From Labrys wisconsinensis (lineage in GTDB: Bacteria; Pseudomonadota; Alphaproteobacteria; Rhizobiales; Labraceae), in the NCBI RefSeq assembly GCF_030814995.1, contig NZ_JAUSVX010000028.1:22820-86819 (forward strand): DNA of 64,000 nt, given 5' to 3'. Every line of letters starts with the position of its first letter. Within the stretch, counting starts at the first letter, position 1. The notes beneath the pieces are model-generated. The model ran no database searches. It saw only the letters and a program-made list of their open reading frames with translations, and was not told the origin of the DNA. A program made the translations under genes and the position numbers. This document shows positions 1-64,000 of this stretch, piece after piece.

Positions 1-1271
1 TGGCCATGGCCCACCCCGACATCGCCTTCACCCTGGCGGGCGAGGACCACCAGCCCGTGACCTATGCGGCGACGGCGGATTTCGGCCAGCGCCTCGCCGC
101 GGTGATCGGCGCCGACTTCGCCGACAATGCGGTGGCGATCGAGGCCGAGCGCGAGCGGGTGCGGCTCACCGGGCGGATCGGCCTGCCCACCTTCAACCGC
201 GGCACAGGCCAGCACCAGTACCTCTTCGTCAACGGCCGGCCGGTGCGCGACAAGCTGCTCGTCGGGGCGGTGCGCGGCGCCTATGCCGACCATCTGCCGC
301 GCGACCGCTTTCCGGTGCTGGCCCTGTTCCTGGAGCTGCCGCCGCGCGAGGTCGACGTCAACGTCCATCCGGCCAAGGCCGAGGTGCGCTTTCGCGACGG
401 CGGCCTGGTGCGCGGCCTGATCGTCTCGGCGATCCGCGCCGCCCTCGAGCGCGAATCGGGCCGGGCGACCAGCAGCAACGGCACCGCGGCGCTCGGCCTG
501 CTCGCCCGCAGCGCCGGCGCCGCCGTCCACCACGCCGCGCCGGCGGCGGCCTGGGACTGGCGCGCCTCGCCCGCGGCGCCGGCGGCGGCCCCCGGCTTCG
601 GCGAGGTCGCACAGGCGGCGTTCGCGAGCCTCGCCATCCCGTCCGCCGATGCGCGTGCCGGCACGGCGCCGCCGGAGCCGGACGCGCTCGACCGGCCGCT
701 CGGCGCGGCGCGGGCGCAGCTGCACGAGACCTATATCCTGGCCCAGACCCGCGACGGCGTGGTGCTGGTCGACCAGCACGCCGCGCACGAGCGCCTGGTC
801 TATGAGCGGCTGAAGCGCGAGCGCGCCGCCTCGGGCGTCGCCGCGCAGATGCTGCTGATCCCGGAGGTGGTGGAGCTCGATCCCGCCGACGTGGAGCGGC
901 TCGGCGCCAAGGCCGACGACCTCGCCAGCCTCGGGCTGGTGCTGGAGCCGTTCGGGCCCGGGGCGGTGCTGGTGCGCCAGACGCCGGCCGCGCTCGGCGA
1001 CACCGACCCGGCCAGGCTGGTGCGCGACCTCGCCGACGGCTTCGCCGAATGGGGCTCGGAGATCGTGCTGGAGCGGCGGCTCGACCATGTCGCCGCCACC
1101 ATGGCCTGCCACGGCTCGGTCAGGGCCGGGCGCCGCCTGCAGCCAGCCGAGATGAACGCGCTGCTGCGCGAAATGGAATCAACGCCCAATTCCGGCCAGT
1201 GCAACCACGGCCGGCCGACCTATGTGTCGCTGAAGCTCGCCGATCTCGAAGCCCTGTTCGGGCGGCGCTGA
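1..1271 (+). CDS. mutL: DNA mismatch repair protein MutL, 5'-truncated by the window start
   Basis: MutL couples MutS mismatch recognition to strand incision. The reading frame is open to the first base, so the gene begins upstream and only the end of the N-terminal ATPase region and the whole C-terminal half are present. Visible are the N-terminal-domain signature VDVNVHPAK with EVRF, a low-complexity Ala/Pro linker, and the C-terminal dimerisation and endonuclease domain. The latter has [12 protein letters not shown], which fits the DQHA-x2-E-x4-E nuclease motif, plus ACHGSVRAG and a C-N-H-GRP metal-site motif close to the usual CPHGRP. This is the self-nicking form found in bacteria without MutH. 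The gene ends in a convergent junction with a minus-strand hypothetical gene, separated by a repeat element. Confidence 0.96.
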
Positions 1272-1309
1272 GGCGGTTTGAGCAGGACGTCCGCGTGTCG
1301 GACTGGGCG

Positions 1310-1490
1310 CGACGCCTGGGTCTTCCCTCCCCCTTGCGGGGAGGGATAAAGGGTGGGGGTCGCGGGCGTAGAACTCGACGCTTCAGGACCGAGCCGGCAC
1401 TCACCGATGAAGAGCGCGCCTTATCCTGCAGCACCCCCACCCCTTACCCCTCCCCGCAAGGGAGAGGGGATTGGCTGACGTCGCGTTTGA
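1310..1490. repeat. Dispersed paired-arm intergenic repeat, copy 1
   Basis: Two modules in inverted orientation face each other: one at 1325-1362 containing CTTGCGGGGAGGG followed by AAAGGGTGGGGG, and its near reverse complement at 1433-1469. A second copy in the same orientation lies at 53763-53939. The flanks CGACGCCTGGG (left) and TGACGTCGCGTTTGA (right) are shared by both, which defines the edges. Both copies sit between convergent genes, so the element could fold into a large hairpin and act as a bidirectional transcription terminator or RNA end; that role is inferred. The roughly 70 bases between the modules differ between the copies. Confidence 0.85.
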
Positions 1491-1517
1491 AGCATTTACC
1501 CGGACGATGCCCGAGGC

Positions 1518-2153
1518 TCACTCGAACAGCTTCTGGTACCAAGCCTTCTTGGCCTCTTCCTCCGCCTCGGACGGCAGCGGCTCGTTGCCGCCGAGCGGCG
1601 CGGCGGCCGACGGCACGCGCAGGCCGGACGGCGGCTCGATCAGCGAGCGGCGCGGCGGCTCGACGCCGGGAACGAGCGGCGCGCTGTCCGAGGACTGGCC
1701 GAGCGCGGTCTTGCGGTTGAGCTCCACCGGGCTGACCGCGCGCGAAGCGTGATCATAGTCGTAATTGATCTGCGAGGGGGTGCGCTGGTCGCGGCTCGGC
1801 CCGTCGAGCACGCCGGCGGCCTGCTCCTCCGGCGTCAGGCGCTGGGCATTGCCCTCGCCGGGACCGCGGGTGAACTCTTCCTTGGCGAGCCTGGCGCGCT
1901 TCTTCTCGTCCGGGTCCTTGGGCCAGGACGGATCGGCCTGCGCCGGGTTGGCCGCGGGCTGGCGCATGTCGCGCTTGGGTGGAATCACCAGCGGCGCGCG
2001 CTCGGAATAGTTGATCTGCGGCGAGTCGTCGGTAAAACCGAGCACCTTGCCTATGAAGTTGCTGAGTTCCTGGGCCTGGGCGGTTCCGCCGAAGGAAACC
2101 GTCGACGCCAGAGCGCCGGCCACGATCAGAACTCGCAAGGTGGTTGTCTGCAT
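1518..2153 (-). CDS. Hypothetical exported protein downstream of lspA
   Basis: A 211-residue protein of unrecognised family. The start at 2153 is chosen because it gives a clear signal peptide (MQTTTLRVLIVAGALAS, then a small-residue stretch ending AQAQE) and is preceded by GAGG five bases upstream; in-frame codons further upstream would run back into lspA. The mature part is hydrophilic and proline-rich, with acidic and basic runs and no membrane segment or recognisable catalytic motif. It lies 28 bp after lspA on the same strand and probably shares the ileS-lspA transcript. The location suggests a periplasmic or envelope protein; the function is unknown. Confidence 0.75.
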   Translation of the reverse strand: MQTTTLRVLIVAGALASTVSFGGTAQAQELSNFIGKVLGFTDDSPQINYSERAPLVIPPKRDMRQPAANPAQADPSWPKDPDEKKRARLAKEEFTRGPGEGNAQRLTPEEQAAGVLDGPSRDQRTPSQINYDYDHASRAVSPVELNRKTALGQSSDSAPLVPGVEPPRRSLIEPPSGLRVPSAAAPLGGNEPLPSEAEEEAKKAWYQKLFE

Positions 2154-2181
2154 ATCAACCTCAAAAGCTGGAGACGCCCCT

Positions 2182-2682
2182 TCAAGCTGCGCCTGGCCGC
2201 CCCTTGCCCAAGACCGCTTCATACAGGAGGAGCGCCACGCCCGCAACGATGGCGACGTCGGCGAGGTTGAAGACGTACCAGCTGAAGCTGCCGACATGGA
2301 AGTGAAAGAAGTCGGCGACATAGCCATAGGCGGCGCGGTCGATGGCGTTGCCGACGGCGCCGCCGATGATCAGGCCGAGCGCCACCGCGCTGATTCGCGT
2401 CTCGGTCCGGGCGAGCCAGACCGACAGCAGCGCCACCGCCAGCACCGTGAACACCACCAGCGCCCAGCGGCCGACGGCGCTGTCCTGCTGGAACAACCCA
2501 TAGGAGACGCCGTAATTGCGCACCAGGATCACTTCGAAGAACGAGGTCAGCTCGACGGGCGGGCGGTCGGCGATGTCGAAGACGAACAGCGTCCACAGCT
2601 TCTGCGCCTGATCGATCACGGCGGCGAGGACCGCGACCGTGAAGCCGAGCGCGGTGAGAGGTCCGCGGAAGAGGGATGTCAT
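2182..2682 (-). CDS. lspA: Lipoprotein signal peptidase (signal peptidase II)
   Basis: An inner-membrane aspartyl protease that removes the signal peptide from prolipoproteins after diacylglyceryl transfer. The 166-residue length is normal for LspA and four hydrophobic segments are visible. The two catalytic aspartates sit in the conserved contexts GNAIDR (D115) and FNLADVAI (D142). The usual DQxTK motif near the N-terminus is DQAQK here. It begins four bases after the ileS stop codon, so ileS and lspA are almost certainly co-transcribed, an arrangement common across proteobacteria. Confidence 0.96.
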   Translation of the reverse strand: MTSLFRGPLTALGFTVAVLAAVIDQAQKLWTLFVFDIADRPPVELTSFFEVILVRNYGVSYGLFQQDSAVGRWALVVFTVLAVALLSVWLARTETRISAVALGLIIGGAVGNAIDRAAYGYVADFFHFHVGSFSWYVFNLADVAIVAGVALLLYEAVLGKGRPGAA

Positions 2683-2686
2683 GGGA

Positions 2687-5668
2687 TCAAAGGCTCTCCG
2701 CGGCCTGCCATTCGCGCATGGCCTGCGCGTCGCGGGGGGTGATGTCGGGAAATGCCGGATCGGCCGTGGCCGGATCGAAATATTTCCACGACCGGGCGCA
2801 TTTGCGTCCCTGCGCCCGCGCCGGCACCACGGCGATGCCGTCGACCCCCTCGAGCCGGAAGGCCTCCGCCGGCCCCTCGCCGGGCACGATGCTCAACGCG
2901 GAGACGATGCAGACCTCGTCGAAGGGCACGCTCTCGATCACCGCCCGCGTCGCCGGATCGGCGATGGCGACGACCGGCGCGGCCTCGAGCGAGGAGCCGA
3001 TGCGCTTGGCCGCCCGCTCCACTTCGAGCGCGCCGGTGACGACGCGGCGCACGCGCTTGATCGTCTCCCAGCGCTCGGCCAGGGCATCGTCGCGCCAGGC
3101 GGCCGGCACATCCGGGAAAGTCTCAAGGTGCACTGAAGCTTCCGCGCCGTAGCGCTCGGTCCAGGCCTCGTCCGCGGTGAAGGCCAGCACCGGCGCCAGC
3201 CAGGCGGCGAGGCAGGCGAACAGCCGGTCGACCACGGCGAGCGCCGCCCGGCGCTTCGGCGAGGAGGCGGGATCGCAGTAGAGCGCGTCCTTGCGGATGT
3301 CGAAATAGAAGGCCGACAGGTCCGAGGTCATGAAGGCCGAGACGGCGGCGAGCACGCGCTTGTAGTCGTAGGCGGCATAGGCCTCGCGCACCAGGACGTC
3401 GAGCTCGGCCAGGCGGTGCAGCATCAGCCGCTCCAGCTCGAAGGGCTGCAGCGCCGCGATGTCGAGCGCCTCGCCCGGCCGGTGATGGGCGAGCGTGCCC
3501 AGCATCCAGCGGATGGTGTTGCGCAGCTTGCGATAGGTCTCCTCGACGGTCTTGAGGATCTCCGGGCCGATGCGCTGGTCGTCCCAATAGTCGGTGGTCG
3601 CCACCCACAGGCGCAGGATGTCGGCGCCGGAGCGCTTGATCACGTCCTGCGGCGCCACGGTGTTGCCGATCGACTTCGACATCTTGCGGCCCTGCTCGTC
3701 GAGCGTGAAGCCGTGGGTCACCACCACGTCGAACGGCGCGCGGCCGCGCGTGCCGCAGCTCTCCAGCAGGGACGAGTGGAACCAGCCGCGATGCTGGTCG
3801 GAGCCCTCCAGGTACATCACCGTGTCGCCGCCGCCGTCGACCTTGCGGCGGATGCCGGCGAGGCCGGGGAAGTGCCGGGGATCCTCCAGGGTGAAGGCAT
3901 GGGTGGAGCCGGAATCGAACCAGACGTCGAGGATGTCGTCGACCTTCTTCCACTCCGCCGGATCGTAGCCGTTGCCGAGGAAGCGCTCGGCCGCGCCGGG
4001 CTGATACCAGGCGTCGGCGCCCTCGGCCTCGAAGGCGTCGGCGATGCGGCGGTTGACCGCCTCGTCCTTGAGGATGGTGCCGTCGTCGCGGGCGAACACG
4101 GCGATCGGCACGCCCCAGGCGCGCTGGCGCGACACCACCCAGTCCGGCCGGTTGGCGATCATGCCCGTGATGCGGTTCTCGCCGCTCGCCGGCACCCACT
4201 GCGTCTCGGCGATGGCGGTCAGGGCCCGTCCGCGCAGCGTGGTGCCGTCGCCGAGCCCCTTGTCCATGGCGATGAACCATTGCGGGGTGTTGCGGAAGAT
4301 CACCGGTTTGCGCGAGCGCCAGCTATGGGGATACTGGTGCTTGAGCCGGCCGCGCGCCACCAGGGCGCCGGCCGCCGCCAGCGCCTCGATCACCGCCTTG
4401 TTGGCGTCGCCGGTCTCGCCCTTGTCGGTGATGACGCGCCGGGCATGGCCGCCGGTCGCGGCCGGGCCGAAGCCGGGGGCCTCGTCGGTGTAGAAGCCGT
4501 CGCCGTCGACGGTGTAGGGGATGCGCGTGTCGATGCCGCGCGCGGCGAGCTCGCGCCCGTTCGCCATCCAGACGTCGAAGTCCTCGCGGCCATGGCCGGG
4601 CGCGGTGTGGACGAAGCCGGTGCCGGCCTCGTCGGTGACGTGCTCGCCGTCGAGAAGCGGCACGGCGAAGCCGTAGCCGCCGCCGAAGCCGCTGAGGGGA
4701 TGGGCGCAGGAAAGGCCCGCGAGCGCGGCGGCGCTCACGTCGGCCAGGCGCTCGAAGGCCTCGACCTTGGCGGCCTTGAACACCTCGGCGGCGAGCTTGT
4801 CGGCCAGCACATAGGTGGCACCGACCCTGGCCCAATTGCCGTCCGGGGCAGCGGTGACGCGGTAGAGGCCGTAGGCGACGCGGCTGGAATAGGCGATCGC
4901 CCGGTTGCCGGGGATGGTCCAGGGCGTGGTGGTCCAGATCACCACCGAGGCCGCGGCGAGATCGCCGGCCGCGCCGGCCGTCACCGGGAAGGCCGCCCAG
5001 ATCATGTCGCTGACGTGGTCGTGATACTCGATCTCGGCCTCGGCCAGCGAGGTCTTCTCCACCACGCTCCACATCACCGGCTTGGAGCCGCGATAGAGCT
5101 GGTCGGTCAGGGCGAAGGCCATGAGCTCGCGGGCGATCTGCGCCTCGGCCGCGTAGGTCATGGTGAGGTAGGGATGGGCCCAGTCGCCCTCCACGCCCAG
5201 GCGCTTGAACTCCTCGCGCTGCACGTCGACCCAGTGCTCGGCGAAGGCGCGGCATTCCCGCCGGAACTCGACCAGCGGCACCTCGTCCTTGTTGCGGCCC
5301 TTGGCGCGGTACTGCTCCTCGATCTTCCACTCGATCGGCAGGCCGTGGCAGTCCCAGCCCGGCACGTAGTTGCTGTCGAAGCCCAGCATCTGCTGCGAGC
5401 GGGTGACGAGGTCCTTCAGGATCTTGTTGAGGGCATGGCCGATATGGATGTTGCCGTTGGCATAGGGCGGCCCGTCGTGCAGCACGAATTTCGGCCGGCC
5501 GGCCGCGCTTTCGCGCAGGCGGCGGTAGAGGTCGCCCTTCTGCCAGCGCGCCAGGATCTCCGGCTCCTTCTGCGGGAGGCCGGCACGCATCGGGAACTCG
5601 GTCCTGGGCAGGAACAGCGTCCTGGAATAGTCGAAGCCCTCGTCGACAGGGGCGTTGGAGGCGGTCAT
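2687..5668 (-). CDS. ileS: Isoleucyl-tRNA synthetase
   Basis: A class I aminoacyl-tRNA synthetase that charges tRNA-Ile and edits valine. The protein is 993 residues. The nucleotide-binding HIGH motif is HIGH at residues 75-78 inside GNIHIGHAL, and the KMSKS loop is [10 protein letters not shown] near residue 660. The large CP1 editing insertion lies between them. The C-terminus ends in [11 protein letters not shown] with a single cysteine, so the four-cysteine zinc finger of many bacterial IleRS proteins is not present. It is the first gene of an ileS-lspA-hypothetical unit; a gap of about 395 bp separates it from ribF. Confidence 0.97.
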
Positions 5669-5888
5669 CGATGATCGTCCGTCGTGCGGATGGGGAAAGG
5701 CGGCGCGAGCCCGGACCTTCCGCGGGGCTCAGGCGAGCCCGCGCGCGGAAGCCGGGACGGTAATTCGGGATATGCGCCGCAAAATCGTCATGCCCGCCTC
5801 ATAGCAGGCGGGCGGGCCGGGATAAAGCGTGAAAGGGCGTGTGGGGCTCGCCGGCCTGCGCCGCCGTGGGGACAGCTCCACCCGCGCC

Positions 5889-6034
5889 GTCATGGCCGGG
5901 CTTGTCCCGGCCATCCCTAGCGAAATCGAATTCGATTTCGCGGGGAACGCAACTGCGGCCTTCTCGCCGCGGCCGGAGGTCGTTCCTGCACCGCCGATGG
6001 TCGCGTGGATGGCCGGGACAAGCCCGGCCATGAC
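5889..6034. repeat. Paired hairpin repeat with a 22-bp central palindrome, in the ileS-ribF gap
   Basis: The gene-free stretch 5669-6063 contains a perfect 28-bp inverted repeat: left arm 5889-5916 and right arm 6007-6034, each built round GGCCGGGCTTGTCCCGGCC and itself able to form a hairpin. Just inside the left arm, 5920-5941 is a perfect 22-bp palindrome with core CGAAATCGAATTCGATTTCG. A related pair occurs at 45519-45647. The remaining bases of the gap (5669-5888) show no gene, RNA or promoter I can support. The structure resembles the paired palindromic extragenic repeats common in Hyphomicrobiales genomes. Confidence 0.85.
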
Positions 6035-6063
6035 GGAGAGGTTCCGGCGAGACACAGGCAGCA

Positions 6064-6987
6064 TCAGCCCGCCGTCAGCGCCCGCGCCAGCCGGCTGTCC
6101 TCGTTCATACGGGCGACGAGGTCATCGACCGAGGCGAATTTCTGCTCGCCGCGGATCCAGCCGACGAAGGCGACCTCGATGGTCTTGCCGTAGAGGTCGC
6201 CGTCGAAGTCGAACAGGAAGGTTTCCAGGAGCGGCGCGCCGTTGTCGAAGGTCGGCCGCCGTCCGAAGCTGGCGACGCCCGGACGGACGACGCCGTCGAC
6301 CGTGGCGCGCACGGCATAGATGCCGAAGCGCAGGGCGCATTGCGGGTCGAGCTGCATGTTGGCGGTGGGGAAGCCGAGGAGGCGGCCGCGCTTGTGGCCG
6401 TGCTCGACCGTGCCGAGCACCGACCATTCGCGGCCGAGCATGCGGTTGGCGCCGGCGACGTCGCCCTCGGCGAGCATGGTGCGGATGGCGGACGAGGAGA
6501 TCGCCCGGCCGTCCTCCGACAGCGGCGCGACGATGGCGATGTCGAGCCCGAGCGAGCGGCCGTGATGCACCAGAAACTCCGGCGTGCCGCGCCGGTCCTT
6601 GCCGAAATGGAAGTCGTAGCCGACGGCGATGGCGTGGGCCTTGAGGCGCCCCACCACCAGCTCCTCCAGGAAGGCTTCGGCGGTGATGCCGGCGAAGGCG
6701 CGGTCGAAGGTCATGGTGACGGCGGCGGCGAGGCCGGCGCGCTCCAGGAGCAAGAGCTTCATGGCCGGCGGCGTCAGGCGGAACAGCGGCACGTCCGGGC
6801 GGAAGACGCTGCGCGGATGCGGCTCGAAGGTCAGGGCGATCGCCGGCCGGCCCTTGGCCAGCGCCTCCGCCGCCTCGATCACCGCGAGATGGCCGCGGTG
6901 CACCCCGTCGAAATTGCCGATGGCGACGGCTGCGCCGATGAGATGGTCGGGAAGCCCGGCCGGGTCGTCGAAGGTCTGGAAGGGCAT
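6064..6987 (-). CDS. ribF: Bifunctional riboflavin kinase / FAD synthetase
   Basis: Converts riboflavin to FMN and then FAD. The N-terminal FAD-synthetase half has the nucleotidyltransferase signature AIGNFDGVHRGH and SSSAIR; the C-terminal riboflavin kinase half has LGFPTANM and GxxPTF-type motifs (FGRRPTF) followed by LLETFLFDFDGDLYGK. The start at 6987 (MPFQTFDDPAG) gives 307 residues, the normal family length. An upstream in-frame ATG at 7080 would add 31 residues without family resemblance. No strong ribosome binding site is visible at either start. It is divergent from cheY. Confidence 0.95.
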   Translation of the reverse strand: MPFQTFDDPAGLPDHLIGAAVAIGNFDGVHRGHLAVIEAAEALAKGRPAIALTFEPHPRSVFRPDVPLFRLTPPAMKLLLLERAGLAAAVTMTFDRAFAGITAEAFLEELVVGRLKAHAIAVGYDFHFGKDRRGTPEFLVHHGRSLGLDIAIVAPLSEDGRAISSSAIRTMLAEGDVAGANRMLGREWSVLGTVEHGHKRGRLLGFPTANMQLDPQCALRFGIYAVRATVDGVVRPGVASFGRRPTFDNGAPLLETFLFDFDGDLYGKTIEVAFVGWIRGEQKFASVDDLVARMNEDSRLARALTAG

Positions 6988-7197
6988 GCGGGCAGTCTGG
7001 TTTCTAGAGGCGGCACCGTGACGGGCGCTCGCGGCCGCGTCAAGGCAGGCGCCGGAGGATTGCGTTAACCCGATCTTCAAGGGGCGACAGTAGCGTCATG
7101 TCCGGTTCGGACCCCCGCCCCACGGGCAAGGCGGGCGATCTCCGATCGGCAGCAGGCGTATCGTGCAGCGCTCCAGAGGGGGCCGGGAGCAGGGGTG

Positions 7198-7581
7198 ATG
7201 GCAGTAGACCTTTCGATGCCGATCCTGGTGGTCGACGATTACCAGACCATGATCCGCATCATCCGCAACCTGTTGAAGCAGCTCGGCTTCGAGGATGTGG
7301 ACGACGCCTCCGACGGCTCGGCGGCCCTGAACAAGCTCAAGGCCAAGAAGTACGGCCTGGTCATCTCCGACTGGAACATGGAGCCGATGACCGGCTACGA
7401 GCTGCTGCGCGAGGTGCGCTCCGACGACCAGCTGAGATCCACCCCATTCATCATGGTCACCGCCGAATCGAAGACCGAGAACGTCATCGCCGCCAAGAAG
7501 GCCGGCGTGAACAACTACATCGTCAAGCCGTTCAACGCCCAGACGCTCAAGTCGAAGATCGACGCCGTCTTCGGCGCCTGA
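7198..7581 (+). CDS. cheY: CheY-like single-domain response regulator
   Basis: A 127-residue receiver domain without an output domain, the form that diffuses to the flagellar switch protein FliM. Key residues are present: the acidic pair in LVVDDYQ (D13-D14), the phospho-acceptor aspartate in ISDWNMEP (D58), the T of MVTAES and the lysine of YIVKPF. The start at ATG 7198 follows GGGAG by eight bases; GTG at 7195 is possible. The gene is followed seven bases later by a CheZ-type phosphatase. This pair and the absence of other chemotaxis genes nearby suggest that the main flagellar and che clusters lie elsewhere. Confidence 0.93.
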   Translation: MAVDLSMPILVVDDYQTMIRIIRNLLKQLGFEDVDDASDGSAALNKLKAKKYGLVISDWNMEPMTGYELLREVRSDDQLRSTPFIMVTAESKTENVIAAKKAGVNNYIVKPFNAQTLKSKIDAVFGA

Positions 7582-7588
7582 GACGGCG

Positions 7589-8278
7589 ATGGCCGCGGCG
7601 GACGATACGACAAAGCCCGGCACCGGGCGGGGGGAAGGAATGTCGGCAGCGGAGAGCGTCCATTTCGAGCGCGTCATCGCCTATCTTCGCGAACGCCGCG
7701 AAAAGGAAGTCTCTCTCACCGACGTCGTGGCGCTGGCCGAGATCACCGCCGAGAGCTTCACCGCCTTCTTCCAGGCGATGGACACGGCGATCTATCGCGA
7801 GCTGCGCGAGATCGCCAACTACATCACCACCATGAAGGCGGAGATCGGGGCGCTGCAGGCCAACGACCTGAAGTCGCGCCGCATCCCGGCCGCCGGCCGC
7901 GAGCTCGACCTGATCGTGCAGTCGACGGCGGAGGCCACCAACACGATCATGGAATGCGCCGAGGCGATCATGGCCGCCGACGCCTCCGACGCGCAGGCCT
8001 ACAAGGCCTTCGTCGACGACAAGATGATCCTCCTGTTCGAGGCCTGCTCCTTCCAGGACATCACCGGCCAGCGCGTTCGCAAGGTGGTCGACACGCTGCA
8101 GCAGATCGAGGCGCGCGTCACCCGCTTCGCCCAGGCCATCAACGCCAGGGATGCGGCCGGCTATGCCGACGAGGCCGAACGCCGGCGCGAGGAGCGAGCC
8201 AGGGCGCTGCTGCTGCACGGCCCGCAGGCGCGCTCGGAGGCGAGCTCCCAGGACGCCATCGACGCCCTCTTCACCTGA
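7589..8278 (+). CDS. cheZ: CheZ-type protein phosphatase
   Basis: Dephosphorylates CheY-P to terminate the chemotaxis signal. The protein is 229 residues from ATG 7589 (178 to 229 depending on the start; ATG 7640 is an alternative) and mostly helical. The catalytic motif FQDITGQRVRKV matches the CheZ D-x-T-G-Q core, here D157 and Q161. The C-terminus is SSQDAIDALFT. It closely resembles the CheY-binding peptide at the N-terminus of FliM (LSQAEIDALL) and occupies the place of the CheZ C-terminal CheY-binding tail. The gene sits directly behind cheY, consistent with an enzyme-substrate pair, and is convergent with a HAD hydrolase gene, five bases apart. Confidence 0.9.
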   Translation: MAAADDTTKPGTGRGEGMSAAESVHFERVIAYLRERREKEVSLTDVVALAEITAESFTAFFQAMDTAIYRELREIANYITTMKAEIGALQANDLKSRRIPAAGRELDLIVQSTAEATNTIMECAEAIMAADASDAQAYKAFVDDKMILLFEACSFQDITGQRVRKVVDTLQQIEARVTRFAQAINARDAAGYADEAERRREERARALLLHGPQARSEASSQDAIDALFT

Positions 8279-8283
8279 AGCCC

Positions 8284-9147
8284 CTACCAGACGAGGTGCG
8301 GCATCGCCCAGTCCGGCGCCACCCCCTGCTCCGCCAGGAAGGTGCGCAGCGCCGCCTCGTCGAGCGCGGCGCCGTGGCCGGCCTCGAGCGCATGGATGCC
8401 GCCGGTGACGAACAGCGCGCCGCAGCCGATGGCGGCGGCGCCGGCAAGGTCGGTGCGCACGGAATCGCCGATCGCCAGCACCCGGCCGGGCTCGACCCGG
8501 CGCCCCAGCGCCGTCTCCACCACCGCGAAGCCGGCATCGTAGATCGGCCTGTGCGGCTTGCCGCAGGTGACGACCGGGCCGCCGAGCGTCTCATAGGCGT
8601 CGGCGATGGCGCCGGCGCAATAGATCATGGTGCCGCCGCGCTCGACCACCAGGTCGGGATTGGCGCAGATCATCGGCACGCCGCGGGCGAGGAAGCGGCG
8701 CAGCATCGGCAGATAGGTCTCGGGCGTCTCCACCGTGTCGTCGAACAGGCCGGTGCAGACGATCACCTCGGCCGCCTCCTCGCCGGCGAAGCGGATGTCG
8801 TGGCCCTCGAACAGCGGCCGGTCGCGCTCCGGCCCGAGATGGAACAGCGCCTTGCCGGCCTGCGCCGCCACGTGGCTGCGCGCCACGTCGCCCGACGTGA
8901 CGATGGCGTCCCAGGCCCGGCGCGGCAGGCCGAGGCGGTCGAGCTGCGGGGCCACGCTCCCGGCGGGGCGCGGCGCGTTCGACACCAGCACCACCACGCC
9001 GCCCCGGTCGCGGAAGGCGGCCAGCGCCTCGGCCACGCCGGAGAACAGGGCGTGGCCGTTGTGGACCACGCCCCAGATGTCGCAGAACAGGGCGTCGTAG
9101 GCGCCGGCGACCTCGCCGAGGCCGGTGATGATGCGGGTCATGATCAT
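8284..9147 (-). CDS. HAD-superfamily hydrolase, subclass IIA (TIGR01459-like)
   Basis: A 287-residue phosphatase-like protein of the HAD IIA branch (NagD/PGP-like). Motif I is ALFCDIWGVVHNG, with the nucleophile D23; motif II is VLVSNAPR; motif III/IV is the GDSVRTDLAGA segment near the C-terminus. The subgroup is widespread in alphaproteobacteria and no substrate is established. Two ATG codons are close together (9147 and 9141). It lies 19 bp downstream of the second M16-family gene on the same strand, so it may be the last gene of that transcript. Confidence 0.87.
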   Translation of the reverse strand: MIMTRIITGLGEVAGAYDALFCDIWGVVHNGHALFSGVAEALAAFRDRGGVVVLVSNAPRPAGSVAPQLDRLGLPRRAWDAIVTSGDVARSHVAAQAGKALFHLGPERDRPLFEGHDIRFAGEEAAEVIVCTGLFDDTVETPETYLPMLRRFLARGVPMICANPDLVVERGGTMIYCAGAIADAYETLGGPVVTCGKPHRPIYDAGFAVVETALGRRVEPGRVLAIGDSVRTDLAGAAAIGCGALFVTGGIHALEAGHGAALDEAALRTFLAEQGVAPDWAMPHLVW

Positions 9148-9166
9148 GCGTCCGATGGGGGCGGCT

Positions 9167-10405
9167 TCACAGCCGCTCGGGCCGGCCGACTGCGGTGACG
9201 AAGGGCTTGCCCTCGCCGAACAGGCGCCGGCCGGCGGCCCGGACCTCCTCCGGCGTCACCGCCTCGACCAGGGCGTTGCGCCGCTCGATATAGTCGCTGC
9301 CCAGGCCCTCGAGCTGGATATGGGTGAGCTGGTTGGCGATCTTGGCCGAGGTGTCGAAGCGCAGGGCGTAGGAGCCGGTGATGTAGCTCTTGGCGTTCTC
9401 CAGCTCGTCGGCGGTCGGGCCCTGCGCGGCCATCTCCGCCATCTCCGCCTCGATGATCGCCAGGCTCTCGGCCGCGCGGTCGTTGCTGGTGGCGACGCCG
9501 CCCGCGACATAGGCCGAATGCTGGAAGCAGGCGAGCTGGGTGGAGACGGAATAGGCCAGGCCCTTCTCCTCCCGCACCTTCTGGAACAGGCGCGAGGAGA
9601 AGGAGCCGCCGCCGAGAATATGGTTGGCGATATAGGCGGCCATGTAGTCGGGATCGCTGCGCTTGACGCCGGGCGTGGCGAGCTGCAGCACGGTCTGCGG
9701 CACGTCGAGGTCGATCAGCCGGCGATCGGTCGCGACGGCGGGCGCCACCTCCGCCACCGGGCTGAGCCCGGCCCGCGCCGGCAGGGCTGCGAAGACGGTG
9801 TCCAGCATGGCCGCCGCGTCCGCGGCCGTGATGGCGCCGACGATCGACACCACCAGATTGTCCCGGGCGAACAGCCTGGCGTGATGGACGGCGATCTCCT
9901 CGCGCGAGGCGGCGCCGATGCTCTCCAGCGTGCCGTGCGGCCAGCTGCCGTAGGGGTGGCCGGGATAGAGCGCCGCCGTGAAGGCGCGGGAGGCGATGCT
10001 GTGCGGGTCGGAGGCCTCGCGGCGCAGATTGGCCAGCATGCCCTGGCGGATGCGCTCGACCGGGTCGGGGTCGAAGCGCGGCACGGTGACGGCGAGGCGC
10101 GTGAGGTCGAAGGCCTCGGCCCGCCCGCCGGCCAGGGTGCGCAGCGAGCCCGCCATATAGTCGCGGCCGGCATGGAACGACAATTCGACCGCATTCTCCT
10201 CGATGCGGAGCTGGAAGGCCTGGTCATCGAGCGGGCCGGCGCCCTCGTCGAGCAGCGAGGTCATCATCTGGCCGAGGCCGGGCCGCTCCGGCGGGTCCTG
10301 GGCGGCTCCGCCGCGGAAGGCGAAGTCGACGGCGACGATCGGGACCGCGTAGTCCTCGACCAGCCAGGCCTCGATGCCGTTGGGAGAATGGATGCGCTGG
10401 ACCAT
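9167..10405 (-). CDS. M16 peptidase-family protein lacking the zinc site (partner subunit)
   Basis: A 412-residue M16-fold protein. Where active members carry the inverted zinc motif HxxEH, this one reads PGLGQMMTSLLDEGAG, so it has no zinc ligands. It retains the family's C-terminal glycine-rich and RLFQKVREEKGLAYSV signatures. In known alphaproteobacterial pairs, one subunit is catalytic and the other supplies the substrate-binding R/Y pair; the R...Y segment here (SSRLFQKVREEKGLAYSV) fits that role. The start at 10405 (MVQRIHSPNGI) is preferred; the open frame upstream encodes low-complexity sequence. The catalytic partner is immediately upstream. Confidence 0.9.
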   Translation of the reverse strand: MVQRIHSPNGIEAWLVEDYAVPIVAVDFAFRGGAAQDPPERPGLGQMMTSLLDEGAGPLDDQAFQLRIEENAVELSFHAGRDYMAGSLRTLAGGRAEAFDLTRLAVTVPRFDPDPVERIRQGMLANLRREASDPHSIASRAFTAALYPGHPYGSWPHGTLESIGAASREEIAVHHARLFARDNLVVSIVGAITAADAAAMLDTVFAALPARAGLSPVAEVAPAVATDRRLIDLDVPQTVLQLATPGVKRSDPDYMAAYIANHILGGGSFSSRLFQKVREEKGLAYSVSTQLACFQHSAYVAGGVATSNDRAAESLAIIEAEMAEMAAQGPTADELENAKSYITGSYALRFDTSAKIANQLTHIQLEGLGSDYIERRNALVEAVTPEEVRAAGRRLFGEGKPFVTAVGRPERL

Positions 10406-10431
10406 GATGTTTCCGAATGAGGAGGGCCATT

Positions 10432-10470
10432 CGGCGGTCGTGACCACCGAACGGTGGTCGTGACCGCCGG
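10432..10470 (-). repeat. Strong hairpin between the two M16 genes
   Basis: The 77-bp gap between the two peptidase-family genes carries an inverted repeat with 18-bp arms: left arm CGGCGGTCGTGACCACCG, a two-base AA spacer, right arm CGGTGGTCGTGACCGCCG. Only two positions fail to pair. There is no T-run after it on the minus strand, so it is not a classic terminator; it could be an mRNA processing or stabilising structure that sets the ratio of the two subunits (inference). Confidence 0.7.
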
Positions 10471-10482
10471 TGCGGAGAGGGA

Positions 10483-11790
10483 TCAGTCCGCGCCTTCGAG
10501 CAGGCCGACGACCGAGCGCGCCTCGGCGAGGTGGCGGCGCGCCGCCTCGCGCACGGCATCCGGCGTGATCGCGGCGATGCGGGCCGGCCAGGCCTGCAGG
10601 TCGGCGACCGTGCCGCCGACCGCCAGGGTCGAGCCGAAATAGCGCGCCAGCGAGGACTGGCTGTCGCGGGCATAGATGGCTTCGGCCACCAGGCGCGTCT
10701 TGGCGCGGTCGAGCTCCGCCTCGCCGATGCCCTTCTCGGCGAGCTCGGCGATGACGGCTGAGATCGCCGCCTCGACGGTGGCGAAGCTGACACCGGGCAG
10801 CGGCGCGGCCCAGACGGCGAAGCGCGACTCGTCGACCGCGGTGCCGCCATACCAGGCGGCGGCCGAGGCGGTGATCTTCTGCTCCGCCACCAGGGCGCGA
10901 TAGAGGCGCGACACCGAGCCGCCGCCGAGCACCTGGGCGAGGAGGTCGAGGGCATGGGCCTCGCCGTCGTTGGCCGTGCGATAGGAGGGCACGCGCCAAT
11001 GGCGCTGCAGCATGGGCTGCTCCACCCGGGGATCGGCCAGGCTGACGCGGCGGTCGGCCCGCTGCGGCGGCTCCTGCGGGCGCAGGCGCGGCGGCGGCTC
11101 GGCCCGGCGCGCCAACCGGCCGTAGCTGTCCTCGGCCAGGGCGCGCACCTCCTCGGCCGTGACGTCGCCGGCGACCACCAGGATGGCGTTGTTGGGGGTG
11201 TAGAACCGGTCGTGGAACGCGACGGCGTCCTGTCGCGTCAGGCCCTTGATCTCCTCCTCCCAGCCGATGATCGGCGTGCCGTAGGGATGGTGGGTGAACA
11301 GGGTCGCGGCCACCTCCTCGCCGAGCTGGGAATCGGGGTCGTTGTCGACCCGCATCTTGCGCTCCTCCAGGACGACGCTGCGCTCGGGGTCGACGACGGC
11401 GTCGGAGAGCGCCAGCCCGGCCATGCGGTCGGCCTCGAAGCCCATCATCGTGCCGAGATGCGGGCGGGCGACGCGCTGGAAATAGGCGGTGTAGTCGTAG
11501 GAGGTGAAGGCGTTCTCCTGGCCGCCGAGCCGGGCGACTTCCCTGGAGAAGCCGCCGGGTTGCTTCTCGGTGCCCTTGAACATGAGATGCTCGAGGAAGT
11601 GGGCGATGCCGGACTTGCCCATCGGCTCGTCGGCGCCGCCCACCCGGTACCAGACCATGTGGGTGACGACCGGAGCGCGCCGGTCGGGGATGACCACCAC
11701 GTCGAGCCCGTTGGCGAGCGTGAAATGCGCGATCTCCGGCCCGGTGGCGGCGGACGCGGCGTCGAGGCCGGGGATGAGCGAGGACAGCAT
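10483..11790 (-). CDS. M16 zinc metallopeptidase (catalytic subunit)
   Basis: A 435-residue pitrilysin-family peptidase. The inverted zinc motif is HFLEH in GIAHFLEHLMFKGT, and the distal glutamate lies in ERSVVLEERKMR, as in processing peptidases. The protein has the double M16 fold of a single half-clamp, so it needs the companion subunit to close. The start at 11790 (MLSSLIPGLDAAS) is chosen because upstream residues are basic low-complexity sequence. It is downstream of rsmD by about 130 bp. There is no clear Sec signal. Paired M16 genes of this layout are common in alphaproteobacteria, where the role is proposed to be periplasmic or cytoplasmic peptide turnover. Confidence 0.92.
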   Translation of the reverse strand: MLSSLIPGLDAASAATGPEIAHFTLANGLDVVVIPDRRAPVVTHMVWYRVGGADEPMGKSGIAHFLEHLMFKGTEKQPGGFSREVARLGGQENAFTSYDYTAYFQRVARPHLGTMMGFEADRMAGLALSDAVVDPERSVVLEERKMRVDNDPDSQLGEEVAATLFTHHPYGTPIIGWEEEIKGLTRQDAVAFHDRFYTPNNAILVVAGDVTAEEVRALAEDSYGRLARRAEPPPRLRPQEPPQRADRRVSLADPRVEQPMLQRHWRVPSYRTANDGEAHALDLLAQVLGGGSVSRLYRALVAEQKITASAAAWYGGTAVDESRFAVWAAPLPGVSFATVEAAISAVIAELAEKGIGEAELDRAKTRLVAEAIYARDSQSSLARYFGSTLAVGGTVADLQAWPARIAAITPDAVREAARRHLAEARSVVGLLEGAD

Positions 11791-11922
11791 GGGCGGGTCC
11801 GTGATGGCGGGACGCCCCCGCTTCGGGCGGGGACGCGGTGATGGCCCCAATATGGTCGAAGTGCGGCACTTGCAACAGGGGTGTGACGGAGAGCCTTGGC
11901 GCGGGGGCGCGCAACCGTGGCC

Positions 11923-12492
11923 TCAGCCCTCGCCCACGCCCCCCGCGCGGCACAGAATCGTCAGCCGCGTCTCGCCGTAGTCGCGGCTCTCCGCCGGCAC
12001 GAAGCCGGCGGCCGATATCTCGACCTCGGCCGCCTCCTCGACGACACAGAGCGCGCCGGGGGCGAGCCAGCCGCCGGCAGCGAGGCTTTCGAGGGCCTTC
12101 GGCGCGAGATCGCGCCGATAGGGCGGATCGAGGAAGGCGAGCGAGAAGGGCTCGATCGGGCCGATGGCGCCGAGCCTGGTGGCGTCGCGGCGGAACAGCC
12201 GCGTGCGCCCGCCGAGGCCCATCGCGTCGATATTGGCGCGGATCAGGCCGCGGGCCTCGGCGCCGTCGTCGACGAAGACGGCGAAGCGGGCGCCGCGCGA
12301 CAGCGCCTCGAGGCCGAGCGCGCCCGTGCCGGCGAAGAGGTCGATGACCCGCGCCTCGCGCACCGGATCGTCATAGGCATGGACCAGGATGTTGAACAGC
12401 GTCTCGCGCAGGCGGTCCGAGGTCGGGCGGATGGCGTCCGACCTCGGCGTGGCGAGCTGCTTGCCGCGGAATTGCCCGGCGACGATGCGCAT
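11923..12492 (-). CDS. rsmD: 16S rRNA (guanine(966)-N(2))-methyltransferase
   Basis: Methylates G966 of 16S rRNA using S-adenosylmethionine. The 189-residue protein starts MRIVAGQFRGK, typical of RsmD. The SAM-binding motif is DLFAGTGALGLEALSRGA and the catalytic motif is FLDPPY, diagnostic of N2-guanine methyltransferases. It begins six bases after the stop codon of the pseudouridine synthase gene, so the two rRNA-modification genes form an operon. Confidence 0.96.
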   Translation of the reverse strand: MRIVAGQFRGKQLATPRSDAIRPTSDRLRETLFNILVHAYDDPVREARVIDLFAGTGALGLEALSRGARFAVFVDDGAEARGLIRANIDAMGLGGRTRLFRRDATRLGAIGPIEPFSLAFLDPPYRRDLAPKALESLAAGGWLAPGALCVVEEAAEVEISAAGFVPAESRDYGETRLTILCRAGGVGEG

Positions 12493-12498
12493 GGTGCG

Positions 12499-14955
12499 TC
12501 AGGCGTCGCGCGGCCGCCTGGGCTTGCCCGGGCGAGGCCCCTTGCCGCCGCCGGGCTTGCCGTGGACCCCGCCTTCGTCGCGATCCCGAAACGGAGCACG
12601 TGGCTTGAACGGACGCTCGCTGCCCCCGTCGCGATCCCGGAAGGATGCGCGCGGCTTGAACGGACGGGCGCTGCCCTCGTCGCGGTCCCGGAACGAAGTC
12701 CGCGGCTTGAACGGGCGCTCGCCGCTCTCGTCGCGATCCCGGGCCGGAGCCCGCGGCTTGAACGGACGGGCGCCGCCCTCGTCACGGTCCCGGAACGAAG
12801 CTCGCGGCTTGGATGGACGCTCGCCGCCTTCGTCACGGTCGCGGAAGGACGCTCGCGGCTTGAACGGACGGGCGCTGCCCTCGTCGCGGTCCCGGAACGA
12901 AGCCCGAGGCTTGAACGGGCGCTCGCCGCCCTCGTCCCGGTCCCGGGCCGGAGCCCGCGGCTTGAACGGACGGGCGCTGCCCTCGTCGCGGTCCCGGAAC
13001 GAAGCCCGAGGCTTGAACGGGCGCTCGCCGCCCTCGTCGCGGTCCCGGAACGAAGCCCGAGGCTTGAACGGGCGCTCGCCGCCCTCGTCGCGATCCCGGA
13101 AGGACGTCCGCGGCTTGAAGGGACGGGCGCCGCCCTCGTCGCGGTCCCGGAACGAAGCCCGCGGCTTGAACGGGCGCTCGCCGCCCTCGCCCTGATCCCG
13201 GGCCGAGGGACGCGGCCGGCGCGCCGGCTTTTCCTCCTCGACATCGGCAAGGCGCTGCACCAGCACCCGGCGGCCGCGGCGGTCCTCGATCAGGCTGCCG
13301 CGCATGACGCGCTCGGTCTCGCCCTCGCCGGCTTCGATGCGCAGGCCGCGGCGGCGCTCCTTGCGTGTCGTCGCGGCGGCGACGGGCGCCTCGGCCGGCC
13401 GCTCGAACACGGGAGCATCGAACACGCATTCCGCCTCGGCGACGAGGTCGGCGCCGAGCTGATCCTGCAAGACACGCGTCTTGATCTCCTCGACCGCCCC
13501 CTCCGCCAGCTCGCCGAGCTGGAACGGGCCGTAGGACACGCGGATCAGCCGGTTGACCTCCAGGCCGATCGAGGCGAGGACGTTCCTGACCTCGCGGTTC
13601 TTGCCTTCGCGCACGCCGAGCGTCAGCCAGGAATTGCTGCCCTGCTCCTTGTCCAGCCGGGCTTCCACCGGGCCGTACTCGACGCCGTCCACCGTCACGC
13701 CCTTGAAGAGCTCGTCGAGCACGGACTGGTCGGTCTCGCCATGGGCGCGCACGCGGTAGCGGCGCATCCAGCCGGTCTTGGGCAGCTCCAGCAGGCGCGC
13801 CAGGCCGCCGTCGTTGGTGAGCAGCAACAGGCCCTCGGTGTTGATGTCGAGCCGGCCGACCGACATCACCCGCGGCAGGCCGGCCGGCAGGCTCTCGAAC
13901 ACGGTGGGGCGGCCCTCCGGATCCTTCTCGGTGGTCATCAGGCCGCGCGGCTTGTGGTAGAGCCAGAGGCGGGTGCGCTCGCGCTGCGGCAGCGGCTTGC
14001 CGTCGATGGTGATGCGGTCCTGCGCCGTGACGTTGCGGGCGGCGCTGGTCAGGACCTCGCCGTTGACGGCGACGCGGCCTTCCTCGATCCAGGTCTCGAC
14101 GTCGCGGCGCGAGCCGAGGCCGGCGCGGGCCACCACCTTGGCGACGCGGTCGCCCTCATAGCCGCTCTCGGCCGGCACCGGCGCCGGCGCGTCGGCGGCT
14201 TCGGCCACGACCGGGCGCTTGCCGGGCCGGGGCGGTCGCTCGCTCCGGCCGGGCGGCCGGCGCTCGCGGCGGTCCTCGAAGCGCGGCTCGAAGGCCCGGC
14301 GCGGCCCACGCTCATCCTCGGCCACCTCGAAGCGGCTGCGGAACGGACGGCCGCGCTCGTGATCGCGGCCGGCATCCTCGTCGCGGGAATGGCCGCCGCC
14401 GCGGCGATGCTCGTCGACCGGGCGCTCGCCCGACCGGTCCTCGCGCTGGAAGGATCGGAACGGGCGATGCGGCCCCTCGCCGCCCCGCTCGATCCGCTCC
14501 ATGCGCGGGCGACGGTCGTCGTCTGACGGACGGGCGGGCGCGCGGTCGCGGAAGGCGCGCCGCGGCGGCTCGCCATCCTCGCGGCTGCGGTAGGGCGGAC
14601 GCGGCTTGCCGGGACGCTCCTCCTCCCGGCGGTCGCGGAAGGAGGCACGCGGCCCGGAGCGGCGCTCCTCGCCGGCCTCGTCCCGCTGACGGACGGGGCG
14701 CTGCGGCCGCGCATCGTCGGCGGCGCGAACCGTGCCCCGGCGCACCGGCCTGCCCTCGCCCGCCGCGTCGCGGTCGCGGTGGGAGGGACGCTCGTCGGCA
14801 GCCGGGCCGCGGTCGCGGTAGGAGCGGCGCGGCGGCGCATCGCCGTCGGCGCGGGGCCGGCGGAAGCTGCCGGAGGGGCGCTCGGCATCGGCCGGCGGGC
14901 GGGGCCCACGCGGGGGCTTGCGGCCGTCGCCGCCGGATCGTTTATCACTGGGCAT
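12499..14955 (-). CDS. RsuA/RluB-family pseudouridine synthase with very long disordered arms
   Basis: A 23S rRNA pseudouridine synthase, probably RluB-like. The catalytic core is near residues 265-520: an S4 RNA-binding domain (RVAKVVARAGLGSRRDVE) followed by the synthase domain with the active-site aspartate D370 in VGRLDINTEGLLLLTNDG. Both arms are extreme. Residues 1-260 are Arg/Asp/Pro-rich low complexity. Residues 593-796 are twelve near-identical 17-residue units of the type ERPFKPRASFRDRDEGG. Many Hyphomicrobiales members have extended arms, but the length and regularity here are unusual. The arms are likely disordered and RNA-binding. The gene is 818 codons, divergent from tadA (36 bp apart), and co-transcribed with rsmD. 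Confidence 0.93.
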   Translation of the reverse strand: MPSDKRSGGDGRKPPRGPRPPADAERPSGSFRRPRADGDAPPRRSYRDRGPAADERPSHRDRDAAGEGRPVRRGTVRAADDARPQRPVRQRDEAGEERRSGPRASFRDRREEERPGKPRPPYRSREDGEPPRRAFRDRAPARPSDDDRRPRMERIERGGEGPHRPFRSFQREDRSGERPVDEHRRGGGHSRDEDAGRDHERGRPFRSRFEVAEDERGPRRAFEPRFEDRRERRPPGRSERPPRPGKRPVVAEAADAPAPVPAESGYEGDRVAKVVARAGLGSRRDVETWIEEGRVAVNGEVLTSAARNVTAQDRITIDGKPLPQRERTRLWLYHKPRGLMTTEKDPEGRPTVFESLPAGLPRVMSVGRLDINTEGLLLLTNDGGLARLLELPKTGWMRRYRVRAHGETDQSVLDELFKGVTVDGVEYGPVEARLDKEQGSNSWLTLGVREGKNREVRNVLASIGLEVNRLIRVSYGPFQLGELAEGAVEEIKTRVLQDQLGADLVAEAECVFDAPVFERPAEAPVAAATTRKERRRGLRIEAGEGETERVMRGSLIEDRRGRRVLVQRLADVEEEKPARRPRPSARDQGEGGERPFKPRASFRDRDEGGARPFKPRTSFRDRDEGGERPFKPRASFRDRDEGGERPFKPRASFRDRDEGSARPFKPRAPARDRDEGGERPFKPRASFRDRDEGSARPFKPRASFRDRDEGGERPSKPRASFRDRDEGGARPFKPRAPARDRDESGERPFKPRTSFRDRDEGSARPFKPRASFRDRDGGSERPFKPRAPFRDRDEGGVHGKPGGGKGPRPGKPRRPRDA
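12568..13179. repeat. Twelve tandem 51-bp coding repeats in the pseudouridine synthase gene
   Basis: Twelve in-frame units of 51 bp with no spacers encode variants of R-P-F-K-P-R-A-S-F-R-D-R-D-E. Positions alternate between E and A at unit residue 1, GG and GS at the end, and ASF, TSF or APA in the middle. That pattern suggests expansion by unequal exchange of multi-unit blocks. Because the repeat is in frame on several strands, long antisense open frames appear here; they are by-products. Confidence 0.95.
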
Positions 14956-14991
14956 GAGAAGCTCTTAGCAGAACGGCCGGCGCGGTGCGAG

Positions 14992-15435
14992 ATGAAGCGA
15001 TCGATGATGGACGTGGCGATCGAGGAGGCACGCGCGGCCGCCGGTCGCGGGGAGGTACCCGTCGGCGCGGTCGCCGTCAAGGACGGCATGGTGCTGGCGC
15101 GGGCCGGCAACCGCACGCTGGAGCTGGCCGATCCCACCGCCCATGCCGAGATGCTGGCGATCCGGGCGGCCTGCGCCGCGCTGGGATCGCAGCGCCTTCC
15201 CGGCGTCGACCTCTACGTGACGCTGGAGCCCTGCCCGATGTGCGCGGCGGCGATCTCCTTCGCGCGCATCCGGCGGCTCTATTTCGGCGCGGCCGACGAG
15301 AAGGGCGGCGCCGTGGAGAACGGCGTGCGCTTCTACGCCTCGCCCACCTGCCACCACCGCCCCGAGGTCTATTCCGGCATCGGCGAGACCGAGGCGGCGG
15401 CGCTGCTCAGGGATTTCTTCCGGGACCGGCGCTGA
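14992..15435 (+). CDS. tadA: tRNA-specific adenosine deaminase (tRNA A34 to I34)
   Basis: Deaminates the wobble adenosine of tRNA-Arg(ACG) to inosine and is an essential enzyme in most bacteria. The 147-residue protein has the zinc-dependent deaminase motifs: HAEM with the catalytic glutamate in PTAHAEMLAIR, and PCPMC supplying two cysteine ligands. The start could be 14992 (MKRSMMDVA) or one of the two ATG codons at 15004 and 15007. It is divergent from the pseudouridine synthase, and its 3' end overlaps the convergent EAL gene by 29 bp. Confidence 0.95.
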   Translation: MKRSMMDVAIEEARAAAGRGEVPVGAVAVKDGMVLARAGNRTLELADPTAHAEMLAIRAACAALGSQRLPGVDLYVTLEPCPMCAAAISFARIRRLYFGAADEKGGAVENGVRFYASPTCHHRPEVYSGIGETEAAALLRDFFRDRR

Positions 15436-17029
15436 CCGGCGCGGACGCCGGCAGCCCGGTGCGCTCCTGCGCCGTCACGCGCCGCGCCAGCAGGCGCCAG
15501 GCGGAGGGCCGCGGCGGCTCGGCGGCCGGCGGGTCCGCCGCCTTCTCGCGGAAGCGGTCGATCGCCCGGTAGAGCGCGGCCTCGCCCAGGGTGCGCGGTC
15601 CGGGATCGGGCGGGGCCGCATCCGGCGGCTTCGGCTCCTCCGCCGCGAGGTCGGCGCGCACAGGGCGTGGCGGGGCGAAGACGTCGCCCTGGCCGAGCCT
15701 GAGGTCGAAATCGAGCAGGTCGACCACCGTGGCCTCGCTGTCGACGCCGTCGGCGATCAGCTCCAGGCCGTGCCGGGCGAGCAGGCCGGCCAGATCCTCG
15801 ACGCGGATGCCGAGGCCGGCTTCCGCCTGCGCCAGCAGCGCGGCGGCCGGCACCTTGACGAAGCGGATGCCCCGCTCGGCCAGGGCCTGCGGGTCGAAGC
15901 GCAGGTCGTGCGTCTCGTCCATCGACAGGCGATAGCCAACGGCGGCGAGCCCGCGCAGCCGGGCCGCCTGCGTCTCGTCGAGCGCCTCGAAGGCGGACTG
16001 GCCGAGCTCGAAGACGAGCTGCGGCACGAGCTCGGGCGCCGACCGGGCGAAGGCGGCGGCCTCGTCGAGGAACGGCCTGTCCGTCAGCGAGCGCGGCGAC
16101 AGGTTGACCACCAGCGCCAGCTCGCGATTGCGGCTGGCGAGGCGGCGGACGATCTGGCGGCCATGCAGGAACTGGTGGCGATCGAAGGCGCCGGCGCGCC
16201 CGAGCGCCTCGAGGGCCGGCATGAACTCCGGCTGGGCCAGGAGGCGGCCGTCGGCGAGCCGGATCCGTGGCAGGGCCTCGTAGAGGCGCGGCTTGCGCTG
16301 CGGCAAGGTCACCACCGGCTGGAGATGCGCCTCGATGCGCCCGGCCTCGACCGCCTCGGCCAGCGCGCGGAGGAAGGCCGGGTCGACGGGCTCCGGCTCC
16401 TCGGGCTCCACCGTCTCGAGATCCGGCTCTTCCAACTGCTGTCGGGGTGCGGACGGTTGCGGCGCTGGCGCAAGCCGCGCCGGCGCAAACACGGGCGGCG
16501 CCGGCACGACCGGCCGCGGTGGCGGCGCGAACACCGGCGGGTCCGGGATCGCCGGACGCGGCGTGGACGCGGCGGGCTCCGGCGCCTCCGCATCCGGCTG
16601 GGCGGGGGCGAAGCGCTCGACGGCGCGCGTCATCAGCTCGGCCAGGGTGCCGAGCCGCGTCTCCTGCACCGCCTGGCTCTCGGCGAGGTCCTTGACCAGG
16701 GCGCCGAGGGCGGCGATCTCCTCGGCCGAGGGGCCGGCGCCGCGCGACACCGCGAGCTCCAGCACCTTGAGGCGGGCCTCCACCTGCTCCAGCCGCCGGC
16801 GCATCACGCCGTGGCTGGCATGGTCGGCCTTCGCCATGACCGTCTGGACCAGGCGCCGGTCGCGCGCGGCGACCGCCTGGCGCGTCACCATCGCCAGGGA
16901 AAACAGGCCGATGCCGATCGCCGCCGCCAGCCAGGCCGGCGTCTGCCCCCCGGCGAACAGCCCCGCCGCGATGCCCATGGCGATGAGCGCCATGCACAGC
17001 GGGAGGAGGAGGGAGGCGAGGCGCGACAT
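15407..17029 (-). CDS. EAL-domain protein with degenerate catalytic site, membrane-anchored
   Basis: A 540-residue protein with two N-terminal membrane segments (residues about 5-50), a helical linker, a long Pro/Ala-rich region (about 145-215) and a C-terminal EAL domain (about 230-450). The EAL signature survives as YEALPRIR and the asparagine of VNLSPRSL is kept. However, the DDFGTG loop that binds metal is replaced by MDETHDLRFD, and the usual AEGVE reads ADGVD. It is therefore probably not an active cyclic-di-GMP phosphodiesterase and may be a c-di-GMP sensor or regulatory protein. The gene overlaps the end of tadA convergently. Confidence 0.87.
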   Translation of the reverse strand: MSRLASLLLPLCMALIAMGIAAGLFAGGQTPAWLAAAIGIGLFSLAMVTRQAVAARDRRLVQTVMAKADHASHGVMRRRLEQVEARLKVLELAVSRGAGPSAEEIAALGALVKDLAESQAVQETRLGTLAELMTRAVERFAPAQPDAEAPEPAASTPRPAIPDPPVFAPPPRPVVPAPPVFAPARLAPAPQPSAPRQQLEEPDLETVEPEEPEPVDPAFLRALAEAVEAGRIEAHLQPVVTLPQRKPRLYEALPRIRLADGRLLAQPEFMPALEALGRAGAFDRHQFLHGRQIVRRLASRNRELALVVNLSPRSLTDRPFLDEAAAFARSAPELVPQLVFELGQSAFEALDETQAARLRGLAAVGYRLSMDETHDLRFDPQALAERGIRFVKVPAAALLAQAEAGLGIRVEDLAGLLARHGLELIADGVDSEATVVDLLDFDLRLGQGDVFAPPRPVRADLAAEEPKPPDAAPPDPGPRTLGEAALYRAIDRFREKAADPPAAEPPRPSAWRLLARRVTAQERTGLPASAPVSAGPGRNP

Positions 17030-17070
17030 CGAGGCTCCGGAGGCCGCATGGCGCGGCGATGCATGGTCGC

Positions 17071-17099
17071 CGAATCATGCCGACTGACCGGATGATTCG
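17071..17099. promoter_or_regulatory. Inverted repeat in the EAL / LysE divergent region
   Basis: The 200-bp region between the divergent EAL and LysE genes contains CGAATCAT and its reverse complement ATGATTCG separated by 13 bp. It is 42 bp upstream of the EAL start and could be an operator or a transcript hairpin. No matching regulator gene lies next to it. Confidence 0.4.
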
Positions 17100-17229
17100 C
17101 ACGGGCGGCACGCCAGAGCGACCGCCGTCGGCGGCTTTTCCGCTGGAATGGATGTGGAGAGCCGGCCATGGCGCTTCAACCCGGCGGCCTCCGGCACTAT
17201 CCCTTGCTGCAGGGACAGAGGCACGAGAG

Positions 17230-17859
17230 ATGCAGTCGCTGACGCCGCTCCTGACCATCGCCGGCCTGTGGACCGTCGCCGCGGTGACGCCGGGCCCGAA
17301 CTTCCTCCTGACGATCCGCCTTGCCGCCGCCCGGTCCCGCGCCGCCGGCCTGGCGGCGGTCGCCGGCATCGGCGTGGCCACGGCGGTCTGGGGCCTGGCC
17401 GGGCTTCTGGGCGTGCACGCCCTCTTCGCCGCAGCCCCGTGGCTCTACTGGGCCTTGAAGACGGCGGGCGCGGCCTATCTCGTCGTCCTCGGCCTCACGA
17501 TGCTGGCGAACAGCCGGCGCCGGGACGTGGCTCCCGCCGCGGCGCAGCCGGCGCGCGGCGTCCGCGCCAGTGCCGCCTTCCGGCTGGGCCTCGTCACCAG
17601 CCTGGCCAATCCCAAGTCGGCCCTGTCGGTGGCCAGCATGTTCACGGCAGCGCTGCCCGCGCAGCCCTCGATGCTGCTTGGGGCCTGCGCCATCGTCCTG
17701 ATGGTGGCGATCTCGACGCTGTGGTACGCCGGCCTCGCCTATGTCTTCACGCTGGGCGTGATGACCGCCGGCTATGCCAGGCTGCGCCACTGGCTCGACC
17801 GGGCAGCCGGCGCGCTGTTCGTGGCGCTGGGGATGCGGCTCGCGCTCGACCGGGCCTGA
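17230..17859 (+). CDS. LysE/RhtB-family amino-acid exporter
   Basis: A 209-residue inner-membrane exporter. The N-terminal LysE signature is visible as TPGPNFLLTIRLA, and the second conserved loop as SLANPKSALSVASMF. About six hydrophobic segments can be counted. The start at 17230 (MQSLTPLLTIAG) begins the conserved domain; the open frame extends upstream without homology. The family exports amino acids or related metabolites, and the substrate cannot be predicted. A nucleotidyltransferase gene follows 50 bp downstream on the same strand. Confidence 0.92.
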   Translation: MQSLTPLLTIAGLWTVAAVTPGPNFLLTIRLAAARSRAAGLAAVAGIGVATAVWGLAGLLGVHALFAAAPWLYWALKTAGAAYLVVLGLTMLANSRRRDVAPAAAQPARGVRASAAFRLGLVTSLANPKSALSVASMFTAALPAQPSMLLGACAIVLMVAISTLWYAGLAYVFTLGVMTAGYARLRHWLDRAAGALFVALGMRLALDRA

Positions 17860-17909
17860 GCGGCCTCGGCCTGGCTCTACGAGCGTGCACGGAGGCTGGA
17901 GCGCAACCC

Positions 17910-18761
17910 ATGCCCGACCCGATCCTGGCCCCTCTCGTGCAGGCCCTGTCGGACGTCGACGGCCTCGTCGCCGTCGCGCTCGGAGGGTCGCGGGCGCGGG
18001 GAACGGCGCGGCCGGACTCCGACTACGACATCGGCCTCTACTACGATGCCGCGGCGCCGCTCGACACGGCCCGGCTGCTGGCAGCGGTCCGGCCGCTGGT
18101 CGATGCTCCCACGGCAGCGGCCGTGACGCCGCTGGGGGAATGGGGCCCCTGGATCAACGGCGGGGCCTGGCTCGCCATGTCCGGGCACAAGGTCGATCTG
18201 CTCTATCGCGACCTCGATCAGGTCGGCGCCGTGATCGCCGACTGCCGGGACGGACGGATCGCCATGCACTACCAGCCCGGCCATCCCCACGGGTTCTGTT
18301 CCGCCATCTGGATGGGCGAGGCCGCGTTGTGCCGGCCGCTCTTCGATCCCAGGGGCCGGATCGCCGCTCTCAAGGCGCTGACGTCGCCCTATCCCGACGC
18401 CCTGCGGCAAGCCTTGATCGCCCGGTTCCACTGGGAGGTCCGTTTCAGCATCGACAATGCCGAGACCGCGCTTGCCCGCGAGGAGCGGACTCACATTGCC
18501 GGCTGCGCCTATCGGGCGCTGTCCTGCCTGGCCCAGGTGCTGTTTGCCGTGAACGGCCGCTACCTCATCAACGAAAAGGGCGCGTTTGCCGAAGCCGCGA
18601 CCCTGCCCGCCACGATCGCAGGCGCCGCTGCAGCCGGCGCCGAGGTCTGGGGGGCCATCGGCACGCGCGACTTCGGCTCGGCGATCCGGCGCCTGCGGAC
18701 ACTGGCGGAGGGGCTCGATGCCCTCGTGGCGTCCTCGGCCGAGCCGCCGCCGGCGGCTTGA
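17910..18761 (+). CDS. Nucleotidyltransferase-domain protein
   Basis: A 283-residue protein with an N-terminal polymerase-beta-type nucleotidyltransferase fold. The motif GGSRARGT followed by DSDYDIGLYY matches GS-x(n)-DxD, with the two metal-binding aspartates. The C-terminal half is helical and resembles the DUF4037 or aminoglycoside-nucleotidyltransferase type. It is not a minimal antitoxin-type MNT protein, which is about 100 residues. GGAG lies upstream of ATG 17910. The substrate could be an antibiotic, a tRNA end or a protein; nothing in the sequence decides this. Confidence 0.82.
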   Translation: MPDPILAPLVQALSDVDGLVAVALGGSRARGTARPDSDYDIGLYYDAAAPLDTARLLAAVRPLVDAPTAAAVTPLGEWGPWINGGAWLAMSGHKVDLLYRDLDQVGAVIADCRDGRIAMHYQPGHPHGFCSAIWMGEAALCRPLFDPRGRIAALKALTSPYPDALRQALIARFHWEVRFSIDNAETALAREERTHIAGCAYRALSCLAQVLFAVNGRYLINEKGAFAEAATLPATIAGAAAAGAEVWGAIGTRDFGSAIRRLRTLAEGLDALVASSAEPPPAA

Positions 18762-18836
18762 GATCGCACCACGGTTCTCGCATCGACAGGCCGGCACGCC
18801 CTGGCCCTCCGCCTCCAGGCACGCTATCTCGATACC

Positions 18837-19442
18837 ATGCCCGACAAGCCCCGCGACCTCCCCGTCCTGTCCTTCCCCTCGGCGCAAGCCTGGGAGGCCT
18901 GGCTGGCGGAGCGGCCGGCAGATGCGAAGGGCGTCTGGCTGCGGCTGGCGAAGAAGGGCTCGGGGATCGCCGGCCCGTCCAAGCAGGAAGCCATCGACGG
19001 CGCGCTCTGCCACGGCTGGATCGACGGGCAGATCGACCGCGGCGACGCGACGAGCTGGCTCACCCGCTTCACGCCGCGCAAGGCGGGAAGCCGCTGGTCC
19101 GAAAACAATCGCTCCCGGGCGCTCGCGCTGATCGCCGAGGGGAGGATGCAGGCGGCGGGCTTCGGGGAAATCGAGCGGGCCAAGGCGGACGGGCGCTGGG
19201 ACGCGGCCTATGCCTCGCAGGGCCGGATCACGGTGCCGGACGATCTCCAGGCCGCCCTCGACGCCGACGAGGCGGCGAGTCGCTTCTTCGCCGGGCTCGA
19301 CAGCGCCAACCGTTACGCCGTCCTCTATCGCATCCACCACGCCCGGACGCCGCAGGCCCGCGCCCGGCAGATCGAGACCTCGGTCGCCATGCTCGCCCGC
19401 GGCGAGACCTTCCATCCCCGCAGGGGCAAGCCGAAGGCCTGA
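18837..19442 (+). CDS. YdeI/OmpD-associated family protein
   Basis: A 201-residue soluble protein of the YdeI family (bacteriocin-protection, DUF1905-like group). The features that identify it are CHGWIDGQIDRGD, the FTPRKAGSRWSENN motif and the C-terminal helical part with LDSANRYAVLYRIHHA. Some family members are linked to resistance to cationic peptides or bacteriocins, but no enzymatic activity is established. It stands 75 bp after the nucleotidyltransferase gene and is convergent with the MFS gene. Confidence 0.85.
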   Translation: MPDKPRDLPVLSFPSAQAWEAWLAERPADAKGVWLRLAKKGSGIAGPSKQEAIDGALCHGWIDGQIDRGDATSWLTRFTPRKAGSRWSENNRSRALALIAEGRMQAAGFGEIERAKADGRWDAAYASQGRITVPDDLQAALDADEAASRFFAGLDSANRYAVLYRIHHARTPQARARQIETSVAMLARGETFHPRRGKPKA

Positions 19443-19449
19443 GCCCGCG

Positions 19450-20655
19450 CTATGTCGGACGGTCCTCCCGCTTCATCGCCAGCACGAGCGTGACGGCCAG
19501 GCTGGCGGCCGTGGCGACGGCGCCGAACAGGAAGGGCGTCGCCTCGGTGAACCGGCCGGCGATCAGGCCGGCGGCCGGCCCGGTGATGCCGAGCGCGACG
19601 TCGAGGAACATGGAGTAGAGCCCGAGGGCCGAGCCGCGATTGGCCGCCGGCACCCGCGCCACCGCCACGACGCCGATGGCGGGGAAGACCAGGCTGAAGC
19701 CGAAGCCGGTCAGCCCGGCGCCGACCAGGGCCAGCGGCGGGCTGCCGGCGCACCACAGCACCAGCAGGCCGGCCGTCTGCAAGACCAGCGAGACGATGGC
19801 GACGGGGAAGCCGCCATGGCGGTTGATGGTATCGGCGAACAGCAGGCGGCAGGCGATGAAGGCGAGGCCGAACACGCTGAGGGCGAAGGCGGCCCCGGTC
19901 CAGTGCTGCGCGGCGTAGTACAGGGTGACGAAGGTGGTGATGGTGCCGAAGCCGATGGTGGACAGGGCGAGCGCCGCACCGTGCGGCAGGATCCGGCGGA
20001 AGACGTGGCCGATGCCGAGCCGCGCCTCGCCGCGGCGTATCGGCGGCGCCGGCTTGGGCCAGGCGATGGCGAGGCCGGCCGCCGCCAGCAGCATGACGCT
20101 CACGCCGATGGCGCCGAAGCCGAGCCAGCCGGCGAGCATGACGCCGGCCGGCGCCCCCGCAGCCAGCGCGCCATAGGTCGAGACGCCGTTCCAGGCGATG
20201 ATGCGCGCGGTGTATTCCGGCCCGACCCGGCCGATGGCCCAGGCGATGGCGCCGGTGCCGATCAGGCTCTCGCCGATGCCGAGCGCCAGGCGGCTGGCGA
20301 AGATCAGGCCGAGCGCCCCGGCGGGCTCCAGCAGCGCCGAGGCCGCGAGCAGCGCGCCGCTGGCGAAGCAGGCGACGAGGCCGGCGAGGACGGTGAGCTT
20401 CGGTCCGCGCGTGTCGGCGATCTGGCCGACTCGGGCGCGGGTCAGCACGGTGGCGATGTACTGGATGCTGACGGCGAGGCCCGCCACCACCGTGCCGTAG
20501 CCGAGATCGGCGTGCACATGGATCGGCAGCGCCGCCAGCGGCAGGCCGATCGTGAGATAGCCGACGAAGGTGATGAAGACGGTGGCGACGATCTGGGCGT
20601 TGCCGCTGCGGCCGTCCCGGGCGGACAACGGAGCGGCGGCATGGTTCACGGACAC
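19450..20655 (-). CDS. MFS transporter (YhhS-like)
   Basis: A 401-residue, twelve-helix major facilitator protein. The loop 2-3 signature is present as VGQIADTRGPKL, and GRVGPEYTARIIAWNG resembles the YhhS/arabinose-efflux group. The reading frame is open well upstream, but the protein's homologous part starts at the GTG codons at 20655 or 20649; 20655 gives the normal family length. The substrate is unknown. It is convergent with the YdeI-like gene and lies downstream of the lactonase gene in the same orientation (110 bp). Confidence 0.87.
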   Translation of the reverse strand: MSVNHAAAPLSARDGRSGNAQIVATVFITFVGYLTIGLPLAALPIHVHADLGYGTVVAGLAVSIQYIATVLTRARVGQIADTRGPKLTVLAGLVACFASGALLAASALLEPAGALGLIFASRLALGIGESLIGTGAIAWAIGRVGPEYTARIIAWNGVSTYGALAAGAPAGVMLAGWLGFGAIGVSVMLLAAAGLAIAWPKPAPPIRRGEARLGIGHVFRRILPHGAALALSTIGFGTITTFVTLYYAAQHWTGAAFALSVFGLAFIACRLLFADTINRHGGFPVAIVSLVLQTAGLLVLWCAGSPPLALVGAGLTGFGFSLVFPAIGVVAVARVPAANRGSALGLYSMFLDVALGITGPAAGLIAGRFTEATPFLFGAVATAASLAVTLVLAMKREDRPT

Positions 20656-20765
20656 GGCAGGGACCTGGCGGGCGACGGGCGCGATCGGGGAAGGGCGGCG
20701 CGCAAACGATAACGGGTGGCCGGCCGCAAGCCAACCGCCCGCTGCCCTCGTGGCACGCAGGGCAC

Positions 20766-21557
20766 CTATTCGTAAAACTCGGGTGCGCGGCGCACGTCCC
20801 GCTGGGCTTCGAGGTCGTGGTGCAGCCACACGGTCGCGCCGCGCTCCCGCTCCAGCGCCTTGGCCGCCGCGATCGAGCGCCGGGTCGCCTCGACGTCGAC
20901 ATCGGATTGCCGCGGCACGCCCTCGGCGTAGTCCCGCGCGGAGTAGGACACGTCGCCGGCCAGCAGGATCGGGCCGCTGCGCGCCAGGGTGACGAGCAGG
21001 CCCTGGTGGCCCGGCGTATGGCCGGGCAGCGGCGTCATCACCACGCTGCCGTCGCCGAAGACGTCATGCTCGCCGGCGACCGGCCGGATCCGGCTCCGGT
21101 CGAGCGCGGCATAGGCCTGCGGGATATAGGTGAGCTCTTCCGCCGCCGGACCGAAGGCGGCATCGACTTCGACCTCTTGCACGAGGACGGTCGCGGCGGG
21201 GAACAGGCCGAGATTGCCGACGTGGTCGATATGGAGATGGGAGAGCCCGACCAGCGGGACGGCCGCCGGGTCGACGCCGATCCCGGCGAGCTGGCCGGCG
21301 AGCGTCCTCGGCACGCGAAAGGTGATCGCGTCGATGATCCGCCGGCCGTCGACGAGCCCGGCGATGGCATCGTCGATGCCGGTGTCCCACAGCAGCATGC
21401 CGCGGGGATGGACGACGAGGTAGCTAAGCACGCTCATCGCCTTGCGCAGGCCGGGGCCGGCCGTGGGGCTGAAGATCGCGTAGTCAGCGCAGTCGATCAG
21501 GCCGGTGTCGAGAACATAGAGGCGGATTGCGTCCGCCGGCGCGCTGTCCTGTGCCAT
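20766..21557 (-). CDS. Metallo-beta-lactamase-fold hydrolase, AHL-lactonase-like
   Basis: A 263-residue zinc hydrolase. The metal motif HLHIDH lies in GLSHLHIDHVGNLG, with further ligands in PLPGHTPGHQG, in LLAGDVSY and in the C-terminal LHHD. The DTG at its start (YVLDTGLIDC) and the WDTGID segment resemble N-acyl-homoserine lactone lactonases of the AttM/AiiA type. Quorum quenching is therefore possible, but the fold also serves other esters, so the substrate is a hypothesis. The start at 21557 (MAQDSAPADAI) is used. A LysR regulator is transcribed divergently, 124 bp away. Confidence 0.84.
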   Translation of the reverse strand: MAQDSAPADAIRLYVLDTGLIDCADYAIFSPTAGPGLRKAMSVLSYLVVHPRGMLLWDTGIDDAIAGLVDGRRIIDAITFRVPRTLAGQLAGIGVDPAAVPLVGLSHLHIDHVGNLGLFPAATVLVQEVEVDAAFGPAAEELTYIPQAYAALDRSRIRPVAGEHDVFGDGSVVMTPLPGHTPGHQGLLVTLARSGPILLAGDVSYSARDYAEGVPRQSDVDVEATRRSIAAAKALERERGATVWLHHDLEAQRDVRRAPEFYE

Positions 21558-21631
21558 GGCAGGCCTCCGGGTCGAGGGTCGAGACACCGACCGCATCGGC
21601 GATGTCCCGCCCTACCTATTGCGGACGTCTC

Positions 21632-21651
21632 GGCATGATTAGCTTGATGCC
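21632..21651. promoter_or_regulatory. Putative LysR-type operator
   Basis: GGCAT-N10-ATGCC, an AT-rich dyad, lies in the 124-bp divergent region between the lactonase gene and its neighbouring LysR gene, 30 bp before the regulator start. Position and form fit a LysR-type binding box controlling both directions. There is no experimental support. Confidence 0.5.
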
Positions 21652-21681
21652 TGTCACTTCTTTTTTTCCCGGAAGACCGCA

Positions 21682-22578
21682 ATGACGATGATCCTCGACA
21701 GGACGGCCGGACTGGTCGCCTTCGTGCGGACGGTGGAAGCGGGCTCGTTCAGCGGCGCCGGCCAGGCGCTGGGGTCCAGCCCGTCCGCGGTGTCCAAGAG
21801 CGTGGCGCGCCTGGAGCGGCGGCTCGGGGTGCGGCTGATCCGGCGCACGACCCGGACGCTGACGCCGACGGCCGAGGGCAGCGCCTATTTCGAGCGGGTG
21901 GCACCGCTGCTGCGGGCGATCGACGATGCCGAGGACAGCGTCCGCGGTGCGGACAGGGCACGCGGGCTGCTGCGCGTCACCGCGCCGACAGACCTCAGCC
22001 GCCTGCTGCTCGCCGGCTGGGTGGAGGCGTTCGCCGCGCGCCATCCCGAGCTCAAGCTCGAGATCGGCGTCGCCGACCGCCATGTCGACCTGGTGCGCGA
22101 GGCCTATGACATCGCGGTGCGCGCCGGCCCCCTGCCGGACACCGGCCTGACCGGCCGCCTGCTGGCACGGCTACCGTTCGCGCTCGTCGCCTCGCCCGGC
22201 TATATCGCCCGCCGGGGCGCGCCGGCTTCGATCGCCGATCTCGGCCACCATGCCTGCCTGCGCTATCTCACGGCCCAGGGCCCCTATCCCTGGACCTGGG
22301 CCGACGGCACGAGCCTGGTGCCGGACGGCCCGCTCGACGCCAATGACGGCGGCGTCCTGCGCCTCGCCGCGCTGCAGGACGCCGGCATCGTCTACCTCAC
22401 GCGCGTGGCGCTGGCGGACGACATCGCCGCCGGCAGGCTCGTGCCCGTGCTGCCCGACCTGGCGCTGCCGGCCCAGCCGGTCTACGCCCTGCACGCCTTC
22501 GGCCGGCAGGTGCCGATCCGAGCCCGCCTGTTCATCGACTTCCTGGCGGAGCGGTTCGCCGCGGCGACAGCCGGCTGA
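21682..22578 (+). CDS. LysR-family transcriptional regulator
   Basis: A 298-residue regulator with an N-terminal winged helix-turn-helix (AGQALGSSPSAVSKSVARLERRLGVRL) and a C-terminal effector-binding domain. It resembles the large group of LysR proteins that control divergent neighbouring enzymes. The likely target is the metallo-beta-lactamase-fold gene on the opposite strand, and the dyad at 21632-21651 is the candidate operator. ATG 21682 is the first of two (21688). Confidence 0.92.
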   Translation: MTMILDRTAGLVAFVRTVEAGSFSGAGQALGSSPSAVSKSVARLERRLGVRLIRRTTRTLTPTAEGSAYFERVAPLLRAIDDAEDSVRGADRARGLLRVTAPTDLSRLLLAGWVEAFAARHPELKLEIGVADRHVDLVREAYDIAVRAGPLPDTGLTGRLLARLPFALVASPGYIARRGAPASIADLGHHACLRYLTAQGPYPWTWADGTSLVPDGPLDANDGGVLRLAALQDAGIVYLTRVALADDIAAGRLVPVLPDLALPAQPVYALHAFGRQVPIRARLFIDFLAERFAAATAG

Positions 22579-22634
22579 CGGGGGCCGCCCGTCAACCGCC
22601 CGGCTCAGGCCGCGCCGCCGAGGTTCTCGATCAT

Positions 22635-22698
22635 CCCGGCGAGCGTAGCGAGCCCGGCGAGCGTAGCGAGCCCGGCGAGCGTAGCGAGCCCGGCGAGG
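22635..22698. repeat. 18-bp tandem repeat
   Basis: About 3.5 copies of CCCGGCGAGCGTAGCGAG lie in the 145-bp gap between the LysR gene and the flavin reductase-like gene. The unit contains GAGCGTAGCGAG, which is close to a common genomic phrase. It lies just past the 3' end of both convergent genes and encodes nothing convincing. A slippage-prone spacer is the simplest reading. Confidence 0.9.
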
Positions 22699-22723
22699 GT
22701 GGCCCGCCTCTCGTCCACCGCCG

Positions 22724-23305
22724 TCATGCCGCCCTCTCCGCGTAGGGCGTGGCGCGACGCGCCTCGCCGAGCGCGCGGCCCCACCAGCTCAGATGCGCCA
22801 GCATCGTCGCCATGGCCTTGCGCGGCACCTCGGGCTCGAACAGCCCGCCGGCGGCGTCGAAGCGGTCCCAGGGATTGGCGAAGGCGACGGCATCGCGCAT
22901 GGTCACCGCGTGCAGCTCGGCGAAGACCTGCCGAAGCTGCTCGACGGCGCGCACGCCGCCGGCCGGGCCGCCATAGGAGACGAAGCCGACGGGCTTGGCC
23001 CGCCATTCCCGGTAGGCGGCGTCGATCACGTATTTGAGCGCCGCGGGATAGCCGTGATTGTGCTCGGGCGTGACCACGACGAAGGCATCCGCCCGGTCGA
23101 GGCGCTGCCGGAGCGCGGCGAGCACCGGCGTCTCCGCCTCCTGGTGCCAGGCGGGCAGGCCCATCGCCCTGGGATCGACGACATCGACGGCAAAGCCGCC
23201 GTGCCGCTCGATCTCGCCGAGGGCCCAGGCCGCGACGCGGTCGCAGAAGCGCCCCTCGCGGATGCTGCCATAGATCAAGACCAGTCGAAGCGTGCCGTCG
23301 AGCAA
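22724..23305 (-). CDS. NAD(P)H-dependent FMN reductase-family oxidoreductase
   Basis: A flavodoxin-fold oxidoreductase of the NADPH-dependent FMN reductase family. It has the phosphate-binding loop YGSIREGRFCDRVA, the flavin-contact motif PEHNHGYPAALKYVID and a YGGPAGG segment. A start at ATG 23368 would put the first codons inside a SoxR box, so I chose TTG 23305. That codon is preceded by GGGAG at a spacing of six and gives 193 residues. The gene is divergent from soxR, with the SoxR box between them, so it is very likely a SoxR target induced by redox-cycling compounds. Confidence 0.83.
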   Translation of the reverse strand: MLDGTLRLVLIYGSIREGRFCDRVAAWALGEIERHGGFAVDVVDPRAMGLPAWHQEAETPVLAALRQRLDRADAFVVVTPEHNHGYPAALKYVIDAAYREWRAKPVGFVSYGGPAGGVRAVEQLRQVFAELHAVTMRDAVAFANPWDRFDAAGGLFEPEVPRKAMATMLAHLSWWGRALGEARRATPYAERAA

Positions 23306-23346
23306 GAGCGACTCCCGTTTGCCATCGAAGGGCCCCAGCGCTACAA

Positions 23347-23364
23347 CCTCAAGATTGGTTGAGG
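23347..23364. promoter_or_regulatory. SoxR box between soxR and the oxidoreductase gene
   Basis: CCTCAAGATTGGTTGAGG is an 18-bp dyad with perfect CCTCAA/TTGAGG arms, matching the form of the E. coli soxS SoxR box. On the minus strand, TTGACC overlaps its start as a -35. A long 19-bp spacer to a weak TAGCGC -10 gives the stretched promoter that MerR-family activators such as SoxR untwist. A transcript would start just ahead of the TTG start of the oxidoreductase gene. Confidence 0.85.
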
Positions 23365-23382
23365 TCAAGCGCCGAATCGACG

Positions 23383-23841
23383 ATGCGGACGGAGCGCCCG
23401 GAGATCCACAGGGAGCTGTCGGTCGGCGAGGTCGCCGCCCGGGCCGGGGTCGCCGTCTCGGCGATCCATTTCTACGAGGCGCAGGGGCTGATCCGAGGCC
23501 GGCGCAACCCGGGCAACCATCGCCGCTATCCGCGCGAGACCCTGCGCCGCATCGCGGTGATCAAGGTGGCGCAGCGCGCCGGCATTCCGCTGAAGGAGAT
23601 CCGCCAGGCCCTGGCCGCGCTGCCGGACGGGCGCACCCCGACGGCGCAGGACTGGTCGCTCCTGTCGTCGCGCTGGAAGGCCGAGCTCGACGCGCGCATC
23701 GCCCGGCTGACACGGCTGCGCGACCAGCTCGCCGGCTGCATCGGCTGCGGCTGCCTGTCGATCGGCGACTGCCCGCTGCGCAACCCCTATGACGCGCTGG
23801 GACGGCAGGGGCCCGGGCCGCGGCTGCTCGATCCGGAATAG
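23383..23841 (+). CDS. soxR: Redox-sensitive transcriptional activator SoxR
   Basis: A MerR-family regulator with a [2Fe-2S] cluster. The 152-residue protein has the N-terminal helix-turn-helix (VGEVAARAGVAVSAIHFYEAQGLI), the dimerisation helix and the cluster motif CIGCGCLSIGDC. That motif is exactly C-x2-C-x-C-x5-C, followed by the typical NPYDALG ending. No soxS lies nearby; in non-enteric bacteria SoxR controls redox enzymes directly, which fits the divergent flavin reductase-like gene. The start at 23383 avoids overlapping the SoxR box. Confidence 0.96.
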   Translation: MRTERPEIHRELSVGEVAARAGVAVSAIHFYEAQGLIRGRRNPGNHRRYPRETLRRIAVIKVAQRAGIPLKEIRQALAALPDGRTPTAQDWSLLSSRWKAELDARIARLTRLRDQLAGCIGCGCLSIGDCPLRNPYDALGRQGPGPRLLDPE

Positions 23842-23857
23842 ACATGTCTAGACATGT
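23842..23857. promoter_or_regulatory. Perfect 16-bp palindrome after soxR
   Basis: ACATGTCTAGACATGT is a perfect dyad starting at the base after the soxR stop codon and lying about 110 bp upstream of the antitoxin gene. Its TGTCTAGACA core looks like a repressor operator of the TetR type, but no such regulator is adjacent. It could also be a short terminator-like hairpin without a T-run. Confidence 0.5.
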
Positions 23858-23914
23858 TCATACCCTTCGACAAAACGAGACGAAGAGCGACGCAAAACCA
23901 CCTTCCGCTTGCAC

Positions 23915-23942
23915 AAAGTACCTAAAGTACGTATCTTACGTA
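23915..23942 (+). promoter_or_regulatory. Toxin-antitoxin promoter region with 9-bp repeats
   Basis: AT-rich DNA ahead of the antitoxin gene contains three consecutive 9-mers: AAAGTACCT, AAAGTACGT and ATCTTACGT. They create two TACGTA palindromes nine bases apart (23928-33 and 23937-42). Type II antitoxins of the Phd/YefM kind usually repress their own promoter through short palindromes of this sort, so this is the likely operator. Confidence 0.55.
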
Positions 23943-23965
23943 TATTCCAGCAAGAGTGGACGACC

Positions 23966-24214
23966 ATGAAGCAGTTCAGCTTTTCCGATCTCAACCGCAT
24001 CTCCGGTGAAGTGCTGGACGCAGCCATGGTCGAGCCGGTCGCCCTGACCAAGCATGGCAAGGAAAAGCTCGTCATCATCCCGATGGAGCAGTACCGCCGC
24101 CTCATCGACAAGGTCCACGCCTACACGCTGGAAGACGCGCCGCAGGATATCCACGCCGGCCTGATGCAGGGGATCGACGCCATTCTGACGGGCAACCGCG
24201 GCGATGACGCTTAA
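23966..24214 (+). CDS. Phd/YefM-like antitoxin
   Basis: An 82-residue antitoxin of the prevent-host-death family. The conserved pattern is MKQFSFSDLNRISGEVLDAA, then PVALTKHGKEKLVIIPMEQYRRL; that N-terminal half forms the DNA-binding and dimer fold. The C-terminal tail (LEDAPQDIHAGLM) would wrap and neutralise the toxin. The region is lower in GC than its surroundings. The stop codon overlaps the start region of the toxin frame, the usual translationally coupled layout. Confidence 0.85.
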   Translation: MKQFSFSDLNRISGEVLDAAMVEPVALTKHGKEKLVIIPMEQYRRLIDKVHAYTLEDAPQDIHAGLMQGIDAILTGNRGDDA

Positions 24215-24601
24215 GCCTGGGATATCCTGCGCTATCACTATCTCTGGGCGAGGCAGGCGGATGCCGGCGAGGAATCGGGCCGCAAGGCGCGGCCGGTCTG
24301 TCTGGTCGTTCGGACACCGACGGCTCCGGCCAATCTCTACCTCTTCCCCCTCACGTCGCAGCAGCCCGATGCCGGACGCGCGGCGCTCGCCATCAGCGAG
24401 ATCGAATGCCGCCGCGCCGGCCTCGACGGCCCGACGTGGCTGATCGTGGACGAGTACAACTTCGTCTCCGCGGACCGCACCTATGATCTCGAATCGGACA
24501 AGCTGATCGGCGCGTTCAGCGCCGCCCTGCTCAGGCGCATCGCGACGCTGATCAAACGGACGGCCGCCGAGCGACGCATCCGGGCCGTTCGATGCACCTG
24601 A
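24204..24601 (+). pseudogene. PemK/MazF-like toxin, disrupted by a one-base frameshift
   Basis: ATG 24204 overlaps the antitoxin end and reads MTLKPG. The expected continuation, DILRYHYLWARQADAGEE then GRKARPVCLVV, lies in a different frame starting at 24218. Inserting one base in CCTGGGATATCC (giving GGGG) restores one continuous protein of about 132 codons ending at TGA 24601. This is the PemK-like plasmid-maintenance toxin type. The frameshift may be a real inactivation (a toxin lost while its antitoxin is kept) or a homopolymer error. As it stands no intact toxin is encoded. Confidence 0.8.
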
Positions 24602-24650
24602 ACCTCGACCGGCGTTGGACGCATACCGATTTTTCGGCTCCAATAGCGGC

Positions 24651-25508
24651 ATGACCGAGGTCAATCCCGCTCTCGCCGCGCTGCGCCGGATGGCGCAGAA
24701 GGACAGCCGCCCGCCGGCGCTGCCGATGGCGGCGGGCGGCCCTTCGCTGTTCGCCTTCGTCGCCTGCGCGCGCGAGCGCATCGCCGGCACCGTGCTGCCG
24801 CGCCCCTCGCTGGTGGTGGTGCTGGAAGGGGCCAAGGAGCTGGTCGCCATGGGGCGGCCGCTGCGCGTCGGCGCCGGCCATGCCGTCGCCCTGCCGGCGG
24901 GCTGGCAGGGCGACGTGGTCAACGACCCCGATCCCGACACCGGCTTCTATCGCGCCATCTTCCTCGACTTCGCCGAGACGCTCGTGCTCGGCGCCCACCG
25001 CGCCCATCCGGAATGGCGGGTCGCCGCGCACGGGCGGCGGGCGGAGGTCGCGCTCGACCCGCTGCTGACCGCGGCCATCCACCATGCCGCCGAGGGAATC
25101 GCGGGCGGCCTGCCGCCGCTGCTGGTCGAGCACCGGCAGATGGAGATCCTGCTCATCCTCGGCATGCGCGGGGTGCTGCCGCTGCGGCCCGGGGCCGGCG
25201 CCGCCTCGTCGGCCGAGGCGGTCCGCGCCCTGGTGCGCTGGCAGCCGGACCGGGCCTGGACCGCGGACCTGCTGGCGGCCGAGCTCGGCACCAGCAACGC
25301 GACGCTGCGCCGGCGCCTGGCCCGCGAGGGCCAGGCCCTGCGCGCTCTGCTGGCGGAGGAGCGCACGGCCCTGGGCCGGCGCATGCTGCGGGAGGACGGC
25401 GCCTCGCTGCGCGAGGCGGCGCTCGCCGCCGGCTATCTCTCGCCGCGCCGCTTCGCGGAGCGGCTGCGCGCCACCGCATCCGGCCGGCACGGCACCGGGG
25501 CGGCTTGA
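24651..25508 (+). CDS. AraC-family transcriptional regulator
   Basis: A 285-residue regulator with an N-terminal cupin-like effector domain and a C-terminal double helix-turn-helix (LLAAELGTSNATLRRRLAREGQALRALLAEERTALG). The DNA-binding domain ends in a segment with YLSPRRFAERLR, which replaces the more common FGYSDxSxFSRAFRRW pattern. ATG 24651 is preferred; an in-frame ATG at 24615 would add twelve residues. The neighbouring exported PEBP-like gene, 92 bp downstream on the same strand, is the natural candidate target. Confidence 0.9.
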   Translation: MTEVNPALAALRRMAQKDSRPPALPMAAGGPSLFAFVACARERIAGTVLPRPSLVVVLEGAKELVAMGRPLRVGAGHAVALPAGWQGDVVNDPDPDTGFYRAIFLDFAETLVLGAHRAHPEWRVAAHGRRAEVALDPLLTAAIHHAAEGIAGGLPPLLVEHRQMEILLILGMRGVLPLRPGAGAASSAEAVRALVRWQPDRAWTADLLAAELGTSNATLRRRLAREGQALRALLAEERTALGRRMLREDGASLREAALAAGYLSPRRFAERLRATASGRHGTGAA

Positions 25509-25600
25509 GCGGCCCTGTCGCATCTTTGAGCGTTCCGGTGCGCATGGCCGGCCACGGCCCCTGGTAGATCCTCGCCGGCCGACAACGAGCGAGAGCGACG

Positions 25601-26311
25601 ATGAACAAGATGACCCTGGGCGCGGCCGTGCTGGCCGCCTGGTGCGGGCCGCACGCCATGGCGGCCGAAAGCCTGCACGTCACCATCGGCGGCACGGCGA
25701 CGGCGCACGCGCTGCCCGCCGCGAACGCCTCCTGCGTCGCCGTGCCGTCAGGCGCCCTGCCGCCGGGCGCAGCACCGGCAGGAGCGGCGCCGGGCCCGAA
25801 CCGCAGCCCGGCGCTGGCCTGGTCCGCCGGACCGGCCGGCACGCGGTCCTACGCGCTGACGATGGTCGATCTCGACGTGCCGGCCGACCTGACGCTGATC
25901 GGCAAGGCCGGCACGACCATTGCGCGGGATGCGCCGCGCAGGGACTTCGTGCATTGGGTGCTCGCCGACATCCCGCAGGGCATCACCAGCCTGGCCGAAG
26001 GCGCCGACGGCGACGGCCAGCCCGCCGGCGGCGAGCCGCTGACGCGCACGCCCCACGGCCTGCGCGGCCAGAACGGCTTCGCCGCCTTCCTCGAGGACGG
26101 CCCGCATGGCGGCTATCTCGGCCCCTGCCCGCCGTCGAACGACCTGCGCGTCCACCGCTACCGCATCACCGTCTACGCCCTCGACACGGAGCGGCTCGGC
26201 GTCAAGGGCGCCTTCACCCGCGCCGATCTCCTGGCCGCGGCGCAGGGCCGCGTCCTGGCCTCGGGCACGGCCGAGGTGGATTATGCGGTCAATCCCGCAG
26301 CGAAGCCTTGA
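25601..26311 (+). CDS. Exported YbhB/YbcL-family (PEBP-like) protein
   Basis: A 236-residue member of the phosphatidylethanolamine-binding or Raf-kinase-inhibitor-like family. It has a signal peptide (MNKMTLGAAVLAAWCGPHAMA) and is therefore probably periplasmic. The conserved PEBP features are MVDLDVPAD, FVHWVLADIP and GGYLGPCPPS, with the D and H residues of the ligand pocket. It is longer than the 160-180 residues of E. coli YbhB because of an Ala/Gly/Pro insert near residues 50-65 and an insertion before FVHW. The bacterial function is not established. Confidence 0.88.
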   Translation: MNKMTLGAAVLAAWCGPHAMAAESLHVTIGGTATAHALPAANASCVAVPSGALPPGAAPAGAAPGPNRSPALAWSAGPAGTRSYALTMVDLDVPADLTLIGKAGTTIARDAPRRDFVHWVLADIPQGITSLAEGADGDGQPAGGEPLTRTPHGLRGQNGFAAFLEDGPHGGYLGPCPPSNDLRVHRYRITVYALDTERLGVKGAFTRADLLAAAQGRVLASGTAEVDYAVNPAAKP

Positions 26312-26322
26312 AGCGGGCGACG

Positions 26323-27294
26323 TCAGCCGACGGCGCGGTGGGCGGCGGGCGGCGGCCGCACCGTCGTGATCAGATCGTGGCGCAGGCCGGCGCCCTCGCC
26401 GAACACGCAGGCCATGCCGCGACCGCCGGCCTTGGCGGCATAAAGGGCCGCGTCCGCCTCCGCGAACAGGGCGCTCGCCTGGGCCCAGGGCCATCGCCTG
26501 GCATGGGCCAGGCCGATGGACACGCCAATCTCGATGCGGACGTCGTGCCAGAAGACGGGCCGGCACAGGGTGGCGAGAGCGCGCGGGAGATCGGCGGCAA
26601 CGGAGCCGGTCATCAGGACCGCGAACTCGTCGCCGCCGATCCGGGCGATCAGGCTCGCACCGCCGAAGGCGCGCGGAAGCCTTTCTGCGATCTGGCGCAG
26701 GCACTCGTCGCCGGCGGCATGGCCATAGAGGTCGTTGATCGCCTTGAAGCGATCGAGATCGACGAGCGCGAGCGCCATGGGATTGCCGGCATCGCTCCGG
26801 ACCAACTCATCATAGCGAGCCTCGAACACGCCGCGGTTGGCGAGCCCGGTCAGGGCGTCGCACTCGGCCAGCTGCCGGAGGCGATCCCAGAGCGCTCTTT
26901 CGTGCGTCACGTCCTGCTTGGTGCCGAAGATGCGGATGGAGCGTCCCGCGGCGCACTCGACGCCGACGGTCAGGCGCATCCAGCGCGTCGCATGGTGCGC
27001 GGTCTCGATCTGAGCATCGAGGGTGAAGCCATGGCCGCTCCGCACGGCCTCCGCCCGCAGGCTCTCCATCTCCCGACGCGACCGCGGGTCGTACATGTCG
27101 ACGATGTCGGCGCGATCCAGCTTCGCGCCGCGCGGCAGCTCGAAGAGATCGTAGACCCCGTCGGTCCAGGTGAGATGCTCGCCGTCGAGAACGCATTGCC
27201 ACGCCCCGATCCGCGCGAGCTGTGCCGCCTCGTCGTAGAGCTGCTTGAGGCGCCTCGCGGATCTCTCGTCACCGCCCCCAACGGCACTCGCCAT
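26323..27294 (-). CDS. PAS-GGDEF diguanylate cyclase
   Basis: A 323-residue cytoplasmic protein. An N-terminal PAS/PAC sensor segment (residues about 20-135, with WQCVLDGEHLTWTDGVYDLF and GTKQDVTHE) precedes a GGDEF domain (about 145-305). The active site is intact: ARIGGDEFAVL, with the usual DLDRFKAINDLYGH metal and substrate segment. It should therefore make cyclic-di-GMP. There is no transmembrane segment. The start at 27294 (MASAVGGGDERS) is chosen; the open frame extends upstream but looks noncoding. It is convergent with the PEBP-like gene and divergent from the GNAT gene. Confidence 0.9.
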   Translation of the reverse strand: MASAVGGGDERSARRLKQLYDEAAQLARIGAWQCVLDGEHLTWTDGVYDLFELPRGAKLDRADIVDMYDPRSRREMESLRAEAVRSGHGFTLDAQIETAHHATRWMRLTVGVECAAGRSIRIFGTKQDVTHERALWDRLRQLAECDALTGLANRGVFEARYDELVRSDAGNPMALALVDLDRFKAINDLYGHAAGDECLRQIAERLPRAFGGASLIARIGGDEFAVLMTGSVAADLPRALATLCRPVFWHDVRIEIGVSIGLAHARRWPWAQASALFAEADAALYAAKAGGRGMACVFGEGAGLRHDLITTVRPPPAAHRAVG

Positions 27295-27475
27295 ATCGCA
27301 CCATCGTCTCGGGCGGCCTGTTCGCGGCCGCCACCGGGATCTCCCTAGCCGACAAAGGTTAAGTATCGCTTGGGCGCATCGCCCGCCGCGACGGGACGGC
27401 GCCTGCGGCCGGCGAGCCCGCGACACGCCCCCGTCATCGTCCGCTTCTATAGCCCGGCTGGGAACGGAGGCGGCC

Positions 27476-28012
27476 ATGATCCATCGATCCCCCATGCTCC
27501 GCCCCTTGCGGCAGGGCGAGGCGGAGGCGATGCGGCGGATCGAGACAGCCGCACGCGGGCGCTATGGCAGCCTGGCGGGCTTCGAAGGCGTGGTCGCCGC
27601 GCCGGCCATCGCCGCCGAGCGCTTTCTGGTCGGCGAGACGCTGGTCGCCGAGGCCGGGGGCTCTGCGGTGGGCTATGTGCTGATGCAGCCGCTCGACGGC
27701 CTGCTCTACGTCGCCAACATCGCGGTCCTGCCGGAGGCCTCGGGCCTCGGGCTCGGAGCGGCGCTGATCGAGGCTGCCCGGGGCCGCAGCCGAGCGCTCC
27801 GGCTCGGCGGCCTCATGCTCACCACCTTCCGGACCCCGCCCTGGAACGGCCCCTGGTTCCGCCGCCTGGGATTTTCGCCGATGCCGCCGGAGCGGATCGG
27901 CCCCGGCCTCGCGGCGATCCTCGACCGCCATGCCAGCTTCCTGGACATGAGCCGGCGCGAGACGCTGTGGTCGCCGGCGCGGCCCGGTCAGGGCGCGGGT
28001 TCGGCGAGGTAG
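27476..28012 (+). CDS. GNAT-family N-acetyltransferase
   Basis: A 178-residue acetyltransferase. The acetyl-CoA binding motif region is VANIAVLPEASGLGLGAALIEAARG, with the R/QxxGxG/A pattern modified to SGLGLGA. A perfect GGAGG lies six bases before ATG 27476. The substrate is unknown. It is divergent from the GGDEF gene and is followed by the EcfG-type promoter of the KGG protein. Confidence 0.9.
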   Translation: MIHRSPMLRPLRQGEAEAMRRIETAARGRYGSLAGFEGVVAAPAIAAERFLVGETLVAEAGGSAVGYVLMQPLDGLLYVANIAVLPEASGLGLGAALIEAARGRSRALRLGGLMLTTFRTPPWNGPWFRRLGFSPMPPERIGPGLAAILDRHASFLDMSRRETLWSPARPGQGAGSAR

Positions 28013-28087
28013 CGGCGTCACGGTGCCGGGGTCGGGACGGGTTCCCGGCGCCCCTCTTCCGTATCGAAAAAGTCTCGGCATCGTCGG

Positions 28088-28112
28088 AACAGTCCCGGAC
28101 AGGCCCCGTTCG
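28088..28112 (+). promoter_or_regulatory. EcfG (general stress) promoter for the KGG-repeat gene
   Basis: GGAAC (28088-28092), a 16-bp spacer and CGTT (28109-28112) match the alphaproteobacterial EcfG consensus exactly. Transcription would begin about 28119, giving a leader of some 25 bases that contains the GAGGAG ribosome binding site of the KGG gene. Confidence 0.85.
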
Positions 28113-28144
28113 TCCGGCAGGGGGTAGCCATAGAGGAGACGATC

Positions 28145-28357
28145 ATGGCAGAGCAGCAACGTGGTGGATCCGGCAACTTCGCCAACGACCCCAAGCGCGC
28201 GGCGGAGGCGGGGAAGAAGGGCGGCGAGCACAGCCATGGCGGCCAGCAGAGCCAGAGCGGCTCCGACAAGACGCAGCACGGCGGCGGCAATTTCGCCGAC
28301 GACCCGAAGCGGGCCTCCGAGGCCGGCAAGAAGGGCGGCGAGCACGGCCGCTCCTGA
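28145..28357 (+). CDS. KGG-repeat stress-induced protein
   Basis: A 70-residue, very hydrophilic protein built of two copies of the KGG stress motif: GGSGNFANDPKRAAEAGKKGG at the N-terminus and GGGNFADDPKRASEAGKKGG at the C-terminus. The family (GsiB and conidiation-protein-like) is induced by starvation and general stress and is thought to act as a disordered protectant. GAGGAG lies before ATG. Its EcfG promoter agrees with a general-stress role, and a perfect 10-bp stem terminator follows 14 bp after the stop. Confidence 0.92.
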   Translation: MAEQQRGGSGNFANDPKRAAEAGKKGGEHSHGGQQSQSGSDKTQHGGGNFADDPKRASEAGKKGGEHGRS

Positions 28358-28370
28358 GGCCGGACGAGCG

Positions 28371-28395
28371 GAGGGGCCGGGCTTTCCGGCCCCTC
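28371..28395 (+). terminator. Hairpin terminator after the KGG gene
   Basis: GAGGGGCCGG and CCGGCCCCTC form a perfect 10-bp stem with a five-base loop (GCTTT). No long T-run follows, so this is a GC-rich hairpin rather than a textbook intrinsic terminator. Confidence 0.7.
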
Positions 28396-28465
28396 ACCGT
28401 CGCATGCGCCGCCCCGAAGGAGCGGCGGACCAGGGCTGAGCAGGGTCTCGCGAACCTGCTACATC

Positions 28466-28559
28466 TAGAGCAAAGCGCGTTTGGACGGAAACGCTGCTTT
28501 GCTCCAGCTCTTTGTTTCGACGCGTCTTTGCGATGCCTGGCGAGTCCGCCAAATCGCAA
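28466..28559 (+). repeat. 94-bp dispersed intergenic repeat, copy 1
   Basis: A 94-bp sequence recurring in opposite orientation at 48494-48587 with four mismatches. The left part forms a hairpin (AGCAAAGCGCGTTT pairs with AAACGCTGCTTTGCT, allowing one extra base) and the right part contains TTGTTTCGACGCGTCTTTGCG. It lies in the 299-bp gap between the KGG and ku genes. It has no open frame, and I see no recognisable RNA family. Confidence 0.88.
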
Positions 28560-28582
28560 GAGGCTCCAGGAATCCGAGCAGC

Positions 28583-28613
28583 ATTGATTTTGCACGGGAC
28601 ATGCAAGATCAAT
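28583..28613 (+). repeat. 12-7-12 inverted repeat upstream of ku1
   Basis: ATTGATTTTGCA and TGCAAGATCAAT are separated by seven bases and have one mismatch in the arms. A second copy, with perfect arms, is at 40302-40332 upstream of the antiporter gene, and both share a flanking GAGCAGC. It lies 44 bp before the ku1 start. The dyad could be an operator or a small mobile repeat. Confidence 0.75.
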
Positions 28614-28656
28614 CGTGGCGAAAGCCACGAGAAGCTGCCTTGGCATGGAGGAAGGC

Positions 28657-29505
28657 ATGGCCCCGCGGGCGAGCTGGAGAGGCGTCCTCAAGGTGGCGGA
28701 CATCGTCTGCCCGGTGGCGCTCCATGCCGCGGCCTCGACCGCGGAGCGCATCGCCTTCCATATCCTCAACCGCAAGACCGGGCACCGCGTCCACCGGCAG
28801 TTCGTCGACGCGCAGACGGAGAAGCCGGTCGCCGCGGAAGACCAGGTCAAGGGCTACCAGACCCCGCAGGGCGAGCTCGTGCTGGTGGAGCCCGAGGAGA
28901 TCGCCGCCGCGATCCCCGAAAGCGACAAGACCCTCGACGTCGAGGCCTTCGTCGCCTGCGACGCCGTCGACACGCTCTATCTCGACCGGCCCTATTATCT
29001 CACGCCCGCTGCGCCGGACGATGCCGAGGCCTACGGGCTGCTGCGTGAGGAGATGCAGGCCCGGAAGGTGGCCGCCCTGGCCCGCACCGTCCTGTTCCGG
29101 CGGATGCGCACCCTGCTGATCCGGCCACAGGGCGAGGGCTTCATCGCCGACACGCTCAACTTCGACCATGAGGTCGGGTCGCCGGACGAGGCCTTCGCGG
29201 ACATCCCGAAGCCGACGATCGCCAAGGAGATGCTCGACCTCGCCCGGCACATCATCGACACCAAGATGGGCGCCTTCGACCCCGCGGCCTTCGACGACCG
29301 CTACGAGGCTGCGCTGGCCGACCTGGTCAAGGCCAAGCTCGAGGGGCGCAAGATCACGCCGCCGAAGCCGCGGGCGCCGACCGGCCCGAGCGACCTTCTG
29401 GAAGCACTGCGGCGCAGCGCCGGCGCCGGGACGCCGCCGCCGCGATCCGGCAAGGCCGGGACCGGTGCCCGGAGCTCGTCCGCGCCCCGGCGCAAGGCGG
29501 GCTGA
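28657..29505 (+). CDS. ku: Ku-family DNA end-binding protein (first copy)
   Basis: A 282-residue homodimeric Ku that encircles DNA ends and recruits LigD in bacterial non-homologous end joining. The N-terminus (MAPRASWRGVLKVADIVCPVALH) and the segments NRKTGHRVHRQFVD and RPYYLTP are typical, and the C-terminal tail is basic (SSAPRRKAG). ATG 28657 follows GGAGGAAGGC. It is convergent with a second ku gene 16 bp away. The two copies differ widely in sequence, especially after residue 40, so they are old paralogues rather than a recent duplication. No EcfG promoter was found in front of this copy. Confidence 0.94.
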   Translation: MAPRASWRGVLKVADIVCPVALHAAASTAERIAFHILNRKTGHRVHRQFVDAQTEKPVAAEDQVKGYQTPQGELVLVEPEEIAAAIPESDKTLDVEAFVACDAVDTLYLDRPYYLTPAAPDDAEAYGLLREEMQARKVAALARTVLFRRMRTLLIRPQGEGFIADTLNFDHEVGSPDEAFADIPKPTIAKEMLDLARHIIDTKMGAFDPAAFDDRYEAALADLVKAKLEGRKITPPKPRAPTGPSDLLEALRRSAGAGTPPPRSGKAGTGARSSSAPRRKAG

Positions 29506-29521
29506 TGCCGGCGCCCGGCGC

Positions 29522-30304
29522 CTAACCAGCCCGGCCCGCCAGGCTGCGGCGCAAGGCCTCGGTGAGGTCGATGACGTTGTCCGCCCTGCCGGCCCTTCGC
29601 CCGGCGCGCTTGCCGGCCTTCCGCTTGGCGGCGATCAGCTCCAGCAGCTTCTCCTGCACGGGATCGCGCATCATCTCCGCCGTCCAGGGCTGCGTGCGCT
29701 GCTCGATCAGGCTCGCCATGGCCCGCTTCGCCGCGGCGTCGGCCTTCTCCGGCTCGATGCCGGCGAAATAGGCCATCGCGTCGCGCACCTCGTCGCCGTA
29801 GCGCAGCGTCCAGAGCACGATGCCGCGATCACGCGGCTCGAGCATCACGGCGCGCTCGCGCCGATAGAGCACCAGGCGGGAGATGCCGACCACGCCGGTG
29901 ACCCGCATCGCCTCGCGAATCACTGCGAAGGCCTCCTCCCCGACCTTGTCGTCGGGAACGAGGAAATGCGGCGTGTCGTACCAGATCCAGGCGATCGATT
30001 CGCGCGGCACGAACATGTCGATGTCGATGGTCCGCGTGCTGTCCAGGGCGACGGCGTCGAGCTCGTCGTCCTCCAGCATGACATGGTCGTCGTCGCCGCG
30101 CGGATAGCCCTTGACCTCGTCCGCGTCGGCCACGGGCTTGCCGGTCTCGGCGTCGACATAGCGGGCCTGGACGCGATGGCCGGTGGCGCGGTTGACGGTA
30201 TGGAAGCGCAGCTTGTCGCCCTCCGAGACGGCGGGCAGCATGGCGACGGGGCAGGTCACCAGCGAGAGTTTCAGATAGCCCTTCCAGAAGGATCGCGGCG
30301 CCAT
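29522..30304 (-). CDS. ku: Ku-family DNA end-binding protein (second copy)
   Basis: A 260-residue Ku with N-terminus MAPRSFWKGYLKLSLVTCPVAML and the conserved FHTVNRATGHRVQARYVD. The C-terminus is Lys/Arg-rich (AAKRKAGKRAGRRAGRADN). Bacterial Ku proteins use such tails for DNA threading and LigD contact. GGAG lies eight bases before ATG 30304. A matching EcfG promoter is at 30434-30459 and two inverted repeats lie in the leader, so regulation is distinct from the convergent ku1. In rhizobia a ku and ligD gene set is known to be under the general stress sigma factor, which fits. Confidence 0.95.
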   Translation of the reverse strand: MAPRSFWKGYLKLSLVTCPVAMLPAVSEGDKLRFHTVNRATGHRVQARYVDAETGKPVADADEVKGYPRGDDDHVMLEDDELDAVALDSTRTIDIDMFVPRESIAWIWYDTPHFLVPDDKVGEEAFAVIREAMRVTGVVGISRLVLYRRERAVMLEPRDRGIVLWTLRYGDEVRDAMAYFAGIEPEKADAAAKRAMASLIEQRTQPWTAEMMRDPVQEKLLELIAAKRKAGKRAGRRAGRADNVIDLTEALRRSLAGRAG

Positions 30305-30325
30305 CGCGGGGTCTCCGTTCGCCCA

Positions 30326-30359
30326 GCGCGTGATCGCTTCAACTGAAGCGATCACGCGC
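30326..30359 (-). promoter_or_regulatory. 34-bp perfect inverted repeat in the ku2 leader
   Basis: Two 16-bp arms, GCGCGTGATCGCTTCA and TGAAGCGATCACGCGC, are separated by AC with no mismatch. It lies 22 bp before the ku2 start codon and, with the second dyad at 30392-30412 (GCGAACCG-N5-CGGTTCGC), sits inside the predicted EcfG transcript. It may be an operator or a translation-controlling hairpin. Confidence 0.7.
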
Positions 30360-30433
30360 ACTATCTCTTTGCGTTTACGCATTGTCTTGACGCGAACCGA
30401 GCGCCGGTTCGCTGGAAAATGCTCTGGTCTCCA

Positions 30434-30459
30434 AACGCGCCGCCGCAACCTGCGGTTCC
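30434..30459 (-). promoter_or_regulatory. EcfG promoter for ku2
   Basis: On the minus strand GGAAC (30459-30455), a 17-bp spacer and CGTT (30437-30434) match the EcfG consensus. The promoter begins directly downstream of the ligD stop and predicts a ku2 leader of roughly 120 bases containing both dyads. Confidence 0.8.
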
Positions 30460-30467
30460 CGGACCTC

Positions 30468-33101
30468 TCAGGCGGCGAGCTTGCCGCGGCCGAGCCGCTG
30501 GATCGCCTTGTCCAGCGGGCGCGCACCCTCGTCATAGTCGGCCCAGGCATGGCTTCCCGCCAGCAGCCCGGCGGCGGTGCGCAGGGTGAAGCGGGCGGGA
30601 TCGAGATCGGCGCGCACTTGCGCCCAGGTCAGCGGCATGGAGACGGTGGCGCCCGGCCGGGCGCGCGGCGACAGCGGCGCCACCGCGGTGGCCATGCGGT
30701 CGTTCCTGAGATAGTCGAGGAAGATGCGGCCGGTGCGCAGCTTCTTGGCCATGTTGACGACGTAGCGCTGCGGCTCGGCACGGGCGACCTCGACGCACAG
30801 CGCGCGGGCAAAGGCCTTGGCCTCGGCCCAGCCCAGGGCGCTCCGGCCGGGCTTCAGCGGCGTCACCACGTGCAGGCCCTTGCCGCCGGTGGTCTTGCAG
30901 AAGGCGACGAGGCCGAGCGCCTCCAGCCGGTCGCGCATCTCCTGCGCCGCTTCCACCACGGCGGCGAAGGCCACCTCCGGGCCGGGGTCGAGGTCGAAGA
31001 CCAGGCGGCCGGGGCGCTCGAGCTCGTCCGGCGCGCAGTTCCAGGGGTGCAGCTCCAGCCCGCCGCTCTGGGCGACCGCAGCCAGGCCCTCGACCCGGTC
31101 GATCTGGAGATAGGGCTTGCGGTCGCCGGCCACGGTCACGACCTCGATCAGGTTCGAGGTGCCGGGCATGGCGTGGCGCTGGAAGAACCGCTCCTTGCCG
31201 TCGATGCCGTCGGGCACGCGCAGGATCGAGCAGGGGCGCCCCTTGAGATGCGCGATCATCCAGGGGCCGACGGCCTCGAAATAGCGGGCGAGCTCGAGCT
31301 TGGTGACCGGCCGGCCGTCGCCGGCATCCGGCCAGAGCGGCTTGTCCGGCCTGGTGATGACCACGCCCATGACGACGGAGCCGCCCGCCTCGGGCTTGCC
31401 CGCCACGGCCGCGGCAGGATCGGGCACGTCGGCGCCCGCCACCGGCGCCTCGGCCTGCACCTCGGCAGCGGGCTTGTCCTCGCGCAGCCCCTTGAACGCG
31501 GCCTGGCGGACATTGCCGCCGGCGGTCCAGCCGGCGAAGGCGATCTCGGCCACCAGCTCCGGCCTGGTCCAGTGCAGGTTGCGCTCCTTGCGCGGCGCGC
31601 CGACGCCGGTGAAGGGCGAGGTGTCGGTCTCCAGCGCCCGGAGGCGCGGCAGCAGGGTCTTGACCTTGTCGGCGCCGTAGCCGGTGCCGACCCGGCCGAC
31701 ATAGACGAAATGCCGGCCGCGGTGGACGCCGACCAGCAGCGAGCGGAAGGCGCCGTCCGTGGTCGACCAGCCGCCGATCACCACCTCGTGGCCGGCGCGG
31801 CATTTCGACTTGGCCCAGCTGTCGCTGCGGCCCGAGACATAGGGCGCGTCGAGCCGCTTGGAGATGATGCCCTCCAGCGACAGGCGGCAGGCCGACTTCA
31901 GCACCGCCTCGCCGCCGGTCTCGAAATGCTCGACATGGCGGATGCGGGCGGCGGCCTCCCCGTCCAGCGCGGCAAGGCGGTGCTGCAGGCGCGCCTTGCG
32001 CTCGTGCAGCGGCAGCGGCCTGAGATCCGCGGCGCCGTCGAACAGGAGATCGAAGGCGTAGAAGACGAGGTCGCCGGTCTGCTGCTCGGAAATGGCCGCC
32101 TGCAGGGCGGCGAAGTCGGGCACGCCGTTCCCTGCCAGCGCCACGATCTCGCCGTCGACGATGAGGTCGGGCAGCGCGGCGGCCGCCCGGGCGATGGCCG
32201 GGAACCTCGCCGTCCAGTCGAGCCCCTTGCGGGTCTTGAGCGTGACCGCGCCGTCCTCCACCCGGAGCTGGACGCGGTAGCCGTCGAACTTGATCTCGTG
32301 GCCCCAGCCCGGACCGGCCGGCGGCCGTTCCAGGGTCTGGCACAGCTGCGGCGCGATGAAGTCGGGCATGGCCGCCTTCCCCGGTGCGGCCCTGCCGCGG
32401 GGCCGGCGCGAGGAGGCACGCCTGGCCGCGACCTCGGGCGGGGCGCTGCTGTCCCACACCGCGTCCGGGTCGAACTGCCGGCTCGCCTGCATGAACGGCG
32501 CGGGCGCCGGACCTTCGCCGGCGGCGATGGCGGCCATGCCGCGGCTGGAGGCGACGGAACGGTCCTCGGCGAGCAGCGGGTCGTTCTCGCCCTCGTGGAC
32601 GAAGGCGTCGCGATGCTTGATCAGGAGCCAGTTGGTGCGCTTGGAGCCGGCGCGGTCATGCCTGAGGCGCACCAGCACCCAGCTGCCGCGCAGCCGCTCG
32701 CCGTCCAGCGTGAACTTGAGCTCGCCCTCCGCCAGCATCGTCTCCGGCGAGAGGCGGCCTTCCGGCGCCCAGAATCCGCGGTCCCAGAGCTGCACCGTGC
32801 CGCCGCCATACTGCCCCTTGGGGATCACGCCCTCGAAGTCGCCATAGTCGAGCGGATGGTCCTCGACCTCGACCGCCAGGCGCTTGTCGTGCGGATCCCG
32901 CGAGGGGCCGCGGGTGACGGCCCAGGACTTGAAGACGCCGTCGAGCTCGAGCCGGAGGTCGTAGTGCAGGCGCGTGGCATCGTGCTTCTGGATGACGAAA
33001 CGCCGGCGGGCACCCGCGGCGACCGGCGCCGCGCCGCTCGGCTCGGCGGTACGCGAAAAATCCCGCTTCGAGCGGTAGCGCGCCAGCTTCTCCTCGGCCA
33101 T
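30468..33101 (-). CDS. ligD: ATP-dependent DNA ligase D (phosphoesterase-ligase-polymerase)
   Basis: A three-domain 877-residue LigD that trims, fills and seals double-strand breaks with Ku. Residues 25-180 are the 3'-phosphoesterase, with H40, H46, D48 and H82 in the positions of the known metal and catalytic residues. The ATP-dependent ligase follows, with nucleophilic K271 in EIKFDGYRV. The C-terminal primase-polymerase carries the metal-binding aspartates in [10 protein letters not shown] and the downstream FLDYLRND motif. The start at 33101 ([14 protein letters not shown]) opens the conserved phosphoesterase domain. The order phosphoesterase-ligase-polymerase is the common Hyphomicrobiales form. 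It is followed by ku2 on the same strand, with a 163-bp gap. Confidence 0.96.
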
Positions 33102-33205
33102 CCCGGTTCCTCCGCGATCCAGCCCGGCCCGGGGCAGCCGGGGCCATCCCGCCAGGGCGAGGACGAGCACGCCTATCCGGGCCGGGCGGATCCGACCCGG
33201 TGTGA

Positions 33206-33239
33206 CATAGAGCGGCCGGGCCGCCCGGCAAGCTCTATG
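33206..33239. promoter_or_regulatory. Hairpin in the ligD / small-ORF divergent region
   Basis: CATAGAGC and GCTCTATG flank GCCGGGC-C-GCCCGGC, making one compound 34-base stem-loop about 105 bp upstream of the ligD start in the divergent intergenic region. No EcfG site was found for ligD, so this may be the regulatory feature on its side. Confidence 0.5.
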
Positions 33240-33320
33240 CCGGAGCGGGCTTCGGCCCTATCTTGAAGACGATGCAATGCCTGCCGCCGGGGTCCGGATC
33301 CGGCGCCGAAGGGGGTGCCC

Positions 33321-33512
33321 ATGGCCGATTTCGCAGCTCTCGCCGAACTCGACGCCCGTATCGCGACCCTGCGCGAGAACATCCGCGACCTGACCGAGCA
33401 GGCCGCCGCCGCATCGGGCGCGGCGAGCGAGACGCTCCTGGCGGACCGGATCGCCGACCAGGAGGCGAAGCTGGCGAACCTGCTGGCCGAGCGGCAGGCA
33501 CTGGCGCAGTAG
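33321..33512 (+). CDS. Small coiled-coil hypothetical protein
   Basis: A 63-residue protein (MADFAALAELDARIATLRENI...) that is almost entirely helical with heptad-like spacing of Leu and Ala and many charges, consistent with a short coiled coil. GGGGGT precedes ATG 33321 at a spacing of four. It ends 66 bp before the topoisomerase IB gene. No family is recognised. The location between DNA-repair and topology genes hints at a DNA-metabolism accessory role, but this is unproven. Confidence 0.65.
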   Translation: MADFAALAELDARIATLRENIRDLTEQAAAASGAASETLLADRIADQEAKLANLLAERQALAQ

Positions 33513-33543
33513 ACGCGGCCCACTCCCCGGACCGGGACGGCCG

Positions 33544-33568
33544 GGAACAGACCGCTGCCGCGGGCGTT
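33544..33568 (+). promoter_or_regulatory. EcfG promoter for topoisomerase IB
   Basis: GGAAC (33544-33548), a 16-bp spacer and CGTT (33565-33568) match the EcfG consensus. The expected transcription start, about seven bases after CGTT, falls almost on ATG 33578. That would give a leaderless or near-leaderless mRNA, or the true start codon is a little downstream (GTG 33584). Confidence 0.75.
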
Positions 33569-33577
33569 GCCAGGGGC

Positions 33578-34669
33578 ATGAGCGTGCCCCTGCCCGCCGA
33601 GTTTCCGGATTCTGCGCCCATCCTCGTCCGCTCGACCGCCACCGCGGCAGCCGGAGCCCTCGCGGAGGCGGTGCGACGCGCCGGGCTGCGTCATGTCGCC
33701 GTCGACGCGCTGACGATCACGCGCCGGCAAGCCGGCAAAGGGTTCAGCTATCGCGACGCCGCCGGCCGCATCGTCCGCGACGCGGGGGTGCTGTCGCGCA
33801 TCCGCGCGCTCGCCATCCCCCCTGCCTATGTCGACGTGCGCATCGCCGAAGACATGCAGGCCCATCTCCAGGCGATCGGCCGCGACGAGGCCGGGCGCAT
33901 CCAGCACCGCTACCATCCCGACTGGGACGCGGTGCGCGAGGAGCGCAAGGTCTCCCGTCTCGCCGCCCTGATCGACGCGCTGCCGCGGATCCGGGCGAGG
34001 GTGCGGCACGATCTCGCCTCGGCCCGCCTCGATCGGACCAAGGCGCTGGCCTGCGCGGTGGCGCTGATCGACGAGGCCCATATCCGCATAGGCTGCGAGG
34101 CCTATGCCAGGGCCCATGGCAGCCGCGGCGCCACCACGCTGCTCAAGCACAATGCCGCGGTCCGGGGCGAGCGCATCGACCTGACGTTCCGCGGCAAGGG
34201 CGGCAAGACCGTCAGCAGCGGCATGCGCGAGCCGAAGCTGGCACGGGCGCTGAAGCGCATCGGCACCCTGCCGGGCCGCCGGCTGCTGCAGTTCCGCGAC
34301 ACCGACGGCCGGGTGCGGCCGATCACGGCCGCCGACGTCAACGCCTATCTCCGGCGCGTCGCCGGCAAGCCGGTGACCGCCAAGGACTTCCGCCTGCTCG
34401 GCGGCAGCGCCGCGGCCCTGGAGCACCTGGCCGCCATCGAGCCGGCCGCCAGCGAGGCAGCCCGGCGCCGGCAGCTGGCCGCCGTGATGCGGATGGTCGC
34501 CGAGCACCTCGCCAACACCCCGGCCGTGACCCGCAAGAGCTATGTGCATGCGGTGGTGGTCGACGCGTTCGCCGGCGGGACGCTTGCCGCCGCCTATCGG
34601 GCGGCGCGCGGCGCACGGCTGCGGCGGCGGGTGGAGAACGCCCTCGGCCGCCTGGTCTCCATGCGTTGA
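33578..34669 (+). CDS. DNA topoisomerase IB (poxvirus-like)
   Basis: A 363-residue type IB topoisomerase that relaxes supercoils through a 3'-phosphotyrosine. The catalytic tyrosine is Y322 in NTPAVTRKSYVH, and the active-site basic residues are K210 in GKGGKT and R272 in TAKDFRLLGG. The R of EAHIRIGCEAYA replaces the usual RVGN(E) with RIGC. The N-terminal domain has SYRDAAGRIV and IPPAYVDVRI, typical of the bacterial group. The start at 33578 (MSVPLPAEF) has AGGGG only two bases away, and the predicted EcfG promoter would start the transcript at or near the ATG. Confidence 0.93.
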   Translation: MSVPLPAEFPDSAPILVRSTATAAAGALAEAVRRAGLRHVAVDALTITRRQAGKGFSYRDAAGRIVRDAGVLSRIRALAIPPAYVDVRIAEDMQAHLQAIGRDEAGRIQHRYHPDWDAVREERKVSRLAALIDALPRIRARVRHDLASARLDRTKALACAVALIDEAHIRIGCEAYARAHGSRGATTLLKHNAAVRGERIDLTFRGKGGKTVSSGMREPKLARALKRIGTLPGRRLLQFRDTDGRVRPITAADVNAYLRRVAGKPVTAKDFRLLGGSAAALEHLAAIEPAASEAARRRQLAAVMRMVAEHLANTPAVTRKSYVHAVVVDAFAGGTLAAAYRAARGARLRRRVENALGRLVSMR

Positions 34670-34704
34670 GGCCGGCCCGGACCGCCGGCGGCCGGCACCT
34701 CGAG

Positions 34705-34729
34705 GGAACCTTCGATCACGGCGCACGTT
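34705..34729 (+). promoter_or_regulatory. EcfG promoter for the 90-residue hypothetical gene
   Basis: GGAAC (34705-34709), a 16-bp spacer and CGTT (34726-34729) match the EcfG consensus. The transcript would begin about 34736, some 26 bases before ATG 34762. Confidence 0.8.
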
Positions 34730-34761
34730 GGACATGCTCGATCTCCGGCGAGCACAGGACG

Positions 34762-35034
34762 ATGACCGACGGCCATACCCGCGGCTATTTCGACCCCGAT
34801 CAGCTGACGATCATGGCCGAGGCCATGGCAAAGGCGTTCTCCTCGACGCTGGCGGCCGGGCGGGTGGAGGACCAGCCGGATATCGCCAAGGTCCGCCTCG
34901 CCCGCACCATCATGTCGATCGTCGAGCAGGGCGAGCGCGACCCGGAGACCATCGTCCGCCTCGCCCTGGACCGGCTGGGCTGCCCATCGGCGGAGCGGGA
35001 CGACGAGGCGTTGTCGGGCGGCACGCCCACTTGA
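34762..35034 (+). CDS. Hypothetical protein with EcfG-type promoter
   Basis: A 90-residue protein (MTDGHTRGYFDPDQLTIMAEAMAKAF). The middle is a helix, the LARTIMSIVEQGERDPETIVRLAL segment is amphipathic, and there are no membrane helices or cysteines of note. I do not recognise the family; similar small proteins occur in Hyphomicrobiales. It is monocistronic between its own promoter and the MFS pseudogene, 95 bp downstream. The promoter suggests a general-stress protein. Confidence 0.7.
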   Translation: MTDGHTRGYFDPDQLTIMAEAMAKAFSSTLAAGRVEDQPDIAKVRLARTIMSIVEQGERDPETIVRLALDRLGCPSAERDDEALSGGTPT

Positions 35035-35129
35035 TTTCGGAAACGATCTCTTCCTAATATGGCGCCGACGCTTCGCCCTTCGGGGCCGCGCGACGCCCCG
35101 CCTTGCAGAAGCTCCCCCGAGATCCGATC

Positions 35130-36312
35130 ATGACCGCTGCAGCGCTCGACGACCCGGCCGACCGGCGGCCCGTCTCCGCCCGGTTGACCCTGCTCCTGGC
35201 CATGGCCTGCGGCCTGCTGGCGGCCAATGTCTACTACGCCCAGCCCCTCGCCGGCCCGATCGGCGCGGCGCTCGGCCTTTCTCCCGCCGCCACCGGGCTG
35301 GTCGTCACGGTGACGCAGGCCGGCTACGGCCTCGGCCTGCTCCTGATCGTGCCGCTCGGCGACCTCGTCGAGAACCGGCGCCTGGTGCTGGCGCTGATCG
35401 GCGCCGCCGCCCTGGCGCTCTCGGGTGCGGCGCTGTCGACCCATCCGGCCCCCTTCCTCGCTTCGGCCTTCCTCATCGGCCTCGCGTCGGTGGCGATCCA
35501 GGTGCTCGTCCCCTACGCCGCGCACATGGCGCCGGCCGCCATCCGCGGCCAGGTGGTCGGCAATGTCATGGCCGGGCTGATGCTCGGCATCATGCTGGCG
35601 CGCCCGGCGGCGAGCTTCCTGGCGCAGCTCACCTCCTGGCACGTCGTCTTCGTCGCCTCGGCCGGCGTGATGATCCTGCTGGCCCTGACGCTCGCCCTGA
35701 CGCTGCCGCCCCGCCGGCCGGCCTCGAGGCTGGGCTACGGCGCCCTGCTGGCTTCGATGGGCCGCCTCGCCCTGACGACGCCGGTGCTGCAGCGCCGGGC
35801 GGCCTACCACGCCTGCCTGTTCGGCGCCTTCAGCCTGTTCTGGACCACGACGCCGCTGCTGCTGGCCGAGGTCTTCCATCTCACGCAGGGCGGCATCGCC
35901 CTGTTCGCCCTCGCCGGCATCGCCGGGGCGATCGCCGCCCCGATCGCAGGCCGGGTGGCGGACCGCGGCTGGAGCCGCCCGGCGACCGTCCTCGCCATGC
36001 TGGCCGTGCTCGGCGCCTTCGCCATGACCCATCTCGCGCCGGCCGGCTCGCCGCTCGCGCTCGGCGGCGGCGGCGATCCTGCTCGATTTCGGCGTCGCCG
36101 CCAACGTCACCCTCGGCCAGCGCGCCATCTTCGCCCTCGGGGCGGAGCACCGCAGCCGGCTCAACGGGCTCTATATGGCGACCTTCTTCGCCGGCGGCGC
36201 CATCGGCTCGGCCCTGGGCGGCTGGGCCTATGCCCAGGGCGGATGGATGCTCGCTTCCGCCATCGGCGGCGCCCTGCCGCTCGTCGCGCTGATCTATCTG
36301 GCGACGGAATAG
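35130..36312 (+). pseudogene. MFS transporter gene disrupted by a one-base frameshift
   Basis: A twelve-helix major facilitator protein of the YnfM/AraJ-like efflux group. Residues 1-310 read normally (NVYYAQPLAGPIGAALG, NRRLVLALIGAAALALSG, GRVADRGW). In the GC-trinucleotide run at about 36058-36075 the frame shifts, and the remaining helices ([19 protein letters not shown], then [20 protein letters not shown]) are found in the +1-shifted frame, ending at TAG 36310-36312. Without the shift the protein would be about 394 residues. It could be a true pseudogene or an extra base in a GCG repeat. Confidence 0.82.
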
Positions 36313-36393
36313 CCGGCTCAGCGCTGTTCTCGTACGGAGAACCGCATTCTTAACCTGTCCGGCGCTAGGGTCGCCCGTCGCCCGGACAGAGCA

Positions 36394-38625
36394 ATGCCGA
36401 AGTCGTCCGCTTCCTTCTTCCTGGAATTCCGCCGCCGCGTCGTGCTGCCGGTGGTGAGCGTGATCGTCTTCGGCTTCGTGCTCGCCGCCGCCCTGCTCTG
36501 GCAGCTCGCCGCCGCCCAGGATCAGGACGAGCTCGCCCGGTCGCAGCAGTTCATCCGGCGGTCGCTGGAGCAGCGCGCGCAGGCCATGTCCAGCACCCTG
36601 AAGGACTATGCCGCCTGGGGCGCCGCCTACCGGAACCTGCACGTCAAGCTCGACACGGCCTGGGCCTATGACCAGGAGAATGTCGGACCGCCCCTGTATT
36701 CCGGCTTCAAGTACGACTACGTCTTCCTCGTGGCGCCGGGCGGCCGGATCGTCTACGGCGTGCTGGAGGGCCAGCTCGCCGAGCCCGCCGCGATGCCTGC
36801 GCTCGGCGGCGGGTTCCAGCTCCTGGTCGACAAGGCCGGGGCGGTGGCGCCCAACGAGACCGTGCCGGTCACCGGGCTGCTCGACGTCGCGGGCCGGCCG
36901 GTCCTGGCCGGGGCGGCCGCCCTGTCCACCGGATCGGACCCGAGCGTCAGCGCCATTCCCGGCCCGCCCTCGATCCTGGTGTTCGGCGCGCGCCTGTCCG
37001 ACGACGCCCTCGCGGCGCTGGGCGAGCAATGGTTCGTCCCGCGCTTGCGGCTGGCCGGGGACGCCGCCGACGCAGCGGCGCCGCCGCACCTCGCGCTGCC
37101 GACGACGGACGGGCGCATCACCCACACGCTGCGCTGGACCCCGGACCAGCCCGGCCGCGCCATGCTGTGGCGGGTCTTCCCCGGCCTGGCGCTCGCCGCC
37201 GCCGCGCTGGCGGGATTCGTCATCCTCGTGGTCCAGCACGCCGCCAAGGCAGCCAGCACCATCTCGGAGGGCGCCTCCCGGCTGGCGGACGCGGAGGAGC
37301 AGATGCGCCATCTCGCTCTGCACGACGCGGTCACCGGCCTGCCCAACCGCGCCAGCCTGTCGCGCCACCTCCAGGAGATGCTGGCGACCGGCCGGCGCGT
37401 CTGCCTGCTCTCCATCGACCTCGACCGCTTCAAGCCGATCAACGATTCGCTCGGCCACCGCGCCGGCGACGTCGTGCTCGGCGAGGTCGCCCATCGCCTG
37501 CGCAAGCTGGTGCACGAGCACGACCTGGCGGCCCGCCTCGGCGGCGACGAATTCGCCGCGGCGCTGCTCGACCGCACCGACGACGAGGTCGAGCGGTTCT
37601 GCCAGCGCCTGCAGCGCGACCTGGCGGCGCCGATCGTCCACGAGGGCTGCGAGCTCAGCGTCGGCGCCTCGATCGGCATCGCCCTGTCGCCTGGCGATGC
37701 CCGTTCGGCGGAGGAGCTGCTGCGCGTCGCCGACCTCGCGCTCTACCAGGCCAAGCGCGACGGCTTCGGCACCTACCGCTTCTACGCGCCCGAGATGAAC
37801 GAGCACATCGCCAGCCGCCGGGTGCTCGAGGCCGACCTCCGGCGCGCCCTGCAGCGCGGCGAGTTCGTGCTGCACTACCAGCCGCGCTTCGACGCCCATT
37901 CCATGCGCATCACCAGCGCCGAGGCGCTGGTCCGCTGGCTGGCGCCGTCGGGCGGGCTGGTCCGCCCGGCCGAGTTCATCCCGCTGGCCGAGGAGATCGG
38001 CCTGATCGTGCCGCTCGGCGAATGGGTGCTGCACACGGCCTGCGCCGCCGCGGTGCAATGGGGGACGATCGGCGTCTCCGTCAATGTTTCGCCGGCTCAG
38101 GTCCGCTCGGGCGACCTCACGGCGACGGTGGAGCGCGCCCTGCGGGAGACCGGCCTGTCGCCGGACCGGCTCGAGCTCGAGCTCACCGAAGGCGTCCTCC
38201 TGGAAGACACGGACCGGGCCCGCGACACCCTGGCCGCGCTGAAGCGGCTCGGCGTCCGGCTGGCGCTGGACGATTTCGGCACCGGCTATTCCTCGCTCGG
38301 CTACATCAGACGCTTTCCCTTCGACGCCATCAAGATCGACAAGCAGTTCGTCGCCGACATGGCGACGACGCGCGGCTCGCGCGCCATCGTCCAGTCGATC
38401 CTCGGCCTCGGCAAGGCGCTCGGCATGTCGGTCACCGCCGAGGGCGTGGAGACGGCCGAGCAGCTGATGCTGCTGCGCCTGGACGGCTGCGACGAGGTGC
38501 AGGGCTTCTACGCCTCCCCGCCGCGCGACCAGGCCGTGATCGCCGGGCTGGTGCAGGCCCAGGCGCCGGCCGCCGCGGGCGGCCCGCCGCCGCCGCTCGA
38601 ACACACCCACCGCGCCTCAGCCTGA
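36394..38625 (+). CDS. Membrane-bound CHASE4-like GGDEF-EAL cyclic-di-GMP enzyme
   Basis: A 743-residue protein with one N-terminal membrane helix (about 16-40), a periplasmic sensor region of CHASE4 type (about 45-265, with DYAAWGAAYRNLH), a second helix (about 265-290), a GGDEF domain (about 310-470) and an EAL domain (about 485-725). Both catalytic sites look intact: RLGGDEFAA in GGDEF, and SAEALVRW, DDFGTGYSSLG and AEGVETAEQ in EAL. It may therefore make or degrade cyclic-di-GMP depending on the periplasmic signal. The gene is convergent with the antiporter gene. Confidence 0.93.
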   Translation: MPKSSASFFLEFRRRVVLPVVSVIVFGFVLAAALLWQLAAAQDQDELARSQQFIRRSLEQRAQAMSSTLKDYAAWGAAYRNLHVKLDTAWAYDQENVGPPLYSGFKYDYVFLVAPGGRIVYGVLEGQLAEPAAMPALGGGFQLLVDKAGAVAPNETVPVTGLLDVAGRPVLAGAAALSTGSDPSVSAIPGPPSILVFGARLSDDALAALGEQWFVPRLRLAGDAADAAAPPHLALPTTDGRITHTLRWTPDQPGRAMLWRVFPGLALAAAALAGFVILVVQHAAKAASTISEGASRLADAEEQMRHLALHDAVTGLPNRASLSRHLQEMLATGRRVCLLSIDLDRFKPINDSLGHRAGDVVLGEVAHRLRKLVHEHDLAARLGGDEFAAALLDRTDDEVERFCQRLQRDLAAPIVHEGCELSVGASIGIALSPGDARSAEELLRVADLALYQAKRDGFGTYRFYAPEMNEHIASRRVLEADLRRALQRGEFVLHYQPRFDAHSMRITSAEALVRWLAPSGGLVRPAEFIPLAEEIGLIVPLGEWVLHTACAAAVQWGTIGVSVNVSPAQVRSGDLTATVERALRETGLSPDRLELELTEGVLLEDTDRARDTLAALKRLGVRLALDDFGTGYSSLGYIRRFPFDAIKIDKQFVADMATTRGSRAIVQSILGLGKALGMSVTAEGVETAEQLMLLRLDGCDEVQGFYASPPRDQAVIAGLVQAQAPAAAGGPPPPLEHTHRASA

Positions 38626-38672
38626 GCGGCCGGAAGGCACGACGGCGAGGCGGCATCGGTCCGTCCCGCCGA

Positions 38673-40232
38673 TCAGGCCTCGCGCGTGGTCTGGGCGCTG
38701 AGCTCGGCCCAGTCGAATTCCTCTTCGAGAATGTGGAAGGCGTCGTCGCCGATCTCGCCGCGCATGCGCAGCTCGTTGGCGCGGCGGCGAGCCGCGTCGA
38801 TGGCCCGCCGCCGCAGGAAATCGGCCGGCAGCTCCGACGGCGCCCTGCCCTCGGGGTGGTCGTCGGCCTGCGCCAGGAGGCGCGCATATTCCTTGCGCAG
38901 CATGCGCGCATCGAGCGATTCCTCGCCCTCGATCGTCGCCAGGGCCGCCTTGTAGGCCTCGGCGCGGGCCTGGCCGACCTCCCGCGCCAGGACATTGCCG
39001 TCGCCGAGGTCGAGGGCCGCGATCAGCGGCCTGAGGCTCAGGCCCTGCACGACCAGGGTGCCGAGCACGACGCCGAAAGCGGTGAGCAGGATCAGGTCCC
39101 GATACGGGAAGGGAGTGCCGTCCGGCAGCGCCTCGGGCAGGGCGAAGGCGGCGGCCAGCGTGACGATGCCGCGCATGCCCGTCCACGACACGACGAGGCC
39201 GCCGCGGACCGTGGGCCGGGCCGCGGACGAGCCGAAGGCGGCGATGGCGGTCCGCATCATCGCGCCGTAGCTCATCACCCAGGCGAAGCGCGCGGCGATG
39301 ACAGCCGCGAGCACCGCCAGCGCGAACAGCGCCGAGGGCAGGTGCTCGGCCGGAGCGAGCCGATCCCAGATCGGGCCGAGCTGCAGGCCGATCAGCACGA
39401 AGGCGAAGGCGTTGAGCACCAGCACCACCGTCTCCCACACGGCATAGGAGGGCACCCGCAGCCGCGCCGGGGTGCGCAGCGGTGCTGTCCTGGCCACGGT
39501 GATGGCGTAGCTGACGATGGTGAGGATGCCGGAGAGCCCGATGCGCTCGGCCAGGATCCAGACGCCGAAGGTGCCGGCGAACTGCAGGATGATCGATGTC
39601 GGAGCGTCGCTGAAGCGGGCGATGACACGCGTCATGACCCAGGCCAGCACCGGACCGGCGATGAGGCTGCCGATGACGCCGAGGATGAAGGCCGGCGCGA
39701 CGTCGCGCAGGGAGAAGTCGCCGGCGAGCGCGGCGCCGACCGCGAGGCGGTAGACCAGCAGCGCGGCGGCATCGTTGAGCAGGCTTTCGCCCTCCAGGAC
39801 CTTGAGGATGCGGTAGGGCAGCCTCACCTGGCGCAGCACCGTGATCGCCGCCGCTGCGTCGGGCGGGGCGACGATGGCGCCGAGGGCGATGGCGACAGCC
39901 CAGGGCATGTCCGGCACCAGCCAGCGCGCCACCACCGCCACCACCGCGGTGGTGATGCCGACGGCGACGACGACCAGGCTGGCGATCGGCAGCCAGTTCG
40001 CGCGCATGTCCCGCGGCGAGGAATCATAGGCGGCATCGAGCAGGACCGGCGCGACGAACAGGGCCAGCGCCAGCTCCGGCTCCAGCGTCCAGGCGGGACC
40101 GACCGGCAGCACGGCCAGGCAGGCGCCGCCGATGGCCAGGAAGGTGGGATAGGGCACGCCGATCCGCCGTGCCAGCGCCGCCAGCAGCACGGCGGCGAGC
40201 AGGAGGCCGATGATCCACTCGAAGGTCTGCAT
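38673..40232 (-). CDS. CPA1-family Na+(K+)/H+ antiporter
   Basis: A 519-residue cation/proton antiporter of the NhaP/CPA1 type. The ion-binding signature is APPDAAAAITVLRQV and the coupled GESLLNDAAALLVYRLA segment. About twelve membrane helices span the first 410 residues, then a cytoplasmic C-terminal part of roughly 110 residues. The start at 40232 (MQTFEWIIGLLLA) is taken; the open frame upstream reads through the 12-7-12 inverted repeat. The downstream gene end is convergent with the GGDEF-EAL gene. Confidence 0.92.
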   Translation of the reverse strand: MQTFEWIIGLLLAAVLLAALARRIGVPYPTFLAIGGACLAVLPVGPAWTLEPELALALFVAPVLLDAAYDSSPRDMRANWLPIASLVVVAVGITTAVVAVVARWLVPDMPWAVAIALGAIVAPPDAAAAITVLRQVRLPYRILKVLEGESLLNDAAALLVYRLAVGAALAGDFSLRDVAPAFILGVIGSLIAGPVLAWVMTRVIARFSDAPTSIILQFAGTFGVWILAERIGLSGILTIVSYAITVARTAPLRTPARLRVPSYAVWETVVLVLNAFAFVLIGLQLGPIWDRLAPAEHLPSALFALAVLAAVIAARFAWVMSYGAMMRTAIAAFGSSAARPTVRGGLVVSWTGMRGIVTLAAAFALPEALPDGTPFPYRDLILLTAFGVVLGTLVVQGLSLRPLIAALDLGDGNVLAREVGQARAEAYKAALATIEGEESLDARMLRKEYARLLAQADDHPEGRAPSELPADFLRRRAIDAARRRANELRMRGEIGDDAFHILEEEFDWAELSAQTTREA

Positions 40233-40301
40233 GCCTGCTCCCCAGTCCCGCGGCAGGCGCGCGCCGTCGCTCCAAGCAGCTTCTCGCGGCTTGAGCCGCG
40301 A

Positions 40302-40332
40302 ATTGATTTTGCATTCTCCATGCAAAATCAAT
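40302..40332 (-). repeat. 12-7-12 inverted repeat upstream of the antiporter gene
   Basis: Perfect arms ATTGATTTTGCA and TGCAAAATCAAT, separated by seven bases, lie 70 bp before the antiporter start. The same element, with one mismatch, precedes ku1 at 28583-28613 in reversed relative orientation. Whether it is a regulatory dyad or a repeat family is undecided. Confidence 0.75.
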
Positions 40333-40351
40333 GCTGCTCAGACTGCCAAGT

Positions 40352-40377
40352 GTAAGCAGGTTCGGGTGAACCTGCTT
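40352..40377 (-). terminator. Hairpin at the 3' end of the second LysE gene
   Basis: TAAGCAGGTTC and GAACCTGCTTA form a perfect 11-bp stem with a four-base loop, overlapping the stop codon of the minus-strand LysE-family gene. There is no poly-T tail. It separates that gene from the antiporter gene downstream. Confidence 0.65.
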
Positions 40378-41008
40378 AGCCGCGCCAGCCGTGCCAGGCC
40401 GTCAGCGCCGCGACCACGACGAACAGCACGCCCGCGGCCCGGCCGATGGAACGGGTGGCGCGCGGGTTCGACACGAGAAGGTCGCGGCTCCTGCCGGCGG
40501 CGAGCGCCAGCCCGCCATAGATGCATAGCTGCATCGCCACGGTCATCATGCCCATGACGAGCGCCTGGGACCAGAGGGCGCCGTACTGGGGCTTGATGAA
40601 TTGCGGATAGACCGCCGCCACGAAGAGATAGGCCTTGGGATTGATGAGGCAAGTCACCGCCCCCTGGCGGAAGGCGACCGCGGCCGAGCGTGTCGTCGAG
40701 GCGCCCACGGCACCGACCTCGATGGCGCTGCGGATCAGGGTCAGGCCGATCCAGGCCATGTAGGCGGCGCCGGCGAACAGCATCAGCGTGAACAGGGACG
40801 GGATCCAGTGCAGCAGCACGCCGACCCCGACCGCGCCGAACAGCGTGTGCACCGCCCCGCCGAGCATGATCCCGGCCGTGGCCGTCAACCCGGCGCGGCG
40901 CCCGCCGGTGAGGGCATTGGCGAGGACGAACAGCATGTCCATGCCCGGCACGATGATGATGCCGAACAGGAGGGCCAGGAAAAGCCAGAGATTCTCAGCA
41001 TAGGTCAT
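40376..41008 (-). CDS. LysE/RhtB-family exporter
   Basis: A 210-residue six-helix exporter of the LysE superfamily. The N-terminal pattern is IIIVPGMDMLFVLANAL (VPGMD replacing the usual TPGPN), and the second loop is CLINPKAYLFVAAVYPQF. It is divergent from a WYL-domain regulator, with an operator-like dyad between them, so it is probably controlled by that regulator. The exported substrate is unknown. Confidence 0.92.
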   Translation of the reverse strand: MTYAENLWLFLALLFGIIIVPGMDMLFVLANALTGGRRAGLTATAGIMLGGAVHTLFGAVGVGVLLHWIPSLFTLMLFAGAAYMAWIGLTLIRSAIEVGAVGASTTRSAAVAFRQGAVTCLINPKAYLFVAAVYPQFIKPQYGALWSQALVMGMMTVAMQLCIYGGLALAAGRSRDLLVSNPRATRSIGRAAGVLFVVVAALTAWHGWRG

Positions 41009-41090
41009 GTCAGTTGCCGCCCTGCGCCGCGGCGCGTGGCCGCGGCGACATCGTGGTTTTTCAAAGGGATGGCGAGGTGATACGAAACCC

Positions 41091-41114
41091 CAACTGACAA
41101 GGTCGTGTCAGTTG
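41091..41114. promoter_or_regulatory. Operator for the WYL regulator
   Basis: CAACTGAC and GTCAGTTG form a perfect dyad with an eight-base spacer, 12 bp upstream of the WYL regulator start. A further half-site GTCAGTTG is at 41010-41017, right at the start of the LysE gene. The arrangement is a good candidate for auto-regulation and control of the divergent exporter. Confidence 0.75.
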
Positions 41115-41126
41115 TGACGAGGGCTC

Positions 41127-41828
41127 ATGCGCAAGGCGGCGCGCCTGTTCGAGATCATCCAGATCCTGCGCCTGGCGCGGGCGCCGGTGACGGCCGCCCG
41201 CATCGCCGAGAGCCTCGAGGTGACGCAGCGCTCGATCTACCGCGACATCGCCGCCCTGCAGGCGATGCGGGTGCCGATCGAGGGCGAGCGCGGCATCGGC
41301 TACATCCTGCGGCCCGGCTTCACCCTGCCGCCGCTGATGTTCTCGATCGAGGAGACCGAGGCGATCGTGCTGGCCCTGGCGCTGCTGGAGCGCACCGGCG
41401 ACGGCGAGCTCAAGCAGGCGGCGCGGCGGGTGGGCCAGAAGATCGCCGGCGCCGTGCCGCCGCCGCTGCGCCGCACGCTCGACGGCACGGCGCTGCACGC
41501 CTGGGGCTCGGTGGCGCCGGCGCCCGAGGGCATCGACCTCGCCCTGGTGCGCCGCGCCATCCGCGATGAGCAGAAGCTCGACATCGCCTATCGCGACGAT
41601 CCCGGCCGGCGCACGCGGCGGCGCATCCGCCCGCTGGCGCTGATCTACTATTCCGCCACGGCCACCATCGTCGCCTGGTGCGAGCTGCGCGCGGCATTGC
41701 GCAATTTCCGCGCCGACCGGGTGGAGGCGAGCGCCCTCGCCGAGGACTTCTTCCGCGGCGAGGGCGATGATCTGCGCCGGCAATGGGTCGCGGGGTGGAC
41801 GAGCGGGCCGGCGGCCGCGGCCGATTGA
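41127..41828 (+). CDS. YafY-type WYL-domain transcriptional regulator
   Basis: A 233-residue regulator. The N-terminal helix-turn-helix is ARIAESLEVTQRSIYRDIAALQAMRVPIEGERG, and the C-terminal half is a WYL-like ligand-binding domain (around IRPLALIYYSATATIVAWCELRAALRNFRADRVE) of the YafY type. Such proteins sense small molecules or DNA and often repress a divergent exporter. Here the LysE-family gene is the evident target. Confidence 0.93.
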   Translation: MRKAARLFEIIQILRLARAPVTAARIAESLEVTQRSIYRDIAALQAMRVPIEGERGIGYILRPGFTLPPLMFSIEETEAIVLALALLERTGDGELKQAARRVGQKIAGAVPPPLRRTLDGTALHAWGSVAPAPEGIDLALVRRAIRDEQKLDIAYRDDPGRRTRRRIRPLALIYYSATATIVAWCELRAALRNFRADRVEASALAEDFFRGEGDDLRRQWVAGWTSGPAAAAD

Positions 41829-41941
41829 GCGGCCGGGACGGCTTCCCCTTCCGTCACGCAGCCCTCGGGTCCGCCTCGCATTGACGCGTGGCGACGGGCT
41901 GACTAAGCAGCCTGCGAACAACGGACAATGGGACCCGGGCC

Positions 41942-43432
41942 ATGGCTGCCGACAAGACGCAGAAACTGAAGGCACGCGTCGCACGCGGCTTCATCGACCG
42001 CAACGCCGCCGAGATCGACGCCACGCGGGCGATGGTGGAGACGATCCGGCAGGTCTACGAGCTCTACGGCTTCGAGCCGGTGGAGACGCCCTTCGTCGAA
42101 TATACCGACGCGCTCGGCAAGTTCCTGCCCGACCAGGACCGGCCGAACGAGGGCGTGTTCTCGCTCCAGGACGACGACGAGCAGTGGCTGTCGCTGCGCT
42201 ACGACCTGACGGCGCCGCTGGCCCGCTACGTCGCCGAGAATTTCGAGACGCTGCCCAAGCCCTATCGCAGCTATCGCGTCGGCTATGTCTTCCGCAACGA
42301 GAAGCCGGGCCCGGGGCGCTTCCGCCAATTCATGCAGTTCGACGCCGACACGGTCGGCGCAGCCTCGGTCGCCGCCGATGCGGAGATCTGCATGATGGCG
42401 GCCGACACGATGGAGCGCCTCGGCATCCCGCGCGGCTCCTATGTGGTCAAGGTCAACAACCGCAAGGTGCTGGACGGCGTGCTGGAGGCGATCGGCCTCG
42501 GCGGCGAGGCCAATGCCGGCCGCCGGCTCAACGTGCTCCGGGCGATCGACAAGCTCGACAAGTTCGGCCCCGAAGGCGTCAGGCTGCTGCTCGGCGCCGG
42601 GCGGCTCGACGAGAGCGGCGCCTTCACCAAGGGCGCCGAGCTCGACGAGGCGGCGATCGCCACGGTGCTCACCTATGTCGATACGGCCGGCACCGGCGGG
42701 GCCGACACCATCGAGGCGCTGCGCCGGCTCGTCGCCGGCCAGGCCACGGGCCTCGCCGGGGTCGAGGAGCTCGCCGAGATCGACCGGCTGGCGAAGGCCG
42801 CCGGCTATGGCGAGGATCGCATCCGCATCGAGCCCTCGGTGGTGCGCGGCCTCGAATATTATACCGGGCCGGTCTACGAGGTGGAGCTCGGCTTCGAGGT
42901 GAAGGACGAGGGAGGCCGGCCGGTGCGCTTCGGCTCGGTCGGCGGCGGCGGGCGCTATGACGGCCTGGTGGCGCGGTTCCGCGGCGAGCCGACGCCGGCG
43001 ACGGGCTTCTCCGTCGGCGTGTCGCGCCTGCTCGACGCCCTCACCGTGCTCGGGCGCGTCAAGACCGAGGGCGCGCGCGGGCCCGTGGTGGTCTGCGTCA
43101 TGGACCGCGAGCGCCTGGCCGAGTACCAGGCCATGGCCGGCGAGCTGCGCGCCGCCGGCATCCGCGCCGAGGTCTATCTCGGCGGCTCCGGCATGAAGGC
43201 GCAGCTCAAATATGCCGACCGGCGCCAGGCGCCGATCGCCATCATCCAGGGTTCGGACGAGGCGGCGCGCGGCGAGGTGCAGCTGAAGGACCTCGATCTC
43301 GGCGCCCGGATGGCGCAGGAGATCGCCGACAACACGCAATGGCGCGAGGCCCGGGTGGCCCAGCGCGTGGTGCCACGTCACGATCTCGTGAACGCCGTGC
43401 GTCAAATGCTGGTTTCCATCGGGGTTGTGTAA
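41942..43432 (+). CDS. hisS: Histidyl-tRNA synthetase (alphaproteobacterial type)
   Basis: A 496-residue class II synthetase. Motif 2 reads [18 protein letters not shown], and the histidine-binding signature is [13 protein letters not shown]; motif 3 is in GFSVGVSRL. The motif 2 loop ([10 protein letters not shown] with M in RQFMQ) is the form associated with alphaproteobacteria whose tRNA-His lacks the extra 5' G, unlike the usual bacterial RxERPQxGRxRQFHQ type. The start codon is ATG 41942 and the upstream gap is 113 bp. The gene is followed by an adenylate cyclase gene and then hisZ-hisG, a conserved neighbourhood in this order. Confidence 0.95.
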
Positions 43433-43584
43433 CAAGAATCACAGACATGTGATGCTTTCTCGGCTATTCTGGGGACAATTGGTCGGATGACGCATCGGCC
43501 GCCGTGCGGCCGCGGCTCATTGTGCCCGCCGGCGCGGCGGCAGGGCTCCGATCGGACGAGGCTGCAGGGGAACAAGGCCAAGTC

Positions 43585-45453
43585 ATGGAGCGCGCGCGCC
43601 GCCGCCTGACCGTGCTGGTGGCCCTGGATGTAGCGGGCTATTCCTCGCTCATCCGCGGCCACGAAGTGCGCACGCTGAGCGAGCTCGGCGTGATCTACCG
43701 GCGCCTCGGCCTGGAGACCCTGCCCAAGTTCGCCGGCACCGTGATCAAGACCATGGGCGACGGGGCCCTCGTCGAGTTCGAGAGCGTGCTCGACGCCGTC
43801 GAATGGACCATGGGCTTCCAGAGCGCCATGGCGCGGCGCAACGCCGCCCGGCGCCGGGCGCCGATCTGGGTGCGCGCCGCCATCGTGCTGGCCGACGTGA
43901 TCGTCGCCGACACCGACCGGTTCGGCGCCGCCATCGGCTTCGCCACCCGCATGCAGGAGGTCTCGCCGCCCGGCGGCATCGCCATCACCCATTCCGTGCG
44001 CTGGCAGCTGATCGGCGAGCCGGCGACGGCGTTCAAGCCGGCGGGGCTGTTCACCCTGCGCAGCGTGCCCTACCCGGTCGAGGCCTGGATGTGGGCGCCG
44101 CCCGGCGTCGCCCTGCCCGAGATGCGGCCGACCTCGGCCCAGCTGCTCGCGCCCGACCTGGAGGGCGACACCCATCTCGGCGACCCCAGGCCGCTCCTGG
44201 TGATCCTGCCCTTCGACAACCTGACCGGCGACCCCGCGCTGGAGCCGATCGCCGACGGCGCGGTCGAGGAGATCACCGCGACCCTGGCGCGCCTGCGCGA
44301 CATCCGCGTCGTCGCCCGCAACACCGCCTATACCTACAAGGGCCGGGCGACCGACGTCCGCGCCCTGGTGCGCCAGATCGGCGTGCGCTACGTCGTCGAA
44401 GGCAGCCTGCGCGGCAGCCGCGACCGGCTGCGCATCACGGCGCAGTTCATCGAGGCCGAAGGCGGGGCGCATCTGTGGTCCGGCCGCATCGACGGCACCG
44501 CGGCCGATGCGCTGACCCTGCAGGACGACATCGCCACGCGCATTGCCGGCGCCCTGCACCCGATCATCCGCTCGGCGGAGATCGCCCGGGCCCAGGCCCA
44601 GGCCGGTGGCGAGCGGCTGACGCGCAGCCTGACCCTGCGGGCGATGCCCTATTTCTGGGCGCATCGGCGCGAGGACAATGCCCGCGCGCTGGAGCTGCTC
44701 ACCCAGGCGCTGGCGGTCGACGCCCGGCACGGGCTGGCGCTCGGGCTCAAGGGCTGGTGCCTCGCCCAGCACGTCGCCTACATGTGGTCCGACAATCCGG
44801 CGCGCGACAAGGCGCTGGCCATCGGCTTCGCCGAGCGCGCCGCCCAGACCACCGAGCCCGACGCCCTCGTCTTCACCACCATCGGCGCGACGCTGTCCCT
44901 GCTGCAGGTCGACCAGTCGCGGCCGCTGCAGTTCATCGAGCGGGCGCTGACGCTCGATCCGACCTTCGCCTGGGCCTGGACGCGGCAAGGCTATGCGCTG
45001 GCCTATTCCGGCAAGCCGCGCGAGGGCATCCGCGCCCTCGAGCACGCGGTGGCGCTAAGCCCGGACGACCCGGTGCTGTTCAACGCCTTCGGGGGCCTGG
45101 GCACCTGCCATTTCATCCTGGAAGACTATGCCGCCGCCATCCATTGGGCGCAGAAGGCGCTGAACGACCGGCCCGGCATGGTGTGGGCCAACCGCCTGCT
45201 CGCCACGTCAGCCGCCCATGCCGGCGACCTCGACCTGGCGCGCAGCGCGGCGCAGCAGCTGTTCGCGGCCCATCCCGATCTCAGCATCCGGCGGATGATC
45301 GATTCGATCCACAATCTCGACGGCCCCTATCTCGACCGTTTCCTCGACGGGCTGCGCCTGGCCGGCATCCCGGAGGAATCGCGCTCGGCGGAGGGCGGGG
45401 GCGACGAGGAGCTCCCGCTCGACGCCACCGCGCCCTGGCTGGCGGGGGATTGA
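43585..45453 (+). CDS. Class III adenylate cyclase fused to a TPR region
   Basis: A 622-residue protein in three parts: an N-terminal class III cyclase domain (about 5-180), a linker domain with FDNLTGDPALEPIADG (TolB-like, about 205-340), and a C-terminal tetratricopeptide region (about 340-580). Metal-binding residues are visible in LVALDVAGYSSL and KTMGDGALVEF. The missing lysine/aspartate pair of some cyclases cannot be judged by eye, so ATP or GTP preference is not certain. Many such fusions occur in Hyphomicrobiales; the TPR part likely binds a regulator. The start at 43585 (MERARRRLTVL) is preferred. It sits between hisS and hisZ but probably has its own promoter. Confidence 0.88.
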   Translation: MERARRRLTVLVALDVAGYSSLIRGHEVRTLSELGVIYRRLGLETLPKFAGTVIKTMGDGALVEFESVLDAVEWTMGFQSAMARRNAARRRAPIWVRAAIVLADVIVADTDRFGAAIGFATRMQEVSPPGGIAITHSVRWQLIGEPATAFKPAGLFTLRSVPYPVEAWMWAPPGVALPEMRPTSAQLLAPDLEGDTHLGDPRPLLVILPFDNLTGDPALEPIADGAVEEITATLARLRDIRVVARNTAYTYKGRATDVRALVRQIGVRYVVEGSLRGSRDRLRITAQFIEAEGGAHLWSGRIDGTAADALTLQDDIATRIAGALHPIIRSAEIARAQAQAGGERLTRSLTLRAMPYFWAHRREDNARALELLTQALAVDARHGLALGLKGWCLAQHVAYMWSDNPARDKALAIGFAERAAQTTEPDALVFTTIGATLSLLQVDQSRPLQFIERALTLDPTFAWAWTRQGYALAYSGKPREGIRALEHAVALSPDDPVLFNAFGGLGTCHFILEDYAAAIHWAQKALNDRPGMVWANRLLATSAAHAGDLDLARSAAQQLFAAHPDLSIRRMIDSIHNLDGPYLDRFLDGLRLAGIPEESRSAEGGGDEELPLDATAPWLAGD

Positions 45454-45518
45454 GGCGCATCGCACGGTCGCCATCGCGCGGTTGGTGCGACAGTCACGGT
45501 TCTTAGCGCCACGGTTCC

Positions 45519-45647
45519 GTCATGGCCGGGCTTGACCCGGCCATCCACGCGATCGCGACGGCTGCGCGTTCTGATGCTCCATCGGTCCGAGCCCTTCCCT
45601 GCGCAACCTGAGTTCGCGTGGATGGGCGGATCCAGTCCGCCCATGAC
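45519..45647. repeat. Paired hairpin repeat in the cyclase-hisZ gap
   Basis: The 324-bp gap between the cyclase and hisZ (45454-45777) carries a left arm at 45519-45546 built on GGCCGGGCTTGACCCGGCC and a right arm at 45620-45647 built on GGGCGGATCCAGTCCGCCC. They belong to the same family as the pair at 5889-6034, though these two arms match one another only partly. I see no gene in the remaining bases. Confidence 0.8.
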
Positions 45648-45777
45648 GGCCGCGGGTGGTGCGATCGTCATGCCAAGAGCGCAATTAAGTCAAACCCCGC
45701 TTTCCCATCGCGCGGCGCGCCGCTGCCTGCTAGAGAACCCGCGACCGGCGGGACGTTCCCGCCAGCGGAATGCCGGG

Positions 45778-46896
45778 ATGCCTGACCCTTCCTATGCCGC
45801 CCTCGACGCGCTCGCCGAGCGCGCGGGCTACGAGCCGCTCGACCCGCCGATCCTGCAGCCGGCGGACCTGTTCCTCGACCTGCTCGGCGAGGACATGCGT
45901 CGCCGCGCCTTCCTGACCACCGATGCGGAAGGGCGCGAGTTCTGCCTGAGGCCTGACTTCACCATTCCGGTCTCGCTGCACCATCTCAAGCACGCCGCCG
46001 CCGGCGCGGTCGGCGCCTACGCCTATCGCGGTCCGGTGTTTCGCTTCCGCACCGACGGGCCGGGCGAATTCGCCCAGGCGGGCTTCGAGAATTTCGGCCG
46101 CACCGACCTCGAAGCCGCCGATGCGGAGATGCTGGGCCTGGCGATCGAGGCGGTGCAGGCGCTCGGGCTGGAGAGCCCGGAGATCCGCATGGGCGATGCC
46201 GGCATCGTCACCGCCATGCTCGACGCCCTCGCCCTGCCGCCGGTCTGGCGCCGGCAGCTCGCCAACGACGTGCTGCGGGTGAAGAACCTCGACGCCGATC
46301 TCGCCCGCCTCGGCGAGACCACGCCGAAGAACGGCGCGGCCGCCTATGCCGGCTTCCTCGCCGCGCTCGAGGGCGCCGATCCCGGCGCCGCGCGCGCGGC
46401 CGTGGCCGACCTCCTGTCGATCGCCGGCATCCAGCCGGTGGGCGGGCGCACGGTCGACGAGGTGGCGGACCGCTTCCTGGAGCAGGCGGCGCTGTCCTCG
46501 GGCGGCGGCATCCCGGCCGAGACCGTGGCGCTGACCAGGCGCCTCTTCGCCGTGGCCGGCGACCCGGACAGCGCCTCGGCGGCGCTCCGGGCGATCGCCG
46601 CCGACGCCAGGCTCGACCTCGGCGCGGCGCTCGACGCCTTCGACCGGCGCACCGGCTTCTTCGCCGCGCAGGGCGTCGACGTCGGCGCGGTGAAGTTCTC
46701 CACCGCCTTCGGCCGCCGACTCGACTACTATACCGGCTTCGTGTTCGAGCTGCACGACCCGGCACGGCCCGAGGGCCCGCAGCTCGTCGGCGGCGGGCGC
46801 TACGACCGGCTGATGACGCGGCTGGGGGCGCCGGCGCCGATCCCGGCCGTGGGCTGCTCGATCTGGCTCGATCGGTTCGCGGGAGAGACGCCATGA
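45778..46896 (+). CDS. hisZ: ATP phosphoribosyltransferase regulatory subunit HisZ
   Basis: A 372-residue paralogue of histidyl-tRNA synthetase that forms a complex with short-form HisG, committing PRPP and ATP to histidine synthesis. The HisRS-like core remains ([40 protein letters not shown]), but the aminoacylation signature is incomplete. The gene ends in an ATGA overlap with hisG, indicating translational coupling. The start at 45778 ([17 protein letters not shown]) is chosen over longer in-frame options. Confidence 0.93.
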
Positions 46897-47903
46897 CCGA
46901 CTCTCCGCTGCTGCTCGGCATTCCCTCCAAGGGCCGCCTGCAGGAGAACTGCGCCGCCTTCTTCGGCCGCGCCGGCATGCGGTTCGTGCAGGAGCGCGGC
47001 GCCCGCGACTATCGCGGCGCGGTGGCCGGCATGGACGACGTGGAGGTGCTGTTCCTCTCCGCCTCCGAGATCGCCGGCCAGCTCGCCTCCGGCGCCATCC
47101 ACATGGGCGTCACCGGCGAGGACCTGGTGCGCGAGACCATCCCGCGCGCCGACGAGCGCGTCCTCATGATCGAGCCGCTCGGCTTCGGCCAGGCCAACGT
47201 GGTGGTGGCGGTGCCGCAGGCCTGGATCGACGTGCGCGGCATGATGGACGTGGAGGACGTCGCCGCGAGCTTTCGCCAGCGCCACGGCCGGCGGCTGCGG
47301 GTGGCCACCAAGTACGTCAACCTGACGCGCGGCTTCTTCTCCGGCCACGGCGTCGCCGACTATCTCATCGTCGAGAGCCTCGGCGCCACCGAGGGCGCGC
47401 CCGCCTCCGGCGCCGCCGACCTGATCGTCGACATCACCACGACCGGCGCCACGCTCGCCGCCAATGCGCTGAAGGTGCTGGAGGACGGCATCATCCTGCG
47501 CTCGGAGGCGAACCTCGTCGGCTCGCTGTCGGCGCCCTGGGGCGCCCGCGCCCGCGCCGGCGCCGCGGCCGTGCTGGCGCGCATCGCCGCCCAGGCCCGC
47601 GCCGCGGCCACGCGCGAAGTGCGCTGCGCCCTCGCCGAGGCGGACGAGCCGCTGCTCGCGGACCTTGCCGGACGCTTCGGCGCCGGCGCTCCCTTCGGCC
47701 CGCCAGCCGCCGGTCAGCCGCTGACGCTGCACGCGCCGGCTGCGACGATCTACGCCCTGGCCGACTGGCTGGCGGCACGGGGCGCCCACACCATCTCGGT
47801 CTCGACCCTCGACTTCGTGTTCGAGCCGGAGAACGCGCTGATGCAAAAGCTCGAGGCGGGGCTCGGGCCGACCCCTGCCGCGGACGGCGCCCGGGCCGGC
47901 TGA
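46893..47903 (+). CDS. hisG: ATP phosphoribosyltransferase catalytic subunit HisG
   Basis: The first enzyme of histidine synthesis, in the form that requires HisZ. The 336-residue protein has [26 protein letters not shown] and the PRPP-binding [16 protein letters not shown] motif. It is longer than minimal HisG proteins of about 210-230 residues, a size typical of alphaproteobacterial enzymes; the extra C-terminal part includes the regulatory-like [15 protein letters not shown]. It is coupled to hisZ by a four-base ATGA overlap. Confidence 0.95.
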
Positions 47904-48042
47904 GCGGCGCGCCGCACCGCCGGCCGGGCTCGTCCCTGTTGGCGCCGGTGCGGCGGCATGCGAGGCTGCCGAAGCCGGTCGGACACGCTATGGTGACAGG
48001 CCCGGCGCGCTGGCCCGCCGGGCCGGAGCCGATGGAGGGGCG

Positions 48043-48426
48043 ATGAGCGAGGACGAGAGCGCGATCGCCGGGGTGCGGATTCTGATCGTCGAGGACGAGG
48101 CGCTGCTCTCGCTCCTGCTGGAGGACATGGTGCAGGACCTCGGCTGCACCGTCGCCGGCAACCTGTCGAGCCTGGAGGCGGCCCGCGGCTTCCTCGCCGC
48201 CGCGCCCGGCCCGATCGACCTTGCCATCCTCGACGTCAATCTCGGCGGCACGCCGAGCTATCCCATCGCCGCCATGCTGGACGAGCGCGGCATCCCCTTC
48301 CTGTTCGTCACCGGCTATGACGAGCGCGACATCGACGAGGCCTGGCGCGACCGCCCGCGCATCTCCAAGCCCTTCAACGTGCCCGACCTCGAGCACGCGA
48401 TCGCCCGGGTGGCGGGGCGGGCATAG
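48043..48426 (+). CDS. Single-domain response regulator
   Basis: A 127-residue receiver domain with no output domain. The acidic pair lies in ILIVEDEALL, the phospho-acceptor aspartate in LAILDVNLGG, and the conserved lysine in ISKPF. It is of the type that signals from HWE or HisKA_2 kinases. A strong GGAGGGGCG precedes ATG 48043. No partner kinase is adjacent; the phytochrome kinase is about 7 kb away and could be a partner, which is speculative. Confidence 0.9.
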   Translation: MSEDESAIAGVRILIVEDEALLSLLLEDMVQDLGCTVAGNLSSLEAARGFLAAAPGPIDLAILDVNLGGTPSYPIAAMLDERGIPFLFVTGYDERDIDEAWRDRPRISKPFNVPDLEHAIARVAGRA

Positions 48427-48493
48427 GCGGCCGCCGCGCCCGATCGGCGACCGCCTGCCCCTTCAGGGCGTTTCCGAGCCCGCCCAAAGCGTT

Positions 48494-48587
48494 TTGCGAT
48501 TTGGCGGAATCGCCAAGCATCGCAAAGACGCGTCGAAACAAGGAGCTAGAGCAAAGCAGCGTTTCCGTCCAAACGCGCTTTGCTCTA
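48494..48587 (-). repeat. 94-bp dispersed intergenic repeat, copy 2
   Basis: Reverse-complement copy of the element at 28466-28559, with four differences in 94 positions. Its outer end supplies the stop codon (TAG) of the minus-strand rsgA gene, so the element abuts or replaced the original 3' end of that gene. Confidence 0.88.
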
Positions 48588-49661
48588 ATCCTCGTCCCAG
48601 CGCCGCTTGGCCGGGCCGCCGCGGTGGGCCTTGCTGATGCGGGCCCAGCGCCGGCGCTCCTCGGCCCGCGCCACCGGATCGTCCCGGCGGTCGAGATGCG
48701 CCAGCTCGCGGCGCAGCTTGTCATAGCTGCGCCACCGCGCCTCCTCGAGCCTGCCCTCCTCCAGCGCGGCCCGGACGGCGCAGCCCGGCTCCCTGCCATG
48801 CGCGCAGTCGCCGAAGCGGCATTGCTGCGCCAGCGCCTCGATATCGGCGAAGGTGGCGGAGACGCCGCTCTCCGCGTCCCACAGGCCGAGCTCGCGCATG
48901 CCGGGGGTGTCGAGCACCAGCCCCCCGCCCGGCAGCAGCACGAGCTCGCGATGCGTGGTGGTGTGGCGCCCGCGCGCATCCTGCTCGCGGATCGCCTGCG
49001 TCGCCATCACCGGCCCGCCGGCGAGAGCGTTGAGCAGGGTCGACTTGCCGACGCCGGAGCTGCCGAGCAGCACGGCCGTGCGGCCAGGCCGGATCAGCGC
49101 GCGCACCGCCGCCAGGCCCTGGCCGGTGAGGGACGAGACGGCGAGAACGGGCGCCCCCGCCGCCACGCTCTCCGCCGCCGCCACGACCCGCGCCGGATCG
49201 GTGCCGGCGTCGGCCTTGGTCAGCACCACCACGGGCTCGGCGCCGCTCTCCCAGGCGATGGCGAGATAGCGCTCCAGCCGCCGCAGGTTGAAGTCGGCGT
49301 TGAACGAGGCGAGCAGCAGCGCCAGGTCGACATTGGCCGCCACGGCCTGCGCCGCGGGTTCGCCGGGGCCGGCCGCCCGGCGCCGGAACAGGGTGCGGCG
49401 CGGCAGCACGGCCTGGATGGTCGCCGTGCCCTCCGCCGGGCGGGCGGCAGCGGCCACCCAGTCTCCGGCGACCGGATAGCCTCCCGCCTCGGCCTCGAAG
49501 GCGAGACGGCCGGACAGGCCGGCGGCGAGGTCCCCGGACGGGGTGATCAGGCGATAGAGGCCGCGCTGCTGGACGGTGACGCGGCCGGGGACCAGCCCCG
49601 CCGCCGCATGCGGCGCAAAATCGTTCTGGAGCGCGGAGCTCCAGCCATAGGGTTCGAGCAC
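48585..49661 (-). CDS. rsgA: Ribosome small-subunit-dependent GTPase A
   Basis: A circularly permuted GTPase that matures the 30S subunit. The 358-residue protein has an N-terminal OB-fold part, then the permuted motifs: G4 as VVLTKAD, G1 as LGSSGVGKSTLLNAL and G3 as VLDTPGMRE. The C-terminal zinc module is CRFGDCAHGREPGC. The gene ends inside the dispersed 94-bp repeat. A short open frame with a strong ribosome binding site lies upstream. Confidence 0.95.
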   Translation of the reverse strand: MLEPYGWSSALQNDFAPHAAAGLVPGRVTVQQRGLYRLITPSGDLAAGLSGRLAFEAEAGGYPVAGDWVAAAARPAEGTATIQAVLPRRTLFRRRAAGPGEPAAQAVAANVDLALLLASFNADFNLRRLERYLAIAWESGAEPVVVLTKADAGTDPARVVAAAESVAAGAPVLAVSSLTGQGLAAVRALIRPGRTAVLLGSSGVGKSTLLNALAGGPVMATQAIREQDARGRHTTTHRELVLLPGGGLVLDTPGMRELGLWDAESGVSATFADIEALAQQCRFGDCAHGREPGCAVRAALEEGRLEEARWRSYDKLRRELAHLDRRDDPVARAEERRRWARISKAHRGGPAKRRWDED

Positions 49662-49724
49662 TTGGGATCTCTTTCGGTCGGATAGCCAATCAGGCGCCGG
49701 CCGAAAGCAGCTCCCCCGCTTGAT

Positions 49725-49775
49725 TCAGGGCAGCCGAACGGCGGCGCAGCGGAGCGCGTTGACGACGACAATCAT
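49725..49775 (-). CDS. Possible 16-residue leader peptide upstream of rsgA
   Basis: A short frame (MIVVVNALRCAAVRLP, then TGA) begins at 49775. It has AGGAAAGGAG six bases upstream, the strongest ribosome-binding site in the neighbourhood. It ends 64 bp before the rsgA start. It could be a real small peptide or leader ORF, or chance. There is no homologue I can name. Confidence 0.35.
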   Translation of the reverse strand: MIVVVNALRCAAVRLP

Positions 49776-49933
49776 GTCCTGGCTCCTTTCCTGCTGGCGT
49801 GGCCGAGGCCGGCAGGCATAGCAGAGGACGAGCGCCAAGACTAGGGTGGGCGCCGTTGAAGCCCGCTCCGTCCCGGTCCAGGATCGGCTTGCCGCTCCGC
49901 AGACGGCGGGAGCGCAACACGCGGAGGCCCGCC

Positions 49934-50956
49934 ATGCCGACCCCAGAACCTTCCTCGCCGATCGCCTCGGACGACGTGCCCTGGGAGGGCTGGAACGCGG
50001 TGCCGCGCTTCGGCGTGCGCTACCGGCACCTCAGCCGCGCGGCGCTCGGCTCGGACTACCGCGTCGGCGTCGCCATCGAGGAGCTGCCGCCGGGCAAGCA
50101 GACCGCGCCGGCGCACTGGCACGTGTTCGAGGAGGAGCACGTCTTCATCCTCGAAGGCTCGCTCACCCTGCGCCTCGGCGCCGACAGGCACGCGATGTCG
50201 GCCGGCGACTATGCCTGCTTTCCCGCCGGTCAGCGGGCGGCGCATTGCCTGATCAACAGCGGCGAAGAGCCCTGCCGCTATGTCATTATCGGCGAGAGCA
50301 ACCCGAACGAGGTCGTGGTCTACCCCGACTCCAACAAGGTGCTCCTGCGCGCTCTCGGGCGCCGGACGATTCTCGACCTCGCCGCGACGCGCGGCTACTG
50401 GGACGGCGAGGACACGGGCCTGCCGCCGGGCATCCCTGCGCCCGCCGGCGCCCCGGCCGGCGCGCCCGAACCGGCGGCAGCGCCGCATCCGCCGATCGCC
50501 TCGGACGCCGTGCCCTGGGAGGAGACGGATGCCGGCCCGCGCTTCGGCGGACATGCGAAACACCTGACCTACGCCGCCGTGGGCGCGGACTACCGCGTGG
50601 GCGTGCTGATCGAATCCCCCGCCCCCGGCCGGCGCCTGGCACCGCGCCACTACCACATGCTGGAGGAGGAGCATGCGCTGATCCTCGAAGGCGAGGCGAC
50701 GCTGCTGCTCGGCGAGGAGCGCCATGTGATGCGGCCCGGCGACTATGCCTGCTTCCCCGCCGGCCTGCCGGTCGGCCATTCCCTGATGAACAGCGGCAGC
50801 GGCCCCTGCCGCTATCTCATGATCGGCCAGCGCAACCCGGCCGACGTCTGCGTCTATCCCGACTCCAACAAGATGGCGGTCGCCGGCCTGCAGCGGCGCG
50901 ACGGGGTGTTCGACATGGCGGTGGTGCGGGGATACTGGGACGGCGAGGCGGAGTGA
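49934..50956 (+). CDS. Tandem-duplicated cupin protein
   Basis: A 340-residue protein made of two homologous cupin halves (about residues 10-155 and 190-340). Each half starts with PIASD-x-VPWE, contains an intact metal motif (HWHVFEEEHVFILEG in the first half, HYHMLEEEHALILEG in the second), and repeats GDYACFPAG followed by a histidine and NSG. The halves also share VYPDSNK and RGYWDGE. Both retain histidines, so both could bind metal. GGAGG precedes ATG 49934. The substrate is unknown; dicupins of this style include oxygenases and isomerases acting on sugars or aromatics. Confidence 0.88.
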   Translation: MPTPEPSSPIASDDVPWEGWNAVPRFGVRYRHLSRAALGSDYRVGVAIEELPPGKQTAPAHWHVFEEEHVFILEGSLTLRLGADRHAMSAGDYACFPAGQRAAHCLINSGEEPCRYVIIGESNPNEVVVYPDSNKVLLRALGRRTILDLAATRGYWDGEDTGLPPGIPAPAGAPAGAPEPAAAPHPPIASDAVPWEETDAGPRFGGHAKHLTYAAVGADYRVGVLIESPAPGRRLAPRHYHMLEEEHALILEGEATLLLGEERHVMRPGDYACFPAGLPVGHSLMNSGSGPCRYLMIGQRNPADVCVYPDSNKMAVAGLQRRDGVFDMAVVRGYWDGEAE

Positions 50957-50992
50957 CCAAAGGCGCGCGCATCGCGGCCCGGCGCGCCGAAG

Positions 50993-51039
50993 ACCGGAGC
51001 GCACAAAGAATCGTTAGGCATCTGTCCTAACGCTCCGGT
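50993..51039 (+). terminator. Nested hairpin after the dicupin gene
   Basis: ACCGGAGC and GCTCCGGT form an outer stem enclosing an inner stem, GTTAGG with CCTAAC. The 3' side is followed by the pyrimidine-rich ATCTCTTCTCT. It likely ends the dicupin transcript before the nitroreductase-fold gene, whose start is 51 bp further on; alternatively it is a 5' leader structure of that operon. Confidence 0.55.
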
Positions 51040-51089
51040 ATCTCTTCTCTGCTACCTCGCAAGCCGATGCCGGGACATCGGGGGCCCCT

Positions 51090-52136
51090 TTGGCCGAGAG
51101 CAGCGCACAGGCGATGGACACACCTTGGCGAAGCATCGCTCGCCATGCGGCGGCGTGCCCGAGCCCGCACAACACCCAGCCGTTCCGGCTGCGCATCCGC
51201 AGCGAGACCGAGGCCGAGGTCGTCTTCCTGCCGCGACGCGGGCTCTGGGTCGCCGACCCCCATGGCCGCTTCACCTGGCTGACGGCCGGCATCTTCGTCG
51301 AGCTGTGCACCATCGCGGCGCATGGCCTCGGCTTCGAGCTTGAGCAGCGGACCGATTTCGTGCCGATGTATCGCGACGGCGATACCGAGACGCCGCAGGT
51401 CATCGCACGCCTGACCCTGCGCCCGGCGGACGGCGCCGTCGCCGATCTCGATCCCGCGCTGATCCTGGCCCGCCACACCTCGCGCCTGCCCTATGACGGC
51501 CATCCCATCCCCGAGGCGCTACTGGCGGAGATGCAGGCCGAGGCCGCGCGCACCGGCCACCGCTTCGAAGCGCGCAACGACGGCGAGGCGATCCGCTGGG
51601 TGGTCGAGCTCAACCGGCAGGCGCTGTTCCACGACATGCTGAACGCGCCGATCCGCCGGGAACTGGTGCGCTGGCTGCGCTTCGGCACGCGCGAGGAGGA
51701 CATCACCGGCGACGGCCTGTCGGCGCGCTGCCTCGGCTTTTCCGCCCCGCTGCTGCGCAGCTTCTTCACCCGGCCCGGCTTCTGGACCCTGCCCGGCATC
51801 CGCAGCCTCGTCGGCGCGCTCTATCGGCGCAGCATGAAGGGGGTCGGCACAGTCGGCTGGCTCCGCGGCCCCTATGTCACCATGGAAGACTGGTTCCGTG
51901 CCGGCACGACCATGATCCGGCTTTGGCTGATCGTCGCCCGGCACGGCTATCACTGGCAGCCCTACGGCTCCGTCATCACCTCGGACGAGGCGCGGACCAA
52001 CATGATCCGCTATTTCGACATGCCGGACGAGAAAGGCGGGGCGGACGCGGTCTGGCTGCTGCTGCGGCTCGGCAAGAGCGCCCCGCCGCCGATCAGCCGG
52101 CGGCTGCCCTTCGAGGATATCGTCCTATGCGGCTGA
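51090..52136 (+). CDS. Nitroreductase-fold FMN oxidoreductase (Acg-like)
   Basis: A 348-residue protein of the nitroreductase superfamily. The N-terminal flavin motif is ACPSPHNTQPFRLRI, matching the SxxNxQPxxF pattern. The rest is divergent, resembling the two-domain Acg type more than simple NfsB proteins. TTG 51090 (MAESSAQAMD) is the furthest reasonable start; ATG 51114 is an alternative. Its last ten bases overlap the next gene's start, so the two are translationally coupled. Function is not established. Confidence 0.83.
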   Translation: MAESSAQAMDTPWRSIARHAAACPSPHNTQPFRLRIRSETEAEVVFLPRRGLWVADPHGRFTWLTAGIFVELCTIAAHGLGFELEQRTDFVPMYRDGDTETPQVIARLTLRPADGAVADLDPALILARHTSRLPYDGHPIPEALLAEMQAEAARTGHRFEARNDGEAIRWVVELNRQALFHDMLNAPIRRELVRWLRFGTREEDITGDGLSARCLGFSAPLLRSFFTRPGFWTLPGIRSLVGALYRRSMKGVGTVGWLRGPYVTMEDWFRAGTTMIRLWLIVARHGYHWQPYGSVITSDEARTNMIRYFDMPDEKGGADAVWLLLRLGKSAPPPISRRLPFEDIVLCG

Positions 52137-53683
52137 TCAAGAGCACGGTCAGGCCGTTCTTCCTCTTTCTGGTCGCGGTGGTGAACGGCGTGGAGCGGGC
52201 CTTCGCCTCGTCGCGCCACGCCTACAGGATCCTGCTGGTCCCCGGCTTCGAGCGCATCCGCTGGGGCCTCGGCGCCTGGCGGGCCTGGGCCAATTTCTAC
52301 CACGCCTATCGCCGGGTGCCGGCCTACCGCCACTATATCGACGGTCTCGGCGGCAGGCCGGAGATCCGGCTCGACCACGTCACCAAGCCGGACCTCACCT
52401 CGATCCCGGAGATGGACAAGGAGTCCTATATCAAGAAGTACCCGCAGGAGGAGCGGCTGCTGGGGGGCAAGCTGCCGTCGGCCGGCGTGATGGTCGACGA
52501 ATCCTCGGGCAGCAGCGGCACGCCGACGAGCTGGGTGCGCGGCCGGACCGAGCGGCAGATCACCAAGCAGATGATGCAGATGACGTTCCTGCGCATCACC
52601 GGCGAGGCGGAAACCCTGTTCGTGCTCAACGCCTTCGCCCTGGGCGCCTGGGCCACCGGCATGAACGTCGCGATCTCGCTCACCGACACGACCATCCTCA
52701 AGTCGACCGGGCCGAACCTCGACAAGATCATCGCCACGATCCACGAGTTCGGCCCGCGCTTCCGCTATGTCGTGATGGGCTACCCGCCCTTCCTGAAGAC
52801 GCTCGCCGACGACCCGCGCCTCGACTGGTCGCGCTTCAAGGTCGATGGCGCCTTCGGGGGCGAGGGCATCTCGGAAAGCCTGCGCGACTACCTCCTCAAG
52901 AAGTTCCAGCGGGTGATCGGCAGCTATGGGGCCTCGGATCTCGAGGTCAACATGGCGCTGGAGAGCGAGCTGACCATCAAGCTGCGCCGCGCGCTGCTGG
53001 CCGACGAGCGGCTGCGCCAGGCGATCATCCGGACGGAGTACGGCGTCACGCCGATGGTGTTCCAGTACAACCCGCTGGCCTATTACCTTGAGGAGAACAC
53101 CAGGGGCGAGCTGGTGGCGACCATCTCCCGGCCGTACAACATCTCGCCGAAGATCCGGTACAACATCCACGACCGCGGCCATGTCCTGCGCTTCGGCGAG
53201 CTCCGGCGCATCCTGCGCGAGCTCGGCCTGGAGGACGTGCTGAAGACCAGCGGGCGCGTCCTCGACCTGCCGCTGCTGTTCATCTATGGCCGTTCCGACA
53301 TGTCGATCGAGTATTACGGCGCCAAGGTCACGCCCGACAGCCTGCGCGAGATCCTGTTCGGGCTCGACGTGCTGGCGCCGGTGCTCAGCACGTTCCGGCT
53401 GATCTCCTATGAGGACCAGGCGCACAACAAGCGCATGGAGGTCGCGGTCGAGCTCGCCGCCGAGGCGAGCCTGCCCCTGCCGCTCGACGAGCTGCAGGAC
53501 AAGGTGTTCACCCGGCTCGCCGCCATGAACGGCGACTTCCTCAACGCCTGGAAGCGCACCGCCACGCCGGAGAACATGCCGGCGCTGAGGGTCCACGCGT
53601 TCAACACCGGACCGTTCGAGGGCGGCCAGCGCCGGCTCAAGAACGAATATGTCGCCTCGAAGATCAAGTACGACAGCCTGTAG
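52127..53683 (+). CDS. PaaK-like adenylate-forming enzyme
   Basis: A 518-residue protein of the phenylacetate-CoA ligase-like branch of AMP-forming enzymes. The ATP-binding loop is DESSGSSGTPTS, the YGxTE-like motif reads YGASDLE, the A7-like aspartate lies in PKIRYNIHDRG, and the A8-like motif is YGRSDMSIEYYGAKVTP. It activates some carboxylic acid to an acyl-AMP, probably for CoA or amide transfer. ATG 52127 overlaps the nitroreductase-fold stop codon by ten bases. The pair makes an oxidoreductase plus acyl-activating unit that I do not recognise as a known pathway. Confidence 0.82.
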   Translation: MRLIKSTVRPFFLFLVAVVNGVERAFASSRHAYRILLVPGFERIRWGLGAWRAWANFYHAYRRVPAYRHYIDGLGGRPEIRLDHVTKPDLTSIPEMDKESYIKKYPQEERLLGGKLPSAGVMVDESSGSSGTPTSWVRGRTERQITKQMMQMTFLRITGEAETLFVLNAFALGAWATGMNVAISLTDTTILKSTGPNLDKIIATIHEFGPRFRYVVMGYPPFLKTLADDPRLDWSRFKVDGAFGGEGISESLRDYLLKKFQRVIGSYGASDLEVNMALESELTIKLRRALLADERLRQAIIRTEYGVTPMVFQYNPLAYYLEENTRGELVATISRPYNISPKIRYNIHDRGHVLRFGELRRILRELGLEDVLKTSGRVLDLPLLFIYGRSDMSIEYYGAKVTPDSLREILFGLDVLAPVLSTFRLISYEDQAHNKRMEVAVELAAEASLPLPLDELQDKVFTRLAAMNGDFLNAWKRTATPENMPALRVHAFNTGPFEGGQRRLKNEYVASKIKYDSL

Positions 53684-53762
53684 GGGCCTCTCTCAGGCAT
53701 CGTCGGGGAGTAAGTGAATTGAATCGCGGTGGGGCCAGACGGCGTTCCTATCGGTCGGTGCT

Positions 53763-53939
53763 CGACGCCTGGGCCTTCCCTCCCCCTTGCGGGGAGGGAT
53801 AAAGGGTGGGGGTCGTGCAGAACGACGCGGATCGGATGGTAAAGGGCACGCTGTAACGAGCGCTGAGCCCTGTTCTGATGGACCCCCACCCCTTGCCCCT
53901 CCCCGCAAGGCGGAGGGGATCGGCTGACGTCGCGTTTGA
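53763..53939. repeat. Dispersed paired-arm intergenic repeat, copy 2
   Basis: Second copy of the element at 1310-1490, same orientation. Left module 53778-53814 and right module 53882-53918 are near reverse complements. The internal bases differ from copy 1, while the modules and the outer flanks are nearly identical. It again lies between convergent genes, here the adenylate-forming enzyme gene and the arginine-deiminase-family gene. Confidence 0.85.
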
Positions 53940-53962
53940 TTCAGTTATTCGCCGACAAATCC

Positions 53963-54949
53963 CTAACCATAGAGCGGCCGGGTCAGGCAATGGACCCCGC
54001 CGGTCGCCTTGGCGATCTCGGTGCCCTTGACCAGCTGGATGGTCACGTCGGCCGCCTCTTCCAGGGCCGCCTTGAGCTCGGCCGGCAGGTCGAAGGCGAG
54101 ATAGCGGCGCCGGCCCAGCGGCAGCAGGTTGCAGCGCTCATGGGCGATGGCATCGGCCTTGTCGCAGCGGATGATCGAGCAGCCGAGGGCCTCGGCGTAG
54201 GACAGGGGGTCGACCGGGCTGAGCCGCCGGTCCCGGTCGATCAGGAAGCCGGAGCCGAACATGCCCGCGGCCGCCAGGATCACCTTGTTCGGCAGGACGG
54301 TGAAGCCGGTGTCGAGATGCAGCAGGTCGGGATCGTGCGAGAGCCCGATGATGGCGTCGGCATGCTCGGGGATGAGGTCGAGCGCCAGCTTGATCGCTGC
54401 GGCCTTCGTGGTGCGGACGCCGAAGCCGATCAGCAGCACGCGCTTGCCGTCGAAGGTGACCGGCAGGAGGTCGCCGCCCTCCAGATATTCGTCGTGCTCG
54501 AAACGCGTGAGCGCCCTCATGCCGAGGTGCTCGAGCGCCCTGCCGACCACGTCCGCCTCCCGGGCCCGGCTCGCCAGCGCCGGACGGGCCGGGATGAAGG
54601 CCGACGGCGCCCAGGGCAGGGTCACGCTGCTGTCGCGCATGAAGATCAGGTTCGGGTTGGCCGCCGCCTCCAGGCGATAGGGCTCGTGATCGCCGAGCAG
54701 GTCCTCCAGGAAGATCGTCTCGACATGGCTGCCGACCAGCGCGGCGAAGCCGTCATACTCGGCATAGAGCTCGTCTGGGTGCGGCAGGTCGAGGAAGTTG
54801 AGCTCGGCGAGACGATCCCTGGAAAGATTTTCGAGAGACGCCCCGTGCCGCGGGTGATGCATCAGGATCCGGCGCGGCGGCACGTGGTATTCGGAGAAAT
54901 CGTGCACGTCCGTGAGCAAGACGATCTCCCTGCGATCTTGCGCCGACAC
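53963..54949 (-). CDS. Arginine deiminase / amidinotransferase-family protein
   Basis: A 328-residue pentein-fold protein. Family motifs are NPNLIFMRDSSV, EGGDLL, HLDTGFTVL, and the C-terminal GGVHCLTRPLYG with the nucleophilic cysteine C321. It is shorter than classical arginine deiminases (about 410 residues). The substrate is uncertain: arginine, a methylarginine or an agmatine-like guanidine. The start is a GTG (54949) without a clear ribosome binding site. It is on the same strand as bphP, whose stop codon lies 60 bp upstream, so it may be a third gene in that transcript. Confidence 0.85.
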   Translation of the reverse strand: MSAQDRREIVLLTDVHDFSEYHVPPRRILMHHPRHGASLENLSRDRLAELNFLDLPHPDELYAEYDGFAALVGSHVETIFLEDLLGDHEPYRLEAAANPNLIFMRDSSVTLPWAPSAFIPARPALASRAREADVVGRALEHLGMRALTRFEHDEYLEGGDLLPVTFDGKRVLLIGFGVRTTKAAAIKLALDLIPEHADAIIGLSHDPDLLHLDTGFTVLPNKVILAAAGMFGSGFLIDRDRRLSPVDPLSYAEALGCSIIRCDKADAIAHERCNLLPLGRRRYLAFDLPAELKAALEEAADVTIQLVKGTEIAKATGGVHCLTRPLYG

Positions 54950-55009
54950 TGCAATTGGAACGCCGAAACCTAGGGTGCTGATCTTGATGAATGGTTAGCG
55001 CACCCTCGC

Positions 55010-57154
55010 CTATGTCCGCACCGCCTCGATCGGCGCGGTGAGCGTCGCCCTTGTGCCCGGCTGGGTGTCGTCATAGTCCAGCGTGCCGCCGAGCTGGCGG
55101 ACCAGCCCCTCGATCAGCCGGCTGCCGAAGCCGCTGCGGGCCGTGCCGCGTCCCGCGCCCTCGTCCGTGACGATCAGGCGGAACAGGTTCCTGTCCTCGG
55201 CCAGGGTGACGCGCAGGGGTCCCGGGGCGCCGCCATAGGCGTACTTGTTGGCGTTGATGACGAGCTCGGTCAGCACCAGGCCGAGGCCGACGGCCCGGTC
55301 GTTCGGCAGCATGATCGGCTGGAGGTCGCGGACGAGATGCCGGCCCCAGTCCTCGCCGATCGAGGCGACGAGGTCGTCGAGCAGCTCATCGAGGTAGCGG
55401 GCCGCATCGATGGTCTCGAGCTGGTCGGACCGGTAGAGGCGCCGGTGCACCAGCGACACCGCGGCGATGCGCCGGCGCGCTTCCCCGACCGCCGCCTGCA
55501 GCGCCGCATCCGCGCTCTCGCGCGCCTGCATCGACAGGAAGCTGGAGACGAGCTGCAGGCTGTTCTGGACGCGGTGGTTGATCTCGCCGATCAGGAATTC
55601 CTTCTGCTGGAGCAGCGCCTCCTTCTGCTCGACCGTCGTCAGCAGCTGGCGGTTGAGATCCTGGATGCGCCGGGTCTGCCAGACGTTCATCACGGCGACG
55701 CAGAGGCGGCCGGCGGCCTCGACCTCGGGGATGGTCCAGCGACGCGCCCGCCCCCTGACCATCTCCGTCCAGGCCTCGAAGCTGGCGCGCGGATTGAGCG
55801 TGCCGCCCGCGGCGGTCATCGCCGCCTTGTGCGGATTGCCGGCCCAGTTGACCACCTCGACCTCCTCCGCCCGGAACCAGAGCACCACCCAGGGCTCGCT
55901 CGCCGAGAGGACGACGGCCAGCACGCCGCCCGCCAGACCCTGCTCCGCGTCCGGCAGGGCATAGTGACCGACGAGCGTGCTGCTGGCGAAGACCGGCTGG
56001 CCCGGCTTGGCGATCACCCAGGCCGCCAGCCTGCGCACCGAGTCCTCGGCGGGACAGCGTCCGCCCGTCACCACCTCCCGGCCACGCAGCACCGCGACGC
56101 CGTCGCCGTCGAGCATCGCCATGATGTCGCCGAGATGATGGGAGATCGCCGCGTCCAGCGATCCCTGGCGCAGCAGCAGATCGACGATGCGATCCTCATG
56201 GGTGCGCAGCCGCACCCGCTCGCGATAGGCGTCGGTCTCCTCCCGCGCCTTGATCTGGCGCGACAGGCCGCCCGCCAGGGCGCGGCAGGCGGCGCGCAGG
56301 TCGGCGCCGACCAGGCGCGGCGCGGCACTGTGGCAGGCGATCAGGCCCCAGAGCACGCCGTCCTTGACGATCGAGATCGAGGCGGAGGCGGCGACGCCCA
56401 TGTTCTTCAGGTACTGGACATGCACCGGCGAGACGCTGCGCAAGGCGCAGTCGCTCATATCGAGCGGCTCGGCGGCCGGCCGGGCAGCAGGCACCAGCGG
56501 CGCCGGCCGGTAGGCGACGTCCGGAATGACGCGCACGAGGTTGCGGACGTAGAGCGCCCGCGCCTGCCGCGGAATGTCGGCGGCCGGAAAATGGTGGTTG
56601 AGAAAGGAACGCTGGCCTGCCGCTGCGTCCTCGGCGAGGACGACGCCGGCATCGTCCTCCAGGAACTGGTAGACCATCACGCGGTCGTAGCCGATCAGGC
56701 GGCGGAACTCGACCGCCGCGACGGCGCAGAGCTGCCTGAGGTCGGCCGCCCGCTCGAAGGCGGCGGCCGCCGCCTCCAGCTGCGGCAGGAGCGCGGCGCT
56801 GGAGGCGGCGGAAGCGGCCGGCTCGAGCTCGACGATCACGGCGTCTCCGGCGCGATGGAAGGCGCCGTCGAAGCTCTCGGCCCCGCCGGGCACCGCGACC
56901 TGCCGCAGCGTGCCCCGCTCGGCGGCTGCCACGGCCGCGGCGGTCGCGGCGCCCAGCAGCTCCGCGCAGGGCAGGCCGATCCAATCCGCGCGGCCGAGGC
57001 GGCCTTCGATGTCGCCGGCGCCCTGCCGCACCGCCGTGGTGGCGGGGTCGAGCACCAGCATCAGCCCATGCGGCTGGATCGATCCGGGGATGTGGATCGG
57101 CTCGCGATCGCAGGCGGCGAGATCGAGGTCGTCGCTCACGCCGGGCTTCCGCAC
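55010..57154 (-). CDS. bphP: Bacteriophytochrome histidine kinase
   Basis: A 714-residue red/far-red photoreceptor. The order is PAS2 (about 15-110), GAF (about 130-300), PHY (about 310-480) and a HisKA_2-type kinase (about 505-714). Biliverdin would attach to C15 (LAACDREPIHIPGSIQPHG), the bacteriophytochrome position, and GAF has PAADIPRQARALYVRN. The phospho-acceptor region is EINHRVQNSLQLVSSFL, and the ATPase has ELVINANKYAYGGAP. The start overlaps the heme oxygenase gene by 19 bp. A dedicated response regulator is not adjacent. Confidence 0.96.
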   Translation of the reverse strand: MRKPGVSDDLDLAACDREPIHIPGSIQPHGLMLVLDPATTAVRQGAGDIEGRLGRADWIGLPCAELLGAATAAAVAAAERGTLRQVAVPGGAESFDGAFHRAGDAVIVELEPAASAASSAALLPQLEAAAAAFERAADLRQLCAVAAVEFRRLIGYDRVMVYQFLEDDAGVVLAEDAAAGQRSFLNHHFPAADIPRQARALYVRNLVRVIPDVAYRPAPLVPAARPAAEPLDMSDCALRSVSPVHVQYLKNMGVAASASISIVKDGVLWGLIACHSAAPRLVGADLRAACRALAGGLSRQIKAREETDAYRERVRLRTHEDRIVDLLLRQGSLDAAISHHLGDIMAMLDGDGVAVLRGREVVTGGRCPAEDSVRRLAAWVIAKPGQPVFASSTLVGHYALPDAEQGLAGGVLAVVLSASEPWVVLWFRAEEVEVVNWAGNPHKAAMTAAGGTLNPRASFEAWTEMVRGRARRWTIPEVEAAGRLCVAVMNVWQTRRIQDLNRQLLTTVEQKEALLQQKEFLIGEINHRVQNSLQLVSSFLSMQARESADAALQAAVGEARRRIAAVSLVHRRLYRSDQLETIDAARYLDELLDDLVASIGEDWGRHLVRDLQPIMLPNDRAVGLGLVLTELVINANKYAYGGAPGPLRVTLAEDRNLFRLIVTDEGAGRGTARSGFGSRLIEGLVRQLGGTLDYDDTQPGTRATLTAPIEAVRT

Positions 57155-57702
57155 AGGACGCGCTCGGCATGGTCGAAGCCGCGGACCGCGCCGAAAACCG
57201 CCTCGCCGACGCGCTCGGCATCGCCCTCGGTCTCGCGCTCCAGCACCGACAGGAAGCTGCGCCAGCGCGCGCCGGTCGCGGCACCATAGGGATCGAGGAA
57301 GGCGAGATCCGGGTCGGCGACGCCCTGCCGGGCCAGGGCGTGCAAGATGGCGCGGCCGCCGAGCGTCGAGCCTTCGAGGACATAGAGCAGGCCCAGCGCC
57401 TCCGCGCGGCTGCGCGGGCGCGGGAAGGCCGGCGCCTCGCCGACGAAGCGGCTGAGCAGATGGGCGCGGCTGCGCGCGCCGAACTCAAGACCAGCCACCG
57501 GCTCGAGGGCCTCGGCCAGCGCCGCGTCCGCGGGCACGTGCAGGGCGGCGTAGCGCCGGATCAGGGCCTCGCGGCTGGCGCACTCGGCGAAGCGCCGCAC
57601 CGCGTCCAACCGCTCCTCCAGACGGCGATGGGTCTCGCGCGTCGCGTTCCGCATGCCTTCGAGAGCCGGCACCCGGCGCGCTGCCTCGTCGTCACGGTTC
57701 AA
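57136..57702 (-). CDS. bphO: Heme oxygenase producing biliverdin
   Basis: Cleaves heme to biliverdin IX-alpha, the chromophore of the downstream phytochrome. The proximal-histidine region is MRNATRETHRRLEERLD, and the distal helix is LYVLEGSTLGGRAI. The start is hard to place: TTG 57702 (NRDDEAARRVPALEG follows) has GAGG eight bases upstream and gives 188 residues. ATG 57744 or 57762 would add 14 or 20 residues without homology. It is coupled to bphP by a 19-bp overlap, an established bphO-bphP operon. Confidence 0.9.
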   Translation of the reverse strand: MNRDDEAARRVPALEGMRNATRETHRRLEERLDAVRRFAECASREALIRRYAALHVPADAALAEALEPVAGLEFGARSRAHLLSRFVGEAPAFPRPRSRAEALGLLYVLEGSTLGGRAILHALARQGVADPDLAFLDPYGAATGARWRSFLSVLERETEGDAERVGEAVFGAVRGFDHAERVLCGSPA

Positions 57703-57801
57703 ATCGGCATCCTCGTTACCTGCGACAATAGCCCAAACGCGCATGGGTGGATTTTGTGCCAATGTCGATATCCTGCTTTTGCAGGGCGCCGGGCGGCCGT
57801 T

Positions 57802-60105
<2,304 letters not shown>

Positions 60106-60208
60106 GGCGGTCTCCAGAATCGGCGGCGACCATGCCGCTTCGGCGCGCGCTTGTCAGCCCTGGGGCGGATGCCGATCCACGGGAAGCCGCACGGCGGCCT
60201 GCCGCCGC

Positions 60209-61942
60209 TCAGCCCTGCGCGCGCTTGCCGAACCAGAAATCGAGCTCGCGCAGCCGCCGCCTGTCGCTGCCCGCATCCGATCCCGGAGCGCCGATCTGCC
60301 AGGCGTCGTCGTCGGCGAGGCCCTGCCATGCCGGCTTGCCGTGCTGGGCCTGCACGGACTGGCGCCAGCGGTACTGGCTGTAGACCTGCATGATGTGGCC
60401 GGCATATTGGCTGGCGAGATCGCCGTCGCCCTCGATCAGCAGGAGGTTCTCGTCGTTCACCCCGCTCGCCTTCGGGCCCATGTTGTGCGAGCCGGTCATG
60501 ACAACGGGCTTCTGGCCATAGGGGTCGATGACGATGACCTTGCTGTGCACCATGGCGAAGGTGCGCGGCAGCTTGAGCAGCTCCTCGTGCCAATAGGCGA
60601 AGGGCCCGGGAATGGCGGCCGGCAGCACGACGTCGGCATTGGCGTCGATGCGCTCGCCGCGGTTGAACAGCGTCACCGGATTCTTGGCCGTGCCTGGATT
60701 CTGGTTCAGCACGCCCTGGATGTAGAGGTCGGGGTCATGGTGCTGGCCGCTGGGCGAGGCGAGGTCGACGATGTCGTTGAACAGCGTGCCGCGCGGGCCG
60801 GGGTTGAACATCAGGAACAGGATGCCCTCCCGCGCGCCGCGGATCAGCTCGCCCGCCTGCTCGAGGTCGAGCTGGCCGTGCATCGGGGTGAACCAGAGCG
60901 TGGCGCCGTCGAGCCCCCGCACCGTGCGGGGCGTCCCGTCGGCGGTGAAGAGGCTGGCGGGGGAGGCATCGCCGCAGTCGGCCAACCTCTTCCACTGGTC
61001 GAGATAGTCCTGCGCCAGCCCGGCATTGCGCACCAGCACCGCGTTGTTGGCCTGGGTGCACAGGCCCGTCATGGTCCAGTTGGTGCTGCCGGTCCACACC
61101 GCCTGCGGCGCCTGCTGCGCGTCGCAGATCACCAGGAACTTGTTGTGCGCCAGGGCGCGAGGCGCAGTCATGCGGTCGCGCAGGTCGCACATCGACAGGG
61201 CGGCGCGCGCGGCGGCATTCTCGTCCTCGCCCTTGTGCTTGACGCTGCCATTGCCGAGCACGACATGGGCGCGCGCGCCGAAGGCCCGGACGAGCGGGAT
61301 CAGCTCGGGGTCGTCGAGCTCGAACAGGGCGGCGAAGACATGGCCGCCATCGCGTTCCGTCTCCGTCAGCAGGCTCGTCAGCGTCTCGTGCACCGGGCCG
61401 CCGAGGAAGTTGCGGATCCGGTCGCCCGGCGTGGCGATGATCTGGCGCAGCGCCTGGTCGGGATGGGCGTCGGGCAGCAGCCGCGCCAGCCACTGGCTGG
61501 CGACGATGCCGCGGTTGAAGAAGCAGGAGATCCGCCCCGCGGTCTCGGCGCCGATCTCGACCACCTCGCTCCAGGCCGAGGCGTTGGCGTCGTCCTCGGT
61601 CAGCGCGTCGGCCGATCCGACCATGGGCGCGACGCGATAGGCGACCTGGTCTCCGGGCCCGACCATGAAGTCCGACCAGACATATTTCTGGATCGGCCAC
61701 TGCGTCGTCGGCTTGCGCGTGCCCGGCGCGACCTGCGGTCCGTTGGCGAAGCCGACCCAGCTCGACACCAGCTCGACGGCGAAGCCGTTCTCGCTGCCCG
61801 TCGTCTCCGGGCTCGGCGCGCTCCCGGCCGCCCGCTTGACGCGCCGGGTGAGGGCGAAGCCGCGGCAGCTCTCGATGAAGGGTGCCTGCCAGGCGAGAAA
61901 GGCGCTGTCGACGCCGGCGCGCACGACGAGATCCACTGGCAT
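60209..61942 (-). CDS. Phospholipase D-like protein
   Basis: A 577-residue member of the PLD superfamily with two HKD motifs. The second is canonical (HSKVIVID, followed by GSHNMG). The first reads HNKFLVICD, so the aspartate is shifted by one position and a cysteine stands in its place, though the GSTNWT that follows is kept. There is no signal peptide. It could be a phosphodiesterase acting on lipids or nucleic acids; the altered motif leaves activity open. GGAGGA precedes ATG 61942. Confidence 0.84.
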   Translation of the reverse strand: MPVDLVVRAGVDSAFLAWQAPFIESCRGFALTRRVKRAAGSAPSPETTGSENGFAVELVSSWVGFANGPQVAPGTRKPTTQWPIQKYVWSDFMVGPGDQVAYRVAPMVGSADALTEDDANASAWSEVVEIGAETAGRISCFFNRGIVASQWLARLLPDAHPDQALRQIIATPGDRIRNFLGGPVHETLTSLLTETERDGGHVFAALFELDDPELIPLVRAFGARAHVVLGNGSVKHKGEDENAAARAALSMCDLRDRMTAPRALAHNKFLVICDAQQAPQAVWTGSTNWTMTGLCTQANNAVLVRNAGLAQDYLDQWKRLADCGDASPASLFTADGTPRTVRGLDGATLWFTPMHGQLDLEQAGELIRGAREGILFLMFNPGPRGTLFNDIVDLASPSGQHHDPDLYIQGVLNQNPGTAKNPVTLFNRGERIDANADVVLPAAIPGPFAYWHEELLKLPRTFAMVHSKVIVIDPYGQKPVVMTGSHNMGPKASGVNDENLLLIEGDGDLASQYAGHIMQVYSQYRWRQSVQAQHGKPAWQGLADDDAWQIGAPGSDAGSDRRRLRELDFWFGKRAQG

Positions 61943-62113
61943 CCGCTCCTCCCATCATCCATCATTCCGCAACGGAATTGTAGATCGAGAGACGTCTTTC
62001 AGCCAGATCTATTGGAACATCGTGGCAATTTCACGCTGACGCGCAGATGAAACAGCGCATCATTACTTAGCCAACTTCGGAAAAAACAATTCCGCCCCGA
62101 AGCTGCGGCGACG

Positions 62114-62815
62114 CTACACCGACCGCATCAGCCCGCCGTCGACCCGGATGTTCTCGCCGGTGATGTAGCCGGCGTCGGGCGAGGCGAGGAAGGCGATGGT
62201 GCCGGCGATCTCGGCCATGGTGCCGTAGCGCTGCATCGGCACGCTCTCGCGCCGCTCCTCGGTGCCGGGCAGGCTGTCGATCCAGCCGGGCAGGACGTTG
62301 TTCATGCGCACGTTGAAAGGCGCATAGGTCTCGGCGAAGATCTTGGTGAAGGCGGCGAGGCCGGCGCGGGCCACCGCCGAGGTCGGGAACATCGGCGTCG
62401 GCTCGAAGGCCCAGGCGGTGGAGATGTTGACGATCGAGCCGGAGCGCTGCGCCTGCATGATCGGCGTCACCAGCCGGGTCGGCCTGACGGCGCTGAGGAA
62501 ATAGACCTCCATGCTGCGGTGCCAGTCCTCGTCGGAGATCTCCAGGATCGGGGCGCGCGGGCCGTGGCCGGCGCTGTTGACCAGCACGTCGACCCGGCCC
62601 CAGCGCGCCACCACGGCGTCGACCAGGCGCTTCAGGTCGTCGTTGGACTCGTTGGAGCCGGTGACGCCGATGCCGCCGAGCTCCTGGGCCAGCGTCTCGC
62701 CCTTGCCGGACGAGGACAGGATGGCGACGGCATAGCCGTCGGCGGCGAGGCGGCGCGCCGCGGCGGCGCCCATGCCGCTGCCGCCGGCGGTGACGATGGC
62801 GACCTTGTCGGCCAT
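62114..62815 (-). CDS. Short-chain dehydrogenase/reductase with altered catalytic motif
   Basis: A 233-residue SDR. The nucleotide motif is VTAGGSGMGAAAARRL, and the NAG-like motif is NSAGHG. The catalytic YxxxK is missing: the aligned segment is FPTSAVAR, with phenylalanine for tyrosine and arginine for lysine. The upstream serine of STAW is kept. The same subgroup occurs in other alphaproteobacteria, so it may have a different chemistry or be a scaffold. GGGAG lies eight bases before ATG 62815. A LysR regulator is divergent. Confidence 0.85.
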   Translation of the reverse strand: MADKVAIVTAGGSGMGAAAARRLAADGYAVAILSSSGKGETLAQELGGIGVTGSNESNDDLKRLVDAVVARWGRVDVLVNSAGHGPRAPILEISDEDWHRSMEVYFLSAVRPTRLVTPIMQAQRSGSIVNISTAWAFEPTPMFPTSAVARAGLAAFTKIFAETYAPFNVRMNNVLPGWIDSLPGTEERRESVPMQRYGTMAEIAGTIAFLASPDAGYITGENIRVDGGLMRSV

Positions 62816-62970
62816 GGCTTGTCTCCCTTTCAACTTCAGGCGGAACGCCGGGGATTCCCTGCCCTCGTTTCCGACGGGGCAAGGAGGCGGGACGCCGGCG
62901 CCGTTCCACTCTTTCCCAACTCTTAGGCCGTGCGGGCGCCGCCAACCATCGATTTCTGGTGCGCAGACCC

Positions 62971-62985
62971 TGTAGCGTTGCTACA
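62971..62985. promoter_or_regulatory. LysR-type operator in front of the last regulator
   Basis: TGTAGCGTTGCTACA is a perfect dyad with six-base arms and a three-base spacer, eight bases before the LysR start. It lies in the 178-bp divergent region with the SDR gene and is the obvious site for autoregulation. Confidence 0.6.
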
Positions 62986-62993
62986 CCCTCGCG

Positions 62994-63893
62994 ATGTCGC
63001 GGATGCCGCCCCTCGCCAGCCTGCGCGCCTTCGATGCCGCGGCGCGCCACCTCAACTTCCGGCTCGCCGCCGAGGAGCTGAACGTCACGCATGGCGCGGT
63101 GGCGCAGCAGATCCGGGCGCTGGAGGCGAGCCTCGGCGCAAGGCTGTTCGAGCGCGAGCCCCGCGGCCTGGCGCTCACGCCGACGGGGCGTGCCATGCAT
63201 CCGCAGATCCGACGCGCCTTCGCACTGATCGCCGGCGCGCTGGCCTCGGTCGAGCCGACACGCGAGCGCGATCGGCGCGGGGTCACCGTGACGGTGACGC
63301 CGTCCTTCGCGGCCCGGTGGCTCATTCCCCGCCTCGGACACTTCGCGGCGATCGCTCCGGATGTCGAGGTCCGCGTGCTGGCGTCGGAAGCGATGGAGCG
63401 TCTGGGCGGCCACGGCCTGCCCGACCTCGCCGTTCGGCTCTCGGCGCCACCGTTCGAACGCGCGGTCGAGGCCGAGCTACTCCTCGCGGGCGACCTGTTT
63501 CCGGTCTGCAGCCCGTCCCTCGCCGGGAAGCTGTCGACGCCGGCCGATCTCGCCGGGGCGACGCTGCTGCACGACGCCCATGATGCCTGGCCGCTCTGGC
63601 TGGAACTGGCGAACGCTCCGGCGCCGCCGGCTGTCGGCCGGCGCTTCAACCAGACCGCGCTGGCGCTGGGCGCCGCGCTCGACGGCCAGGGCGTGGCGCT
63701 GGCTCCCGCCGCGCTGGTGGCGGACGACCTGGCGCAGCGCCGCCTCGTCGCCCCCTTCGGCGGCCGGATGCGCCTCGCCTCCGGGCGAGCCTTCTACCTC
63801 ATCACGCCGAGGCTGGCGCGGACGCGGCCGGAGGTTTCGGCGTTCCGAGACTGGCTGCTGGCCGAGAGCCGGGCCGCCGTGTCGTGGGCCTAG
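62994..63893 (+). CDS. GcvA-type LysR-family regulator
   Basis: A 299-residue regulator. The N-terminal DNA-binding domain is FRLAAEELNVTHGAVAQQIRALEASLGARLFEREPRGLALT, close to GcvA-type LysR proteins. The C-terminal effector domain begins VTVTVTPSFAARWLIPRL, the GcvA-like signature. It is divergent from the atypical SDR gene, which it presumably controls. ATG 62994 or 63003 may be used. The effector is unknown. Confidence 0.92.
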   Translation: MSRMPPLASLRAFDAAARHLNFRLAAEELNVTHGAVAQQIRALEASLGARLFEREPRGLALTPTGRAMHPQIRRAFALIAGALASVEPTRERDRRGVTVTVTPSFAARWLIPRLGHFAAIAPDVEVRVLASEAMERLGGHGLPDLAVRLSAPPFERAVEAELLLAGDLFPVCSPSLAGKLSTPADLAGATLLHDAHDAWPLWLELANAPAPPAVGRRFNQTALALGAALDGQGVALAPAALVADDLAQRRLVAPFGGRMRLASGRAFYLITPRLARTRPEVSAFRDWLLAESRAAVSWA

Positions 63894-63922
63894 GCAGAAT
63901 CTCAGAACCTAAGCAGAGTTTC

Positions 63923-64000
63923 GGGGGGGGGGGGGGGGGGGGGGGCGGGCCCCCCCCCCCCCCCCGGGCGGCGGGGGGGGCGGGCCCGCGCGCCGCGCGC
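63923..64000. other. Low-complexity G/C tract, probable assembly artefact
   Basis: After TTTC at 63922, the sequence turns into runs of G, then C, then mixed G/C only, to the end of the window. It has no coding capacity and no A or T. Poly-G of this kind is typical of two-colour Illumina read ends with no signal, so it should not be read as biological sequence. Confidence 0.9.

What the first reader, a model, noticed from the sequence alone, without database searches (positions are those of the whole stretch)
28088..34729. Cluster of EcfG stress promoters over a double-strand-break repair and topology island
Four promoters fitting GGAAC-N16/17-CGTT lie in 6.6 kb: before the KGG gene, ku2, topoisomerase IB and a 90-residue hypothetical gene. 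Non-homologous end joining (two ku, ligD), topo IB and a stress protectant are all here. By base-composition arithmetic such an exact motif pair should turn up only about once in the whole window by chance, so four in one block, all correctly oriented and upstream of genes, points to one general-stress regulon unit. EcfG control of a ku gene has precedent in Sinorhizobium; inclusion of topo IB and the small hypothetical genes looks new.
Basis: partly seen in the sequence, partly recalled or inferred. Interest (0 to 1): 0.85.

Follow-up and report, generated by a model that had tools for sequence, protein, structure and literature searches.

The report
Stress-controlled DNA-break repair gene island
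Four exact matches to the promoter signal of the alphaproteobacterial general stress response sit in one 6.6-kb block, before a DNA end-joining gene (ku), a topoisomerase gene and two small genes, and would likely switch them on together under stress; in relatives the same kinds of genes lie beside genes for stress regulators.

Summary
The four GGAAC-N16/17-CGTT sites are the only ones in the window and point at KGG, ku2, topoisomerase IB and a 90-codon ORF. The genome encodes PhyR, NepR and an EcfG-type sigma factor, with the exact motif on both sides of that divergent locus. Conservation is strong: the exact motif precedes 45 of 80 ku2 orthologs, 43 of 77 ku1 orthologs and 15 of 42 topoisomerase IB genes (window included in the last); permuted decoys average below one. 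Same-genus genomes carry larger stress islands: G004 has phyR, ecfG, KGG, ligD, topIB and a ku within about 23 kb; G001-G003 have an EcfG-like sigma gene between topIB and ku1-ligD.

Corrections: ku control is experimentally known, and EcfG-dependent topoisomerase IB is published for Sphingomonas melonis Fr1 (PMC6599016), so neither is new. Here ku1, ligD and the 63-residue gene have no recognisable site, although relatives of ku1 and ligD mostly look wired to EcfG. Genome repeats fill the ku1 leader and separate the ku2 promoter from its start codon. The 90-codon ORF has no homolog, so its site cannot be checked by conservation. Sigma-factor dependence is inferred, not shown.

The parts
28086..28110 (+). 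EcfG-type promoter match (N16) before the KGG gene
   Evidence: exact motif; 34 nt between CGTT and ATG, with an AGAGGAG ribosome-binding-like stretch
28145..28357 (+). KGG-repeat small protein gene (70 aa)
   Evidence: Pfam KGG PF10685, E 7.6e-13; 78% identical to the KGG protein in the G004 stress island
28465..28644 (.). interspersed repeats filling the ku1 leader
   Evidence: genome search with 28400-28656 gives 43 matches in G000, the window's own included, mostly to 28465-28565 and 28565-28638; 40 of 136 candidates were scored, so a lower bound
28657..29505 (+). ku1 (start may be 28645 or 28657); no EcfG-type site found
   Evidence: TIGR02772 Ku_bact, 252 bits; no loose motif in 28350-28660
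29522..30304 (-). ku2
   Evidence: TIGR02772 Ku_bact, 273 bits
30325..30427 (.). interspersed repeat between the ku2 promoter and its start codon; holds a 15-bp perfect hairpin (30326-30359)
   Evidence: 31 further matches above 80 bits in G000 (40 of 51 candidates scored); leader RNA fold z-score -3.3; hairpin also
30434..30459 (-). EcfG-type promoter match (N17) before ku2
   Evidence: exact motif; 129 nt between CGTT and ATG; lies between the ligD stop codon (30468) and ku2
30468..33101 (-). ligD; no EcfG-type site found
   Evidence: DNA ligase D TIGR02776, 715 bits; no loose motif in 33095-33330
33321..33512 (+). 63-residue conserved hypothetical gene; no EcfG-type site found
   Evidence: 408 homologs, of which the best 120 were listed; the few given names are 'hypothetical' or stray automatic labels; no loose motif in 33095-33330
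33544..33568 (+). EcfG-type promoter match (N16) before topoisomerase IB
   Evidence: exact motif; 9 nt before ATG 33578; 14 of 41 homologs also carry it
33578..34669 (+). topoisomerase IB gene (true start may be further downstream, e.g. GTG 33671)
   Evidence: Pfam Topoisom_I and Top1B_N_bact; same-genus homologs start near residue 33-34 of this frame
34705..34729 (+). EcfG-type promoter match (N16) before the 90-codon ORF
   Evidence: exact motif; 32 nt between CGTT and ATG
34762..35034 (+). 90-codon ORF of unknown function without homologs
   Evidence: only itself found in the search of about 5.8 billion proteins; no match in the 59 other genomes

Best explanation
This block is likely a small general-stress-response island: four exact EcfG-type promoter matches stand before KGG, ku2, topoisomerase IB and a 90-codon ORF, and are predicted to be fired together by EcfG. 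Proposed chain: stress phosphorylates PhyR, PhyR takes NepR away from EcfG, and EcfG-RNA polymerase starts transcription at GGAAC/CGTT (this chain is established for the class, inferred here). Ku2 would then load on broken ends for LigD to join, topoisomerase IB would relax supercoils, and the KGG protein would act as a protectant (inferred). Shown here: the sites, the regulator genes, the conservation before ku and topIB genes, and larger stress islands in the genus. Also shown: repeats fill the ku1 leader and lie between the ku2 promoter and its start; that these have weakened an ancestral stress control of ku1 is inferred.
For: Sites: four exact matches, shuffle mean 0.24. Regulators: NepR, PhyR and an ECF sigma factor by Pfam at L153 (G000:C1), with exact motifs on both sides of the divergent regulator promoters (L153 7432-7456 and 7466-7490). 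Conservation: exact motif within 150 nt before 45 of 80 ku2 orthologs and 43 of 77 ku1 orthologs (window excluded; loci are the best 80 of 550), against a mean of 0.15 (maximum 9) and 0.14 (maximum 4) for 319 decoys with both words changed; CGTT to ATG median 26 and 36 nt. topIB: 15 of 42, window included, against 359 decoys with mean 0.15 and maximum 3. ligD: 9 of 68 have an own exact site and 47 of 68 start within 250 nt after a same-strand ku. KGG: exact before 3 of 8 KGG genes, window included. Genus: 13 exact sites in a 31-kb stretch of G004, decoy mean 0.61, maximum 4, with phyR, nepR, ecfG, KGG, ligD, topIB and a ku; an EcfG-like sigma gene in the islands of G001-G003. Literature: Ku and Topoisomerase IB EcfG-dependent, ku upstream region validated by beta-galactosidase, in S. 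melonis Fr1 (PMC6599016, passages); ku-ligD in the regulon of S. granuli TFA (PMC7083833, passages).
Against: No transcription data. The genome-wide excess is modest in G000 (106 against 72); for SGTT the backward pattern is commoner in G001-G003 (172 v 329, 166 v 299, 172 v 263) and about equal in G004 (152 v 156). A cluster this tight arises somewhere in 0.7% of random genomes. In the G001-G003 islands exact CGTT sites number only 2, 2 and 1, against decoy maxima of 2, 3 and 2; enrichment there needs GGTT to be allowed. ku2 in G001-G003 and topIB in G003 have no such site nearby. 27 of 42 topIB genes lack the exact motif and 19 of 80 ku2 orthologs lack even a loose one. The topIB site leaves almost no leader at the likely start. 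ku1 and ligD have no site. The site before the 90-codon ORF rests on the match alone.
Confidence: 0.82

Rival explanations
1. Only the ku2, topIB and KGG sites are real EcfG promoters; the site before the 90-codon ORF is a chance match, and that ORF may not be a gene.
For: The ORF has no homolog in the search of about 5.8 billion proteins nor in 59 other genomes; the backward control gives 72 chance-like sites genome-wide.
Against: The exact site is correctly oriented and 32 nt before the ATG, and the 122-codon open frame that holds the ORF has coding-like third-position GC of 0.89.
Confidence: 0.25
2. The cluster is a chance concentration of motif look-alikes in a GC-rich genome and the genes are not co-regulated.
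For: Backward control 72 against 106 genome-wide; scan probability 0.7% rather than vanishing; no excess of SGTT sites over the backward pattern in G001-G004.
Against: Conservation before ku and topIB orthologs far above decoys; stress-island context in G004; published dependence of ku and topIB in other genera.
Confidence: 0.04
3. Stress control reaches ku1 by read-through from the KGG promoter, so KGG-ku1 forms one stress operon, as KGG-ligD might in G004.
For: KGG and ku1 are on the same strand about 290 nt apart; in G004 an exact site precedes KGG, followed after about 260 nt by ligD on the same strand.
Against: The intervening stretch holds a GC-rich inverted repeat at 28371-28395 (seen by eye; not listed as terminator-like) and genome repeats; no operon data.
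Confidence: 0.35

Closest known systems
EcfG general-stress regulon of Sphingomonas melonis Fr1 (PMC6599016, passages seen)
   Same: Ku gene and Topoisomerase IB gene both EcfG-dependent with GGAAC-type promoters; the ku upstream region was validated with a reporter
   Different: Transcript numbers #1102 and #1831 are far apart; here ku2, topIB and KGG share one 6.6-kb block
EcfG1/EcfG2 regulon of Sphingopyxis granuli TFA (PMC7083833, passages seen)
   Same: GGAAC-N16-CGTT motif; ku-ligD in the regulon
   Different: Main text has 0 occurrences of 'topoisomerase' and of 'KGG'
Stress-inducible NHEJ of Sinorhizobium meliloti under RpoE2 (Dupuy et al. 2019, NAR; title seen in reference lists, paper not held, content recalled)
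   Same: ku genes under the EcfG-type sigma factor (recalled)
   Different: No topoisomerase island recalled
Heat-induced ku and ligD of Mesorhizobium loti MAFF303099 (PMC3989490, passages seen)
   Same: Three of four ku homologs and one of three ligD induced by heat shock
   Different: Sigma-factor dependence of these genes not shown in the passages

Membership tests
EcfG (general stress response) regulon | PhyR, NepR and EcfG present in the genome | tested here: met
   NepR 63.5 bits in G000; PhyR and ECF sigma domains by Pfam; the sigma factor passes only a general NCBIfam model (PRK12547, 243 bits) and is called EcfG from its place beside nepR and phyR
EcfG (general stress response) regulon | GGAAC-N16/17-CGTT upstream in the right orientation | tested here: met
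   four exact sites; none for ku1, ligD or the 63-residue gene
EcfG (general stress response) regulon | Distance to the start codon like that of known targets | tested here: inconclusive
   KGG 34 nt and 90-codon ORF 32 nt fit; ku2 129 nt and topIB 9 nt deviate, against medians of 26 and 36 nt in ku relatives
EcfG (general stress response) regulon | Site conserved before orthologs | tested here: met
   exact motif: ku2 45/80, ku1 43/77 (window excluded), topIB 15/42 and KGG 3/8 (window included); the 90-codon ORF has no orthologs
EcfG (general stress response) regulon | Transcription depends on EcfG | not testable with these tools
   needs an ecfG or phyR mutant
Bacterial NHEJ (Ku/LigD) | Ku and three-domain LigD | tested here: met
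   TIGR02772 for both ku; LigD with phosphoesterase, ligase and primase-polymerase domains
Bacterial topoisomerase IB | Topoisom_I catalytic core and Top1B_N_bact | tested here: met
   PF01028 and PF21338 above cut-off
KGG stress proteins | KGG repeat motif | tested here: met
   PF10685, 48.9 bits, two stretches

The most novel reading that the evidence does not exclude
Bacteria of this genus keep DNA end-joining, topoisomerase IB and a stress sigma factor in one physical stress island. In the window's genome that island has been broken up and partly rewired by interspersed repeats: they filled the ku1 leader and put a hairpin leader on ku2, leaving Ku2 as the only Ku with a recognisable stress promoter.
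Probability: 0.4. Interest if true: 0.6.

Novelty: new member of a known kind. Interest (0 to 1): 0.5.

Why it matters
It turns scattered single-species reports (ku, and once topoisomerase IB, in EcfG regulons) into a measurable pattern across alphaproteobacteria, and shows that end joining, topoisomerase IB and stress regulators can be physically linked. That makes one question directly testable: do stressed cells switch to end joining and supercoil relaxation together? The repeats at both ku genes are a natural experiment in losing or altering that control.

Tried and rejected
Genome-wide motif counting as the main proof was rejected: the backward pattern is not a neutral control in this genus. 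A first ligD test looked at the wrong stretch because the query began 23 codons too early, giving 1 of 71 and 0 of 12; the corrected test gave 9 of 68, and the earlier figures are withdrawn. The ku tallies (89 of 160) mix both paralogs under both queries and include the window; replace them. Decoys reached 13, but those were near-shifted readings that keep one of the two words; with both words changed the maximum is 9 for ku2 and 4 for ku1. Whether EcfG sites cluster round ku loci class-wide: 96 non-ku exact sites in 80 loci against 120 decoys with mean 31.5 but one at 105, and backward pattern 34; suggestive only. topIB lies within the held flanks (up to 10 kb) of ku in only 4 of 80 other ku loci, so the ku-topIB linkage is not class-wide. 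Pfam on 41 neighbours with a site (of 50 listed; 8 ligD-like genes and one 1083-aa ORF left out) found two catalases, two DUF72, one DUF892 and one further ligase among the 25 of 52 families shown; most families occur once. Rfam gave nothing for 27900-35200 and no sigma-70-like promoter was found in 28000-35200. Literature searches: EcfG+topoisomerase IB 1 paper, general stress response+topoisomerase IB+PhyR the same 1, EcfG+ligD 1, EcfG+KGG 0, EcfG+genomic island+PhyR+NepR 0, NHEJ+Sinorhizobium meliloti+RpoE2 1, a CRISPR review not read; these cover open-licence papers only. PMC3073932 and PMC4814048 were searched for terms and gave nothing of use.
Full report
WHAT IS THERE. The pattern GGAAC-N16/17-CGTT occurs four times in the 64-kb window, all between 28086 and 34729. 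With the likely start codons each site is intergenic: between the GNAT gene and KGG, between ligD and ku2 (minus strand), between a 63-residue gene and topoisomerase IB, and between topoisomerase IB and a 90-codon ORF. Gene identities were checked with Pfam and NCBIfam: KGG, two Ku, a three-domain LigD and topoisomerase IB. The 63-residue gene belongs to a family of at least 408 proteins, the listed ones unnamed or with stray labels; the 90-codon ORF has no relative in the two searches made.

CHANCE. Dinucleotide shuffles of the window average 0.24 matches. In the 8.93-Mb genome there are 106 matches against 72 for the backward pattern. Some four of 106 random points fall within 6.64 kb in 0.7% of simulations. 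Within the island there are 4 exact sites; 319 decoys with both words permuted average 0.13, maximum 2; the rest of the window has none.

REGULATOR. The genome encodes NepR, an ECF sigma factor and PhyR in the canonical divergent order, with an exact site facing each way between them (L153 7432-7456 minus, 7466-7490 plus). This serves as an internal positive control for the motif in this organism. The sigma factor passes a general NCBIfam model, PRK12547; calling it EcfG rests on its place beside nepR and phyR.

CONSERVATION. From 80 ku loci in genome records with organism titles (the best 80 of 550; a few genomes give two loci), the exact motif stands within 150 nt before 45 of 80 ku2 orthologs and 43 of 77 ku1 orthologs; with any N[GA]TT -10 box and N15-18 spacing, 61 of 80 and 76 of 77 (window excluded). 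The CGTT box ends a median of 26 nt (ku2) and 36 nt (ku1) before the start codon, while the spacers differ. Decoys with both words changed average 0.15 and 0.14. For topoisomerase IB, 15 of 42 genes have the exact motif, the window's included; 359 decoys average 0.15, maximum 3 (two of the 15 sites lie 278-297 nt upstream of the reference residue). For ligD, 47 of 68 start within 250 nt after a same-strand ku and 9 of 68 have an own exact site; eight of those nine are the closest relatives of the window's ligD (64-68% identity) and have it 45-48 nt before the start. Eight distinct KGG genes, the window's included, were examined by eye: three have the exact site and at least six a site ending in NGTT.

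GENUS CONTEXT. In G004, one 31-kb stretch holds 13 exact sites (decoys mean 0.61, maximum 4). Within about 23 kb of it lie genes for PhyR and an ECF sigma factor, NepR, KGG (78% identical to the window's), LigD (70%), topoisomerase IB (62%), a DUF892 protein and a further, shorter Ku; its ku1 and ku2 orthologs are elsewhere. In G001-G003 topIB, ku1-ligD and ku2 lie together, and an EcfG-like sigma gene lies between topIB and ku1 (94% and 92% identical to the G001 protein; Pfam; NCBIfam matches below the curated cut-offs), itself preceded by an exact site in all three (L146 7555, L147 11687, L148 8394). The G001 stretch also encodes CsbD and DJ-1/PfpI proteins. Exact sites in these three 11.5-kb islands are only 2, 2 and 1 (decoy maxima 2, 3, 2); if GGTT is allowed as -10 box they hold 10, 9 and 9 sites against -35 decoy means of 0.59, 0.34 and 0.38, maximum 3 each. 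There ku1 has a GGTT site but ku2 has none nearby. In G000 the core regulators are on contig C1 and the window's block on C28.

WHAT DEVIATES. ku1 has no recognisable site even with a loose motif, although 76 of 77 orthologs have at least a loose one. Its leader consists of interspersed repeats; the genome search returned 43 matches, the window's own included. ku2 keeps the promoter, but a second repeat family occupies 30325-30427, exactly between promoter and start codon; 31 further matches above 80 bits exist. The leader RNA folds with a 15-bp hairpin, z-score -3.3. ligD also lacks a site. So of the NHEJ set only ku2 carries a predicted EcfG promoter here. That the repeats destroyed or altered earlier control is inferred from the relatives.

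HOW IT LIKELY WORKS. The PhyR-NepR-EcfG switch is established knowledge for the class. Under stress EcfG would start transcription at the four sites. Ku2 with LigD would seal broken ends, topoisomerase IB would relax supercoils around repair, and KGG proteins are named by Pfam as stress-induced. None of this was measured here.

WHAT IS KNOWN. In Sphingomonas melonis Fr1 both Ku (#1102) and Topoisomerase IB (#1831) are EcfG-dependent, with motifs 30 and 24 nt from the coding start, and the ku upstream region was confirmed with a beta-galactosidase assay (PMC6599016, passages). Sphingopyxis granuli TFA has ku-ligD in its regulon (PMC7083833, passages). Three of four Mesorhizobium loti ku genes are heat-induced (PMC3989490, passages). 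The Sinorhizobium work is cited from reference lists and memory, as the paper is not held. The physical linkage with the regulators in the genus was not found in print by the searches, which are limited to open-licence papers.

Noticed in passing
window 35130-36353 (+): MFS transporter-like ORF whose C-terminal part looks out of frame by eye (arginine- and glycine-rich from about 36030), suggesting a frameshift or sequencing error.
   Followed up: no
window 28465-28644: Two adjoining interspersed repeats (about 100 and 74 bp) with many copies genome-wide; one further copy lies elsewhere on the same contig (C28:71307-71406).
   Followed up: partly
window 30325-30427: Another repeat family, about 100 bp, ending in a perfect 15-bp palindrome, with 31 further matches above 80 bits in the genome.
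   Followed up: partly
G000:C11:205550-205993 (L216): A second sigma-like gene, 37% identical to the EcfG-like paralog of G001; possibly another EcfG paralog. A Pfam scan of the locus stretch I named gave nothing, perhaps through a wrong frame or strand.
   Followed up: partly
L149:8466-9086 (G004): A short 206-residue Ku next to topoisomerase IB whose Ku domain match covers only profile positions 77-173 of 190; it has an exact EcfG-type site at 9118-9142 before it.
   Followed up: no
L146, L147, L148 (G001-G003): Many GGAAC-N16-GGTT sites, some in divergent pairs about 80 bp apart, suggesting that GGTT may be a common -10 box in these relatives.
   Followed up: partly
80 ku loci L031-L110: Genes near ku that carry exact EcfG-type sites include catalases, DUF72 and DUF892 proteins, hinting at stress islands round ku beyond this genus.
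   Followed up: partly
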